A DNA stretch of 44,095 nucleotides from an uncultured Bacteroidales bacterium (GTDB taxonomy: Bacteria; Bacteroidota; Bacteroidia; Bacteroidales; Bacteroidaceae). Both the position numbers and the translations under genes were made by a program. The stretch covers positions 1 to 44,095 of the forward strand of contig CADCIP010000040.1 in assembly GCA_902801485.1 (NCBI GenBank). Reading direction: 5' to 3'. The notes below the pieces were generated by a model. That model saw only the letters and a program-made list of their open reading frames with translations. It had not been told where the DNA came from and made no database searches. Of this stretch, positions 1 to 44,095 are shown piece by piece; positions within the stretch are counted from its first letter, which is position 1; the number at the start of each line of letters is the position of its first letter.

Positions 1-780
1 CTGTTTATGACTCTCCACGAAATGCTCAGCATTCACGCCTTCACGCAGTCGCACGATAATGGGTTCAGATGTATTGGAACCATTTGAACAGATGAACACC
101 GTGGAAAGGTTGCGATCCCATACTTGATTGCGGATGTCCTCCACTACAGCACGGATGCGGTAGGGCTTTTTCTTCCAACCCCCTTCCCTGTCATATTCTC
201 TCCTAATTATGCTATGTCCCGCCACATCGATGGTGCCGAAGAGTCCCATCGCCATAGAGCGCGTAATAATGACGCTCTTGTCCCATTCGCAATCGTGGGT
301 CAGCTCGGTGGTAGGCACCTCGGGCGTGAGCGACTGGATGCCATAGACTTCGAACGTCCGAGAATCCTTCATGAAGTAGTACCCCCATCCACTAAGAGAG
401 TCGCCTTCATGGTAGAAGTAGTCATTCCCACCGCCGGCTCCAAAACCGAGAGGATAATAATTGGCTCGGTAAGCCAGCTCCACGTCCTCCAGCTCCTGCA
501 CCTTCTGCAACAAGCGTTCTTCCTCGTCGGGAATAGTAGTAATCTGCTGTTCCTCAATATCCAGACGGGTGACTGTGCTGGACACATTCAGTTTTACAAT
601 TCTGTCAATATCATAGCCAGGCTTCATCCGTATTACTGTGCCAGTGACCAGCACAGGGTCGAAAGCCCACCAGCAGGCAAAGGTGACGAGGATGAGTTCC
701 AAAGCGAGCCAAGAAGCCCCCCTCCCAACCTCCCCCCGAGGAGGGAGGAGATTTATGAATGATAGTTTATTCGTTTTCAT
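1..780 (-). CDS. MacB/FtsX-type ABC permease B1 (3'-truncated by window edge)
   Basis: This is the last visible gene of the efflux operon. The minus-strand frame opens at an ATG at 780 and stays open for 260 codons to base 1, so its C-terminal membrane half lies outside the window. A hydrophobic segment near residues 23-40 is followed by a periplasmic domain like that of permease B3 at 8810-10147. It should be an inner-membrane subunit paired with permease A1, working in efflux or lipoprotein-type export (family inference). Residues 10-21 (LLPPRGEVGRGA) are encoded by the arm of a palindromic repeat, and the same peptide starts B3. The start codon lies in the loop between the two arms of that repeat. 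I chose this start because it matches B3 exactly and no later Met precedes the membrane segment. Substrate unknown. Confidence 0.8.
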   Translation of the reverse strand, partial: MKTNKLSFINLLPPRGEVGRGASWLALELILVTFACWWAFDPVLVTGTVIRMKPGYDIDRIVKLNVSSTVTRLDIEEQQITTIPDEEERLLQKVQELEDVELAYRANYYPLGFGAGGGNDYFYHEGDSLSGWGYYFMKDSRTFEVYGIQSLTPEVPTTELTHDCEWDKSVIITRSMAMGLFGTIDVAGHSIIRREYDREGGWKKKPYRIRAVVEDIRNQVWDRNLSTVFICSNGSNTSEPIIVRLREGVNAEHFVESHKQ

Positions 781-846
781 TTCTTTTGATATTATATTTC
801 TTGTTAGTCTCTCCTCCCTCCTCGGGGGGAGGTCGGGAGGGGGGCT
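716..846. repeat. Paired-arm palindromic element 1 (A1/B1 junction)
   Basis: Arms at 716-751 and 808-846 are inverted copies differing at one position over about 36 bp. The 56-bp spacer carries the start codon of B1. Each arm is itself a C-run/G-run palindrome. The whole element matches 10083-10213 at about 126 of 131 positions by eye. One arm is translated as part of B1; the other begins just after the A1 stop codon. Confidence 0.85.
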
Positions 847-848
847 TT

Positions 849-2171
849 TCATTTCTTTATCATCATAGATTCAACAATCGGTTTTCTGAGACTGAGCCAT
901 GCGGGCAGGGTAGCTGCCAGTACATTCAGCAGCGTGCAGATGAGCAGGGCGATGAGGAAGATGACTGGACCGAAGAACATTTCGCCCTTGATGAGGGGCA
1001 CGCTCTCGTAAAGGTTGCTGTTCGTGGAGAATATATAAAAGACCCAGTCGCGCCAGCTGTAAAGAGCTGTCCATGCCAGACATAGTCCTATGGCGCCGCC
1101 CATGAGTGTGAGCAGCAGATTCTCCATGATGACCTGCCAGAGCAATGTGCGGCGCTTGGCTCCGAAAGCCTTGCGGATAGCCATCTCGGGCAGGCGACGC
1201 TCCATGCGGCTGGCTACCATGCCGCTCAGGTTGAGAGCAGGCACAAGGAGCAGGAGCAGGATGGCTGGTACGATGTACCAGAACAGGTTCTTGTCCCAGG
1301 CTTGGAATATGCCGCCAAGTTCTTTCCATACGGTGGAGTAGTGTGTCTCAAGGCTGGCTATCATATCCACAGGCTTGTCTTTATGCATGGAGTTGTAGCG
1401 GGCCTCCACTTCCTTCAGTTCCTGCAGGAAGGCATCCCGCTTGTCGGCAGGCACCGCGAAGGATACATTCAGATTCAAGTTTATATTATATACTCCTTTG
1501 ACTACCTTGCCATCTTTACCAACGAGGTGTAAGTCATCGAATAGCCCTTGGGCCTTATACGGGCACCAGATGTCGGCCACGCATTTCTCCGTGAGCGAGC
1601 TTGGCGTCTCCACCACGCCGCAGATTGTGAAGTCGCGATTGTTGACGTAGATGCGCTCTCCCACGGCTTTTGCTCCTTTGCCGAAGCGAAGTTCCGCCAC
1701 CTCCGTCGTCACCACCACAGTTCTGCTGCGGTGGTCGAAGTCGTCCTGCGTGAAGGGCGCACCCTCTATGAAGTTGAATTGGTAGAAGCTGAAGAAGCCT
1801 GGTTCGGTCAGCTTTACCCGCACGCCATGGTCGTGAACATTGTCGGCAAGCTTCATGAAGGACGATGACCACAACTGCATCTCCGTCGTTGCCATTACGC
1901 ACTCTGGTGTATGCATCGTCTGGAACAGGTCGCGGAATGTGTCTTCATAGATACTTTCTGTGCTAGGATGACCATCCACTTCGGTTTCGAAGTATTTCAG
2001 ATAGTACGTCTTGCTCCTGTTCACCTCCGGCGCAATGTCTGCCACCTTGATATAATACACTTCGGCAATGAGCATCGTGAAGGCAATGGCGAGGGCCGTG
2101 CCGCTGATGTACATCGCAGAGTAAAGTTTCTCTTCTCGCATCATGGCGAGGGCTTGGCTTAAATATCTCAT
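849..2171 (-). CDS. MacB/FtsX-type ABC permease A1
   Basis: A 440-residue inner-membrane ABC permease of the MacB/FtsX class. A transmembrane segment at about residues 17-41 is followed by a periplasmic core domain (about 45-290), then three membrane segments near 298-320, 347-370 and 400-425. The FtsX-type cytoplasmic motif RKAFGAKR is at 333-340, just after the second membrane segment. The protein ends in PIVESMMIKK, a tail shared in variant form with A2 and A3. Its start overlaps the adaptor stop codon by 4 bp, so the two are translationally coupled. By family it would convert ATP hydrolysis by the shared ATPase into periplasmic movement, passing substrate to the adaptor and TolC protein. 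No ATPase domain is fused, unlike E. coli MacB. Substrate cannot be inferred. Confidence 0.88.
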   Translation of the reverse strand: MRYLSQALAMMREEKLYSAMYISGTALAIAFTMLIAEVYYIKVADIAPEVNRSKTYYLKYFETEVDGHPSTESIYEDTFRDLFQTMHTPECVMATTEMQLWSSSFMKLADNVHDHGVRVKLTEPGFFSFYQFNFIEGAPFTQDDFDHRSRTVVVTTEVAELRFGKGAKAVGERIYVNNRDFTICGVVETPSSLTEKCVADIWCPYKAQGLFDDLHLVGKDGKVVKGVYNINLNLNVSFAVPADKRDAFLQELKEVEARYNSMHKDKPVDMIASLETHYSTVWKELGGIFQAWDKNLFWYIVPAILLLLLVPALNLSGMVASRMERRLPEMAIRKAFGAKRRTLLWQVIMENLLLTLMGGAIGLCLAWTALYSWRDWVFYIFSTNSNLYESVPLIKGEMFFGPVIFLIALLICTLLNVLAATLPAWLSLRKPIVESMMIKK

Positions 2172-3433
2172 TTCACTTTCAGTTTTTCTTTTCCTTTATA
2201 TTTTGTCATATCGCTGACTACCACTTGTTCGCCTTCTTGCAAACCCTCGATGACCTCGATGTAGTCGTAGTTGCATTCACCAAGCCGTACATTCTTCACT
2301 CTTAACTCTTCATCCTTCAATACGAAGAGCGTATAGTCGCCCGGGCCGCTGTAGAACGAGCCGTTCTTGATGCGAAGCACATCGTCCTTGATGCTGGTGA
2401 TGACGAAGACCTCCGTCCTGAGGCCTGAGCGCAGGCGCGGATGGCTCATGTCGTCGGGCACGACGGTAAAGGTGATGGCACCGCTTTGGCTGAGAGGCGT
2501 CACGGTATTGATGGTGCCCGTCAGCCGCTCCTTGCCTATCTTGAGGAGGACAGGGCCGCCCACGTGGACGCGTTCGCTGTGGGTGTCGCTTATCTCGCAC
2601 TCTGCCTTGAAGTGCCGGAGGTCGCTCACGATGGCGAGCTTCTGCCCAGCGCTAACTGTGCTGCCTATCTCATTGTTGATATAGGTCAGTGTTGCACGAC
2701 GAGGCGAGCATATCTTGGCATCATCCAAAGTGCGGCGCTTCTCGGCGAGACCTTTCTCGAAGATGCCGTTTTGCAGTTGCTGCATGCGCAGGTCGGCCTG
2801 CTTTACCTTCTTCTCGTTGGCATACTGCTGGCGCAATTGGCTGAGCTGGAGCTGTGCCGTGCGAAGGGCCGTCTCTGCCTGTCGCACACGGTCGCGGGTT
2901 CCGGAACCCAGGCTATCAAGGTAAAGCTCGTTCCTGAGCTGAGCCTCCAACTGCGAGACCTTCATCTCCTCCACCTCAATCTGCATCTGTCGGTCGGAGA
3001 GCTGCGTCTCGGTATTCGCTCGGAGCTGCGCCATTTGCTGTTGGCGTATCTCGCGCTCGTCTAGGGCTTTGGCGTAGTCCGTCTCTGCCGACTGGAGATC
3101 CAGTCGTAGCAGCGGCGTGCCAATGTCCACGCTGTCGCCGCTATGGGCATAGACCTCGAGGATGCGCGAACTGATGGGCGAGACGATGACCTCCTCGAAG
3201 GCCGGCACCACCTTGCCTGTAGCCGAGACGCTGACATCTATTGTGCCACGGTCCACCTCGCTTATGATGAGCGCCTTCTTATCCAATGTCGGAATCATCT
3301 GCGTGCCGAGCCATGCAGCAATGCCCAGCACAGCGAGGAAGCCTCCTGTCCACGCCGCTGCTTTCTTTATCTTGCGTTTGCGTTGTTCGCTGACAGGAAT
3401 CTGCCTGTCCATTGTCTGATTATCGTTTTTCAT
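2168..3433 (-). CDS. Periplasmic adaptor (HlyD/MacA-type membrane fusion protein)
   Basis: A 421-residue membrane fusion protein. A basic cytoplasmic N-terminus is followed by one membrane anchor at about residues 27-47, a barrel-sandwich/lipoyl half-domain (about 60-115), a long Gln/Glu/Arg-rich coiled-coil hairpin (about 115-240), the second half of the lipoyl domain around 245-270, and beta-barrel and membrane-proximal domains to the end. Such proteins bridge inner-membrane ABC permeases to a TolC channel. It lies between the TolC-like gene and permease A1, overlaps A1 by 4 bp, and is separated from the TolC gene by a palindromic element. The full-length domain order makes the family call secure; specificity for drugs, peptides or lipoproteins is not visible. 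Confidence 0.9.
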   Translation of the reverse strand: MKNDNQTMDRQIPVSEQRKRKIKKAAAWTGGFLAVLGIAAWLGTQMIPTLDKKALIISEVDRGTIDVSVSATGKVVPAFEEVIVSPISSRILEVYAHSGDSVDIGTPLLRLDLQSAETDYAKALDEREIRQQQMAQLRANTETQLSDRQMQIEVEEMKVSQLEAQLRNELYLDSLGSGTRDRVRQAETALRTAQLQLSQLRQQYANEKKVKQADLRMQQLQNGIFEKGLAEKRRTLDDAKICSPRRATLTYINNEIGSTVSAGQKLAIVSDLRHFKAECEISDTHSERVHVGGPVLLKIGKERLTGTINTVTPLSQSGAITFTVVPDDMSHPRLRSGLRTEVFVITSIKDDVLRIKNGSFYSGPGDYTLFVLKDEELRVKNVRLGECNYDYIEVIEGLQEGEQVVVSDMTKYKGKEKLKVK

Positions 3434-3440
3434 TGTTTTG

Positions 3441-3549
3441 GACCCCCTAACCCCCTTTAGGGGGAATTCAGGGGTAATTATTTATAGTTAAATATTAAAT
3501 GTTAGCTCCTCACATTTCATTGATTCCCCCTAAAGGGGGTTAGGGGGTC
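3441..3549. repeat. Paired-arm palindromic element 2 (TolC/adaptor junction)
   Basis: Arms at 3441-3474 and 3523-3549 are inverted copies built from CCCCCT/AGGGGG palindromes, with a 48-bp AT-rich spacer. The right arm runs over the end of the TolC-like gene: its last codons (KTP, stop) are arm sequence. Being AT-richer in the core, it is a different subtype from element 1. Confidence 0.8.
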
Positions 3550-5096
3550 TTTATTAGCTTCTCCACATCCTCAGTGATATCACATCCCTTCTCAAAGTCC
3601 CAGAGGGTAATGCTGCGCAACTGATAGTAGTAATACCAGTAGTCTTGCAGTTCTAAGATGCGGTCCCGTCGTGCTTGATCCTTGGCCGTAGTGGCATCCG
3701 AGAGCTCAAGCGTGCTGATGGTTCCTATCTTGAAGGTTTCCACGTCTGTTTCGTAGCGTTTACGTGCTATGGTGTCGGCTTCGCAGGCAATGCGCAACTG
3801 TTCAGCCTGGTTGTTAAATCTCTCTGTCAGGATAAAGATGTCCTGTTTGAACTCCTGTGCCTCCTTACGTAGCTGTGCTTGTTCTATCTCGCGGTTGCTT
3901 TCAGCCACCCTACGCTGGCCTTTACGCTTGCCCCAGTCCAGGATGGGAATGGAAACGCCCACCGAAATTATTTCCTTGCTCAGCAGGTCTCTGTATGCAC
4001 CGCCTATGTTATCTGCCATACCCGTATAGCCCAACTGGGCATATAGGTTGATGTTGCGTCTGTTGGCCTTTGCCTGCGCCACACTATAGTCGGCCTCCAA
4101 TTGCCGGCGGCGTATGGTGGTAGCATGGGCATTGTTCTCCAAGGCGTGTGTCAGCACATCGCTGTATTGCAGATGCATGGCCGGAACGGTCTCTGGTGTC
4201 TCGGGTTCTATGTCAGCCTCTACGTCCAGAAAGGCACGCAGGGCAAACTGACAACTTTGGCAACTGCTTTCGCTGTTAGTTAGGGCGCTGTGGGCTTTCA
4301 GTACGTCCAGTTTGAACTGCAGCAAATCGTTCTCGCTGATGGAACCCATCTCTCGCTTGGCCTTAGCCACCTCATAGAGTTCCTCTGCTTTCTGCAGGTT
4401 CTGGCGTGCTATACCCACCTGTTCTTTGGCCAGTAAAAGGTTAAAGAAATGGTTGATAGCCTGCATTGCCACCCGTTCCGTCTGCGACAGGAAATTAGCC
4501 TGTGCCTCGCGGTAGCGCAAAGGTTCTATGCGGCGGTTCCACCTCAGATGGTTGACGTTGAAGATAGGTTGGGAGAGGGTCAGCGCTACAGGCATGGACA
4601 TAAACTGGTTGCCGCCACCTGTTCCCGACTGATGCAGGAAGTCCAGCGATGTTTCGACGGACAGCGTACCTCCTGTGGGCCAAATCTTCTGGCTTACGTA
4701 GAGCGAACCGTCCAGACCCAGGTAATCGTTTCGGACGTAGCTTACGCCTCCGTCAGCCTGCTGATAGCTGGTATAGCGCTTGTTGTAACTGGGCAATGTA
4801 GCTGAGAATGATACTTCCGGCAGCAGGTCGGCTTTGTAACTGCGCCATTGCCAGTAGGCCGACTTCAACCGTCCCAATGCCACTGCAGCATCCACACTCT
4901 GGCGACGAGCCATAGCGATGCATTCGTCCAAAGTCAGCTTCAGCGTGTCCGTCTGAGCTAATGCGCCTAGGGGAATCATGGCAATTAGGAGAGATACTAT
5001 AGTCCGTAGGCTGCGGACTATGAGTCCGTCCGCTACGGACTGAGAGTCCGTCCGTGTCGGACTAAAAGTCACAATGTGTTCCAATTTCTTTGACAT
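3540..5096 (-). CDS. TolC-like outer-membrane efflux protein
   Basis: A 518-residue outer-membrane efflux protein with two OEP repeats (about 55-270 and 300-505) rich in Ala, Gln, Glu and Leu heptads typical of the TolC alpha-barrel. A signal peptide is visible but unusually far in: the hydrophobic core IVSLLIAMIPLGALAQ lies at about residues 33-48. The stretch before it is encoded largely by three 22-bp hairpin repeats (5001-5063). The ATG at 5096 is the only plausible start, since downstream the only Met is inside the hydrophobic core. The gene begins 8 bp after permease B2 and precedes the adaptor. It provides the outer-membrane exit of the pump. The C-terminal KTP and stop codon come from a palindromic repeat arm. 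Confidence 0.9.
   Translation of the reverse strand: MSKKLEHIVTFSPTRTDSQSVADGLIVRSLRTIVSLLIAMIPLGALAQTDTLKLTLDECIAMARRQSVDAAVALGRLKSAYWQWRSYKADLLPEVSFSATLPSYNKRYTSYQQADGGVSYVRNDYLGLDGSLYVSQKIWPTGGTLSVETSLDFLHQSGTGGGNQFMSMPVALTLSQPIFNVNHLRWNRRIEPLRYREAQANFLSQTERVAMQAINHFFNLLLAKEQVGIARQNLQKAEELYEVAKAKREMGSISENDLLQFKLDVLKAHSALTNSESSCQSCQFALRAFLDVEADIEPETPETVPAMHLQYSDVLTHALENNAHATTIRRRQLEADYSVAQAKANRRNINLYAQLGYTGMADNIGGAYRDLLSKEIISVGVSIPILDWGKRKGQRRVAESNREIEQAQLRKEAQEFKQDIFILTERFNNQAEQLRIACEADTIARKRYETDVETFKIGTISTLELSDATTAKDQARRDRILELQDYWYYYYQLRSITLWDFEKGCDITEDVEKLIKTP
5001..5063. repeat. Three tandem 22-bp hairpin units inside the TolC signal region
   Basis: Units at 5001-5019, 5023-5041 and 5045-5063 each read AGTCCG-N7-CGGACT, a perfect 6-bp inverted repeat, and are spaced by 3 bp, giving a 22-bp period. 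Three periods equal 66 bp, so the frame of the TolC-like gene is preserved only at a copy number divisible by three. Confidence 0.9.
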
Positions 5097-5104
5097 AGTC
5101 TAGT

Positions 5105-6403
5105 TTATTCATATCTCAATGCATTAACAGGTTTCCTATACATAGCAATCAGGGTAGGGATGATGATGCCCAGAGTAACAATGGCAAGCAGAAGAAGGAT
5201 TTGTACAGCAGAGACAACGAGGAAATGCGGCCAGAACTGCGTTATCCATTCCGTTTCCCGACCTGACTTCAGTTCGATACCACCATCAGCAAGGCCAGAG
5301 TTGACAGCAATCTGCAGCCAGATAATCTGACCTATTAAACAAGCAATGAACGTAAGCAGGGCTGCCTCTTTCCATATCATACCGAAGATGGTACGCCGCT
5401 TAGCCCCGAAACTTCGCATGATGCCTATATCACCTGTCCTCTTACGTATCTGCAACCAGAATGTTCCGAGGGTACCAATAACAACGTTCAGCATGAAGAG
5501 ACATAGAAGAATACCAATAAAGAAAAGGAAAACGGTAGTGCCGGTAATGGAATGACTATTTTCCATTCTGTCTTCGTAGATTTGTAACGATGTTACGCAA
5601 TAATCATCTCTCTCAAGCCTATTTTCGACCCATTTTGCCAGGAATTCCCTGGCATTGGCTTCTGGTTTCAAACGAAGAAGTAGCATGGGCATATTATCTA
5701 CTATTACAACTGGTTCGAAGATAGTATAACAATAGCGCTCGTTCGGATCTATCTTAACGTCTTTCAAAACACCCATTATCTTACAATGCTTTACGAGTGG
5801 CGGGTCTTGCTTTTCACGATTCACTACTATAGTACGCCCTACAACTTGGTCGTTGCCAAAGAGAGAGATGGCAAGGCTGCGGCTGATGACTACACCATCA
5901 TTCGGACATTCTTCAGAGAGTATTTGAGTCATGGGGCTACCATCTACAGGGGTAAGTCCCTGTGTTTCGAAGTAGTGCTGTCCTGGAACAAAGTTCTGAG
6001 AATACACAGGACACGTACGTGTAGTATCGCCTTCGGGATATACTATCACATCTTGATGCCACGATCTATATCCGATAAAATCATCGGTGAAACATACCGA
6101 TTGTACCTCTGGCATAGCCATCAAATATTCACGCAGGGCATAGAGATTTGCAAGGTCCTTGCCAGTTATATCGTAGTTGTAGCTAACATTGTTATTTTCC
6201 TTTTTTGTGATGTGTGCCACATATCCTGTAACCAGATGTTCTCGTTCAAATTCTCCGTCCGCACGGCAGATGTAGGTATTGTATCCTATCATTAGAGTGT
6301 GATCTACAAAATAGAAGCTCAGCAGGCTGATGAGGGCGATTTCTGCGATGAGCCATCCGTTTTTCTTACGATGCGCCCAGAATGTCTTTATGGTCTGTCT
6401 CAT
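5105..6403 (-). CDS. MacB/FtsX-type ABC permease B2
   Basis: A 432-residue ABC permease of the FtsX class, second member of the A2/B2 pair. One N-terminal membrane segment (about 17-42), a periplasmic domain, then three membrane segments in the last 150 residues, with RSFGAKRRTIF in the FtsX cytoplasmic-loop position. The start overlaps the stop of A2 by 4 bp. Unlike B1 and B3, its N-terminus (MRQTIKTFWAHRKKNG) carries no palindromic-repeat peptide, and the gene is AT-richer than B3. It probably forms a heterodimer with A2 because the two are coupled; this is inference from gene order. Confidence 0.88.
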   Translation of the reverse strand: MRQTIKTFWAHRKKNGWLIAEIALISLLSFYFVDHTLMIGYNTYICRADGEFEREHLVTGYVAHITKKENNNVSYNYDITGKDLANLYALREYLMAMPEVQSVCFTDDFIGYRSWHQDVIVYPEGDTTRTCPVYSQNFVPGQHYFETQGLTPVDGSPMTQILSEECPNDGVVISRSLAISLFGNDQVVGRTIVVNREKQDPPLVKHCKIMGVLKDVKIDPNERYCYTIFEPVVIVDNMPMLLLRLKPEANAREFLAKWVENRLERDDYCVTSLQIYEDRMENSHSITGTTVFLFFIGILLCLFMLNVVIGTLGTFWLQIRKRTGDIGIMRSFGAKRRTIFGMIWKEAALLTFIACLIGQIIWLQIAVNSGLADGGIELKSGRETEWITQFWPHFLVVSAVQILLLLAIVTLGIIIPTLIAMYRKPVNALRYE

Positions 6404-7722
6404 CTTTTCTGATTTAGTGATTCAACAATTGGATTATTCAGCGTACGCCACGCAGGGATGAGTGCAGCCATCAGGTTGAGCACTACACAACAGAGGAAGC
6501 AAATCAGGAACAGCTTAGGCGTGAAAAACATGGCAAACTCCATTCCAGCATCCGTGATAGCATTGGCTTGTCTTTCCGTTTGGTTTTGGAATAATACTGT
6601 CATGAACACCGTACTGTTACGGAGAATATTGACAAAGAACCACGAGATTACCCACCCTACGGCTCCGCCACAGAGTGTCAGTACCAGATTCTCGTTAATG
6701 ACCTCACGCAGCAACGTGCTACGTTTGGCACCAAAGGCCTTGCGAATACCCATTTCCGGAAGACGTGACTCCATGCGGTTACTGACAAGGCCACTCAGAT
6801 TGATAGCGGGCAGCAAGAGGAAAATCAGTATCAAAAGGGTTATTGGAATATAAAAGATAGTTTTGACTACTGCATCTGATCCCTCTTCTCCTAATCTGAA
6901 TTGTTGAAAGAAGTTGCTTCGTGCACTCAATTCACATTCTATATTCTCGCCAGTTTGAATATTAATCTGGTTGCAATAAAATTTAAACAGCGGTTCTGCT
7001 TCGTTTAGGAAATCCTGACGCGTATAACCCTCACGAAGAAGAATACGTGTAGTAAGAGATCCGGCATAGGTGACCATTGGCAACATGCTATTGTGTTCTA
7101 TATACTCCTGCCTGGACGGTTCTGACGTGTAAGGATAAAATATATCTGCCACAGCATTTTCCGATAGGGTACATACCGGCTTGATAATACCCACCACATG
7201 ATATAGATTGAGCGTTCCTCCGTTTTCTTTTATTTGCAGCTTCTTTGCCACATTTTCCGTAACAACACAAACACGTTCACCGTTTCTGAACTCCTTTTCC
7301 GAGAATGGCCGTCCATCAACAAATGTAAAGTCATATAGGCGGAAAAATTCATGATCGCACCATTTTGCGGCAACGTAACAGGGGTTCTCCCCCTTCGGAT
7401 AAATAGATTGACTTGTATTGTAGAATCCTGTAGCTAATTCAACGCTTCTCATTTTTCTAAAACAGGAGTCAAGGGCTAAGGTGGAGAATTCTGTATAGAT
7501 TGATCTTACATTCTCACTCTTAAATCTCATGTTTAGATACAGCGTCCGGCTGCGGTTCACCTCTGGCTTAATGTCAGTCAGTTTTATGTTCAACACTATC
7601 ACAACCACCATGGCCGAGGCGATGGCGACAGCTGTGCCCGCGATATAGATGGTGGAGAACAGCTTGTCGGCACGCACCAACGCAATCGCATGGCGCAGAA
7701 ATAGAAAGAACTTACTCAGCAT
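6400..7722 (-). CDS. MacB/FtsX-type ABC permease A2
   Basis: A 440-residue ABC permease homologous to A1 and A3. It shares the opening AIALVRADKLFSTIYIAGTA, the motif RKAFGAKRSTLL after the second membrane segment, and the tail PIVESLNQKR. I place the start at the ATG at 7722 (MLSKFFLF). The frame is open further back to 7776, but those 18 codons are an AT-rich tandem repeat and would give a hydrophilic leader no paralogue has. The gap to the ATPase stop codon (about 34 bp) consists of that repeat. Downstream it overlaps B2 by 4 bp. The coding sequence is clearly AT-richer than A3/B3 (22 of 60 G+C at 6961-7020 versus 42 of 60 at 9481-9540, hand counts). Confidence 0.87.
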   Translation of the reverse strand: MLSKFFLFLRHAIALVRADKLFSTIYIAGTAVAIASAMVVVIVLNIKLTDIKPEVNRSRTLYLNMRFKSENVRSIYTEFSTLALDSCFRKMRSVELATGFYNTSQSIYPKGENPCYVAAKWCDHEFFRLYDFTFVDGRPFSEKEFRNGERVCVVTENVAKKLQIKENGGTLNLYHVVGIIKPVCTLSENAVADIFYPYTSEPSRQEYIEHNSMLPMVTYAGSLTTRILLREGYTRQDFLNEAEPLFKFYCNQINIQTGENIECELSARSNFFQQFRLGEEGSDAVVKTIFYIPITLLILIFLLLPAINLSGLVSNRMESRLPEMGIRKAFGAKRSTLLREVINENLVLTLCGGAVGWVISWFFVNILRNSTVFMTVLFQNQTERQANAITDAGMEFAMFFTPKLFLICFLCCVVLNLMAALIPAWRTLNNPIVESLNQKR

Positions 7723-7725
7723 ATA

Positions 7726-7760
7726 AATCGTAAATTGTAAATTGTCAAATCGTAAATTAC
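7726..7760. repeat. AT-rich tandem repeat at ATPase/A2 junction
   Basis: The units TCGTAAA, TTGTAAA, TTGTCAAA and TCGTAAA run in tandem and fill the gap between the ATPase stop codon (7757-7759) and the A2 start. Similar 7-mer runs occur at other junctions in this window. Confidence 0.6.
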
Positions 7761-8521
7761 ATGATTTGTCGTCCATCGAGGAACTTGATGATGCGGTCTG
7801 TCTGGGCGGCCTGCTGTTCGTTGTGTGTTACCATTACGATGGTGCGGCCGTCCTCTCGGTTCAGCTTGTGCAGCAGTTCCATAATCTCGGCACCCATCTT
7901 AGAGTCGAGGTTACCTGTCGGCTCGTCGGCAAGGAGAATCTCGGGGTTGCCGATGATGGCGCGGGCGATGGCGACACGCTGACACTGACCGCCTGAGAGC
8001 TGAGTGGGACGATGCTTCATGCGATGACTGAGGCCCACACGTGCAATGACCTCCTTGGCGAGGCGCAGACGCTCGCTGCTGCGTACACCACGATAGATAA
8101 GGGGAATCTGCACGTTGTCCAGTACGTTGAGCGTTGAGATGAGGTGGAAGCTCTGGAACACGAAGCCCAGCGTCTTGTTGCGAATCTCTGCCATCTGGTT
8201 GTCGGAGAGCTTCGGGTCAATCTTCGTGCCGCAGAGTTCGATGGTGCCGCTCGTGGGTTCGTCCAAGAGGCCCATAATGTTGAGGAGCGTAGATTTGCCG
8301 CAGCCGGAGGGTCCCATGATGCTCAGGAACTCGCCCTTCTGCACTTCCAGGTTCACATTCTCCAACGCCTGTGTCTCCACTTCGTCAGTACGATAGATTT
8401 TGTTAATGCCAGTGAGCCTAATAACAGCCCCCTCCTGACCTCCCCCTTGGGGGAGGAACTCAGATGTTGTTAGACTTGGTTGATTCTGCTTGTTTACATT
8501 CTGTTCGGTGTTCATAATCAT
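7757..8521 (-). CDS. ABC transporter ATPase (LolD/MacB-type)
   Basis: A 254-residue nucleotide-binding protein of the LolD/MacB ATPase family, the only ATPase in the window for three permease pairs. Walker A GPSGCGKST is at residues 70-78, the signature LSGGQCQRV begins at 175, Walker B ILLADEP is near 195-201, and the H-loop histidine is in MVTHNEQ near 233. All key residues are intact. The signature has Cys where the family usually has Gln (LSGGQQQRV). The family normally begins around VIRLTGINKIYRT; here 32 extra residues precede it, and residues 21-32 are encoded by a palindromic repeat arm (8427-8459). No Met exists at the ancestral start, so the extension appears to be used. Confidence 0.93.
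   Translation of the reverse strand: MIMNTEQNVNKQNQPSLTTSEFLPQGGGQEGAVIRLTGINKIYRTDEVETQALENVNLEVQKGEFLSIMGPSGCGKSTLLNIMGLLDEPTSGTIELCGTKIDPKLSDNQMAEIRNKTLGFVFQSFHLISTLNVLDNVQIPLIYRGVRSSERLRLAKEVIARVGLSHRMKHRPTQLSGGQCQRVAIARAIIGNPEILLADEPTGNLDSKMGAEIMELLHKLNREDGRTIVMVTHNEQQAAQTDRIIKFLDGRQIM
8427..8459. repeat. Single palindromic arm inside the ABC ATPase gene
   Basis: A CCTCC/GGAGG palindrome of the same family as elements 1 and 5, translated in frame as part of EFLPQGGGQEGA in the ATPase. No matching inverted arm is close by; the nearest related sequence starts at 8691. Confidence 0.75.
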
Positions 8522-8809
8522 ATTATTTTAATGGTTTATAATTTCTTTGATTAGAAGTTAAAGAAGTTAGAGAAGTTATCGGCCTTTCGGCCTGAGAAGT
8601 TAAAGACGATGGTTTTACACGCACATAACGTTTAGCGGTTAGTGGTTAGCGGTTAGCGAATCCGTATTTCGTTTATCGTTTGGCCACTAGTTCCCCTCTC
8701 CTCGGAGCGAATGGGGTCTTTAGAGTAGCCACTAAATGTGGCTGCGGCCCCACAGAGGGGAGAGAGTTCCCACTCTCGACGGTGTTCGGGGTTAGGGGTG
8801 AGGCTTCTG
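8522..8809. other. Noncoding spacer with several repeat types between B3 and the ATPase
   Basis: No gene seen in these 288 bp inside the operon. It holds GAAGTTA-type 9-bp units (8554-8580), a GGCCTTTCGGCC hairpin (8581-8592), four heptamers of the TTAGCGG type (8632-8659), a hairpin AGCCAC-N5-GTGGCT (8727-8743) flanked by CCCCTC/GAGGGG sequence, and a degenerate palindromic arm resembling the CotH one (8755-8808). The hairpins could attenuate transcription between B3 and the ATPase (inference). Confidence 0.55.
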
Positions 8810-10147
8810 TTACTCTTCTCTTAACGATTCTGTTATTCTTGTATTGATTATCTTCAGGGCAGGAATCGTGGTGCCGATGAGGACGGTACATAATATAATA
8901 ATGTACACCACGCCGGAGACGATGAGGAAGTGCGGCCAGAAGTGATCGACCCAAGTGAGGTCAGAGAGAGGCGGCATGTTCAGTTGCGAAGTGTACATGT
9001 TGAAGGTCTCGAATCCGCCTTGCGTCTCGTACCCGCTATGGGCATAGTTCAGATAGATGATGCAGCCGATGACGACGGCAACGGTAGCCATTAAAGCTCC
9101 CTCGGCAAGGAACGACAGCAGCAGGCGCACCTTCGTTGCTCCGAAGGCACGCCGCACGCCGCATTCCTCGGTCCGACGCTTGGCCTGCAGCCACACTGTA
9201 CCAATGACGGCCAGGCTCAGGTTCACGAGGAAGAAGAAGGCCAGAGCGAGGTTCATGTTCGTCTCCTGCGGCAGACCATCCTGCAGGTCGTCAGCCAGAA
9301 GTGAGTCCTCGTAGGGCATGATCTTGCTGATACGCATGAAGGGTGTCTTTGCCAGAGCCATGACGTCGCCGGCATGTTCGTTTACATATCGCGCCGGCTT
9401 CACGCCTTTCCTGAGGCGAAGCACAAGGTATTTGGTATAGTAGTCGACCTGGGTTGGGGTGTAGAGCGTGCTGCGGGTGGAGCCGAAGCGCTCATGCTGC
9501 ACGTCCTCTACCACGCCGGCCACCGTCATGGGCTCCGGCGTGTTCTCTCCCTGACCTGGCTCCGTGATGCTTCGACCGACGACGCCTTCCGTCGTGCCGA
9601 AGATGGCTTTGGCTGCCGACTCGGAGAGCACCACCTGCCGCGACGTCCTTGTCAGCTCCGAAAGCTCTTCCGCTGAGGGGCTGCCCGGCAAGGTCCTGAG
9701 GCCGTAGGTCTCGAAGAAATGCCAGCCTTCGCAGAAGGTGATGCTGTAGATACCTATCGTGTCATGCTCCAGGCAAATGAGCCGCTGGCTGCCGTATCTG
9801 TGTGAAATTGTCGAATAAGGGTACTCGTAGCCATAGACATTTTCTACGTCATCCGTGGCTTTCAGTTTCTCTGCGAACCTCGGCAAGAATTCGTTCACAC
9901 GTTCTATAGCGACGGAGGAGTTTGTGCCGTCGGTGTCGTATATCCGCGTCACCTCGGCCAGGACGAGGCGGTCGCTGTCGTAGCCCACCGGCTGGTTCAT
10001 GTAGTAGAGGTTCACGACAGCCGGGTCCACGACGACCCAAGCGACGACGGTTATCACGACGAGTTCGAGGAAGAGCCAAATAGCCCCCCTCCCAACCTCC
10101 CCCCGGGGAGGGAGGAGATTTATGAATGATAGTTTATTCGTTTTCAT
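8810..10147 (-). CDS. MacB/FtsX-type ABC permease B3
   Basis: A 445-residue ABC permease paralogous to B1 and B2. A membrane segment near residues 22-45 (LFLELVVITVVAWVVVDP) is followed by a periplasmic domain and three C-terminal membrane segments, with RRAFGATKVRLLL in the FtsX loop position. It starts at an ATG in the loop of palindromic element 5, and residues 10-21 are encoded by one of its arms, exactly as in B1. Immediately after the arm the two proteins diverge (IWLFLELVVIT versus SWLALELILVT), so the shared first 21 residues reflect the element rather than general similarity. It is the most GC-rich gene of the operon. Confidence 0.88.
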   Translation of the reverse strand: MKTNKLSFINLLPPRGEVGRGAIWLFLELVVITVVAWVVVDPAVVNLYYMNQPVGYDSDRLVLAEVTRIYDTDGTNSSVAIERVNEFLPRFAEKLKATDDVENVYGYEYPYSTISHRYGSQRLICLEHDTIGIYSITFCEGWHFFETYGLRTLPGSPSAEELSELTRTSRQVVLSESAAKAIFGTTEGVVGRSITEPGQGENTPEPMTVAGVVEDVQHERFGSTRSTLYTPTQVDYYTKYLVLRLRKGVKPARYVNEHAGDVMALAKTPFMRISKIMPYEDSLLADDLQDGLPQETNMNLALAFFFLVNLSLAVIGTVWLQAKRRTEECGVRRAFGATKVRLLLSFLAEGALMATVAVVIGCIIYLNYAHSGYETQGGFETFNMYTSQLNMPPLSDLTWVDHFWPHFLIVSGVVYIIILCTVLIGTTIPALKIINTRITESLREE

Positions 10148-10213
10148 CTCTTTTGTTGTTATATTTCTTGTTAGTCTCTCCTCCCTCCTTGGGGGGAGGT
10201 CGGGAGGGGGGCT
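10083..10213. repeat. Paired-arm palindromic element 5 (A3/B3 junction)
   Basis: Arms at about 10083-10118 and 10175-10213 are inverted copies. The spacer contains the B3 start codon at 10147. The whole 131-bp block differs from element 1 (716-846) at about five positions. It abuts the A3 stop codon. Confidence 0.85.
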
Positions 10214-11572
10214 CTATCTCTTTTCCATCATAGATTCAACAATAGGTTTCCTTAAACTAAGCCAAGCCGGCAATAACGCGGAAAGCACGTTCAGCACAAG
10301 TATGGCGGCAAAGGCTCCGACGAAGAGCAACGGAGCGAAGAGCATCTCGCCCGTGACGATGGGCGACGAACCGACGGCGCTGCTGTCGAAGAACAAGCCC
10401 AGCAGGTCTGAGCGGAAAGCATAGATGCTGAGCCAGGCCACGATGAGACCGATGAGGCCGCCTATGCCGGTGAGCACAAGATTCTCCATGATGACCTGCC
10501 AGAGCAAGGCGGAGCGACGGGCGCCGAAGGTCTTGCGGACTGCCATCTCTGCTTTGCGTCGCTCCATCCTGCCTGCCACGATGCCGCACAGATTGAGCGC
10601 CGGCACGAAGAGCAGAATGAAGAGCAGGCCGGCGTAGTGCTTCACGACCTGCCAGGTGGACACGTCCTCGAGCAACGAACCATTGGAGCACTCGTTCCGC
10701 AAGGTGTGCATCGGGTGCGTCTCCATGGCGTTTGTCAGCCGGACAGTCCTTGTTGCGCCTTCCTCCATCCAGCCGACGCGAATCGCTCCCGACTGCGTGA
10801 GCCGCGCCGCAACCTCGTCCAGTTCGCGCTTGAGGGCTTGCAGTTGCTTGCCGTCCTTTACCGTCAGCACGATGCCAAGCGAGCCGCAGTAGGGATTGCC
10901 GCTGTGTGCGGTCTGTCGAAGCGTATAGGGCTTGAAGACCTGTATATGGCTGTCGGGCGTCAGACTGCTCGTGCCGCGCACCACACCCACGACGCGCACC
11001 GCCTCGCGGTTCTCGGTCTCCACCGTCCCGCCCACGGCTTTCACGCCCCGACCGAAGTAGCGCTCGGCAAAGTCATGGCTGACGACGCAGACCTTCTCGC
11101 GGTTCTCTACGTCCTGCTCCGTGAGCGGCCGGCCCTCGAGGAACTCATATTGGTAAATCTTGAAGAAGTCGGCGTTCGTGTAGTCGGTGATGGCCTCGAT
11201 GTACTCCTCCTTTCCCTTCACGGCACATTCGTTGCCGAAGTCCGAAATCCTCCCCGACCCTATCATCGCGAGCGTCGGGGCGCAATACTCGTAGTTCTTC
11301 GATGGCAGGAGCCACTCCTCGAATGCCTTCTCGCTGAAGCTATAGCCTGTCATGCCCATTGTCTTGCCGTCCTTCTCCATCTGAACCTCAATCATGTTCA
11401 GATAGACTGTCCGCGGGCGGTTCACCTCTGGGTAGATGGGTGCCAGCTTGATGTAATAAACCACCGCCATCACCATCGTGAAAGCAATTGCCATTGCCGT
11501 TCCTGCAATGTGTATGGCAGAGAACAGCTTTTCTTCGCGCATCATCAATAATACTTGTCTAATGTATTTCAT
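10214..11572 (-). CDS. MacB/FtsX-type ABC permease A3 (first gene of efflux operon)
   Basis: A 452-residue ABC permease, paralogue of A1 (both begin with an R-Q/S-x-L-x-M-MREEKL-type motif and end PIVESMM-x-K-K/R). An N-terminal membrane segment at about residues 17-41 is followed by a periplasmic domain, then three membrane segments. The FtsX loop reads RKTFGARRSALL. I use the ATG at 11572. The frame is open to a TTG at 11591-11593, but that codon would lie almost at the transcription start predicted from the sigma-54 promoter, and MKYIRQVLLMMREEKLF aligns with the start of A1. As first gene of the operon its level is set by that promoter. Confidence 0.88.
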   Translation of the reverse strand: MKYIRQVLLMMREEKLFSAIHIAGTAMAIAFTMVMAVVYYIKLAPIYPEVNRPRTVYLNMIEVQMEKDGKTMGMTGYSFSEKAFEEWLLPSKNYEYCAPTLAMIGSGRISDFGNECAVKGKEEYIEAITDYTNADFFKIYQYEFLEGRPLTEQDVENREKVCVVSHDFAERYFGRGVKAVGGTVETENREAVRVVGVVRGTSSLTPDSHIQVFKPYTLRQTAHSGNPYCGSLGIVLTVKDGKQLQALKRELDEVAARLTQSGAIRVGWMEEGATRTVRLTNAMETHPMHTLRNECSNGSLLEDVSTWQVVKHYAGLLFILLFVPALNLCGIVAGRMERRKAEMAVRKTFGARRSALLWQVIMENLVLTGIGGLIGLIVAWLSIYAFRSDLLGLFFDSSAVGSSPIVTGEMLFAPLLFVGAFAAILVLNVLSALLPAWLSLRKPIVESMMEKR

Positions 11573-11608
11573 TTGCAATTTACTTTTAAGCAATCCACAT
11601 TATATATA

Positions 11609-11624
11609 GCAAGAAGCGTGCCAA
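11609..11624 (-). promoter_or_regulatory. Sigma-54 (-24/-12) promoter of the efflux operon
   Basis: On the minus strand the sequence reads TTGGCACGCTTCTTGC. This is a full match to the sigma-54 consensus TTGGCACG-N4-TTGC, with exactly 10 bp between the -24 GG (11621-11622) and the -12 GC (11609-11610). The expected transcription start is near 11598, giving a leader of about 25 nt before the A3 ATG at 11572. Sigma-54 promoters need an NtrC-type activator; none is in the window. Confidence 0.85.
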
Positions 11625-11663
11625 ACTCGTAACTCTCTGAAAATCAGATATAGGATCAAAAAG

Positions 11664-11708
11664 AAGTGTCCATTTCCGGACACTTTGTTTGTTCGGAAAC
11701 GGACACTT
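11664..11708. promoter_or_regulatory. Tandem palindromic activator sites upstream of the sigma-54 promoter
   Basis: Site 1 (11664-11685) is a perfect palindrome AAGTGTCC-N6-GGACACTT. Site 2 (about 11687-11708) keeps one half perfectly (CGGACACTT) and has a weaker partner GTTCGG. Their centres are about 23 bp apart, near two helical turns, and lie roughly 75 and 100 bp upstream of the predicted start, where enhancer-binding response regulators usually bind. Confidence 0.7.
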
Positions 11709-11886
11709 GATTCACTTCTGATGTATCTGTCATTTCTATGGTTGAACGGTTTGTATATGTGTTAGCCATAACAGAAGAGAATATTCACAACCTTAACTTT
11801 TCTTAACTCGACAATATGAAGATTATAACCGGAAAAGACGTATTTTTGTCATTAAAATAATCATTTATATTAATAACTGAAGTTTC

Positions 11887-12033
11887 GGAAGTAAAAATGG
11901 AAGTTAAATTGGAAGTTATAAAAGGACAATACCATATAGGCAGACAGCATCCAACTCTATCGTCCAGCCAGTTTGCTGGCTTAAATTCCTGCGCGTAGCG
12001 CATAACTCCCTATTTAACTTCATCTTATAACTC
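11887..12033. repeat. GAAGTTA-type repeats in inverted orientation flanking two hairpins
   Basis: Three 12-bp units of the GGAAGTTAAATT type (11887-11922) face inverted versions at about 12002-12033 (AACTCC/AACTTC). Between them lie hairpins AGCCAG-N4-CTGGCT (11966-11981) and TGCGC-GTA-GCGCA (11990-12002). The block precedes the DUF4923 start by about 24 bp, so it may be its transcribed leader. Confidence 0.55.
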
Positions 12034-12056
12034 CAGAAACTTAAATTGATAAGGAT

Positions 12057-12713
12057 ATGAAAAAAAATGTATTGAAAGTGGCCTTCTTGGCCCTGGAAAT
12101 GATGCTTTGCACCCATGCAAATGCACAGTTGAGTGATATACTGAAGAATGCCGCCGGTACAGCCATAGACCAGGCAACAGGCAATTCCACTATCGGAAAA
12201 GTTGCAGGCGACCTGCTTGGCAACCTGTTAGGTACCACCGATGTATCGGAAAAGAGTCTGGTTGGCACTTGGACTTATTCCCAACCTGGCGTAGCCTTTG
12301 AGAGTGAGGATGTATTATCCAACATAGGCACCAGCGTAGTTAGCAGCAAGGTGGAGAAGACTATGCAGAACGGCCTAACCAAGGTGGGCTTTACAAGCGG
12401 CAAGGTAGTAATGACGTTAAACGAGGACAAAACAGGGACAATTACATACAACGGAAAGTCTGCAAAGATTAACTGGGCTGTTGATGGCACAAATCTGAAA
12501 CTGACCTTTCCCCTGCTTAATCAAGGTGTTACCATGAATACTAAACTGACGGGTAATGAACTTCAGGTAGCGATGAAATCCGATAAATTGCTGTCACTGG
12601 TCAATGCCATCACATCAAAAGTCGGTACCGTTAACAGCACATTAGGCACCCTGAATACCCTGACCAAGAACGTAAAGGGAATGTATATGGGATTGAAATT
12701 TACGAAGAAATAA
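12057..12713 (+). CDS. Secreted DUF4923 lipocalin-like protein
   Basis: A 218-residue protein with a signal peptide (residues about 1-24, ending THANAQ). A linker of Ala/Gly-rich helix (25-60) is followed by SLVGTWTYSQPGVAFESED, the entry motif of lipocalin-like DUF4923 proteins common in Prevotella and Bacteroides, and by alternating beta strands (VVMTLNEDKTGTITYNG, TNLKLTFPLL) to LGLKFTKK-like ending MGLKFTKK. It is probably periplasmic or surface-associated; its ligand is unknown. It stands alone between the divergent efflux operon and the convergent minus-strand block, and ends at a strong palindromic terminator. Confidence 0.75.
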   Translation: MKKNVLKVAFLALEMMLCTHANAQLSDILKNAAGTAIDQATGNSTIGKVAGDLLGNLLGTTDVSEKSLVGTWTYSQPGVAFESEDVLSNIGTSVVSSKVEKTMQNGLTKVGFTSGKVVMTLNEDKTGTITYNGKSAKINWAVDGTNLKLTFPLLNQGVTMNTKLTGNELQVAMKSDKLLSLVNAITSKVGTVNSTLGTLNTLTKNVKGMYMGLKFTKK

Positions 12714-12718
12714 GACCA

Positions 12719-12871
12719 GCCCCCTCCCCGTCCCTCCCCCGAGGAGGAGGGAGTAAGAGGCGCTTCTTATACCAGAAAAGGTTAGACAATTGTCTAACCT
12801 TTTCTGCGTTTATATAGAAAAATGTCAAGGAAATATCCCCCTCCTCCTCGGGGGAGGGACGGGAAGGGGGC
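12719..12871. repeat. Paired-arm palindromic element 6, enclosing a terminator
   Basis: Arms at 12719-12753 and 12836-12871 are near-perfect inverted copies of a GC-rich palindromic arm. They flank the terminator palindrome at 12774-12805. The left arm follows the DUF4923 stop codon and the right arm precedes the stop codon of the convergent gene at 12875. Confidence 0.85.
12774..12805. terminator. Bidirectional terminator palindrome
   Basis: A perfect 32-bp palindrome, AGAAAAGGTTAGAC joined to its complement through AATT, between convergent genes. The A-rich and T-rich outer ends suit termination in both directions. Confidence 0.75.
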
Positions 12872-12874
12872 TTT

Positions 12875-13318
12875 TTATTCCTCTTTCATCAGATCCTCGA
12901 AGAACTTATCCAGATCTTCCTCGAAACCTTCCAGCAACTGATGGTCTAAGACCACCGTCTCTTCCTTATCTATAATAACAAGGTCCTGCAGCGTTTCGTG
13001 ATCCTCGTCTATCAGCACAAAGGAGAAAGGCTGCAGGATACTCATCTTCTCCACTTCAGGACGCAAGTTCTGAATACACTTGCGCAGGATAGAAGCTACC
13101 TGATCATAGAAGTCCTCCTCCTTGCTCTTTATCCATTCCTCTACCACACAACGGTCCAACTCTTCGTCGTCATCGTTGTAGGTGCGTATCTCACCCGTGT
13201 AATTACTAACCAGCATGTGTATGTCGGTCATCAAAGGATCAGCATCCTGTGGGAACTTGGCAATCACCTTCCTAAGTGCTCGCTCAATCTGCTGAATGGT
13301 TTGCTGTGAAGCTTTCAT
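12875..13318 (-). CDS. Small acidic conserved protein downstream of secA
   Basis: A 147-residue strongly acidic protein without signal peptide or membrane segment, so probably cytoplasmic. It is mostly helical in appearance, with an Asp/Glu run near residues 49-53 (DDDEELD) and an acidic C-terminus (GFEEDLDKFFEDLMKEE). I recognise no domain. It lies 70 bp downstream of secA on the same strand, separated by an AACGNN run, and may be cotranscribed. A role in protein export is only guilt by association. Confidence 0.6.
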   Translation of the reverse strand: MKASQQTIQQIERALRKVIAKFPQDADPLMTDIHMLVSNYTGEIRTYNDDDEELDRCVVEEWIKSKEEDFYDQVASILRKCIQNLRPEVEKMSILQPFSFVLIDEDHETLQDLVIIDKEETVVLDHQLLEGFEEDLDKFFEDLMKEE

Positions 13319-13336
13319 GGAGTTTTGCTTTAATTT

Positions 13337-13364
13337 TAACGTAAACGATAACGATAACGTTAAC
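13337..13364. repeat. AACGNN hexamer run downstream of secA
   Basis: Tandem hexamers of the AACGAT/AACGTT type, followed by CAATTCT repeats up to about 13385. The same hexamers occur upstream of secA and inside lptC. Confidence 0.8.
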
Positions 13365-13388
13365 TAATATTTCTCAATTCTCAATTTA

Positions 13389-16300
13389 TTAAAGGTTCTT
13401 TCCGTGACAGTTCTTGAACTTCAGGCCACTGCCGCAAGGACAGGGATCGTTACGTCCGGGCAACTTCTCTGCACGCATAGGCTGGACTGGCTGACGGTCG
13501 CGGGTATCGCGAGCTGCTGCCTGCTGCTGACCTGCATCGGTAAGCTCACCACGAGACTCCTGAGTACGAACACGCTCCTGACGAGGCATCTCCTGCTGAG
13601 GAGCCTCCTGAATCTGCAACTCAGGAACCATGGCACGCATAATGACGGATACCGTGCGGTCGTTGATGCGGTTAACCATATCATCGAAGAGTTTCACACT
13701 CTCCAACTTGAAAATCAACAGGGGATCCTTCTGCTCGTAGCTGGCATTGTGGACACTGTGTTTCAGTTCATCCAGAAGACGGAGGTTCTCCTTCCAGGCA
13801 TCATCTATTGTATGCAGGATAAGAGCCTTGTGGAAAGACGTTACCACGCTGCGAGCCTGTGTATCGTATGCCTCCTTCAGGTTAGAAGGAATATTGTACT
13901 GACGCTTACCTGCCAAGACGGGGAACATCATATTCTCGTACATCTGGCCCTGAGGACCTTCGTAAACCAGCTTAACCACCTTATAGGCATTAGCAGCCAT
14001 GATGTCTGTCTTCTGGCCGAACCGCTTCAATACCTCTTGATATACTTCTTCCTCCAACTCTGGAAGACGACCACTCTCGAACTTTTCCTGTGTGAGAGGG
14101 AACTCCATAGCCATAATCTCGAGGAAGCACTGCTGGCAACCAGCAAAATCATTGTTCTCCATGATGTTGCAAACGCGGTCCCAAATCATATCGCTGATAT
14201 CCATACCCAAGCGCTCACCCATCAATGCATGACGACGCTTTTCGTAGATAACGGTACGCTGTTTGTTCATCACATCGTCATACTCCAACAGACGCTTACG
14301 AACACCAAAGTGATTCTCCTCGACCTTCTTCTGGGCATTCTCGATGCTGCGGGTAATCATGCTGTGCTCTATCATCTCGCCTTCCTTGAAGCCCAAACGG
14401 TCCATAACGCGGGCTATACGCTCACTGGCGAAGAGTCGCATCAGCTTATCCTCGATAGATACGAAGAAGACGCTGCTACCCGGGTCGCCCTGACGACCGG
14501 AACGACCGCGCAACTGACGGTCAACACGACGGCTTTCATGGCGTTCTGTACCGATGATGGCCAAACCACCTGCAGCCTTCACCTCGGGAGTAAGCTTGAT
14601 ATCGGTACCACGACCTGCCATATTGGTGGCAATGGTAACAGTACCCAGCATACGCTCTACGGGCTGTCCGTCCTCCATAACTGTTGTAAGCGTGCTGGTA
14701 CCTGCCTTGGCTACGATATCAGCCTCCTTCTGGTGCAACTTGGCATTCAGCACCTGATGTGGTATCTTGCGCATTTGGAGCATCTTGCTCAGCATCTCGG
14801 AAATCTCAACGCTGGTAGTACCTACCAAAACAGGACGTCCGCTATTGCGCATCAGCTCCACTTCCTGGATAACGGCCTTGTATTTCTCGCGCTGTGTACG
14901 ATAGACACGGTCGTTCATATCAATACGTATTACCTCGCGATTGGTGGGCACCTCCACGACATCCAACTTATAGATATCCCAGAACTCACCAGCTTCGGTA
15001 ATAGCAGTACCCGTCATACCAGCCAACTTATGGTACATACGGAAGTAGTTCTGGAGGGTAATGGTGGCATAGGTCTGTGTGGCAGCCTGCACCTTAACAT
15101 GCTCCTTGGCCTCGACTGCCTGATGCAAGCCATCGCTCCAACGACGGCCTTCCATGATACGACCCGTCTGCTCATCGACAATCTTAATCTCGCCATCCTG
15201 AATCACGTACTCATCATTCAGGTTGAACATCGTATATGCCTTCAGCAGCTGCTGGATGGTATGTACACGCTCGCTTTTGGCTGCATAGTCATTGAAGACC
15301 TTATCCTTGGCTTCTATCTTCTCCTCTGGAGTCAGATTAGTAGAATCTATCTTGTGCATTTCTGAACCGATATCAGGAAGAATGAAGAGATCGGCATCGT
15401 TTACCTGAGAGGCCAGCCACTCATTACCCTTGTCAGTAAGGTCCACGCTATTCTGCTTTTCATCAACAACGAAGTACAAGGGGTCCGTAGCCTCGTGCAT
15501 ACGACGGTTGTTGTTCTCCATATAAATCTCCTCTGTGGTAAGCATACCAGCCTTTATACCAGGCTCAGAGAGAAATTTGATAAGAGGCTTGTTCTTGGGC
15601 AATGCCTTGTGAGAACGGAAGAGCGAGAGGAATCCCTCGGTAGTCTTCTGCTTATCACCCTCGTCGGCACCTTCCGAGATAAGCTTCTTGGCATCAGCCA
15701 GATACTGGGTTGCCAACTGGCGCTGTACATTTACCAAACGCTCTACCAAGGGCTGATACTCCTCGAACTGCTGGTCATCGCCCTTGGGCACAGGACCACT
15801 AATAATAAGAGGTGTACGGGCATCATCAATGAGGACTGAGTCCACCTCATCCACAATAGCATAATTATGAGAACGCTGCACCAAATCCCTGGGATCCTGG
15901 GCCATATTGTCACGCAGATAGTCGAAACCGAACTCGTTGTTGGTACCAAAGGTAATATCTGCCATATAAGCCTTACGACGGGCCTCGCTATTGGGCTGGT
16001 GCTTATCAATACAATCCACACTCAAGCCATGGAACATATAGATGGGTCCCATCCACTCAGAGTCACGCTTGGCCAGATAATCGTTCACCGTTACTACGTG
16101 AACACCGTTACCGGTAAGGGCATTCAGGAAGACGGGGAGTGTAGCCGTAAGAGTCTTACCTTCACCCGTGAACATCTCGGCAATCTTACCCTGGTGCAGT
16201 ACCGTACCTCCGAAGAGCTGTACATCAAAGTGTACCATATCCCATAACGTGTCGTTACCACCGGCTACCCAATGGTTGTGATAAATGGCCTTGTCACCTT

Positions 16301-16748
16301 CTATCTCAACAAAATCATGGGTGGCAGCCAGTTCACGGTCGAAGTCGTTAGCTGTTACCTCTATCACGCCATTCTCGGCATGAGCCAGACGGTCTGCCGT
16401 ACTTTTCACTATGGCAAAAGCCTCAGCACGAGCCTCATCAAGGGCTTTCTCCAAAACTTCCAGAACATCTTTTTCTAACTTATCAATCTGATGAAAGATA
16501 GGAGCACGGTCCTGAATCTCGGTATTGGGAATACGGTCTTTGAGTTCCTGAATCTGAGCACGCAATTCGCTGGCAGAGCCCTGAACACGTTCTCTTAATT
16601 GCTTGGAACGGGCACGCAGTTCATCATTGCTGAGTGCCTGAATCTCAGGGTAAATTTTCAGAACGTCCTCTACCAGAGGGCGATAAGCCTTAAGGTCGCG
16701 CGACTTCTTGTCACCAAAAATCTTAACTAATATCTTTGCTATATCCAT
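13389..16748 (-). CDS. secA: Preprotein translocase ATPase SecA
   Basis: SecA, the motor that drives preproteins through SecYEG. The protein is 1,119 residues, long as usual in Bacteroidetes. Walker [11 protein letters not shown] is at about residues 191-200, the DEAD-type Walker B reads [20 protein letters not shown], the helicase-like second ATPase domain contains [11 protein letters not shown] and [16 protein letters not shown], and the C-terminal zinc motif [13 protein letters not shown] is intact. The start is the ATG at 16748 ([16 protein letters not shown]). The frame remains open upstream to 16787, but those codons read through an AACGNN run (TLTLTL) and match no SecA. No clear promoter is visible; the upstream 180 bp are mostly hexamer and AT-rich repeats. 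Confidence 0.97.
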
Positions 16749-16760
16749 AATCTGTATTTT

Positions 16761-16882
16761 AAACGATAACGTTAACGTCAACGTCAACTGTTTTTATTCT
16801 TAATCTTATTCTATTTTTAAACGATAACGATAACGTTAACGATAACTGTTTTTTCAACGATAACGATAACGTTAACGATAAC
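16761..16882. repeat. Three AACGNN hexamer runs upstream of secA
   Basis: Runs at 16761-16788, 16819-16847 and 16855-16882 consist of AACGAT, AACGTT and AACGTC units. They are followed at about 16890-16928 by CTCTAAT/CTCTCAA runs reaching the stop codon of the next gene. Confidence 0.85.
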
Positions 16883-16927
16883 TTTTTTTAATCTCTAATC
16901 TCTCAACTCTAATCTCTCAACTCTAAT

Positions 16928-18511
16928 CTAATAATTCAGCGGAGCCTGAGAGCAGCCATTCGGTGCACGTATTCGTAGTGCCTTTGAAATAGTAGGCGCT
17001 ACCCTGTCTATACTGACAGGAATATGAACTTTTTCCGGGGCAACACCACATCCGAAAAGGAAGAGGGGGAAGCCCATATATGATTCGCGGGCAAAGGTTT
17101 GCTCCAGCGTGTCTTCGTTCTTCAGGTTCCAACCAGGCGAAACCTGTATGGTAATATCCCCTGAGCATTTGGGGTTGTATGCATTACGCAGTTTGCTGAT
17201 GCCGGGTGTCCACGCTCCAAGAGCCAGACGCTGACTGGTATAGACATCCTTAACGCCACTCAGTTGGATAAGGAAATCACTGCTGCGTTCCAGCACTTCT
17301 GTCAGGTTCAGATTCTTGCTCTCTATCAGTTTCAGGTTCAGGTATATTTCATTACCCATTACCGTCTCTACGTAATCTCCCTGACCGTAAACGGCAATGA
17401 GATACATATTGAGCAAGAGCTTAGCCTTGGTAATGGAGAAAGTTCCCGTAGGTATGCGATAGAGGCTGAGGTCCTTGGCATCCTCACTGTCGGAATAACC
17501 TGTACTGGTAACCACAAACAGTGCCCTGTTCTTTCCTACCTTATTTTCTACTGCATTGATAAGTTCCTCCAGCTGACGATCCAGACGTGCATAAGTATCC
17601 TGAACCTCCATGGCAAATTTGGAGTCGGATTCATGGTCAAGCCCACCAGCATAATAGGTAAGATTCAGCATATCCGGTACACCGTCAGTACCAATACTGG
17701 TTTTATCGAGAAGTTCCTTAACGAGCAGGTTTACCTCATCGTTCACACACGAACTGGCCTTGAACTGTCGAAACTTCCTATCACCGCTGAACTTATGATT
17801 GAAAGGCTTCTTGCTACCTTCGAAAACAAAATAGCTGAAATTGACCACCTCGTCGTTGAGCGGTTTCCATACAATGTTACCAATACGCGATGCAAGGGGA
17901 TTATTGTTATCGAAGTCCGATGCCCAGCTGGGCAAGGCACCATAATAGGATGTGCCCGACACACGGCCTGTCCAGTCGTCTAGCCATATAGCAGCGTCGG
18001 CAGCATGACCGGCAGAAAGAATGGCGGCATCGCGGTTTGGAGCAATAGAGAGCACTACACTCTTTCCTTCGCTGGCAACCTTCAGTTCGTCACCGATGGT
18101 AGAGACAGCAAGGTGCTGAGGCGAAGATTTATCCAGCGTATAAACCCCATTGTACTTATTATCATCTACACAAAAAACAGGTTGAAGGGTCTGGCGATCC
18201 AACCAGCGTTGTCCGATAATGCCATTTTCGTAGGGACTGGTTCCGGTAACAAAACAAGCAACGGAAGACGCAGCATCAGGACCATCGAAAGGATATTCAG
18301 CCTGTGTGTACATACGCCCTTTCTCCATCAGACGGGCAAAACCACCCTGCCCGTATAGCGGAGAGAAAGCTTCGAGATAATCGGAGCGGAGCTGGTCAAT
18401 CATGACATTCACAACCAAGCAAGGGACATCCGAGGCGGTTTGTGCCTCAGCTCCCATGATGGCAAGCAATGCCATGAGCGATGTTATGAACCTATTTCCT
18501 TTTGGCGTCAT
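16928..18511 (-). CDS. Alkaline-phosphatase-superfamily protein (PafA-like), active site degenerate
   Basis: A 527-residue secreted protein: signal peptide (about 1-23, ALLAIMGAEA) then an alkaline-phosphatase/phosphodiesterase fold recognisable from VVNVMIDQLRSDYL, VTGTSPYENGIIGQRW and EVQDTYARLDRQL. PafA-type enzymes bind two zinc ions through an early Asp, a Thr nucleophile, Asp-x3-His, Asp-His and a late His. Here only the early Asp is clear. The nucleophile segment reads PDAASSVACFVTG (Thr replaced by Ala in my alignment), the Asp-His segment reads VVTSTGYSD, and the late His is absent. I infer a non-catalytic protein. Its start overlaps the upstream Lnb-like gene by 4 bp, so they are probably coexpressed. 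A bait or scaffold role in the envelope is possible but unproven. Confidence 0.75.
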   Translation of the reverse strand: MTPKGNRFITSLMALLAIMGAEAQTASDVPCLVVNVMIDQLRSDYLEAFSPLYGQGGFARLMEKGRMYTQAEYPFDGPDAASSVACFVTGTSPYENGIIGQRWLDRQTLQPVFCVDDNKYNGVYTLDKSSPQHLAVSTIGDELKVASEGKSVVLSIAPNRDAAILSAGHAADAAIWLDDWTGRVSGTSYYGALPSWASDFDNNNPLASRIGNIVWKPLNDEVVNFSYFVFEGSKKPFNHKFSGDRKFRQFKASSCVNDEVNLLVKELLDKTSIGTDGVPDMLNLTYYAGGLDHESDSKFAMEVQDTYARLDRQLEELINAVENKVGKNRALFVVTSTGYSDSEDAKDLSLYRIPTGTFSITKAKLLLNMYLIAVYGQGDYVETVMGNEIYLNLKLIESKNLNLTEVLERSSDFLIQLSGVKDVYTSQRLALGAWTPGISKLRNAYNPKCSGDITIQVSPGWNLKNEDTLEQTFARESYMGFPLFLFGCGVAPEKVHIPVSIDRVAPTISKALRIRAPNGCSQAPLNY

Positions 18512-19689
18512 ATATTGTTGTTCTTACGGTAATATAAGTAATAACTTATAGGCCTTGTGAGCAAAGATAGCGCCAAAGGTACAACTAATTTTCCGAATTC
18601 TTGTGGCATCCAGGGAGAAAATACCAAAAAAGTGGATAAAATGACAAAAAACACTGCATGCCATAGGGTCTTCCTACGTTTGAATGCAGCTTTTATTACC
18701 ATTGGAAGAGCAATCAGGGCTATTGGATTAAGAACCCAAATCTGCCAGTTACTGTCAACCGCCGGGTGCTCGGAAAAGAAAAACATAAAAAGAAGCAGCA
18801 AGCCTGCCGCTCCTTGTCCCAAAAGCAACACAGCATCCCACAGCCAGAATTGCCAATTCAGCCAACGCTCGAACAGAAGAACAAGTAAAGAGAATCCCAA
18901 CAAAGCAAACATAGCCTGAATGGGAGTCAGAGGAAATTCCGGCTTTATGTTCTGGTGTTTCTTCTGTAAAAGTATTTCGGTAGAAGAAACCAACGGACGC
19001 TTATCGTTGTTTTCCGCATAGATGAAAGCGTTTCCGGCATACCTGAGCATATACTCCGGAGCAAACATGGCAGCACGGGCACACAGAGGAGTATCCACCG
19101 CAGCTCCAAGGAGAATGTCGTTTCCCTCCTGTGCCCAAGGATGATTCTCTGTATATTGATGCAACATCTCCCGATAAGTATAAAGAGGAATACTGTCTGG
19201 ATAAACCACACGACCTTCCACACATTGTTCTATTGCATCCCTAACTTTTGTAGTACAATTATTGTAAAGAAAATTATATCTGTACTGCCGGTTCTCCGGT
19301 TTACAGTCTTCAAGCATTTTACAATACAGAAGGTTGGCTTCCTGAGGCGTCAGATTCAGCACCTGGGCAGTAATAGACGAGCCGCGCTCTTCATACTCAC
19401 GGGTGAAATACTGCCAAGGAATGGGAACAACCATATAATCACATTGTCCTCGGACAAAACGCCACACAAAATGAGGCTGTTTGAAAGAAAAAACCCCATA
19501 GTTAAAAACCAGATCCTGATTGGCAGAAAAATTCTGAAGGCGAAGGGCCGTATGACCATATAAGGCATAAACCTCCTGACCAGGAGAACATGTTATCAGA
19601 CTGGCCCGGATGCTATCCATCTGCTGGGCATACCCCTGCAAAAAGAAAAGCAATAATGCCAAAAACAAAAGCGTTCGTCTTAAAATCAT
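18508..19689 (-). CDS. lnb: DUF4105 membrane protein, putative lipoprotein N-acyltransferase Lnb
   Basis: A 393-residue protein with a signal peptide or N-terminal anchor (MILRRTLLFLALLLFFLQG), a periplasmic DUF4105 domain, and four or five C-terminal membrane segments (about 255-385). The domain carries the hallmark segments VYALYGHTALRL and YNFLYNNCTTKVRDAI, whose His and Cys are the presumed catalytic pair. DUF4105 proteins include the Bacteroides lipoprotein N-acyltransferase Lnb, which adds the third acyl chain to lipoproteins (recalled family knowledge). I chose the ATG at 19689 because the frame upstream to 19737 would put 16 charged residues before the signal sequence. It overlaps the PafA-like gene by 4 bp. 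Confidence 0.75.
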   Translation of the reverse strand: MILRRTLLFLALLLFFLQGYAQQMDSIRASLITCSPGQEVYALYGHTALRLQNFSANQDLVFNYGVFSFKQPHFVWRFVRGQCDYMVVPIPWQYFTREYEERGSSITAQVLNLTPQEANLLYCKMLEDCKPENRQYRYNFLYNNCTTKVRDAIEQCVEGRVVYPDSIPLYTYREMLHQYTENHPWAQEGNDILLGAAVDTPLCARAAMFAPEYMLRYAGNAFIYAENNDKRPLVSSTEILLQKKHQNIKPEFPLTPIQAMFALLGFSLLVLLFERWLNWQFWLWDAVLLLGQGAAGLLLLFMFFFSEHPAVDSNWQIWVLNPIALIALPMVIKAAFKRRKTLWHAVFFVILSTFLVFSPWMPQEFGKLVVPLALSLLTRPISYYLYYRKNNNI

Positions 19690-19693
19690 GGCA

Positions 19694-19701
19694 CAAAAGT
19701 A
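19694..19701 (-). promoter_or_regulatory. Possible -7 promoter element for lnb
   Basis: TACTTTTG fits the Bacteroidetes TAnnTTTG element and ends 4 bp before the ATG. If used, the mRNA would be nearly leaderless. No good upstream TTTG was found. Confidence 0.35.
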
Positions 19702-19797
19702 AGTCTTTTTTGTAAAAAGAAGGCATCTTTTGACCATATTTTTGCTAAGGAATGTAAAACTTTCAGTTTTGTTGTTTATTATCTCAATTAATTATTG

Positions 19798-19805
19798 TAC
19801 CTTTG
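19798..19805 (+). promoter_or_regulatory. Possible -7 promoter element for coaX
   Basis: TACCTTTG matches TAnnTTTG and ends 5 bp before the GTG start codon of coaX, again implying little or no leader. An upstream GTTG is 23 bp away, slightly too far. Confidence 0.4.
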
Positions 19806-19810
19806 AGCCC

Positions 19811-20542
19811 GTGAAATTAATAATTGACATAGGCAATACCGTTGCCAAATTAGTAGCCTTTGAGGGAGAAGAACCCATTGAGGAGGTAAAAACAAGTAAC
19901 GAGACACTGGCCGGACTGCCAGCGTTTGCCAGCAAATACCACTTTGACTGTGGCATTGTGGGATCTGTTATAGGTATCCCAGAAGGAGTGGAAGACATGC
20001 TAACCAGCATGCCTTTCCCCATTCTTCGCTTTACGCCAGACACACCCATTCCCATTTGCAACAAATACAAATCGCCCTATACCTTAGGTTCCGACCGTTT
20101 GGCTGCTGCCGTGGGTGCCAGTATTCTGAAGCCAGATAAGGATATCCTCATCATAGATGCCGGAACCTGCATTACATACGATGTGATAGATGCCAAGAAG
20201 AATTACTGGGGCGGCAACATAGCTCCAGGCATGCAAATGCGACTTCATGCCCTGCACGAATACACTGTTAGGCTACCCCTTGTTCAGGCTGAAGGCGAGG
20301 TTCCCGGTTTGGGCTACAACACCGAGACAGCAATCCGATCCGGTGTACTACGTGGCATGAAATACGAGATAGAAGGTTATATCAAATCCATGCGATCCAA
20401 ATATCCCCACCTGCTGGTATTCCTTACAGGAGGCGACAAGATCAACTTCGACTCAAACATCAAAAACAGTATCTTTGCAGACAAATTCATAGTTTCAAGA
20501 GGACTCAACAAGATATTAGACTATAATCATGATAAAATTTAG
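19811..20542 (+). CDS. coaX: Type III pantothenate kinase
   Basis: CoaX phosphorylates pantothenate, the first step of coenzyme A synthesis, in the cytoplasm. The 243-residue product has the family motifs in order: DIGNT at residues 6-10 (phosphate binding), PYTLGSDRLAAAVGA near 95-108, IDAGTCITYDVID, and LTGGD near the C-terminus. I use the GTG at 19811 (MKLIIDIGNT). The frame continues upstream to 19730, but that adds a hydrophobic leader foreign to this soluble family. The gene overlaps the following outer-membrane protein gene by 14 bp, so translation is coupled. Confidence 0.92.
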   Translation: MKLIIDIGNTVAKLVAFEGEEPIEEVKTSNETLAGLPAFASKYHFDCGIVGSVIGIPEGVEDMLTSMPFPILRFTPDTPIPICNKYKSPYTLGSDRLAAAVGASILKPDKDILIIDAGTCITYDVIDAKKNYWGGNIAPGMQMRLHALHEYTVRLPLVQAEGEVPGLGYNTETAIRSGVLRGMKYEIEGYIKSMRSKYPHLLVFLTGGDKINFDSNIKNSIFADKFIVSRGLNKILDYNHDKI

Positions 20543-21851
20543 CAAAATAGCAGCTTTCATACTGGCGTGCACGATGTGTACAAATATTTGGGCACAAAGT
20601 AACGGAAGCAGTTCTTCTTACTCACGCTTTGGTTTGGGATCGCTGGAGAACCAGTCCCAAGGATTCAACAAAGCCATGGGCGGTGTAGGACTGGGATTCC
20701 GTGGCGGCAGCCGTATAAACACACAAAACCCAGCTTCATACTCTGCCATAGACTCCATAACCATTCTGTTGGACGTAGGCATGACTGCAGCCTTCGGCAA
20801 TATGAAGCAAAACGGCAGCAGCGTTAATATCTACCAATGCAAACTGGATTACGTAAACATCGGACTGAGGCTGTACCGAAAACTGGGTTTATCCGCAGGT
20901 TTTATGCCTTACACCACTATTGGCTACGATTTTACCACTTCAAGTAAAGTAGCCACCGACCCCAATACACTACAGACCATCACCAGTATCACCAATTATA
21001 GCGGTGACGGAGGTTTGCATCAGGCCTATCTGGGATTAGGATACAAGGTGTACAAGGAATTGTCTGTCGGTGCAAACGCAAGCCTTATCTGGGGCAATTA
21101 CGTTCACACCATTCTGCAAGGCTATTACTCTGGAGGGGCTTCATCCTCCGACTACAACGGACTCAATTCGATAGAGAGTGCAGAAATAAGAACATGGAAA
21201 CTGGATTTGGGTGCCCAATATCCCTTTAGACTGACTCCAAACGATGTGCTGACAGTTGGTGCCACAGCAAGTTTTGGCCATAAAATAAAAAGCGATGCCA
21301 CACTAATCCGTTTTACAGATAAGCAGGACGAAGATGTTTCGAATGACACTGTGCCCAATGCTTTCGACCTCCCATACACCTTTGGCTTGGGAGCAGCATG
21401 GAACCACAAAGACAAACTGCAGGTGGGGCTGGATTTCAAACAGGAAATGTGGGGGAACTGCCGTTCACCGCAAATGGTTTCCGTTGGAGGCATCCCCAGA
21501 TTCGACTCCCAGACCGGAACATACAAAAACCAATTCAAGATTGCCGTGGGAGCACAATACACCCCAAACAGGTATGGCAACCATTACTGGAAAGTTATCC
21601 AATACCGCATTGGAGCCAATTATTCTTCACCATATCTGAATATCAACGGACAGAATGGACCCAAGGAGTTTTCTTTGACAGCCGGATTCGGACTTCCGAT
21701 TCTTAACAACCGTACGACCTTCGTGAACGTGGGATTTGAATGGCTCAGACGTTCCCCCAGTGCCGCCAACCAGATAACGGAAAACTACTTCATGCTGAAC
21801 CTGGGAATCACCTTCAACGAGGAATGGTTCAGGAAATTTAAGATTCGGTAA
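20529..21851 (+). CDS. Outer-membrane beta-barrel protein (FadL/OmpP1-like)
   Basis: A 440-residue protein with a signal peptide (about 1-22, ending NIWAQ) and beta-barrel character: alternating aromatic/polar strands (LSVGANASLIWGNYVH, LQVGLDFKQEMWG) and a C-terminal strand ending in NLGITFNEEWFRKFKIR. The N-terminal stretch SSYSRFGLGSL...GGVGLGFRGG with IDTQNPAS-like RINTQNPASYSAID resembles the plug region of FadL/OmpP1-like proteins in Bacteroidetes. Its substrate is unknown. It lies between coaX and lptC, within an envelope biogenesis cluster. Confidence 0.7.
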   Translation: MIKFSKIAAFILACTMCTNIWAQSNGSSSSYSRFGLGSLENQSQGFNKAMGGVGLGFRGGSRINTQNPASYSAIDSITILLDVGMTAAFGNMKQNGSSVNIYQCKLDYVNIGLRLYRKLGLSAGFMPYTTIGYDFTTSSKVATDPNTLQTITSITNYSGDGGLHQAYLGLGYKVYKELSVGANASLIWGNYVHTILQGYYSGGASSSDYNGLNSIESAEIRTWKLDLGAQYPFRLTPNDVLTVGATASFGHKIKSDATLIRFTDKQDEDVSNDTVPNAFDLPYTFGLGAAWNHKDKLQVGLDFKQEMWGNCRSPQMVSVGGIPRFDSQTGTYKNQFKIAVGAQYTPNRYGNHYWKVIQYRIGANYSSPYLNINGQNGPKEFSLTAGFGLPILNNRTTFVNVGFEWLRRSPSAANQITENYFMLNLGITFNEEWFRKFKIR

Positions 21852-21868
21852 TTTAGTACACACAGATA

Positions 21869-22612
21869 TTGAATTTACATAGAATCATAATTCTTTGCAG
21901 CCTTGTATCTGCCGTTGGAATCACCTTCTCATGCAGTCCCAGAGTGGAACATGTGGCAGAAGCCCTGAGCGATTCCGACTCACTCCTCAATTTGCATGCA
22001 AGAGGGGTGAACACGTTTATATCCGATTCCGGTGTCTTACGATACCACATGGTGGTAGAGGAATGGGATATCTATAACGGAACAGACGGGAAAGCACCCA
22101 CATGGAAATTCCTCAAGGGGTTACTGATGGAACGATATGACAAGGATTTCCATATCGACCTATACGTACAATCCGACACAGCATACCTGCACGAGCAACA
22201 CCTGTGGGAACTTAGAGGGCGCGTGGTGGTAAGAAACATCAAAGGCGATGTTTTCCGAACGGAAGAACTCTTCTGGGATTTGAACAAGCACGAGATGTGG
22301 AGCTATAAATATATACGTATAGTGACACCCGAACGAGAACTGGAAGGAACAGAATTCCATAGCAACGAACAGATGACACAATACTCTGTAAGCAATTCCA
22401 TTGGCGCCTTCCCCATCACGGAAAAAGAGAACGAGGACGGGAACGGGAACGAAAGCGATAACGATAACGATAACGGGAACGGGAACGAAAACGGGAACGG
22501 GAACGGGAACGGGAACGGGAACGAAAATAAGAAGGATTCTGTTATTCCATCAGAACCTGTCAAACCGCATTCCAAACAAATGAGGTTCCTGCCCGCCCCC
22601 AACAAAAGATAG
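21869..22612 (+). CDS. lptC: LPS export protein LptC with repeat-encoded tail
   Basis: LptC receives lipopolysaccharide from the LptBFG extractor and passes it to LptA. The 247-residue product has an N-terminal lipoprotein-like signal (GITFSCS, Cys near residue 22) and the beta-jellyroll segments VEEWDIYN, HIDLYVQSDTAYLHEQHLWELRGRVVV and ELFWDLNKHEMWSYKYIRI typical of Bacteroidetes LptC. The start codon is TTG at 21869; an in-frame stop lies 15 bp upstream and there is no ATG. After the jellyroll, residues about 188-220 form a DN/GN/EN tract encoded by an AACGNN hexamer run, which should be a disordered tail. The downstream corC gene is 46 bp away. Confidence 0.82.
   Translation: MNLHRIIILCSLVSAVGITFSCSPRVEHVAEALSDSDSLLNLHARGVNTFISDSGVLRYHMVVEEWDIYNGTDGKAPTWKFLKGLLMERYDKDFHIDLYVQSDTAYLHEQHLWELRGRVVVRNIKGDVFRTEELFWDLNKHEMWSYKYIRIVTPERELEGTEFHSNEQMTQYSVSNSIGAFPITEKENEDGNGNESDNDNDNGNGNENGNGNGNGNGNENKKDSVIPSEPVKPHSKQMRFLPAPNKR
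22428..22530. repeat. In-frame AACGNN hexamer run in lptC
   Basis: Tandem hexamers AACGGG, AACGAT and AACGAA. Because the unit is six bases, changes in copy number lengthen or shorten the protein tail without frameshift. The same unit occurs in the runs around secA. Confidence 0.9.
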
Positions 22613-22658
22613 CCACAAAAGATTTAGCCCAACCTAAACAATTACATACAAGAAAACA

Positions 22659-23960
22659 ATGTACACCGAAAGTACTCTAATCATTGAAACCCTGATAGCC
22701 CTTCTGTTCTCAGCATTCTTCTCCGGGATGGAGATTGCCTTTGTTTCCAGCAGCAAGCTACGCTTTGAGATGGAACGTGAGCAAAGGGGCTTCACATCAA
22801 GACTGATTGACACCTTTTACCAACATCCCAACAGCTTCATCTCCACACTGCTGGTAGGAAACAACATAGCACTGGTCATCTACGGCATACTGATGGCAAG
22901 GCTCATTAATGCATACATACTCATTCCCTTAGGCATCCACCAAGAATTGGGAGACTGCCCCAACGAGGTCATCTGCCTTCTTATCCAAACCATCTTAAGT
23001 ACACTGATTGTCTTGGTAACAGGAGAATTCCTTCCCAAAACACTCTTCAAGCTGAACCCCAACAGAATGATGAACGTCTTTGCCGTTCCTGCATATATCT
23101 TTTACATCATCCTGTGGCCCGTCAGCAAATTCACTTCAAGCGTCAGCAAGCTGCTGCTCAGAATTATGGGACAGAAGGTAAAAAAGACAAAAAAGGAGAA
23201 AACCTTCAAAAAGGTCGATTTGGACTACCTAATCCAAAGCAACATAGAAAATATCGAGGACGAAAAGGAGATCGAAGAAGAGATAAAAATCTTTCAGAAC
23301 GCACTGGGATTCAGCAATGTAAAAGTGCGCGACTGCATCGTACCACGTACAGAAATAGATGCTGTAGATGAAGATACCGAACTAAGAATACTAAGAGGGC
23401 ATTTCATCGAGAGCGGACATTCGAAAATCATTGTTTACAAAGGCGATATCGACAACATTACAGGCTACATACATACAGCCGAGATGTTCCGGCTGAAAGA
23501 GAACGACGACTGGCGGAAAAGCATAAAGGAAATCCCCATCGTTCCGGAAACAATGAACGCCCAGAAACTCCTAAGCATATTCACTGCAAAGAAGAAGTCT
23601 ATTGCCGTAATCGTAGATGAGTTTGGAGGTACCAGCGGCATAGTAACCCTTGAAGACCTGGTCGAGGAAATCTTCGGAGAGATAGAAGACGAGCATGACA
23701 GCACCAACTATGTAGCCCGCGACTTGGGCAACAACGAATACCTGCTATCTGCCCGCATAGAGATTGCAAAAGCAAACGAATTGTTGGGACTCGACCTTCC
23801 CGAAAGCGATGATTATTTGACAGTTGGAGGGCTCATTCTGCACGAATACCAAAGCTTCCCCAAACTGAATGAAGTGGTGAAATTTGACCGATACGAGTTC
23901 AAAATCCTCCAGAACACAACTACCAAAATCGAGCTTGTAAGATTGAAAGTTCTCAATTAA
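22659..23960 (+). CDS. CNNM/CorC-type membrane protein with CBS pair
   Basis: A 433-residue inner-membrane protein of the CorC/TlyC (hemolysin-like) family. The DUF21/CNNM membrane domain covers about residues 1-160 (SAFFSGMEIAFVS, TLLVGNNIALVIYG, LVTGEFLPKTLFK). A CBS-domain pair covers about 205-335 (CIVPRTEIDAVD, AVIVDEFGGTSGIVTLEDLVEEIFGEI) and a CorC_HlyC domain forms the C-terminus (YLTVGGLILHEYQSFPKLNEVV). The family is linked to divalent-cation transport or tolerance; the Bacteroidetes gliding protein GldE belongs to the same family. It is probably cotranscribed with lptC. Confidence 0.88.
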   Translation: MYTESTLIIETLIALLFSAFFSGMEIAFVSSSKLRFEMEREQRGFTSRLIDTFYQHPNSFISTLLVGNNIALVIYGILMARLINAYILIPLGIHQELGDCPNEVICLLIQTILSTLIVLVTGEFLPKTLFKLNPNRMMNVFAVPAYIFYIILWPVSKFTSSVSKLLLRIMGQKVKKTKKEKTFKKVDLDYLIQSNIENIEDEKEIEEEIKIFQNALGFSNVKVRDCIVPRTEIDAVDEDTELRILRGHFIESGHSKIIVYKGDIDNITGYIHTAEMFRLKENDDWRKSIKEIPIVPETMNAQKLLSIFTAKKKSIAVIVDEFGGTSGIVTLEDLVEEIFGEIEDEHDSTNYVARDLGNNEYLLSARIEIAKANELLGLDLPESDDYLTVGGLILHEYQSFPKLNEVVKFDRYEFKILQNTTTKIELVRLKVLN

Positions 23961-24006
23961 GAACACTTTTTCCCCTATAAATAAGAGATGTATAGATTTT
24001 TTTTCA

Positions 24007-24014
24007 TACCTTTG
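24007..24014 (+). promoter_or_regulatory. -7 promoter element for ppiD-like gene
   Basis: TACCTTTG, identical to the element in front of the slyD-like gene, lies 44 bp before the ATG at 24058. No TTTG was found at the expected upstream distance. Confidence 0.45.
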
Positions 24015-24057
24015 TGCGCTAAATTTGAAAATAACAACAAATAATAATAATAAACAA

Positions 24058-26208
24058 ATGGCAACATTACAAAAAATCCGCAACAAGGGCAAATTTCTTA
24101 TTGGCGTTGTAGGCCTTGCCCTGTTCGCCTTTATTGCCGAGGAATTTGTACGCTCTCTCTCATATACTCAGTCAGAGAGACACCAGAGAATTGGCAAGAT
24201 ATATGGCGAAAATGTCAGCGTGCAGGACTTCAATGCATTAGTTGACGAGTACACAGACGTTATCAAGTTTACAAACGGTCTGACATCTCTGAACGATGAT
24301 CAGCTTTCTTCCATCCGCGACCAGGTTTGGCAGAACTATGTAAACCAGCAGATTATCGAACACGAATGTGCAAAACTGGGTCTGACTGTTACTGATGCCG
24401 AATTACAGAACATCATCAGCACAGGTAAGAACCCCATGCTGGCTCAAACCCCATTCCGCAACCAGCAGGGTGCTTTCGACTTCAACCAGCTCAAGCAGTT
24501 CCTGAGCCAGAAAGACGAGGTGATGAACAGCGCAGAAATGGGTTCTGAAGTTAAGGAGCAGTACACGCAGATGTACAACTACTGGAAATTCATCGAGAAA
24601 ACCATCCGCCAGCAGACACTGGCCCAGAAATACCAGTCTTTGCTTGCCGGTACTATCATCAGCAATCCCATTGCAGCAAAGGCTAATTTCGAGTCTCGTA
24701 CCAACGAGAGCGAGATTCTCCTGGCTGCCCTTCCCTACACCAGCGTAAAAGATGCCGACATAACGGTTGAGGATGCCGACTTGAAAGCTAAGTACAACGA
24801 GAAGAAGGAGATTTTCCGTACCACTCAGGAAACTCGCGACTTCAAATACATCGACATCGCAGTTGAAGCAAGCAAGGCTGACAAGGATGCACTTCAGAAG
24901 GAAATGGAAGGTTACGCACAGGCATTGAACGAAGGAGCTGATCCAGCAAAGACCGTTCGCGAGGCAGCAAGCCAGGTATCTTACAGTGCTCTGCCTATCA
25001 GCAGCAAGACACTGCCCCATGATGTAGCAGAACTGTTGGATTCTATGGCCATTGGTTCTCAGGTCGGTCCTTTTGTACACGAGCACGACAACACCATCAA
25101 CATTGTCCGTCTTATCGACAAGGTAAGCCGTCCCGACTCCGTTGAGCTTCGTCAGATTGCCGCTTCAGGAAAGGATATGGAAGCAGCAGAGAAGACAGCA
25201 GATTCTATCATGAATGCTTTGGCAGCCGGTGCCAACTTCGACTCTATAGCCAAGAAGTACAACCAGCCCGCCGAAAAGACTTGGATTACAAGTGCACAGT
25301 ACGAGGGTCAGGTTCTGGACGAGAACAACCGCAAGTTCATCACCACCATTTCTACAGCTGCTGTTGGTTCAAACAACAAGATTGTTCTGGACGGACAGGG
25401 TGTTATCATTGCACAGATTACAGACAAGCGCAACATGATTAACAAGTACAATGTTGCTGTTATCAAACGCGCTATGGACTTCAGCAAGGACACTTACAAC
25501 AAGGCATTCAACGACTTCAGCAGCTTCCTTGCCGGCAACCCCAAGGCTGAGGACATCGAGGCTAACGCTTCAAAGGCTGGATATACAGTTCAGACTCGCA
25601 CAATGTCAAGCACAGAACATACAGTAGCCGGTGTTCACAGCACACGCGAGACACTCCGCTGGATCTTCGACGAGAAGACCAAGGTAGGCGATGTTTCTCC
25701 CCTCTATGAGTGTGGCGACAATGACCACCTATTGGTTGTAATGCTCACAGGCATCCACAAGAAAGGATATATGAACTGGGATGACGAGCAGGTTAAGGCT
25801 TACCTGACCACCGAAGTTCAGAAGGACAAGAAGGCTGCCAAGCTTCTGGAGAAGATGCAGGCTGCCAAGAGCATTGCCGACGTAGCCAAGATGGAAGGTG
25901 CTGTTACCGATACCGTTAAGCACATAAACTTTGCAAGTAACGCCTTCATTTCTAAGGTTGGCAATAGCGAGCCCGTTCTGAGCGGTTCAGTTAGCACAGC
26001 CAAGAAAGGTGATTTCAAGGCTGGCCTGAAGGGTAACGGTGCTGTATATGCATACCAGGTTCTCAACCAGACAAAGTCTGATGCCAAGTTCGATGCTAAG
26101 CAGGAAAAGCAGCAGGCTGCACAGATGAGCATGCGTGCCCTCGGTGCTTTCACCAACGAGCTTTACCTGAAGGCAGACGTTCAGGACAAGCGTTACCTCT
26201 TCTATTAA
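24058..26208 (+). CDS. ppiD: PpiD/SurA-type periplasmic peptidyl-prolyl isomerase
   Basis: A 716-residue foldase anchored by one membrane segment at about residues 11-30 (FLIGVVGLALFAFIAEEF), the PpiD topology. A SurA-N-like helical domain (GKIYGENVSVQDFNALVDEYT...IEHECAKLGLTVTDAELQNII) is followed by a parvulin-like region near 335-450 (VELRQIAASG, AGANFDSIAKKYNQ) and a C-terminal helical region. It should help outer-membrane and secreted proteins fold in the periplasm. The ATG at 24058 is used; the frame opens 33 bp earlier at TTG, giving only an Asn-rich leader from an AAT repeat. The gene ends the cluster and is followed by a strong terminator. Confidence 0.85.
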   Translation: MATLQKIRNKGKFLIGVVGLALFAFIAEEFVRSLSYTQSERHQRIGKIYGENVSVQDFNALVDEYTDVIKFTNGLTSLNDDQLSSIRDQVWQNYVNQQIIEHECAKLGLTVTDAELQNIISTGKNPMLAQTPFRNQQGAFDFNQLKQFLSQKDEVMNSAEMGSEVKEQYTQMYNYWKFIEKTIRQQTLAQKYQSLLAGTIISNPIAAKANFESRTNESEILLAALPYTSVKDADITVEDADLKAKYNEKKEIFRTTQETRDFKYIDIAVEASKADKDALQKEMEGYAQALNEGADPAKTVREAASQVSYSALPISSKTLPHDVAELLDSMAIGSQVGPFVHEHDNTINIVRLIDKVSRPDSVELRQIAASGKDMEAAEKTADSIMNALAAGANFDSIAKKYNQPAEKTWITSAQYEGQVLDENNRKFITTISTAAVGSNNKIVLDGQGVIIAQITDKRNMINKYNVAVIKRAMDFSKDTYNKAFNDFSSFLAGNPKAEDIEANASKAGYTVQTRTMSSTEHTVAGVHSTRETLRWIFDEKTKVGDVSPLYECGDNDHLLVVMLTGIHKKGYMNWDDEQVKAYLTTEVQKDKKAAKLLEKMQAAKSIADVAKMEGAVTDTVKHINFASNAFISKVGNSEPVLSGSVSTAKKGDFKAGLKGNGAVYAYQVLNQTKSDAKFDAKQEKQQAAQMSMRALGAFTNELYLKADVQDKRYLFY

Positions 26209-26235
26209 TCCGAGAAGTCAGAATCAAAGTCATAT

Positions 26236-26273
26236 AGAAAGAGGGTGCTTCAATAGCGAAGTACCCTCTTTCT
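26236..26273 (+). terminator. Rho-independent terminator after ppiD
   Basis: A 16-bp stem, AGAAAGAGGGTGCTTC (26236-26251) pairing with 26258-26273 apart from one G-U pair, with a 6-nt loop. The A-rich/T-rich base of the stem follows the stop codon by about 27 bp. Confidence 0.8.
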
Positions 26274-26636
26274 GTTATTATGTAATGACAGGAATTTCGG
26301 CATTACCACCACCAGTGATGTATGATGAATCATGAACCGCAATCCCTTAGATATTTTCGACTTTTTGTAAAGATACCGGCTCTAGTGTAATTTGGGGAAA
26401 AACAGAAAAACCCGTTTCTGTTGTTGATGGGTTATCTCATTTTTTTTCTTCGATGTATATAATAAAATTGAAGAAGAACCACTTTACATAGAAAACCTTC
26501 AAGTTAAATAGCAAAAAAAACACCAGTACACAAACCACTAACCGATAACCGATAATTCTCAATTCTCAATTCAATAAAGACCGCTAATCGCTAACCATTA
26601 ACCCTTAACCAAACAAGGCCTGTCACCTTTGCTTCA

Positions 26637-26740
26637 TTCAGATAGGCTGAACGAGTTGTTCCCCTTATCTCCACGACTCATTCAGATAATCCCTTACCCC
26701 CCTAAAGGATTATCCGAACAACTCGTTAACCCTATCCGAA
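26637..26740. repeat. Large imperfect hairpin element
   Basis: Outer arm 26637-26661 pairs with 26716-26740 at about 21 of 25 positions, including a perfect AACGAGTTGTTC/GAACAACTCGTT. An inner stem 26681-26692/26707-26718 pairs at 11 of 12. A 19-nt bulge lies on the left side. TTCAGATA is also repeated directly in the two left arms. Confidence 0.65.
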
Positions 26741-26813
26741 CGAGTCATTAACCCAGCATTTCGTATCTCGAAGGAAAAGATACAACATTTCACCCGATCC
26801 CACAAGAATAATT

Positions 26814-26853
26814 GAAAAAGAGGATGCACTCCAGAATTTGAAGTGCATCCTCT
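26814..26853 (-). terminator. Rho-independent terminator after ilvC
   Basis: A perfect 12-bp stem AGAGGATGCACT (26819-26830 with 26842-26853) and an 11-nt loop. On the minus strand it is followed by TTTTTCAATT. It lies about 30 bp past the ilvC stop codon. Confidence 0.85.
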
Positions 26854-26882
26854 CTTATTTGTCTTATGGATAACCAAAAAAA

Positions 26883-27926
26883 TTAGTTGTTCTCGGGACG
26901 AAGCTTACGAACCACCTCGGCTGTACGCCACATCTCGCTGTCATGCAGTGCAGCCAGTTCCTTCTCCAAACCTACACGGTAGTCAGGCTTAGAGTTGGCA
27001 TCGATACTAATCTGAGCCTCATGACCACTCTTAACACTTGCGTAGAGCTTCTCAACTACAGGCTTGATAGCATCGTGGAAGGGGCCCATCCAGTCGAGAG
27101 CACCACGCTGTGCTGTGGTAGAGCAGTTGGCATACATCCAGTCCATACCCTTCTGAGCAAACAGAGGCATCAGAGACTGTGTCAACTCCTCTACGGTCTC
27201 GTTGAAGGCCTCGGAAGGTGTGTGACCATTCTCGCGCAGTACCTCGTACTGAGCCAGCAACAGGCCCTGAATAGCACCCATCAGTGAACCACGCTCACCA
27301 GTAAGGTCGCTGGTTGCCTCACGCTGGAAGGTTGTCTCGAACAGATAACCTGAACCGATACCGATACCCAGAGCCAATGTACGCTCCAGCGCCTTGCCTG
27401 TAGCGTCCTGATATACTGCGTATGAGCTGTTCAGACCACGACCCTCGAGGAACATGGTACGCAAAGATGTACCAGAACCCTTAGGAGCTACCATGATAAC
27501 ATCGATATCCTTCTGGGGAACACAACCGGTGCGGTCGTTCCATGTGATAGCAAAGCCATGAGAGAAATACAGGGCGTTGCCGGGCTGAAGGCAGTTCTTC
27601 AGCGTAGGCCATACAGACATTACGGCTGCATCGGAAAGCAGACACATAACGATTGTACCCTTGGTGGCAGCCTCTTCGATAGAGAACAAGGTCTCGCCTG
27701 GTACCCATCCGTCAGCAATTGCCTTTTCGTATGTCTTACCCTGACGCTGACCAACAATTACGTTGAAACCATTGTCACGCAAGTTACATGCCTGGCCAGG
27801 ACCCTGAACACCATAACCGATAACTGCTATTGTCTCGTCCTTCAAAATCTCACGAGCTTTCTCCAAAGGAAACTCTTCGCGGGTCATTACTTCTTCAATA
27901 ACACCGCCAAAATTCATTTTTGCCAT
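26883..27926 (-). CDS. ilvC: Ketol-acid reductoisomerase
   Basis: IlvC converts acetolactate or acetohydroxybutyrate to the dihydroxy acids of valine and isoleucine synthesis, using NAD(P)H and Mg2+. The product is 347 residues. The Rossmann motif GYGVQGPGQA is at about residues 37-46, MVAPKGSG follows, and the knotted C-terminal domain contains DLTGERGSLMGAIQG and a conserved Glu-rich segment EAFNETVEEL. The start is the ATG at 27926 (MAKMNFGGVIEE); the open frame upstream to 28145 overlaps the thioesterase gene and has no family similarity. It is the last gene of the ilv operon, 43 bp after the thioesterase, and is followed by a terminator. Confidence 0.97.
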   Translation of the reverse strand: MAKMNFGGVIEEVMTREEFPLEKAREILKDETIAVIGYGVQGPGQACNLRDNGFNVIVGQRQGKTYEKAIADGWVPGETLFSIEEAATKGTIVMCLLSDAAVMSVWPTLKNCLQPGNALYFSHGFAITWNDRTGCVPQKDIDVIMVAPKGSGTSLRTMFLEGRGLNSSYAVYQDATGKALERTLALGIGIGSGYLFETTFQREATSDLTGERGSLMGAIQGLLLAQYEVLRENGHTPSEAFNETVEELTQSLMPLFAQKGMDWMYANCSTTAQRGALDWMGPFHDAIKPVVEKLYASVKSGHEAQISIDANSKPDYRVGLEKELAALHDSEMWRTAEVVRKLRPENN

Positions 27927-27969
27927 TGTTTTGTTTTTTTTAATGTGGATTATAATTATTGAATAAACT

Positions 27970-28722
27970 CTATCTGAAACAAATTTTTGCCTGACAGACC
28001 ACCTCGCTGTCATTTTTTCTGACTTCCACGTCTGTCTCGTTTTCGTCAACAGGTTGGATGTAGAAACCCAATCGGTCGCCCATATATGATTCTGCCTTGT
28101 AGGCAATCTCGAATCTGCGAATGTGCTGTTGCTCATACCTCTCACGTGGGAAGAGGTCCAAGATGTGCTCTATGTACTTAATGCTGTTAATGTGTCCGTT
28201 AATGTCCACATCGCTGTAATACGTATCTATGGTTCGTACAAGCTGAGCATCCTTGAAACGGAATCTTCCGTGTCCGGCTATAGGACAGATATTCTCCTCC
28301 GGCTCTACCACATAGTTCAGGATGTCGCCGTCATAAAGACTCAGCAAATCGCAGGGCTTGCGTGTCTGCATATCTATCATGGCCCACACACTACGGGCAT
28401 AGCCGTAAGCAGTTCCATCGGATCGGAGGATAGCGAAGTTACGGTTGGTAAAGAGCTTCATCACACTCTCGACCCACGTCTGAACCTCGGCATGCTCATA
28501 CTGACGGGGCAATTCCTCCATCTCTATGCTCAACCTGCTCAGCACCCAGGTGTAATGATTCTCGTTGAGTGCTCCTATGCCCCACCCTCTCTTCTGGCTA
28601 TGATTGCCTGCCGCATTAAGAAGGTGGTTGCCCAGAATGCCCATGAAGATGCGCCCTGTAAAATCTACATGGAAAGGCTCTACGTAGAAGGGGTAGGAAT
28701 CAATCTTTGAGAAGTTCATCAT
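27970..28722 (-). CDS. Acyl-ACP thioesterase in the ilv operon
   Basis: A 250-residue cytoplasmic thioesterase of the FatA/FatB-like acyl-ACP family, with two hot-dog domains. The N-terminal half starts YPFYVEPFHVDFTGRIFMGIL; the C-terminal half carries DVDINGHINSIKYIEH, in which Asn and His of the catalytic N-x-H motif are intact. These enzymes release fatty acids from acyl carrier protein. The start overlaps the ilvN stop codon by 4 bp and ilvC follows 43 bp later, so it is made with the branched-chain pathway. Branched keto acids are primers of the iso/anteiso fatty acids typical of Bacteroidetes, which offers a functional link (inference). Confidence 0.88.
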   Translation of the reverse strand: MMNFSKIDSYPFYVEPFHVDFTGRIFMGILGNHLLNAAGNHSQKRGWGIGALNENHYTWVLSRLSIEMEELPRQYEHAEVQTWVESVMKLFTNRNFAILRSDGTAYGYARSVWAMIDMQTRKPCDLLSLYDGDILNYVVEPEENICPIAGHGRFRFKDAQLVRTIDTYYSDVDINGHINSIKYIEHILDLFPRERYEQQHIRRFEIAYKAESYMGDRLGFYIQPVDENETDVEVRKNDSEVVCQAKICFR

Positions 28723-29576
28723 GCATTATCCCTTTCTTCTTCGCGTTTGGCAATATACTGGTCGAGACGCTCTACACACGACTTGGTGATGGCGATTCGG
28801 CCAGAACGGACGAACTGAAGAACACAGCCCAGGTCGTCCAGACACTTGAAGTGCTCCAAAACATCGCTGGTCACACCCGTCTTCTCTACTGTTGTATAGG
28901 TGGGATTCACCTCTACTATACGGGCATCGAACCTACGTACAATACGTGAGATTTCAGGATTAGCCAGTACGATGGGAGTTGAGAGTTTCAGCAAGGATGT
29001 CTCCAGAATGAAGATTTCGTCCTCCAGGAAACAGTTGGCCTGCAACACATCTATCTTCTTCTCGATCTGCTTGCAGAGCATCTCGGCCATCTCTTGCTTA
29101 CAAAAACAGGTAATGGTATATTTGTGTACACCTGGGGTACTGGATGAGCAAACGTTCAACGATTCGATGTTCACCTGACGACGGGTGAAGACTGCCGTAA
29201 TCTGATTCAGCACACCAGCGTAGTTTTCTGAATAAATAATCAGTGTGTAAAGCGTAAGCCCTTTGTGGTTAAGCAAAGAGCCTTCTTTGCCTGCTGTTGA
29301 CCGACGCGCCACAGCATTGCGTTTAAAAGTTTCATACTGACCGTCACTCTTTACGTCATCTGCCAAAGTGGCCTGACGCTGACGAGCCAGATTCTTCTCG
29401 TATGAATCGCGGTCGATAGAGGCTGCGGCTCTGACTGCGGCATCAAAGGATTCCGTAACATTCGCCTCGTCACACTTCCCGCATGTATTGCAATCGCCAC
29501 ATTGGGAAGCCACATTGCGGCCCCTCTCTAACTCTCCCAAAGGGGAGGACTTTATATCTTTCTTATTTGATTTCAT
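28719..29576 (-). CDS. ilvN: Acetolactate synthase small subunit with unusual N-terminal extension
   Basis: Regulatory subunit of acetolactate synthase, which binds valine through its ACT domain and activates IlvB. The ACT domain begins near residue 105 (KGLTLYTLIIYSENYAGVLNQITAVFTRRQVNIESLNV), and an IlvN C-terminal domain follows. At 285 residues it is about 100 longer than usual. The extension contains a repeat-derived stretch (SSPLGELERGR, residues 10-20), a four-cysteine motif CxxCxxCxxC (Cys 26, 29, 32, 35) and a charged helical region. No Met lies between residue 1 and the ACT domain, so the ATG at 29576, inside a palindromic element, is the only ATG start; a GTG or TTG further in is possible. 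It overlaps the thioesterase by 4 bp. Confidence 0.88.
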   Translation of the reverse strand: MKSNKKDIKSSPLGELERGRNVASQCGDCNTCGKCDEANVTESFDAAVRAAASIDRDSYEKNLARQRQATLADDVKSDGQYETFKRNAVARRSTAGKEGSLLNHKGLTLYTLIIYSENYAGVLNQITAVFTRRQVNIESLNVCSSSTPGVHKYTITCFCKQEMAEMLCKQIEKKIDVLQANCFLEDEIFILETSLLKLSTPIVLANPEISRIVRRFDARIVEVNPTYTTVEKTGVTSDVLEHFKCLDDLGCVLQFVRSGRIAITKSCVERLDQYIAKREEERDNA

Positions 29577-29637
29577 AATACTCTATTTAATCCGTCTCCT
29601 CCCTCCCATTTGGGGGAGGGCTGGGGAGAGGGGCGTC
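29519..29637. repeat. Paired-arm palindromic element 7 (ilvB/ilvN junction)
   Basis: Arms at 29519-29550 and about 29594-29637 are inverted, diverged copies. The spacer holds the ilvN start codon (29576), and the left arm is translated in IlvN. The right arm ends at the ilvB stop codon. Confidence 0.8.
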
Positions 29638-31414
29638 ATTTTACTTCCAACAACATTTCATCCACATTACCTCCCGGAGGTGTCATAGGCAACACATTGT
29701 CCTCCTCCTTTACGGCACACTGCAGGATGTACGGACCATCTGTGCTCAGCATCTCGCTGATGGCAGCATCCAGGTCCTTTCTGTCGATGACCGTCTTACA
29801 GGGAATACCGTAACCCGCGGCAATCTTCTCGTAATCAGGATTCAGCATAGGAGTAAAGGAATATCGTTTGTTGAAGAACATATACTGCCACTGACGTACG
29901 TTACCAAGATAATTGTTGTTCAGCAGAATCATCTTAACAGGGCAGCGCTGTTCCATGATAGTACCCAGTTCCTGAATGGTCATCTGGAATCCACCGTCGC
30001 CGCAGAACATACAAACTGTTCTGTCGGGAGCACCAAAGGTAGCACCTATGGCAGCAGGAATACCAAAGCCCATAGTTCCGCAACCACCGCTTGTAACTAC
30101 AGAACGGGGTTTGGTGAAATTAAAGTATCGGCAGCCGAACATTTGGTTCTGCCCCACATCGGTTACCATAATGGCCTCGCTGTTGGCAGCATCGCTTACC
30201 TTGCGTACTATCTCGCCCATCAAGAGCGGACCTTCGGTTGGATGCAAGGCAGGTTCTATTACCTTATTATATTCTTTCTCGTCGTAAGGCTTAAAACCTT
30301 CTATCCATGACTTATGAGTAGTTTTTTCAACATATTTAGTGATAGCAGGGAGCGTCTGTTTGCAGTCGCCCAGAACAGGCAGATCTACCTTCACATTCTT
30401 ATCCACCTCGCTGGGATCAATCTCCAGATGGATAATCTTTGCCTGCTTGGCATAGTTCTTCAGGTTACCAGTCACGCGGTCGTCAAAACGCATACCAACG
30501 GCAATCAGCAAGTCGCACTGATTGGTCATTACGTTGGGAGCCAAATTACCATGCATACCCAAACGTCCCATATTCAGCGGATGGTCTGATGGGACAGCAG
30601 AAAGACCGAGGAAAGTTGTTGCGAAAGGTATCTGGGCCTTCTCGCAAAGTGCCAACAGTTCCTTACGTGCATCGGCCAACTCCACGCCTTGCCCCACAAG
30701 CATGAAAGGCTTCACACTTTCGTTTATCATCTGGGCAGCCTTTTCTACAGCTCCTTCAGCGGGCTGTGGATTGGGGTTATAGCTGCGGATGAAGTCGATG
30801 GCCTGGGGCTGGTATTCTATCATCGCCGTCTGGGCATTCTTGGTAAAGTCCAAAACCACAGGACCGGGACGACCGCTACTGGCAATGAAGAAGGCACGGG
30901 CCACAGCCCAGGCAATATCCTCGGCGCGACGGATTTGATAGTTCCACTTGGTGATAGGTTGTGTTACACCTACTACGTCCACTTCCTGAAAGGCATCTGT
31001 ACCCAGCATAGCAGCACCCACCTGTCCGCAGATAACAACCAGAGGAGTAGAATCCATCAGGGCGTCAGCCACACCTGTAATGGTATTCATGGCACCAGGA
31101 CCGCTGGTTACGATGGCACATCCCACTTTGCCGCTCACACGGGCATAGCCCTGAGCAGCATGTACGGCAGCCTGTTCGTGGCGCACCAAGATATGATGTA
31201 ATTTGTCTTTATGATCATAGAGTGCATCGTAAGTAGGCATGATAGCACCTCCAGGATAACCAAAGAGTACATCCACTCCCTGATTCTCCAGACTGCGCAT
31301 CATTGCCTCTGCACCAGAAATAAGAGAACCCTGAGGACCCTCCCCCTGTCCCCTCTCTCTATGGAGGGGAGTTGTATTTTGTTTTTCTAATCTCATTGCT
31401 TTATCTATTCTCAA
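29636..31414 (-). CDS. ilvB: Acetolactate synthase large subunit
   Basis: Thiamine-diphosphate enzyme that condenses pyruvate with pyruvate or 2-oxobutyrate, the first step of branched-chain amino-acid synthesis. The product has 592 residues in the family order. The PYR domain has GYPGGAIMPTYDAL and the catalytic Glu in VRHEQAAVHAAQGYAR, the central domain has GRLGMHGNLAPNV, and the ThDP/Mg2+ domain has FCGDGGFQMTIQELGTI with ILLNNNYLGNVRQWQ. Residues about 12-30 (the TTPLHRERGQGEGPQG region) come from a palindromic repeat arm; the enzyme proper begins at SGAEAMMRSLENQGVDVLFG. The first ATG (31414) or the Met at residue 7 (31396) could start translation; both lie in the repeat spacer. Confidence 0.96.
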   Translation of the reverse strand: MRIDKAMRLEKQNTTPLHRERGQGEGPQGSLISGAEAMMRSLENQGVDVLFGYPGGAIMPTYDALYDHKDKLHHILVRHEQAAVHAAQGYARVSGKVGCAIVTSGPGAMNTITGVADALMDSTPLVVICGQVGAAMLGTDAFQEVDVVGVTQPITKWNYQIRRAEDIAWAVARAFFIASSGRPGPVVLDFTKNAQTAMIEYQPQAIDFIRSYNPNPQPAEGAVEKAAQMINESVKPFMLVGQGVELADARKELLALCEKAQIPFATTFLGLSAVPSDHPLNMGRLGMHGNLAPNVMTNQCDLLIAVGMRFDDRVTGNLKNYAKQAKIIHLEIDPSEVDKNVKVDLPVLGDCKQTLPAITKYVEKTTHKSWIEGFKPYDEKEYNKVIEPALHPTEGPLLMGEIVRKVSDAANSEAIMVTDVGQNQMFGCRYFNFTKPRSVVTSGGCGTMGFGIPAAIGATFGAPDRTVCMFCGDGGFQMTIQELGTIMEQRCPVKMILLNNNYLGNVRQWQYMFFNKRYSFTPMLNPDYEKIAAGYGIPCKTVIDRKDLDAAISEMLSTDGPYILQCAVKEEDNVLPMTPPGGNVDEMLLEVK

Positions 31415-31452
31415 AATTCAGTCCTCCCCCAAGGGGGAGTTAGAGGGGGTTT
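31336..31452. repeat. Paired-arm palindromic element 8 (ilvD/ilvB junction)
   Basis: Arms at 31336-31374 and 31421-31452 are inverted, diverged copies. Both candidate ilvB start codons lie in the spacer, and the left arm is translated in IlvB. The right arm directly follows the ilvD stop codon. Confidence 0.8.
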
Positions 31453-33291
31453 TTATATTCTAACCCCTCCTTTATCTGCACTGCTTACACTCTTTGCATA
31501 ATGTTGCAAGGCTTTACTAACCACTCTCTTACGCTTCAGCGGTTGCTGGGGACGTGCAGCCAACTCTTCATCTGTAAGTTTCACGTTTATAGAACGAGAA
31601 GGAATATCAATAACAATGATATCGCCATCCTTAATCTTACCGATGTTACCGCCGCTGGCAGCCTCGGGAGAGATATGGCCGATAGAAAGTCCTGATGTTC
31701 CGCCAGAGAAACGTCCGTCGGTAATCAGCGCGCATTCCTTACCCATGTGCATACTCTTGATGTACGATGTGGGATAAAGCATTTCCTGCATACCGGGGCC
31801 GCCCTTGGGACCTTCGTGGGTAATAACCACACAGTCGCCCTTCTTTACCTTTCCGCCGAGAATACCCTCGCAGGCATCTTCCTGAGAGTCGAAACATACG
31901 GCAGGACCTTCGAAATGCCAAAGTTCAGGAGCTACACCGGCAGTTTTAACTACGCAGCCGTCTTGAGCAATATTACCAAACAGGACAGCCATTCCGCCGT
32001 CTTTTGTATAAGCGTGCTCTATGTCGCGAATACATCCGTTCTCGCGGTCTGTATCCAGTTCTTCCCAATACGTTTCCTGAGAACCCATTACATTTGAGAA
32101 CTTTCCGCCGGGAGCACATCCGTAGATGTCGCCGACTTCCTTTGTTACAACGGCCATAGGGTTATTTGTCCATGTGCCGTCTGCATTCAGTTTCAGACCG
32201 GTAATAGAGTATTTCTGTATATCTTCACCCAGTGTAGCACCATTCACACGCTTGCAGGTGAGGTCGAGCAAGTTGCCCTTAGCCAATTCTCCTAAGATTC
32301 CCAATATACCACCTGCCCTATTCTCTTCCTGAATGCTGTATTTCTGCCAGTTAGGAGCCAGTTTGCAGAGGAAAGGAACCTTTCTGCTGAGCGCATCGAT
32401 ATCGCTCATTTTGAAATCCACCTCTGCCTCCTGCGCAACAGCCAACAGGTGGAGCACAGTATTGGTAGAGGCACCCATAGCGATGTCCAGCGTCATAGCA
32501 TTCAGGAATGCAGCACGTGTAGCAATGCTTCTTGGCAGCACACTCTCATCGCCATCTTCGTAGTAAGCCAATGCATTCTTTACTATTATCTGTGCAGCCT
32601 TCTTGAAGAGGTTTATTCTGTTCTTATGTGTTGCCAATATAGAACCGTTTCCTGGCAGTGACAGTCCTATTGCCTCCGTCAGCGAGTTCATAGAGTTTGC
32701 AGTAAACATACCCGAGCAGGCGCCACATCCAGGGCATGCCATACTCTCCACCTGTGCCAACTCTTCATCGGAAACGGTAGGATCGCCCCCCTTTATCATT
32801 GCCGTAATCAGGTCGGCATTCTCACCGTTCAGTTTGTGCGACTCCATAGGTCCGCCAGACACAAATACAGCAGGAATATTCAGTCGCATGGCAGCCATCA
32901 GCATACCTGGTGTTACCTTATCGCAGTTACTGATGCACACCATAGCATCGGCTTTGTGGGCATTCACCATATATTCTACAGAATCGGCAATAATGTCACG
33001 AGAGGGCAACGAGTACAACATACCGTCGTGCCCCATAGCAATACCGTCGTCCACGGCAATGGTATTGAACTCGGCAGCATAGCAGCCAAGTTTTTCTATC
33101 TCGGCTTTTACAATCTGCCCTATCTCGTGCAGATGTGTATGACCTGGCACGAACTGTGTAAATGAGTTCACTACGGCTATAATAGGTTTGCCAAACTGCT
33201 CACGTTTCATACCGTTTGCCACCCACAAGGCGCGGGCTCCAGCAATTCGCCTTCCTTCTGTGCAAACAGCACTCCTCAGTTGATGTTTCAT
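31453..33291 (-). CDS. ilvD: Dihydroxy-acid dehydratase
   Basis: IlvD dehydrates the dihydroxy acids to 2-keto acids in valine and isoleucine synthesis, using an iron-sulfur cluster. The 612-residue length is normal. Cluster ligands are visible in [12 protein letters not shown] (Cys 123) and [18 protein letters not shown] (Cys 186-192), Mg2+ ligands in [13 protein letters not shown], and the C-terminal domain in [23 protein letters not shown]. It is the first gene of the operon with ilvB, ilvN, thioesterase and ilvC. A promoter lies 36 bp upstream. The leader is too short to hold a peptide attenuator. Confidence 0.97.
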
Positions 33292-33326
33292 TTCTTATCC
33301 TCTTTACCTTATTATAAATGAGGGGG

Positions 33327-33357
33327 CAAAATTAGTCAAATTATTGCTCTTTTGCAA
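33327..33357 (-). promoter_or_regulatory. Promoter of the ilv operon
   Basis: On the minus strand, TAATTTTG (33334-33327) matches TAnnTTTG, and TTG at 33357-33355 lies 20 bp upstream, the usual Bacteroidetes spacing. The predicted start is near 33320, leaving a leader of about 30 nt. Confidence 0.6.
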
Positions 33358-33423
33358 CAATTTACAAGATATTTATGCTCATTTGGTAGCAAATGAACAT
33401 CAATTTGTGTAAAAACGAATCAT

Positions 33424-34317
33424 TTAATCATGAAGATTCCTCGAACGAAGATAATCCAGCAGGAACTGCGGACGATCCGTCTGAATGATTCTGGCGCCCA
33501 GAACATCTATCAGATAGCCATAACCATTATCGAAATCCTGAAGGGATGCATCATCGTCGTGCCCGCCAGCCATAGTATCCCAAAGTGTATTATACCAGAT
33601 AAGGGAACGCCCCTTCATGGAGTCTTTCAGTTTCTTGGGCAATGGGTTGGAATCCAGTTTATACAATAGTTCGAAAGCCACAGGATGCATATCGTCGATA
33701 AACTTCTCTATTTGTTCCTCAGCATTCTTATTGTCAAGATTCACGATAGGCATATAGATGACATACTTCAGATAGTCGCCATACAGTTCCTTGACTTTTT
33801 CGGCCGAAGAAGTGCCCTTCATGACAATCTGCCTGGTGGTTCCTGTCTTCTTCATCAATTCATAAACCTGTTCGAAGTATCTGTCCGCTTTATCCAGGTT
33901 CAGCATCACCTTACCCTTGGCACGCAACAGAGCCTCTTCCAGCGTTGGAACATTATGAATGGTTCGGATAGAGCACCCGTTCTTCAGTTTTAGTGTCTTG
34001 ATATAAGCCAGCGTAGTATCCGCTATCGCCCCTTTTCCGGTTGTTGTCCTGTTCAGTGTTGCATCATGCATCAGAATCAGCTGTCCGTCTTTTGTGCGCT
34101 GAACATCCAGTTCAACAATGTCAACTCCCATCTTTATGGCATTGTCGATAGCCTCTAAGGAGTTTTCCGGAAAGTTACGCCAGTCACCCCGATGCGAGGC
34201 AACGATTACTGAACTGTAATCACAATTCAACAGTTTTTCCCTAATCCGGGAAACCCGGTCCTGAGCAACTGCACTTATGGCAATCAGCGTCAACAACGAT
34301 AATAATAATTTCTTCAT
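33424..34317 (-). CDS. Secreted glycerophosphodiester phosphodiesterase
   Basis: A 297-residue GDPD/PI-PLC-fold enzyme with a signal peptide (residues 1-19, ISAVAQ), so it acts in the periplasm or at the surface. It should hydrolyse glycerophosphodiesters to glycerol-3-phosphate and an alcohol. Catalytic and metal residues are all present: SHRGDW (His42, Arg43), PENS (Glu51), VELDVQ (Glu69, Asp71) and LMHD (His84). It stands alone with its own promoter between the ilv operon and the GH43-like gene. Confidence 0.9.
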   Translation of the reverse strand: MKKLLLSLLTLIAISAVAQDRVSRIREKLLNCDYSSVIVASHRGDWRNFPENSLEAIDNAIKMGVDIVELDVQRTKDGQLILMHDATLNRTTTGKGAIADTTLAYIKTLKLKNGCSIRTIHNVPTLEEALLRAKGKVMLNLDKADRYFEQVYELMKKTGTTRQIVMKGTSSAEKVKELYGDYLKYVIYMPIVNLDNKNAEEQIEKFIDDMHPVAFELLYKLDSNPLPKKLKDSMKGRSLIWYNTLWDTMAGGHDDDASLQDFDNGYGYLIDVLGARIIQTDRPQFLLDYLRSRNLHD

Positions 34318-34356
34318 GGTCTTTCACGACTGATTTAAATGCTACACTTTCGACTG

Positions 34357-34389
34357 CAAAGATAAGGAATAATTTCCAATACTTACAAA
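34357..34389 (-). promoter_or_regulatory. Promoter of the GDPD gene
   Basis: TATCTTTG (34364-34357, minus strand) with TTTG at 34389-34386, 21 bp upstream. The ATG follows about 40 bp downstream. Confidence 0.55.
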
Positions 34390-34438
34390 AAAAACGGCAC
34401 TCAAGTTTTGCATATTAAGAAGATGTGGGCGGAAAAAC

Positions 34439-35437
34439 TCATTTCGCCCTTTTCACGATAAGTTTATCGGCACTCAGGTCCACCTCAAAAAGATGAGGCG
34501 TGCGAATAGTGCGGCCTTGGGCGTCCCTTTGGTGGTAGTGTACAGACATCATCCACTGACCGTCAAAACGCTGGAAGAGCATGGAATGACCATAACCTGG
34601 TGGAGTAATGGGCTCAGGTTCCTGCACCCACGGACCGTCCAGTGTACCGCTCTCTGAGTAGGCCACACCTTGGGTATAGACATCGAAGACCCATGAAGTC
34701 CAGAGCATGCCAAGACGCCCTGTGTCTGTACGAAAGAGATAAGGTCCATCGGTTACCTTGTTCCAAGTGATTTCGCCCTTGTCGTTCTTCTCTCGACTCC
34801 AGGGCGAATCGCTGGCTCGGAACAATACCTTTGGCTTGCCTATTGTGCCGCTGAGGTCGGGCTTTAACTCTATCTTCTCGATTGTCCCGTTCCAGTTTTG
34901 CAGCCACTCGCCGCAGAAGATCATATAGGGCTTTCCGTCGCTGTCTTTCCAATAAGTACCGTCGAGTGTTGGACGATTGGCCGGTAGATACGTAGCATCG
35001 CCAAAGGCTTTGTATGGTCCCATTGGATTATCGGCTCGGAGCACCTGCGAGGCGCGACGCTCGATGATGTTGCCACGCACGGTATCAATCTTCACTTCCT
35101 GATTGGTGAATGTGGCAAAATAATAATACCAACCATCACCCGTCTGGTGCAATTCAGCAGCCCAAATCATCGGTCGGGGTCCCATCCACGAATCGTGTTT
35201 GAATTCTGTCACACGCATTGGGCCTTCCCAAAGTTTCAGGTCAGCAGATCGCCACATCATGCCACCAGTACCTGTCATATAATACATCTTTGTCTTCTGA
35301 TCAGCCAGAATCGCAGGGTCACTAAGACGAATGGAGTCCAGCGGCACATCCTTCCGTATATGCATGCCACGCTGGGCAGAAATCGTCAAAAGGAAGGTAG
35401 TTGCAAATATGCAGGTATAAAAAATCTTTTTCACCAT
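34439..35437 (-). CDS. GH43-like secreted glycosidase
   Basis: A 332-residue secreted protein with a five-bladed propeller pattern of glycoside hydrolase family 43. The signal peptide is at about 1-22 (FATTFLLTISAQ). The catalytic-base region is RLSDPAILAD, with a second acidic segment in GPRPMIWAAELHQ, and TDGPYLFRTDTGRLGMLW follows near the C-terminus. Such enzymes act on arabinose- or xylose-containing glycans; the exact substrate is not visible. The ATG at 35437 is used; the open frame back to 35638 gives a highly basic leader, and a promoter element lies between the two. No SusCD pair is nearby, so it is not part of an obvious polysaccharide locus. Confidence 0.8.
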   Translation of the reverse strand: MVKKIFYTCIFATTFLLTISAQRGMHIRKDVPLDSIRLSDPAILADQKTKMYYMTGTGGMMWRSADLKLWEGPMRVTEFKHDSWMGPRPMIWAAELHQTGDGWYYYFATFTNQEVKIDTVRGNIIERRASQVLRADNPMGPYKAFGDATYLPANRPTLDGTYWKDSDGKPYMIFCGEWLQNWNGTIEKIELKPDLSGTIGKPKVLFRASDSPWSREKNDKGEITWNKVTDGPYLFRTDTGRLGMLWTSWVFDVYTQGVAYSESGTLDGPWVQEPEPITPPGYGHSMLFQRFDGQWMMSVHYHQRDAQGRTIRTPHLFEVDLSADKLIVKRAK

Positions 35438-35458
35438 ATCTTTGTTCCTTATTTTATG

Positions 35459-35466
35459 CAAATATA
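35459..35466 (-). promoter_or_regulatory. -7 promoter element of the GH43-like gene
   Basis: TATATTTG on the minus strand, 21 bp before the ATG at 35437. It supports that start. No TTTG is at the expected upstream distance. Confidence 0.4.
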
Positions 35467-35593
35467 GTAAGAATCTGAGAAAAATTACCATATCTGAATC
35501 CAAAATTAAATGTTTATATGTGATTTTGCGCTTTTTGATTCTTCTTCTTAAAAGTACTTTCGCTCGGAATAAAAAAGAAAAACAAGCTTTTCT

Positions 35594-35624
35594 TTTGTTC
35601 TTCTCTCGCTTATTCGTACCTTTG
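35594..35624 (+). promoter_or_regulatory. Promoter of the slyD-like gene
   Basis: TTTG (35594-35597), a 19-bp spacer and TACCTTTG (35617-35624): the best match to the Bacteroidetes consensus in the window. It lies 32 bp before the ATG. Confidence 0.7.
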
Positions 35625-35656
35625 CGCCGACAAAACAATTAAACCATCGAACAATT

Positions 35657-36244
35657 ATGGCTGAAAACAAATACATTACCGTAGCTTATAAGTTGTTTAC
35701 CCCCATGCAGGACAACAACCGTGAATTAATAGAAGAAGCAACAGAGGAGCGCCCCTTCCAGTTTATCTCAGCCCTTGGCATGACACTGGATGCCTTCGAG
35801 GCACAGATTTCACCTCTGGCTCCCGGATCCGAATTTGATATCAAACTGGGTACCGAAGAAGCTTACGGTCCCTTTGTTCCTGAGGCGGTCCAGAAGGTAT
35901 CAGCCGACATCTTCAAGATTAACGGCAAAATAGATTCGCGCTACATCTACGAAGGTGCAGTAGTGCCTCTGCAGAATGCCGATGGCGAACGCTTCAACGG
36001 CACCATCACAGAGATTACGGAAAAGGAAATTACGGTTGACCTGAACCACCCCCTTGCCGGCAAGGAACTGAACTTTGTGGGTAAGGTTATAGAAAGCCGT
36101 CTGGCTACAAACGAAGAGATTCAGGATGCCCTGAACGTAATGACAGGCGGTGGTTGTTCTGGTGGCTGTGGAGGCTGCAGCGGCGGCAGTTGCGGCAGTT
36201 GCGGCAGTTGCGGTGAAGGTGGTTGTGACGGCTGCAACGGATAA
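35657..36244 (+). CDS. slyD: SlyD-like FKBP-type peptidyl-prolyl isomerase with Cys/Gly-rich metal tail
   Basis: A 195-residue cytoplasmic FKBP-type isomerase of the SlyD class. The FKBP domain is split by an insert-in-flap domain: ITVAYKLFTPMQ...PFQFISALGMTLDAFE, then GSEFDIKLGTEEAYGPF, IFKINGKID (flap insert), and VDLNHPLAGKELNFVGKVIE. After residue 166 the C-terminus is almost only Gly, Cys and Ser with nine cysteines (GGGCSGGCGGCSGG and on). E. coli SlyD has a His/Cys tail that binds nickel; here the tail lacks His. The aroC gene follows 36 bp downstream. Confidence 0.88.
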   Translation: MAENKYITVAYKLFTPMQDNNRELIEEATEERPFQFISALGMTLDAFEAQISPLAPGSEFDIKLGTEEAYGPFVPEAVQKVSADIFKINGKIDSRYIYEGAVVPLQNADGERFNGTITEITEKEITVDLNHPLAGKELNFVGKVIESRLATNEEIQDALNVMTGGGCSGGCGGCSGGSCGSCGSCGEGGCDGCNG

Positions 36245-36280
36245 AGTTAATAGTTTAATGTTTAGAGTTTAAGGTCTAAA

Positions 36281-37357
36281 ATGAACTCATTCGGACAGAT
36301 ATTTCGCATAACCACCTTTGGTGAGAGCCACGGAGCAGCCATAGGTGGAGTAATTGACGGGATGCCGGCAGGCATTCCTGTGGATGAGGATTTCATCCAA
36401 AGCGAATTAAACCGTCGTCGTCCTGGTCAGAGTAAACTTACCACAGCCCGTAACGAGGCTGACAAGGTGGAGTTGCTAAGTGGTATCTTCGAGGGCAAAA
36501 CCACGGGGCAGCCAATAGGATTCGTGGTACGTAATACCAACCAGCACAGTCAGGATTACGAGAATATGCGAAATGTTTTCCGGCCCAGTCATGCCGACTT
36601 TACCTACACTCAGAAATACGGAATCCGAGACCATCGCGGCGGCGGCAGAAGTTCTGCCCGTGAAACCATCAGTAGGGTTGTAGCAGGTGCCTTTGCCAAA
36701 CTGGCCCTTAATAAGTTGGGCGTAAGCATTCAGGCCTATACCCAACAGGTAGGCAGCATTGTGTTGCCGGGAACTTACAAAGATTACGACCTCGACCTGA
36801 CAGAGAGCAACGATGTTCGTTGCCCAGATGCAGCTTATGCCGAAAAAATGGCACAACTTATCACCGAGGTAAAAGCCGAAGGTGACACCATAGGCGGTGT
36901 TATAGCCTGTGTAATAAAGGGATGTCCCATAGGATTAGGAGAACCCGCTTTCGATAAACTTCACGCCCTATTAGGCCATGCCATGCTCAGTATCAATGCC
37001 GTAAAAGGGTTTGAGTACGGACAGGGTTTTGGCGGAGTTACAGAACGCGGAAGCCAGCAGAACGACATAATGATTCCCCTACCCGACGGCAAGATAGGAT
37101 TTGCCACCAACCGTAGCGGCGGCATTCAAGGCGGCATTTCTAACGGAGAGGACATCTACTTCCGTGTAGCCTTCAAACCTGTTGCCACCCTGCTGATGGA
37201 GCAGGATACAGTAAACACTGAAGGACAGGCCACAAAATTAACAGCACGTGGCCGACACGATGCCTGTGTCCTTCCACGTGCTGTACCTGTTGTAGAAGCA
37301 ATGGCAGCTATCACCATTTTGGATGCCTATCTGCTTCAACAAGCTAAAACCATTTAA
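36281..37357 (+). CDS. aroC: Chorismate synthase
   Basis: AroC makes chorismate from EPSP, the last step of the shikimate pathway, with reduced FMN. The 358-residue protein carries all family signatures: [18 protein letters not shown] near residue 14, [24 protein letters not shown], the [17 protein letters not shown] segment and [14 protein letters not shown]. It is probably cotranscribed with the slyD-like gene; the 36-bp gap is an AT-rich GTTTAA-type repeat. Its stop codon is only 5 bp from the stop of the convergent membrane-protein gene. Confidence 0.97.
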
Positions 37358-37362
37358 GATTA

Positions 37363-37944
37363 TCAGTTTTCTTCTTCTATCTGCCTGATGATATTATCAG
37401 CAGCATCTACTGCCTTGCAATGCCAATGGTAGCCTATGAGTCCGCCTATTGCGGCACCAATCAGGATGGGCAATGCCAGCATCCAATGGCTCACACCATC
37501 CGGAGCATTCTTCCATGCATATTCATACAAAGCCCAACTCAACCAGGGAATCAACAGGGCTGGGGTAACGTAAAATAGCCACTGGTTGTACTGTTTGCGG
37601 AACTTAGCCATCACCTTAGCAACGGTAGCCAAATCATCTGTCATCAAATCCATACGGTCCACGGGTCTGTGCACATAATATGTACCGTAAGCACAGAAAA
37701 GCATCATAGCACAGGTTGCAAACACAAAGGCATTACTAAATACACCCGCCCACGACATTACAGGATAGAATATAATACATAAAGCAACACAGATATAAGA
37801 TTTATATTTCGTCCAGTTGATGGCTCCCATTTTGCCACGCATGGCTTCACGGAGCAAGGAGTCGTTGACAATCTCCTGACGGTCCAGTTTTTGTTTGAGT
37901 AGCGTAATCTGATCACGCATCTCATCAAAGTTCAATTCTTCCAT
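37363..37944 (-). CDS. Four-helix membrane protein paired with an ECF sigma factor
   Basis: A 193-residue protein with a cytoplasmic N-terminal helix (about 1-45, EMRDQITLLKQKLDRQEIVNDSLLREAMRG) and four membrane segments (about 48-70, 72-90, 120-140, 150-172), then a short acidic tail. I recognise no family. It starts 3 bp after the ECF sigma factor gene, the place where an anti-sigma factor normally sits, but it has no zinc-binding HxxxCxxC motif. It is a candidate regulator of that sigma factor on the basis of gene order alone. Confidence 0.65.
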   Translation of the reverse strand: MEELNFDEMRDQITLLKQKLDRQEIVNDSLLREAMRGKMGAINWTKYKSYICVALCIIFYPVMSWAGVFSNAFVFATCAMMLFCAYGTYYVHRPVDRMDLMTDDLATVAKVMAKFRKQYNQWLFYVTPALLIPWLSWALYEYAWKNAPDGVSHWMLALPILIGAAIGGLIGYHWHCKAVDAADNIIRQIEEEN

Positions 37945-37947
37945 ATA

Positions 37948-38421
37948 TTACTTCTGCTTTAATTTTTCCTTAATTCTAACCAGCTTTACGCCTACATTTT
38001 TCACGCTGATACCTATCACATCGGCTATCTCATCGTAGTTCATACCTTCCAGCCACATCATCACCAAGGCACGGTCTATCAGGTCCAGTCGTTGTATGCG
38101 TTCATGTAGTTGCCGAACCTGCTTGGTTTCGTGGTCCTCGTCATTATACAAGTCAATGTCCATCGACAAAGGAACTTTGGTTCCCTGTCTGCGTTTCTTG
38201 CGGTCGGCCGAGATGCAAGTATTCATAGCCACGCGGTAAATCCACGTGCTCAGTTTGCTCTCATGGCGGAAAGACTCATAACCTTTCCATAGGTTTATAA
38301 GCGTCTCCTGAAAGAGGTCGCTCACCTCATCCTCATCGTTTGAGAACATGTAGCACACAGTATAAATCGTGCTTTTCTGTTCTCTGACCATCTTTGAGAA
38401 CTCTTGTTCTTTTACATCCAT
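37948..38421 (-). CDS. ECF-type RNA polymerase sigma factor
   Basis: A 157-residue sigma-70 family factor with regions 2 and 4 only. Region 2 covers about residues 10-80 (ISTVCYMFSNDEDEVSDLFQETLINLWKGYESF-like, with KLSTWIYRVAMNTCISADRKKRR), and region 4 about 105-155 (LDLIDRALVMMWLEGMNYDEIADVIGISVKNVGVKLVRIKEKL, with the helix-turn-helix). Such factors direct transcription in response to envelope or other stress. It heads a two-gene operon with the membrane protein at 37363-37944. A weak -7-like TACCGTTG lies upstream near 38450. Confidence 0.92.
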   Translation of the reverse strand: MDVKEQEFSKMVREQKSTIYTVCYMFSNDEDEVSDLFQETLINLWKGYESFRHESKLSTWIYRVAMNTCISADRKKRRQGTKVPLSMDIDLYNDEDHETKQVRQLHERIQRLDLIDRALVMMWLEGMNYDEIADVIGISVKNVGVKLVRIKEKLKQK

Positions 38422-38521
38422 ATTTATTAAGTTGACTGTTGTTACAACGGTAGATTTTTTTTACTTTTCACTCCTTTGACGCAAAACCACCCTATTTGCT
38501 ACACTTTTTTTTATTTTTTTT

Positions 38522-39370
38522 TTACTTCTGGTAAACGCGTACATAGTCAATTTCATATTTCATGGGGAAGTCTGCAGGGTTCAGTTCCTTTACACGAGTG
38601 TCTAAGGCAAGGTTCAGCAGAATGTATTGTTGGTAATGGAATGGATTGATGCCTGTACCACTGGATTTTCCGTTGATGGTACGCTTCAGGTCTATCTCGT
38701 TCAGCAGTTCGTCATCCAGATACAACCGGATAAAGTCCTTATCCCAGTCCATGCGCCAAACATGAAATCGGGATGCCCACGCAGGGTCACGTTCTGTGAA
38801 ATGTGTCAGCGGAGTATATGAAGAGTCCCACTCTGCGTCGTCTGTCGTATCACCTGCCCAACAAGCATTGGCAAGAATGGTGGGCACACCCTTAACCTGA
38901 TAATACTCCAACACGTCTATTTCACCATTGGCCGGCCAAGGATGGTTAATACCCAAAAGCCAGATGGCAGGCCACGCCCCTTTGCAGACAGGGATGCGGG
39001 CACGAACCTCCAGACGGCCATATTGGAAAGTATATTTACCCTTGGTAATCAAGGCGGCACTTGTCCACTCTACTTTCTCGCGGCTATTACGCCAGTTCTT
39101 GGCATCCTCTCGGTATGCAGGACAAGGGAAATCAGCCTGACGAGCCTCAATCACCAGATTTCCGTCACGCACAAATGCATTTTCGGGAGCATACCACTGC
39201 AATTCATAATTACGAACAAAGCCACGCTCATAGTCCCATTTCTGGGCATCAGGACGTCCGTCAATATCGAACTCATCGTTCCAAACAAGCTTCCACCCTT
39301 CCTTCTCGACCTGCGCCATAGCACAAACAGCATACAGTCCGGCAAACAGACATAAAGCAAAACCTTTCAT
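38522..39370 (-). CDS. GH16 family secreted glycanase
   Basis: A 282-residue glycoside hydrolase family 16 enzyme, secreted by a signal peptide (1-20, AVCAMAQ). The active-site motif GEIDVLEY has the E-x-D-x-x-E pattern (Glu150, Asp152, Glu155). It is preceded by WPAIWLLGINHPWPANG and followed by FHVWRMDWDKDFIRLYLDD, both typical of the laminarinase-like jellyroll. Likely substrates are beta-1,3/1,4-glucans or related polymers. The ATG at 39370 is used; a TTG 9 bp upstream lies in the adjacent repeat. About 50 bp of CAATGAA-type repeat separates it from purN. Confidence 0.9.
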   Translation of the reverse strand: MKGFALCLFAGLYAVCAMAQVEKEGWKLVWNDEFDIDGRPDAQKWDYERGFVRNYELQWYAPENAFVRDGNLVIEARQADFPCPAYREDAKNWRNSREKVEWTSAALITKGKYTFQYGRLEVRARIPVCKGAWPAIWLLGINHPWPANGEIDVLEYYQVKGVPTILANACWAGDTTDDAEWDSSYTPLTHFTERDPAWASRFHVWRMDWDKDFIRLYLDDELLNEIDLKRTINGKSSGTGINPFHYQQYILLNLALDTRVKELNPADFPMKYEIDYVRVYQK

Positions 39371-39435
39371 AATGAACAATGAACAATTAACAATGAATAA
39401 TGAATAATTAACAATGAATAATTAACAATGAACAA
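39371..39435. repeat. CAATGAA/TAATGAA heptamer run between purN and the GH16 gene
   Basis: Tandem 6-8-bp units such as CAATGAA and CAATTAA fill the whole gap and extend into the last codons of purN, whose C-terminal residues (FIVHC) and stop are encoded by the run. Confidence 0.8.
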
Positions 39436-40000
39436 TGAATTTACTAAGAACATCTTCCACTACCTTAGGAAAATACTTCATCTCCAGCTGATGTTCCTTC
39501 TCGGCTATATCGTCGGCTGTATCATCAGGAGTGAGAGCCACACGATACTGGGCAATAATCTCTCCCGAATCACAGACGGGCGTCACATAATGCACCGTCA
39601 TACCCGTTTCCGTTTCTCCGGCAGCCTTCACTGCCTCATGCACATGATGTCCCCACATACCCTTTCCACCGTACTTTGGTAGCAGAGCAGGATGTATATT
39701 GATAATCCTACGCGGATAGGCTGCCACCATAAAGTCTGGAACAAGCGGAAGGAAACCCGCCAGTACAATAAAGTCTATTTCGTACTCCTGTAATAAGGGC
39801 ATCATCACATCAGAATCATTCAACTGGGCCTTGTTGATTACTTTTGCAGGTACGCCCAAACGCTCTGCGCGAACCAGAGCGTATGCCTCGGGCTTGTTAC
39901 TGATAACAAGGGCACAATGTATCTGGTCTGAATGTTCAAAATACCTAATCAGATTCTCGCAGTTAGTACCGTTTCCCGATACAAAAATAGCTATGTTCAT
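39422..40000 (-). CDS. purN: Phosphoribosylglycinamide formyltransferase
   Basis: PurN transfers a formyl group from 10-formyl-THF to GAR in purine synthesis. The 192-residue protein has the N-terminal FVSGNGTNCENLI, the catalytic region FIVLAGFLPLVPDFMVAAYPRRIINIHPALLPKYGGKGMWGHHVHEAV (Asn and His of NIHPALLP) and TGMTVHYVTPVCDSGEIIAQ with the catalytic Asp. The typical SGxGSN motif is SGNGTN here. Slightly shorter than E. coli PurN (212). Its last codons are repeat sequence. Confidence 0.95.
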   Translation of the reverse strand: MNIAIFVSGNGTNCENLIRYFEHSDQIHCALVISNKPEAYALVRAERLGVPAKVINKAQLNDSDVMMPLLQEYEIDFIVLAGFLPLVPDFMVAAYPRRIINIHPALLPKYGGKGMWGHHVHEAVKAAGETETGMTVHYVTPVCDSGEIIAQYRVALTPDDTADDIAEKEHQLEMKYFPKVVEDVLSKFIVHC

Positions 40001-40025
40001 AGGTTCTTATTATTTTTGGTGGGTG

Positions 40026-40057
40026 TAAAGTTACGATTAAAATGGAACACGACCAAA
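40026..40057 (-). promoter_or_regulatory. Possible promoter of purN
   Basis: TAACTTTA (40033-40026, one mismatch to TAnnTTTG) with TTTG at 40057-40054, 20 bp upstream. It lies 25 bp before the ATG. Confidence 0.45.
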
Positions 40058-40081
40058 TTTTGAAGCAAAGGTGACTTAGGG

Positions 40082-43000
40082 TTACTTAACCATAGTCTTT
40101 TTTGTCGTTCCGTCCTTCATGCGGATGATATAGATTCCCTTCCTCCGTTCATTGGCCATTTTACGGCCAGAAAGGTCATAAATTTCTCCCTCGCCTTTGG
40201 AGAGGGTTGGGGTGAGGCTTTCAATGCCATCCACAATATCCATTGCCTCTTCCACACGGAAGGTGGATCCGTCATCGGTGGGGCTATTTCCATCATCCCA
40301 GAACTTCAGTGGACCGTCTCCGCCGCCAAACTGATTAATACAGCGATAGTCGGTTCCCGTTTCCCGTAGCACAAAACCACCGTTGTTGGGCAGTAGGTCC
40401 CACGTATAGTCACCCTTACGCATTACTGCATTGTCTCCGTCTTTTGCCAGCGTTTCCGCAAAACCTGTTGTGTAATTATATACCTTAACATGATAGGGAT
40501 CACCGCCGAAGGCCCACAGGTATTCTTCCGTCAGGGTTATCTTACCATCGTTTCGCTCTGGATAGTAAGGCTCGCTCTCCTGCTTGCCTACATACCAGCC
40601 GCTGCGGATGTGCATGTTATACCACACGGCATCTTTTTCAGAGATGGAGAACTCAAAGGGTCCTGTCCATTCTGCCTCGTAATCCAACGTCAAATCCTCA
40701 TGAACGGCAAAGGGTATATCTTCTGGTTCTATAAGGTGTGTGTAGGCATTCTCCCAATTTCTGGATGGCGTGGGCACCATAGAGCCATCTGCCACCTTTG
40801 CGGTTTCTTCGCCAATAACCTGTCCGTTAAACAAGATGCGGTTAGTAACGGCAAAGAAGCTCTCTTCTGCCAGTGCCAAAGCCTCTGTAGGATCAAAGTC
40901 GCCGGCTTCTTCTATCAGCCAACGGTTACCGTCGTCGGGTGTATCCCAACTGTTGATGACAATCTGTCCGTTGTTGTTGAAATAGTATATGCCGCCGCTC
41001 TCGTTCTTAACAGAAAGCATATAAAGGTATTTCCCGTCTGCATGATCCGTACTAAAATGAATGGGAGTTCCCAAAGCATCTACCCACGTTCCATTGTCAC
41101 GATAGTTGAGGAATTCCTTTGTTACAGGACTATAGAGGTAGTTCTTACCTTCAATATAGAGGATGGCAAAGAGTTTGTCTTCATCAGGCGCATCTCTTCT
41201 GGTCTGTCCTGCTGCCAGACCCGTGTAATAATCATCCAGCACCAGTCCACCACGTCGGCACTTGAGCGTGTATAGCTTATTGTTGGCAAACAGATTTTCC
41301 TCTGGTTCGTCTCCCGGATCCTCTCCCGGATCAATGATATCCGGCATGCGGCCACTGACAATATCATCGTAGATTGTCTGAGAACGGATAGCCAACCAGT
41401 CAGAGGCTTCCTGGGCCTGTGCGGCGTAGTCAGTGTAATCACCCCATACCTTTCGGTTGTCCTTGAAAGAGTTCTTGGCAAAGTCGTAGTAGTCTTGGCA
41501 GTACTCTAACAATTCCGTCAGACCATTCTCCATGAACTGCTCCCACAATTCTTTATAGATATCACTTAATGGTTCGTATTTGAAGCGTAGGTCGCGAATA
41601 AATTCTACCACTTCCATTCCAGGGCAATCTATCCAGTAGTTGTTGGTGGCTTCGTTACGGAAGTAGTTTCCATGCCGCTCGTAGCCATACCCCCAGTCGA
41701 GATCCCATACGGGACCGAAGACATATTTACTTGTGTCGCTTTCAAACGATTCACGATAGCAGAAGGTACTCTTTGGATGGTAAAACTCATAGTTCAGAAT
41801 TAACTCGTTGACCATCATATAACGTGCCAACTGCGTAACATCAACGTATTTAGAGATATCGCGTTTCCAATAGACTGTACGCATGAATGCGTTGAAGTTC
41901 GAGGATACATCCTCCAACGTCAGCTTTGTTGTGCCCTCCGAGAATGTAGGCTCCTTAACGTTGATGGGCAGGCCGTAAGGTTCCGAACGGAATTTTTGAG
42001 CATTATCTTCATCGTAGTATGAATCAAGTTCCAGCAAAGCGGCAGCGCTCTCATCGTCCAGATTGACACTGTTGTTGGCAAAACCGACTTTTTCCGTAAA
42101 GTTGTAACTTCCCTGGTATTCGCCATTCAGGTATATATCAACAGGCACAATATGGTTAGCGGCAGCTGCTCCTATCAGGTTGGCAGCTTTCATACCTATG
42201 GCGTTTGACATCATCGAACCGGTCTGGTAATTACTCAACAGGACCCAGTTCTTTCCCTTCTTCATACCCAGAGGTTTTAGTGCATTTGCGAACTTCAGCC
42301 GGTAGGGCTTCTTAGGCCAGCCCCAACTACTGTTGCCGCGCCCTTTTATCTGCACCTCAGTTTCGTCCATCGAAGGGAAGATGTCGTGCCCATCGATGCG
42401 GATGGTGGCATCCTTGAAATAATCCTTGCTTGTAACGGGCAAACCGTCGGAGGTGTTGATATAGACAGTGGGAACTTCGGCACGGTCTGTCAGCCAATCC
42501 ACATGAACACGAACAATACGTCCATAAGGCTGCATGGAACAGGTACCCGTGCCTTTCTCCGAAGAATCGACAGGCAGCAGCATCCTGCAGCCGGGACGAG
42601 TTATAACGTAATAGATGTCTTTGTCGAAACGCAAGCGCGAGACCTTACTCTCTTGCTGTTCATTATTCACATATACCTCGACATTCTCGTCCTCGGTCAG
42701 TTTAAACGATGGTGTCAGGCGTTTGCCTATAGCAGCGATAGTTGCGAAGACAGTATCAGCTGTTATCTCCCCATCGACATCCGTAAACACCTGGTCGTTA
42801 TATTTGTTATTGAATTTGAACGACTCAAAAGTGGGGAAATCCGTTGGTGCCGTTTCGCTTACAGAATCCACATCGGCCAGCGCATAAGTGAATGTCTGCC
42901 CAATGTTGGTCTCAATAACCAACTGCCCGTTTTTCTCGCCAGACTTAGTGACATAGCCCTTTGGGTAAGCTTCCAACCGGCCGTCTTTCAGATATACATG

Positions 43001-43570
43001 CAGGGCATCAGGGAAAGAAGTGCGTTCTGCAGGATCGGGGTCTATCTGCGGATCAGAACCAGGATCATCCCCTTTTTTCTCAAAGAAAAAGTGTTCATTG
43101 TTACTATTTCCCCATCCTCCGTGATACGTACCTAATAGCCCTTGGTCATATCGGAGATTCCAGTAATAAGAATCGGCTACTACGCTGTTGATGCTGAACG
43201 AGCCGTCACCATTCTCGAGTACATACCACAAATGGCTTTGGTCATCAGGCGCAGAATCCGCCAGAGTCATATACTTATAATTAGCATCCACTCGGTCTGT
43301 TGTATATATGAGATACTGACCGCTTGTTTCGTTTCGGAAAGTATAGCCGGATTTGGTATTAGTAACTACCCAAAAGGCATCAGCCGTTAAAGCACTGCCA
43401 TCTTTCATGTAGCAGATATATGGATCTACGTTGTGATATGCGCCCAATGCTACGTACCCATCACCTTGCAGACAAGAGATGGAATAGACTCCGTTCTCTA
43501 ATGCGGCAAACGCATTCAGGGGCCACAAGCAGAAATATAAGATAAACAGGTATAAGAGAGAATTTTTCAT
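40082..43570 (-). CDS. Large secreted CotH-kinase-family protein with lectin-like domains
   Basis: A 1,162-residue surface or secreted protein. Signal peptide at about 1-22 (LWPLNAFA). An N-terminal RICIN-like domain (about 23-170) is followed by an acidic Pro/Asp linker, a beta-rich region (190-370) and the CotH domain (about 370-740), with IKGRGNSSWGWPKKPYRLKF, NGEYQGSYNFTEKV, LLELDSYYDE and FGPVWDLDWGYGYERHG. Beta-rich lectin-like repeats follow after a second linker (DPGEDPGDEPEEN). CotH proteins are atypical protein kinases of spore coats and secreted proteins. The C-terminus IYDLSGRKM...GIYIIRMKDGTTKKTMVK resembles a type IX sorting tail. Just before it, SLTPTLSKGEGE is a translated palindromic repeat arm (40186-40221). 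Confidence 0.85.
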   Translation of the reverse strand: MKNSLLYLFILYFCLWPLNAFAALENGVYSISCLQGDGYVALGAYHNVDPYICYMKDGSALTADAFWVVTNTKSGYTFRNETSGQYLIYTTDRVDANYKYMTLADSAPDDQSHLWYVLENGDGSFSINSVVADSYYWNLRYDQGLLGTYHGGWGNSNNEHFFFEKKGDDPGSDPQIDPDPAERTSFPDALHVYLKDGRLEAYPKGYVTKSGEKNGQLVIETNIGQTFTYALADVDSVSETAPTDFPTFESFKFNNKYNDQVFTDVDGEITADTVFATIAAIGKRLTPSFKLTEDENVEVYVNNEQQESKVSRLRFDKDIYYVITRPGCRMLLPVDSSEKGTGTCSMQPYGRIVRVHVDWLTDRAEVPTVYINTSDGLPVTSKDYFKDATIRIDGHDIFPSMDETEVQIKGRGNSSWGWPKKPYRLKFANALKPLGMKKGKNWVLLSNYQTGSMMSNAIGMKAANLIGAAAANHIVPVDIYLNGEYQGSYNFTEKVGFANNSVNLDDESAAALLELDSYYDEDNAQKFRSEPYGLPINVKEPTFSEGTTKLTLEDVSSNFNAFMRTVYWKRDISKYVDVTQLARYMMVNELILNYEFYHPKSTFCYRESFESDTSKYVFGPVWDLDWGYGYERHGNYFRNEATNNYWIDCPGMEVVEFIRDLRFKYEPLSDIYKELWEQFMENGLTELLEYCQDYYDFAKNSFKDNRKVWGDYTDYAAQAQEASDWLAIRSQTIYDDIVSGRMPDIIDPGEDPGDEPEENLFANNKLYTLKCRRGGLVLDDYYTGLAAGQTRRDAPDEDKLFAILYIEGKNYLYSPVTKEFLNYRDNGTWVDALGTPIHFSTDHADGKYLYMLSVKNESGGIYYFNNNGQIVINSWDTPDDGNRWLIEEAGDFDPTEALALAEESFFAVTNRILFNGQVIGEETAKVADGSMVPTPSRNWENAYTHLIEPEDIPFAVHEDLTLDYEAEWTGPFEFSISEKDAVWYNMHIRSGWYVGKQESEPYYPERNDGKITLTEEYLWAFGGDPYHVKVYNYTTGFAETLAKDGDNAVMRKGDYTWDLLPNNGGFVLRETGTDYRCINQFGGGDGPLKFWDDGNSPTDDGSTFRVEEAMDIVDGIESLTPTLSKGEGEIYDLSGRKMANERRKGIYIIRMKDGTTKKTMVK
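40186..40221. repeat. Palindromic arm translated in the CotH C-terminus
   Basis: CTCCC/GGGTTGGGG arm of the window-wide palindromic family, in frame as SLTPTLSKGEGE between the last lectin-like domain and the sorting-tail motif. A related copy is at 8755-8808. Confidence 0.75.
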
Positions 43571-43674
43571 TATTTCTGATATTGTTAAGAGGTTTTACTA
43601 TTGATGTACCCGGCTATTTTTTTTTATCATTTGCAGCCTGTCCATACAACGACATTATAATATGTTTCTTTCTG

Positions 43675-43705
43675 CAAAAATAACGATTTTACCAATACGC
43701 ACAAA
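43675..43705 (-). promoter_or_regulatory. Promoter of the CotH gene
   Basis: TATTTTTG (43682-43675, minus strand) with TTTG at 43705-43702 and a 19-bp spacer, a full consensus match. It predicts a leader of about 100 nt before the ATG at 43570. Confidence 0.65.
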
Positions 43706-43921
43706 GAAAAGGTGGATTATTTCTATCGCAAAGGGTTGAAAACTTCCCAATATCTTTTGAAAAAATACTTGGGGCTCAGTCCCTTGTCACCAGCTATTCA
43801 AGAAGCTTCAGGTAAAGACGATGCCTGAAGCAATTACCGTTATCGGCAATTATCACCTGATATAGACATAATATTAACATTCTGGAACAATGCCCCTATT
43901 TTTCTTGTAAAATCATAAAAC

Positions 43922-44015
43922 AGCCTACATGCCTACATAAAAACACTGGGAAATGCGATGGTTGTCGCGTTTTCATTACCTAAAAGCCTACATGAAGCCT
44001 ACATGATGCCTACAT
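43922..44015. repeat. GCCTACAT short repeats
   Basis: Copies occur as a pair near 43924-43939 and as a group of three or four near 43986-44013, separated by about 50 bp of unique sequence. Spacing is irregular (8-12 bp within groups). Confidence 0.75.
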
Positions 44016-44095
44016 GCTTTTGGGTGTTTACAGGGTGGAAGCAATATTTGAGCAACGCATTTGCAAGTTTAATGCTTCTTACCAGAAAAGAAATT

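Follow-up and report, generated by a model that had tools for sequence, protein, structure and literature searches.

Start codons inside palindromic hairpins of a Bacteroidales contig: probable gene-less members of a mobile DUF559 endonuclease element family

Several genes in a 44,095-base contig of an uncultured Bacteroidales bacterium (C40; hereafter the window, that is, the whole stretch of DNA analysed) have their start codon in the loop of a long palindromic hairpin. The explanation that we favour, with a probability of about 0.72, is that these hairpins are gene-less versions of a mobile endonuclease element, the translated palindromic ends of which bring a start codon along and keep the neighbouring gene translated. 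Such an element accounts for the start codon in the loop better than control of translation by the stem does. The window belongs to a 3.6-Mb assembly that is 85% complete, and its closest named relatives, as judged by ilvN, are rumen Prevotellaceae and Bacteroidaceae assemblies.

The element in front of the permease gene B1 is an inverted repeat with 38-nt arms, 97% complementary, around a 58-nt loop (Table 1); the single mismatch between the arms is a G-U pair at the level of minus-strand RNA. The preliminary description had reported a nearly perfect GC-rich stem with one G-U pair, and such a stem is real, although the sizes given, 36 bp and 56 nt, were two bases off. When folded, the minus-strand RNA forms one long stem of -93.5 kcal/mol as compared to -44.8 ± 4.1 kcal/mol for 200 shuffles (z = -11.8); the 58-nt loop folded alone is essentially without structure, and each arm also folds separately, at -22.9 and -17.9 kcal/mol. 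The start codon at 780 does lie in the loop and the 3′ arm is coding, as had been proposed: the frame continues across the inner arm (MKTNKLSFINLLPPRGEVGRGASWLALEL). The same design had been suggested for B3, ilvN and ilvB, and we found arms and loop starts at all three. The B3 block is ~96% identical to the B1 block, the two permeases being 33% identical, and in both cases the upstream stop lies within 2 nt of the outer arm. At ilvB, the ORF tool gives an upstream TTG at 31414 rather than the ATG at 31396. A search of the whole window against Rfam gave no matches at gathering score. The window also holds short repeat arrays (ATAATGAACAATTAAC-like and GATAACGTTAAC-like) at 39369-39452, 16752-16894 and 22421-22537, the last of these inside the ORF 21869-22612, and a distinct inverted repeat at 26634-26743 (86% complementary, 54 nt apart) that lacks the C-rich unit sequence described below.

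Table 1. Palindromic features of the window, with positions, strand and relation to genes
Feature	Positions	Strand	Remarks
B1 3′ arm (in mRNA)	714..751	-	in-frame coding (NLLPPRGEVGRGA)
B1 loop, A-rich, unstructured	752..809	-	ATG 780-778
B1 5′ arm	810..847	-	adjoins stop of upstream permease gene (849-2171)
Facing pair, another subfamily (GACCCCCTAACCCCCTTTAGGGGGAAT)	3441..3549	.	without loop start; next start 3433 outside
Single unit	8423..8458	-	in frame, N-terminus of ABC ATPase gene 7757-8521 (SEFLPQGGGQEGA)
B3 3′ arm	10082..10118	-	in-frame coding
B3 loop	10119..10176	-	start 10147-10145
B3 5′ arm	10177..10213	-	inverted repeat
Facing pair between convergent genes	12718..12872	.	loop 87 nt, without start codon
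ilvB-ilvN junction element	29519..29637 (about)	-	imperfect arms 29522-29551 and 29599-29632; ilvN start 29576-29574 in loop
ilvD-ilvB junction element	31336..31452 (about)	-	ilvB ATG 31396-31394 in loop
Single unit	40184..40221	.	within large ORF 40082-43570

The ilv junctions of relatives carry the same arms in a longer form. Among 80 ilvN loci that we compared, nine have a DUF559 endonuclease gene of ~375 bp between the arms, either at the ilvD-ilvB junction (L083, L089, L122, L123, L133 and L145) or at the ilvB-ilvN junction (L086, L136 and L149). The element is absent from the ilvB-ilvN junction of L073-L076; empty and occupied sites are thus found at the same junctions. The order in the full elements is arm, DUF559 gene, ATG and a second arm that continues into the host gene as one open frame. 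In all nine cases, the host frame is +1 to that of DUF559 and reads across the 3′ arm into the host gene, with the first host-frame ATG located close to where the DUF559 domain ends, at most 14 nt before that point and 10 nt after it. The start segments of ilvB in L083 and ilvN in L136, two genes of two species, are identical at 41 of 48 positions, a level that none of 3000 random gene-start pairs reached. Because this shared segment is largely the end of the DUF559 gene, the ATG of the full ilv elements is, judging by the alignment, part of the element sequence. The effect on the proteins can be read directly: IlvN begins with M(EEKKK)YGAAECGDC at the empty junctions of L075 and L076 as compared to MKSNKKDIKSSPLGELERGRNVASQCGDC in the window, and other unit-derived IlvN peptides were recognised by eye in seven of 29 anchorable loci (L086, L089, L092, L108, L119, L120 and L136). 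For ilvB, the upstream ATG is only the likely start, since a further in-frame ATG lies downstream, inside the conserved region. An insertion at an overlapping stop and start (TGATG in the window) is seen in L083:5854-5963: the upstream ilvN acquires a C-terminus encoded by the unit, its new stop lying in the loop, and the N-terminus of the gene that follows is likewise encoded by a unit.

The protein encoded at the L083 junction is a DUF559 protein (PF04480, E = 5.8e-31) with a match to 3hrl, a solved endonuclease-like protein (E = 1.4e-18), and a weak one to 3r3p (E = 0.006), a mobile intron protein that we take to be I-Bth0305I; searches with PADLOC and NCBIfam yielded weak or generic names only. 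YcjD of E. coli is presumably a DUF559-domain protein as well. DUF559 genes occur in 100 of the 139 genomes of the genus. We examined their flanks in 44 distinct genes from the collected loci, a non-random sample that includes 30 best-match loci and several near-identical ones: in 38 of the 44, the inverted repeat across the 380-nt flanks scores more than 14.0, the highest value among 971 random windows with matching geometry, and 43 outscore 20 shuffles of their own flanks. The C-rich tail of the repeat points outward in 37 of these 38 as scored by script, the remaining one being unclear, and L370 looks reversed by eye. At the B1 or B3 site, no DUF559 gene was seen in 30 B3-like loci (L151-L180), and none of these loci is among the DUF559 hits of this flank comparison.

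Frame continuity between element and host extends to genes outside the ilv operon. Ten full elements were read in the window's own genome, G138 and G021, and in seven of them the DUF559 domain contains the host-frame ATG or ends 1 nt before it, or the host gene carries on in the DUF559 frame. The latter is the case at gmk (L069), where guanylate kinase continues the DUF559 frame and both parts have Pfam and PDB matches; no ATG lies between the two (L069:9955-10920, G000:C19), and translation may start internally, close to where DUF559 ends. Continuity of gmk with the DUF559 frame recurs in two loci of other genomes of the genus (L371 and L374). The other positive hosts, named by recognisable sequence without a search, are coaD-like (L415 in the own genome, L420 in G021), folD-like (L418), leuC-like (L294) and two others (L417 and L419). 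Three of the ten give no start codon: in the second copy of L415 the ATG is downstream of the arm, and L265 and L416 have no host frame that crosses the arm.

Across the phylum, DUF559 was found in 109 of 198 genomes; 17 of 28 evaluable loci exceed the flank threshold and 19 of 27 score higher than shuffles of their own flanks. Here the domain also sits in frame inside host proteins, namely in metH, where it separates the residues equivalent to 752 and 772 of the solved structure 9ssp, and in leuS, where it separates those equivalent to 236 and 240 of the solved structure 1h3n, ahead of the editing domain. The flank scores are 17.5 (L401) and 14.0 (L408) for metH, and at background, 10.0 and 8.5, for leuS (L381 and L384). 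In L395, DUF559 follows an N6_Mtase domain. No intein or splicing domain was present among the Pfam matches of the seven DUF559-containing proteins scanned, and the insertions in metH, leuS and gmk are in frame without a Pfam-recognised intein domain. Finally, we selected six plasmid loci of other phyla among 53 records (Azospirillum, Picosynechococcus, Sinorhizobium, Deinococcus, Sphingomonas and Pseudanabaena). Four of them exceed the flank threshold; those of Azospirillum (14.0) and Sinorhizobium (9.0) do not. The Deinococcus proteolyticus plasmid locus has 56-nt arms.

Each arm is one repeat unit with a C-rich tail and, after it, a palindromic head (for example, AGCCCCCCTCCCAA + CCTCCCCCCGAGGAGGGAGG). 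The window contains 13 units according to a unit profile, and a sample of 40 further stretches from its genome (800 kb, 20 kb masked) contains 33, counts that are biased toward the window since the profile was built from 14 window arms, many of the matches being weak. Outside the window, long pairs are scarce in the own assembly: in its 0.78-Mb readable sample, a search for ungapped arms of 20 nt or longer at 85% gave no pair of the family, and several pair finders detected no further pair of the B1-type family in the own-genome sample; three of these finders were too strict, missing known window elements, with one finding no pair whatever, and a fourth finder and the strict regex finder both missed the ilvN and ilvB elements. 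A looser pair pattern gives 14 matches in the whole own genome, 7 of them in the window, with both strands counted. In the genus, by comparison, the facing-pair pattern has 2,435 matches in 108 of 139 genomes, counted on both strands with symmetrical pairs counted twice, as compared to 37 matches in 22 genomes for the same pattern read backwards.

These pairs bear on the possibility that a native start codon became flanked by two single units inserting independently, and that no cassette moves. Single units are indeed common, and the loop at ilvN (L073 and L081), as well as a loop compared between G138 and G017, resembles the starts of relatives that lack the pair; in some cases, the loop ATG may be host sequence caught between two units. 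Independent insertion hardly accounts, however, for the orientation of neighbouring units: in 49 of the listed places of G138, all 35 cases of tailed units separated by 15-110 nt are in facing orientation, the tails pointing outward. Real partners also resemble each other more than swapped partners do (0.65 vs 0.47, with 10% of swaps reaching the true median). Because of this, we regard the pair rather than the single arm as the unit, as a rule; a few pairs combine units of different subfamilies (for example, L253 and L271). Independent insertion also sits poorly with the conservation of the whole cassette, 96-98% identical in G021 where the B3 protein is 57% identical. Taken together, we consider two independent insertions an unlikely explanation. 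Two tandem facing pairs with identical loops are found at G138:C22:19286-19421 (L270), similar to the ordered clusters described for REPINs.

A second possibility is that the pairs are REPIN-type elements moved by a RAYT (Y1 transposase) and unrelated to DUF559. They do share the facing doublets of hairpin-forming tailed palindromes with REPINs, as these are described in the accessible part of PMC3116915, and Y1_Tnp genes are present in 62 of the 139 genomes, two of them in the own genome. The pair counts of the 139 genomes, uncontrolled for genome size and completeness, nevertheless correlate only weakly with Y1_Tnp counts (Spearman 0.25) as compared to DUF559 counts (0.63), and four pair-rich genomes (G010, G011, G023 and G030) have no Y1 match. 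Against the link to DUF559, six of the 39 genomes without a DUF559 match have at least 10 pair matches (G016, G020, G023, G033, G096 and G127), the assemblies being incomplete. The arms bracket DUF559 in the comparison of DUF559 flanks, and many copies are intragenic, while REPINs are described, in the same partial source, from extragenic space. We consider this explanation unlikely and rejected Y1/RAYT as the driver, the transposase being found in 62 of 139 genomes and the correlation being weak.

The location of the pairs relative to genes was assessed on 48 facing pairs found by the strict regex in the window, own-genome stretches and stretches of G138, G021, G102 and G015; according to gene calls by a simple codon-usage script, which makes the classes approximate, 20 are located within predicted genes, every one of them in G138; another 14 carry a start codon in their loop, and the remaining 14 belong to other classes. 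The 20 intragenic cases are out of 34 facing pairs in G138 and involve no start codon. Two G138 genes, TruB- and PurL-like as named by recognisable sequence, have in-frame insertions that their orthologues lack; the PurL-like insertion site is hypervariable, so that this comparison could not separate host from element loop sequence. Nine of the 14 loop-start elements begin no more than 2 nt from the upstream stop, and one of the 14 (L044) has TTG starts only. Where the downstream arm is open into the next gene, an in-frame loop ATG is present in 13 of 19 pairs, while shuffled loops would give 3.45 ± 1.65. The preliminary description was therefore right that the element is not inert and that the start codon is not in the loop by chance.

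Its further suggestion, that the stem works as a translational control device by hindering or gating the access of ribosomes to the start codon, is not well supported. The block that it had proposed to trace through related genomes is indeed placed before a gene start each time, but is itself rare: the 132-bp cassette has five copies in three of 139 genomes (two in the own genome, two in G021 and one in G102), 96-98% identical to each other, all five preceding a gene that matches the B3 permease, the B3 proteins of the own genome and G021 being 57% identical.

We compared the starts of the 30 B3-like loci, three of which lack the anchor motif. Where there is no unit, the start resembles MKAIFQNLWNRKREEIWLFLEL of L165; in 18 loci (16 identified by regex, L153 and L161 by eye) a unit-derived peptide of one of several subfamilies stands between another start and the WLFLEL motif. 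One of the 18, L177, is masked; in the 17 readable ones, the arms pair well in 7 (scores of at least 17.5), partly in 7 (9-14) and not at all in 3 (5.5-8.0), as compared to 5.0-8.0 in nine B3-like loci without units. The three unpaired loci (L152, L162 and L163) have no 5′ unit. By these scores, a strong stem is not the feature that is kept in general, though weak pairing often is, and the partial pairing in 7 of 17 leaves some room for a stem effect. A control function would gain from this retained pairing, from the very stable predicted stem and from the excess of loop start codons over shuffled expectation. It would not, however, be expected to survive the loss of pairing in 3 of 17 starts that keep both the start codon and the 3′ unit, nor does it fit well with the ability of either arm to fold alone, the unstructured loop that leaves the start codon single-stranded either way, the many pairs within genes, the ~375-bp gene between the arms in relatives or the restriction of the 132-bp block to so few genomes. 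We therefore regard stem-based control as quite unlikely. That the arms recombine and flip the loop, switching the start codon on and off, is highly improbable: the geometry of an inverted repeat around a start codon would suit it, but the working orientation in all nine full ilv copies and the divergence of the arms at several loci argue, if weakly, against it.

The mobile endonuclease element that we favour has the following anatomy in its full form. Its 5′ part consists of an outward-tailed palindromic unit and the gene for the DUF559 (Vsr-like, PD-(D/E)XK) endonuclease; its 3′ part consists of an ATG and a few codons at the 3′ end of the endonuclease gene, overlapping or directly following that end in the +1 frame, and of an inverted unit that is open into the host. 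At gene boundaries, the element is placed after the upstream stop, often within 2 nt, and would supply the start of the downstream gene, read through the second unit; other copies sit in frame within genes. The elements at B1, B3, ilvN and ilvB would be short, gene-less members of the family, either deletion derivatives of full copies or copies moved in trans. The family would spread by homing, we infer, with the DUF559 enzyme cutting unoccupied sites and repair copying the element in; no clear target-site duplication was noticed and no mobility event was observed. The loop ATG would probably be the one used by ribosomes and could be understood as an insertion-tolerance device, an adaptation that allows tight operon junctions to be occupied without silencing the next gene, possibly with the side effect of making the element hard to delete. 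The hairpin, finally, would reflect the paired ends of the element and not primarily a regulator.

On balance, the evidence leans slightly towards these being an undescribed class of mobile element present in several phyla, in which DUF559 lies between translated palindromes with its own restart codon, takes over the starts of essential genes (gmk, coaD, folD, ilvB and ilvN) or sits in frame inside such genes (leuS and metH), and is not easily lost; a good part of the GC-rich palindromic repeats of Bacteroidota, and of their odd N-terminal peptides, would then go back to gene-less derivatives. A published account of such a DUF559-palindrome element did not appear in the titles and abstract openings among the matches listed, a search with subscription literature mostly outside its scope. 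If true, DUF559, a widespread family of unknown function, would be assigned a function, that of a mobile-element enzyme; the Pro/Gly-rich peptides coded by GC-rich palindromes that start, or lie inside, many proteins here would be explained; and selfish DNA would be seen to make itself hard to lose by owning the start codon of an essential gene. For annotation, gene callers may misplace starts and N-termini at such sites.

As judged by its sequence, the element seems to combine two known kinds, a hairpin-forming miniature element and a homing-type endonuclease. On the side of tailed repeats, GTAG- and CGTC-tagged palindromic repeats, the CGTC type occurring in Bacteroidetes among other phyla according to the available text of PMC3733652, are similar by description. 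REPINs, described in the accessible part of PMC3116915 as extragenic and linked to RAYTs, are likewise inverted doublets of tailed palindromes that form hairpins and fall into several subfamilies per genome, and two inverted units forming a hairpin are what we see in all 35 G138 pairs and in the B1 fold. Unlike REPINs, the elements here are often in frame in genes (20 of 34 G138 pairs lie in predicted genes) and over start codons, and the enzyme that is bracketed by them and correlated with them is a DUF559 endonuclease and not a Y1 transposase, for which the association is weak (Spearman 0.25, with pair-rich genomes without Y1; the flank comparison covers DUF559 genes).

On the side of the enzyme, VsrA of Caulobacter shares the DUF559 domain and is read as a mismatch-repair endonuclease, and the portion of PMC12907096 available does not present it as part of a repeat-bracketed element. 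In another species, DUF559 segments that include a transposase are recombination hotspots; they resemble the present case in having DUF559 in repeated DNA, but palindromic ends and start codons are not described in the part of PMC12308824 at hand. A DUF559 gene is placed in the EDxHD homing family in passing in PMC9403480, as far as its available text goes. The weak sequence match to 3r3p likens our protein to Vsr-like (EDxHD) homing endonucleases such as I-Bth0305I; unlike these, DUF559 here is flanked by long translated palindromes and, in the seven proteins scanned, is not accompanied by an intein or splicing domain. Closest in its relation to the host protein is the Rickettsia palindromic element (RPE), which is described in the accessible part of PMC10969869 as a ~150-bp element lying in frame in unrelated genes and translated. 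Like RPEs, to which we liken it by description and not by sequence, the element is a palindrome translated in frame within host genes, as seen in the two G138 genes, and it differs from RPEs as described there in having an enzyme gene and in apparently taking over the start codon of its host.
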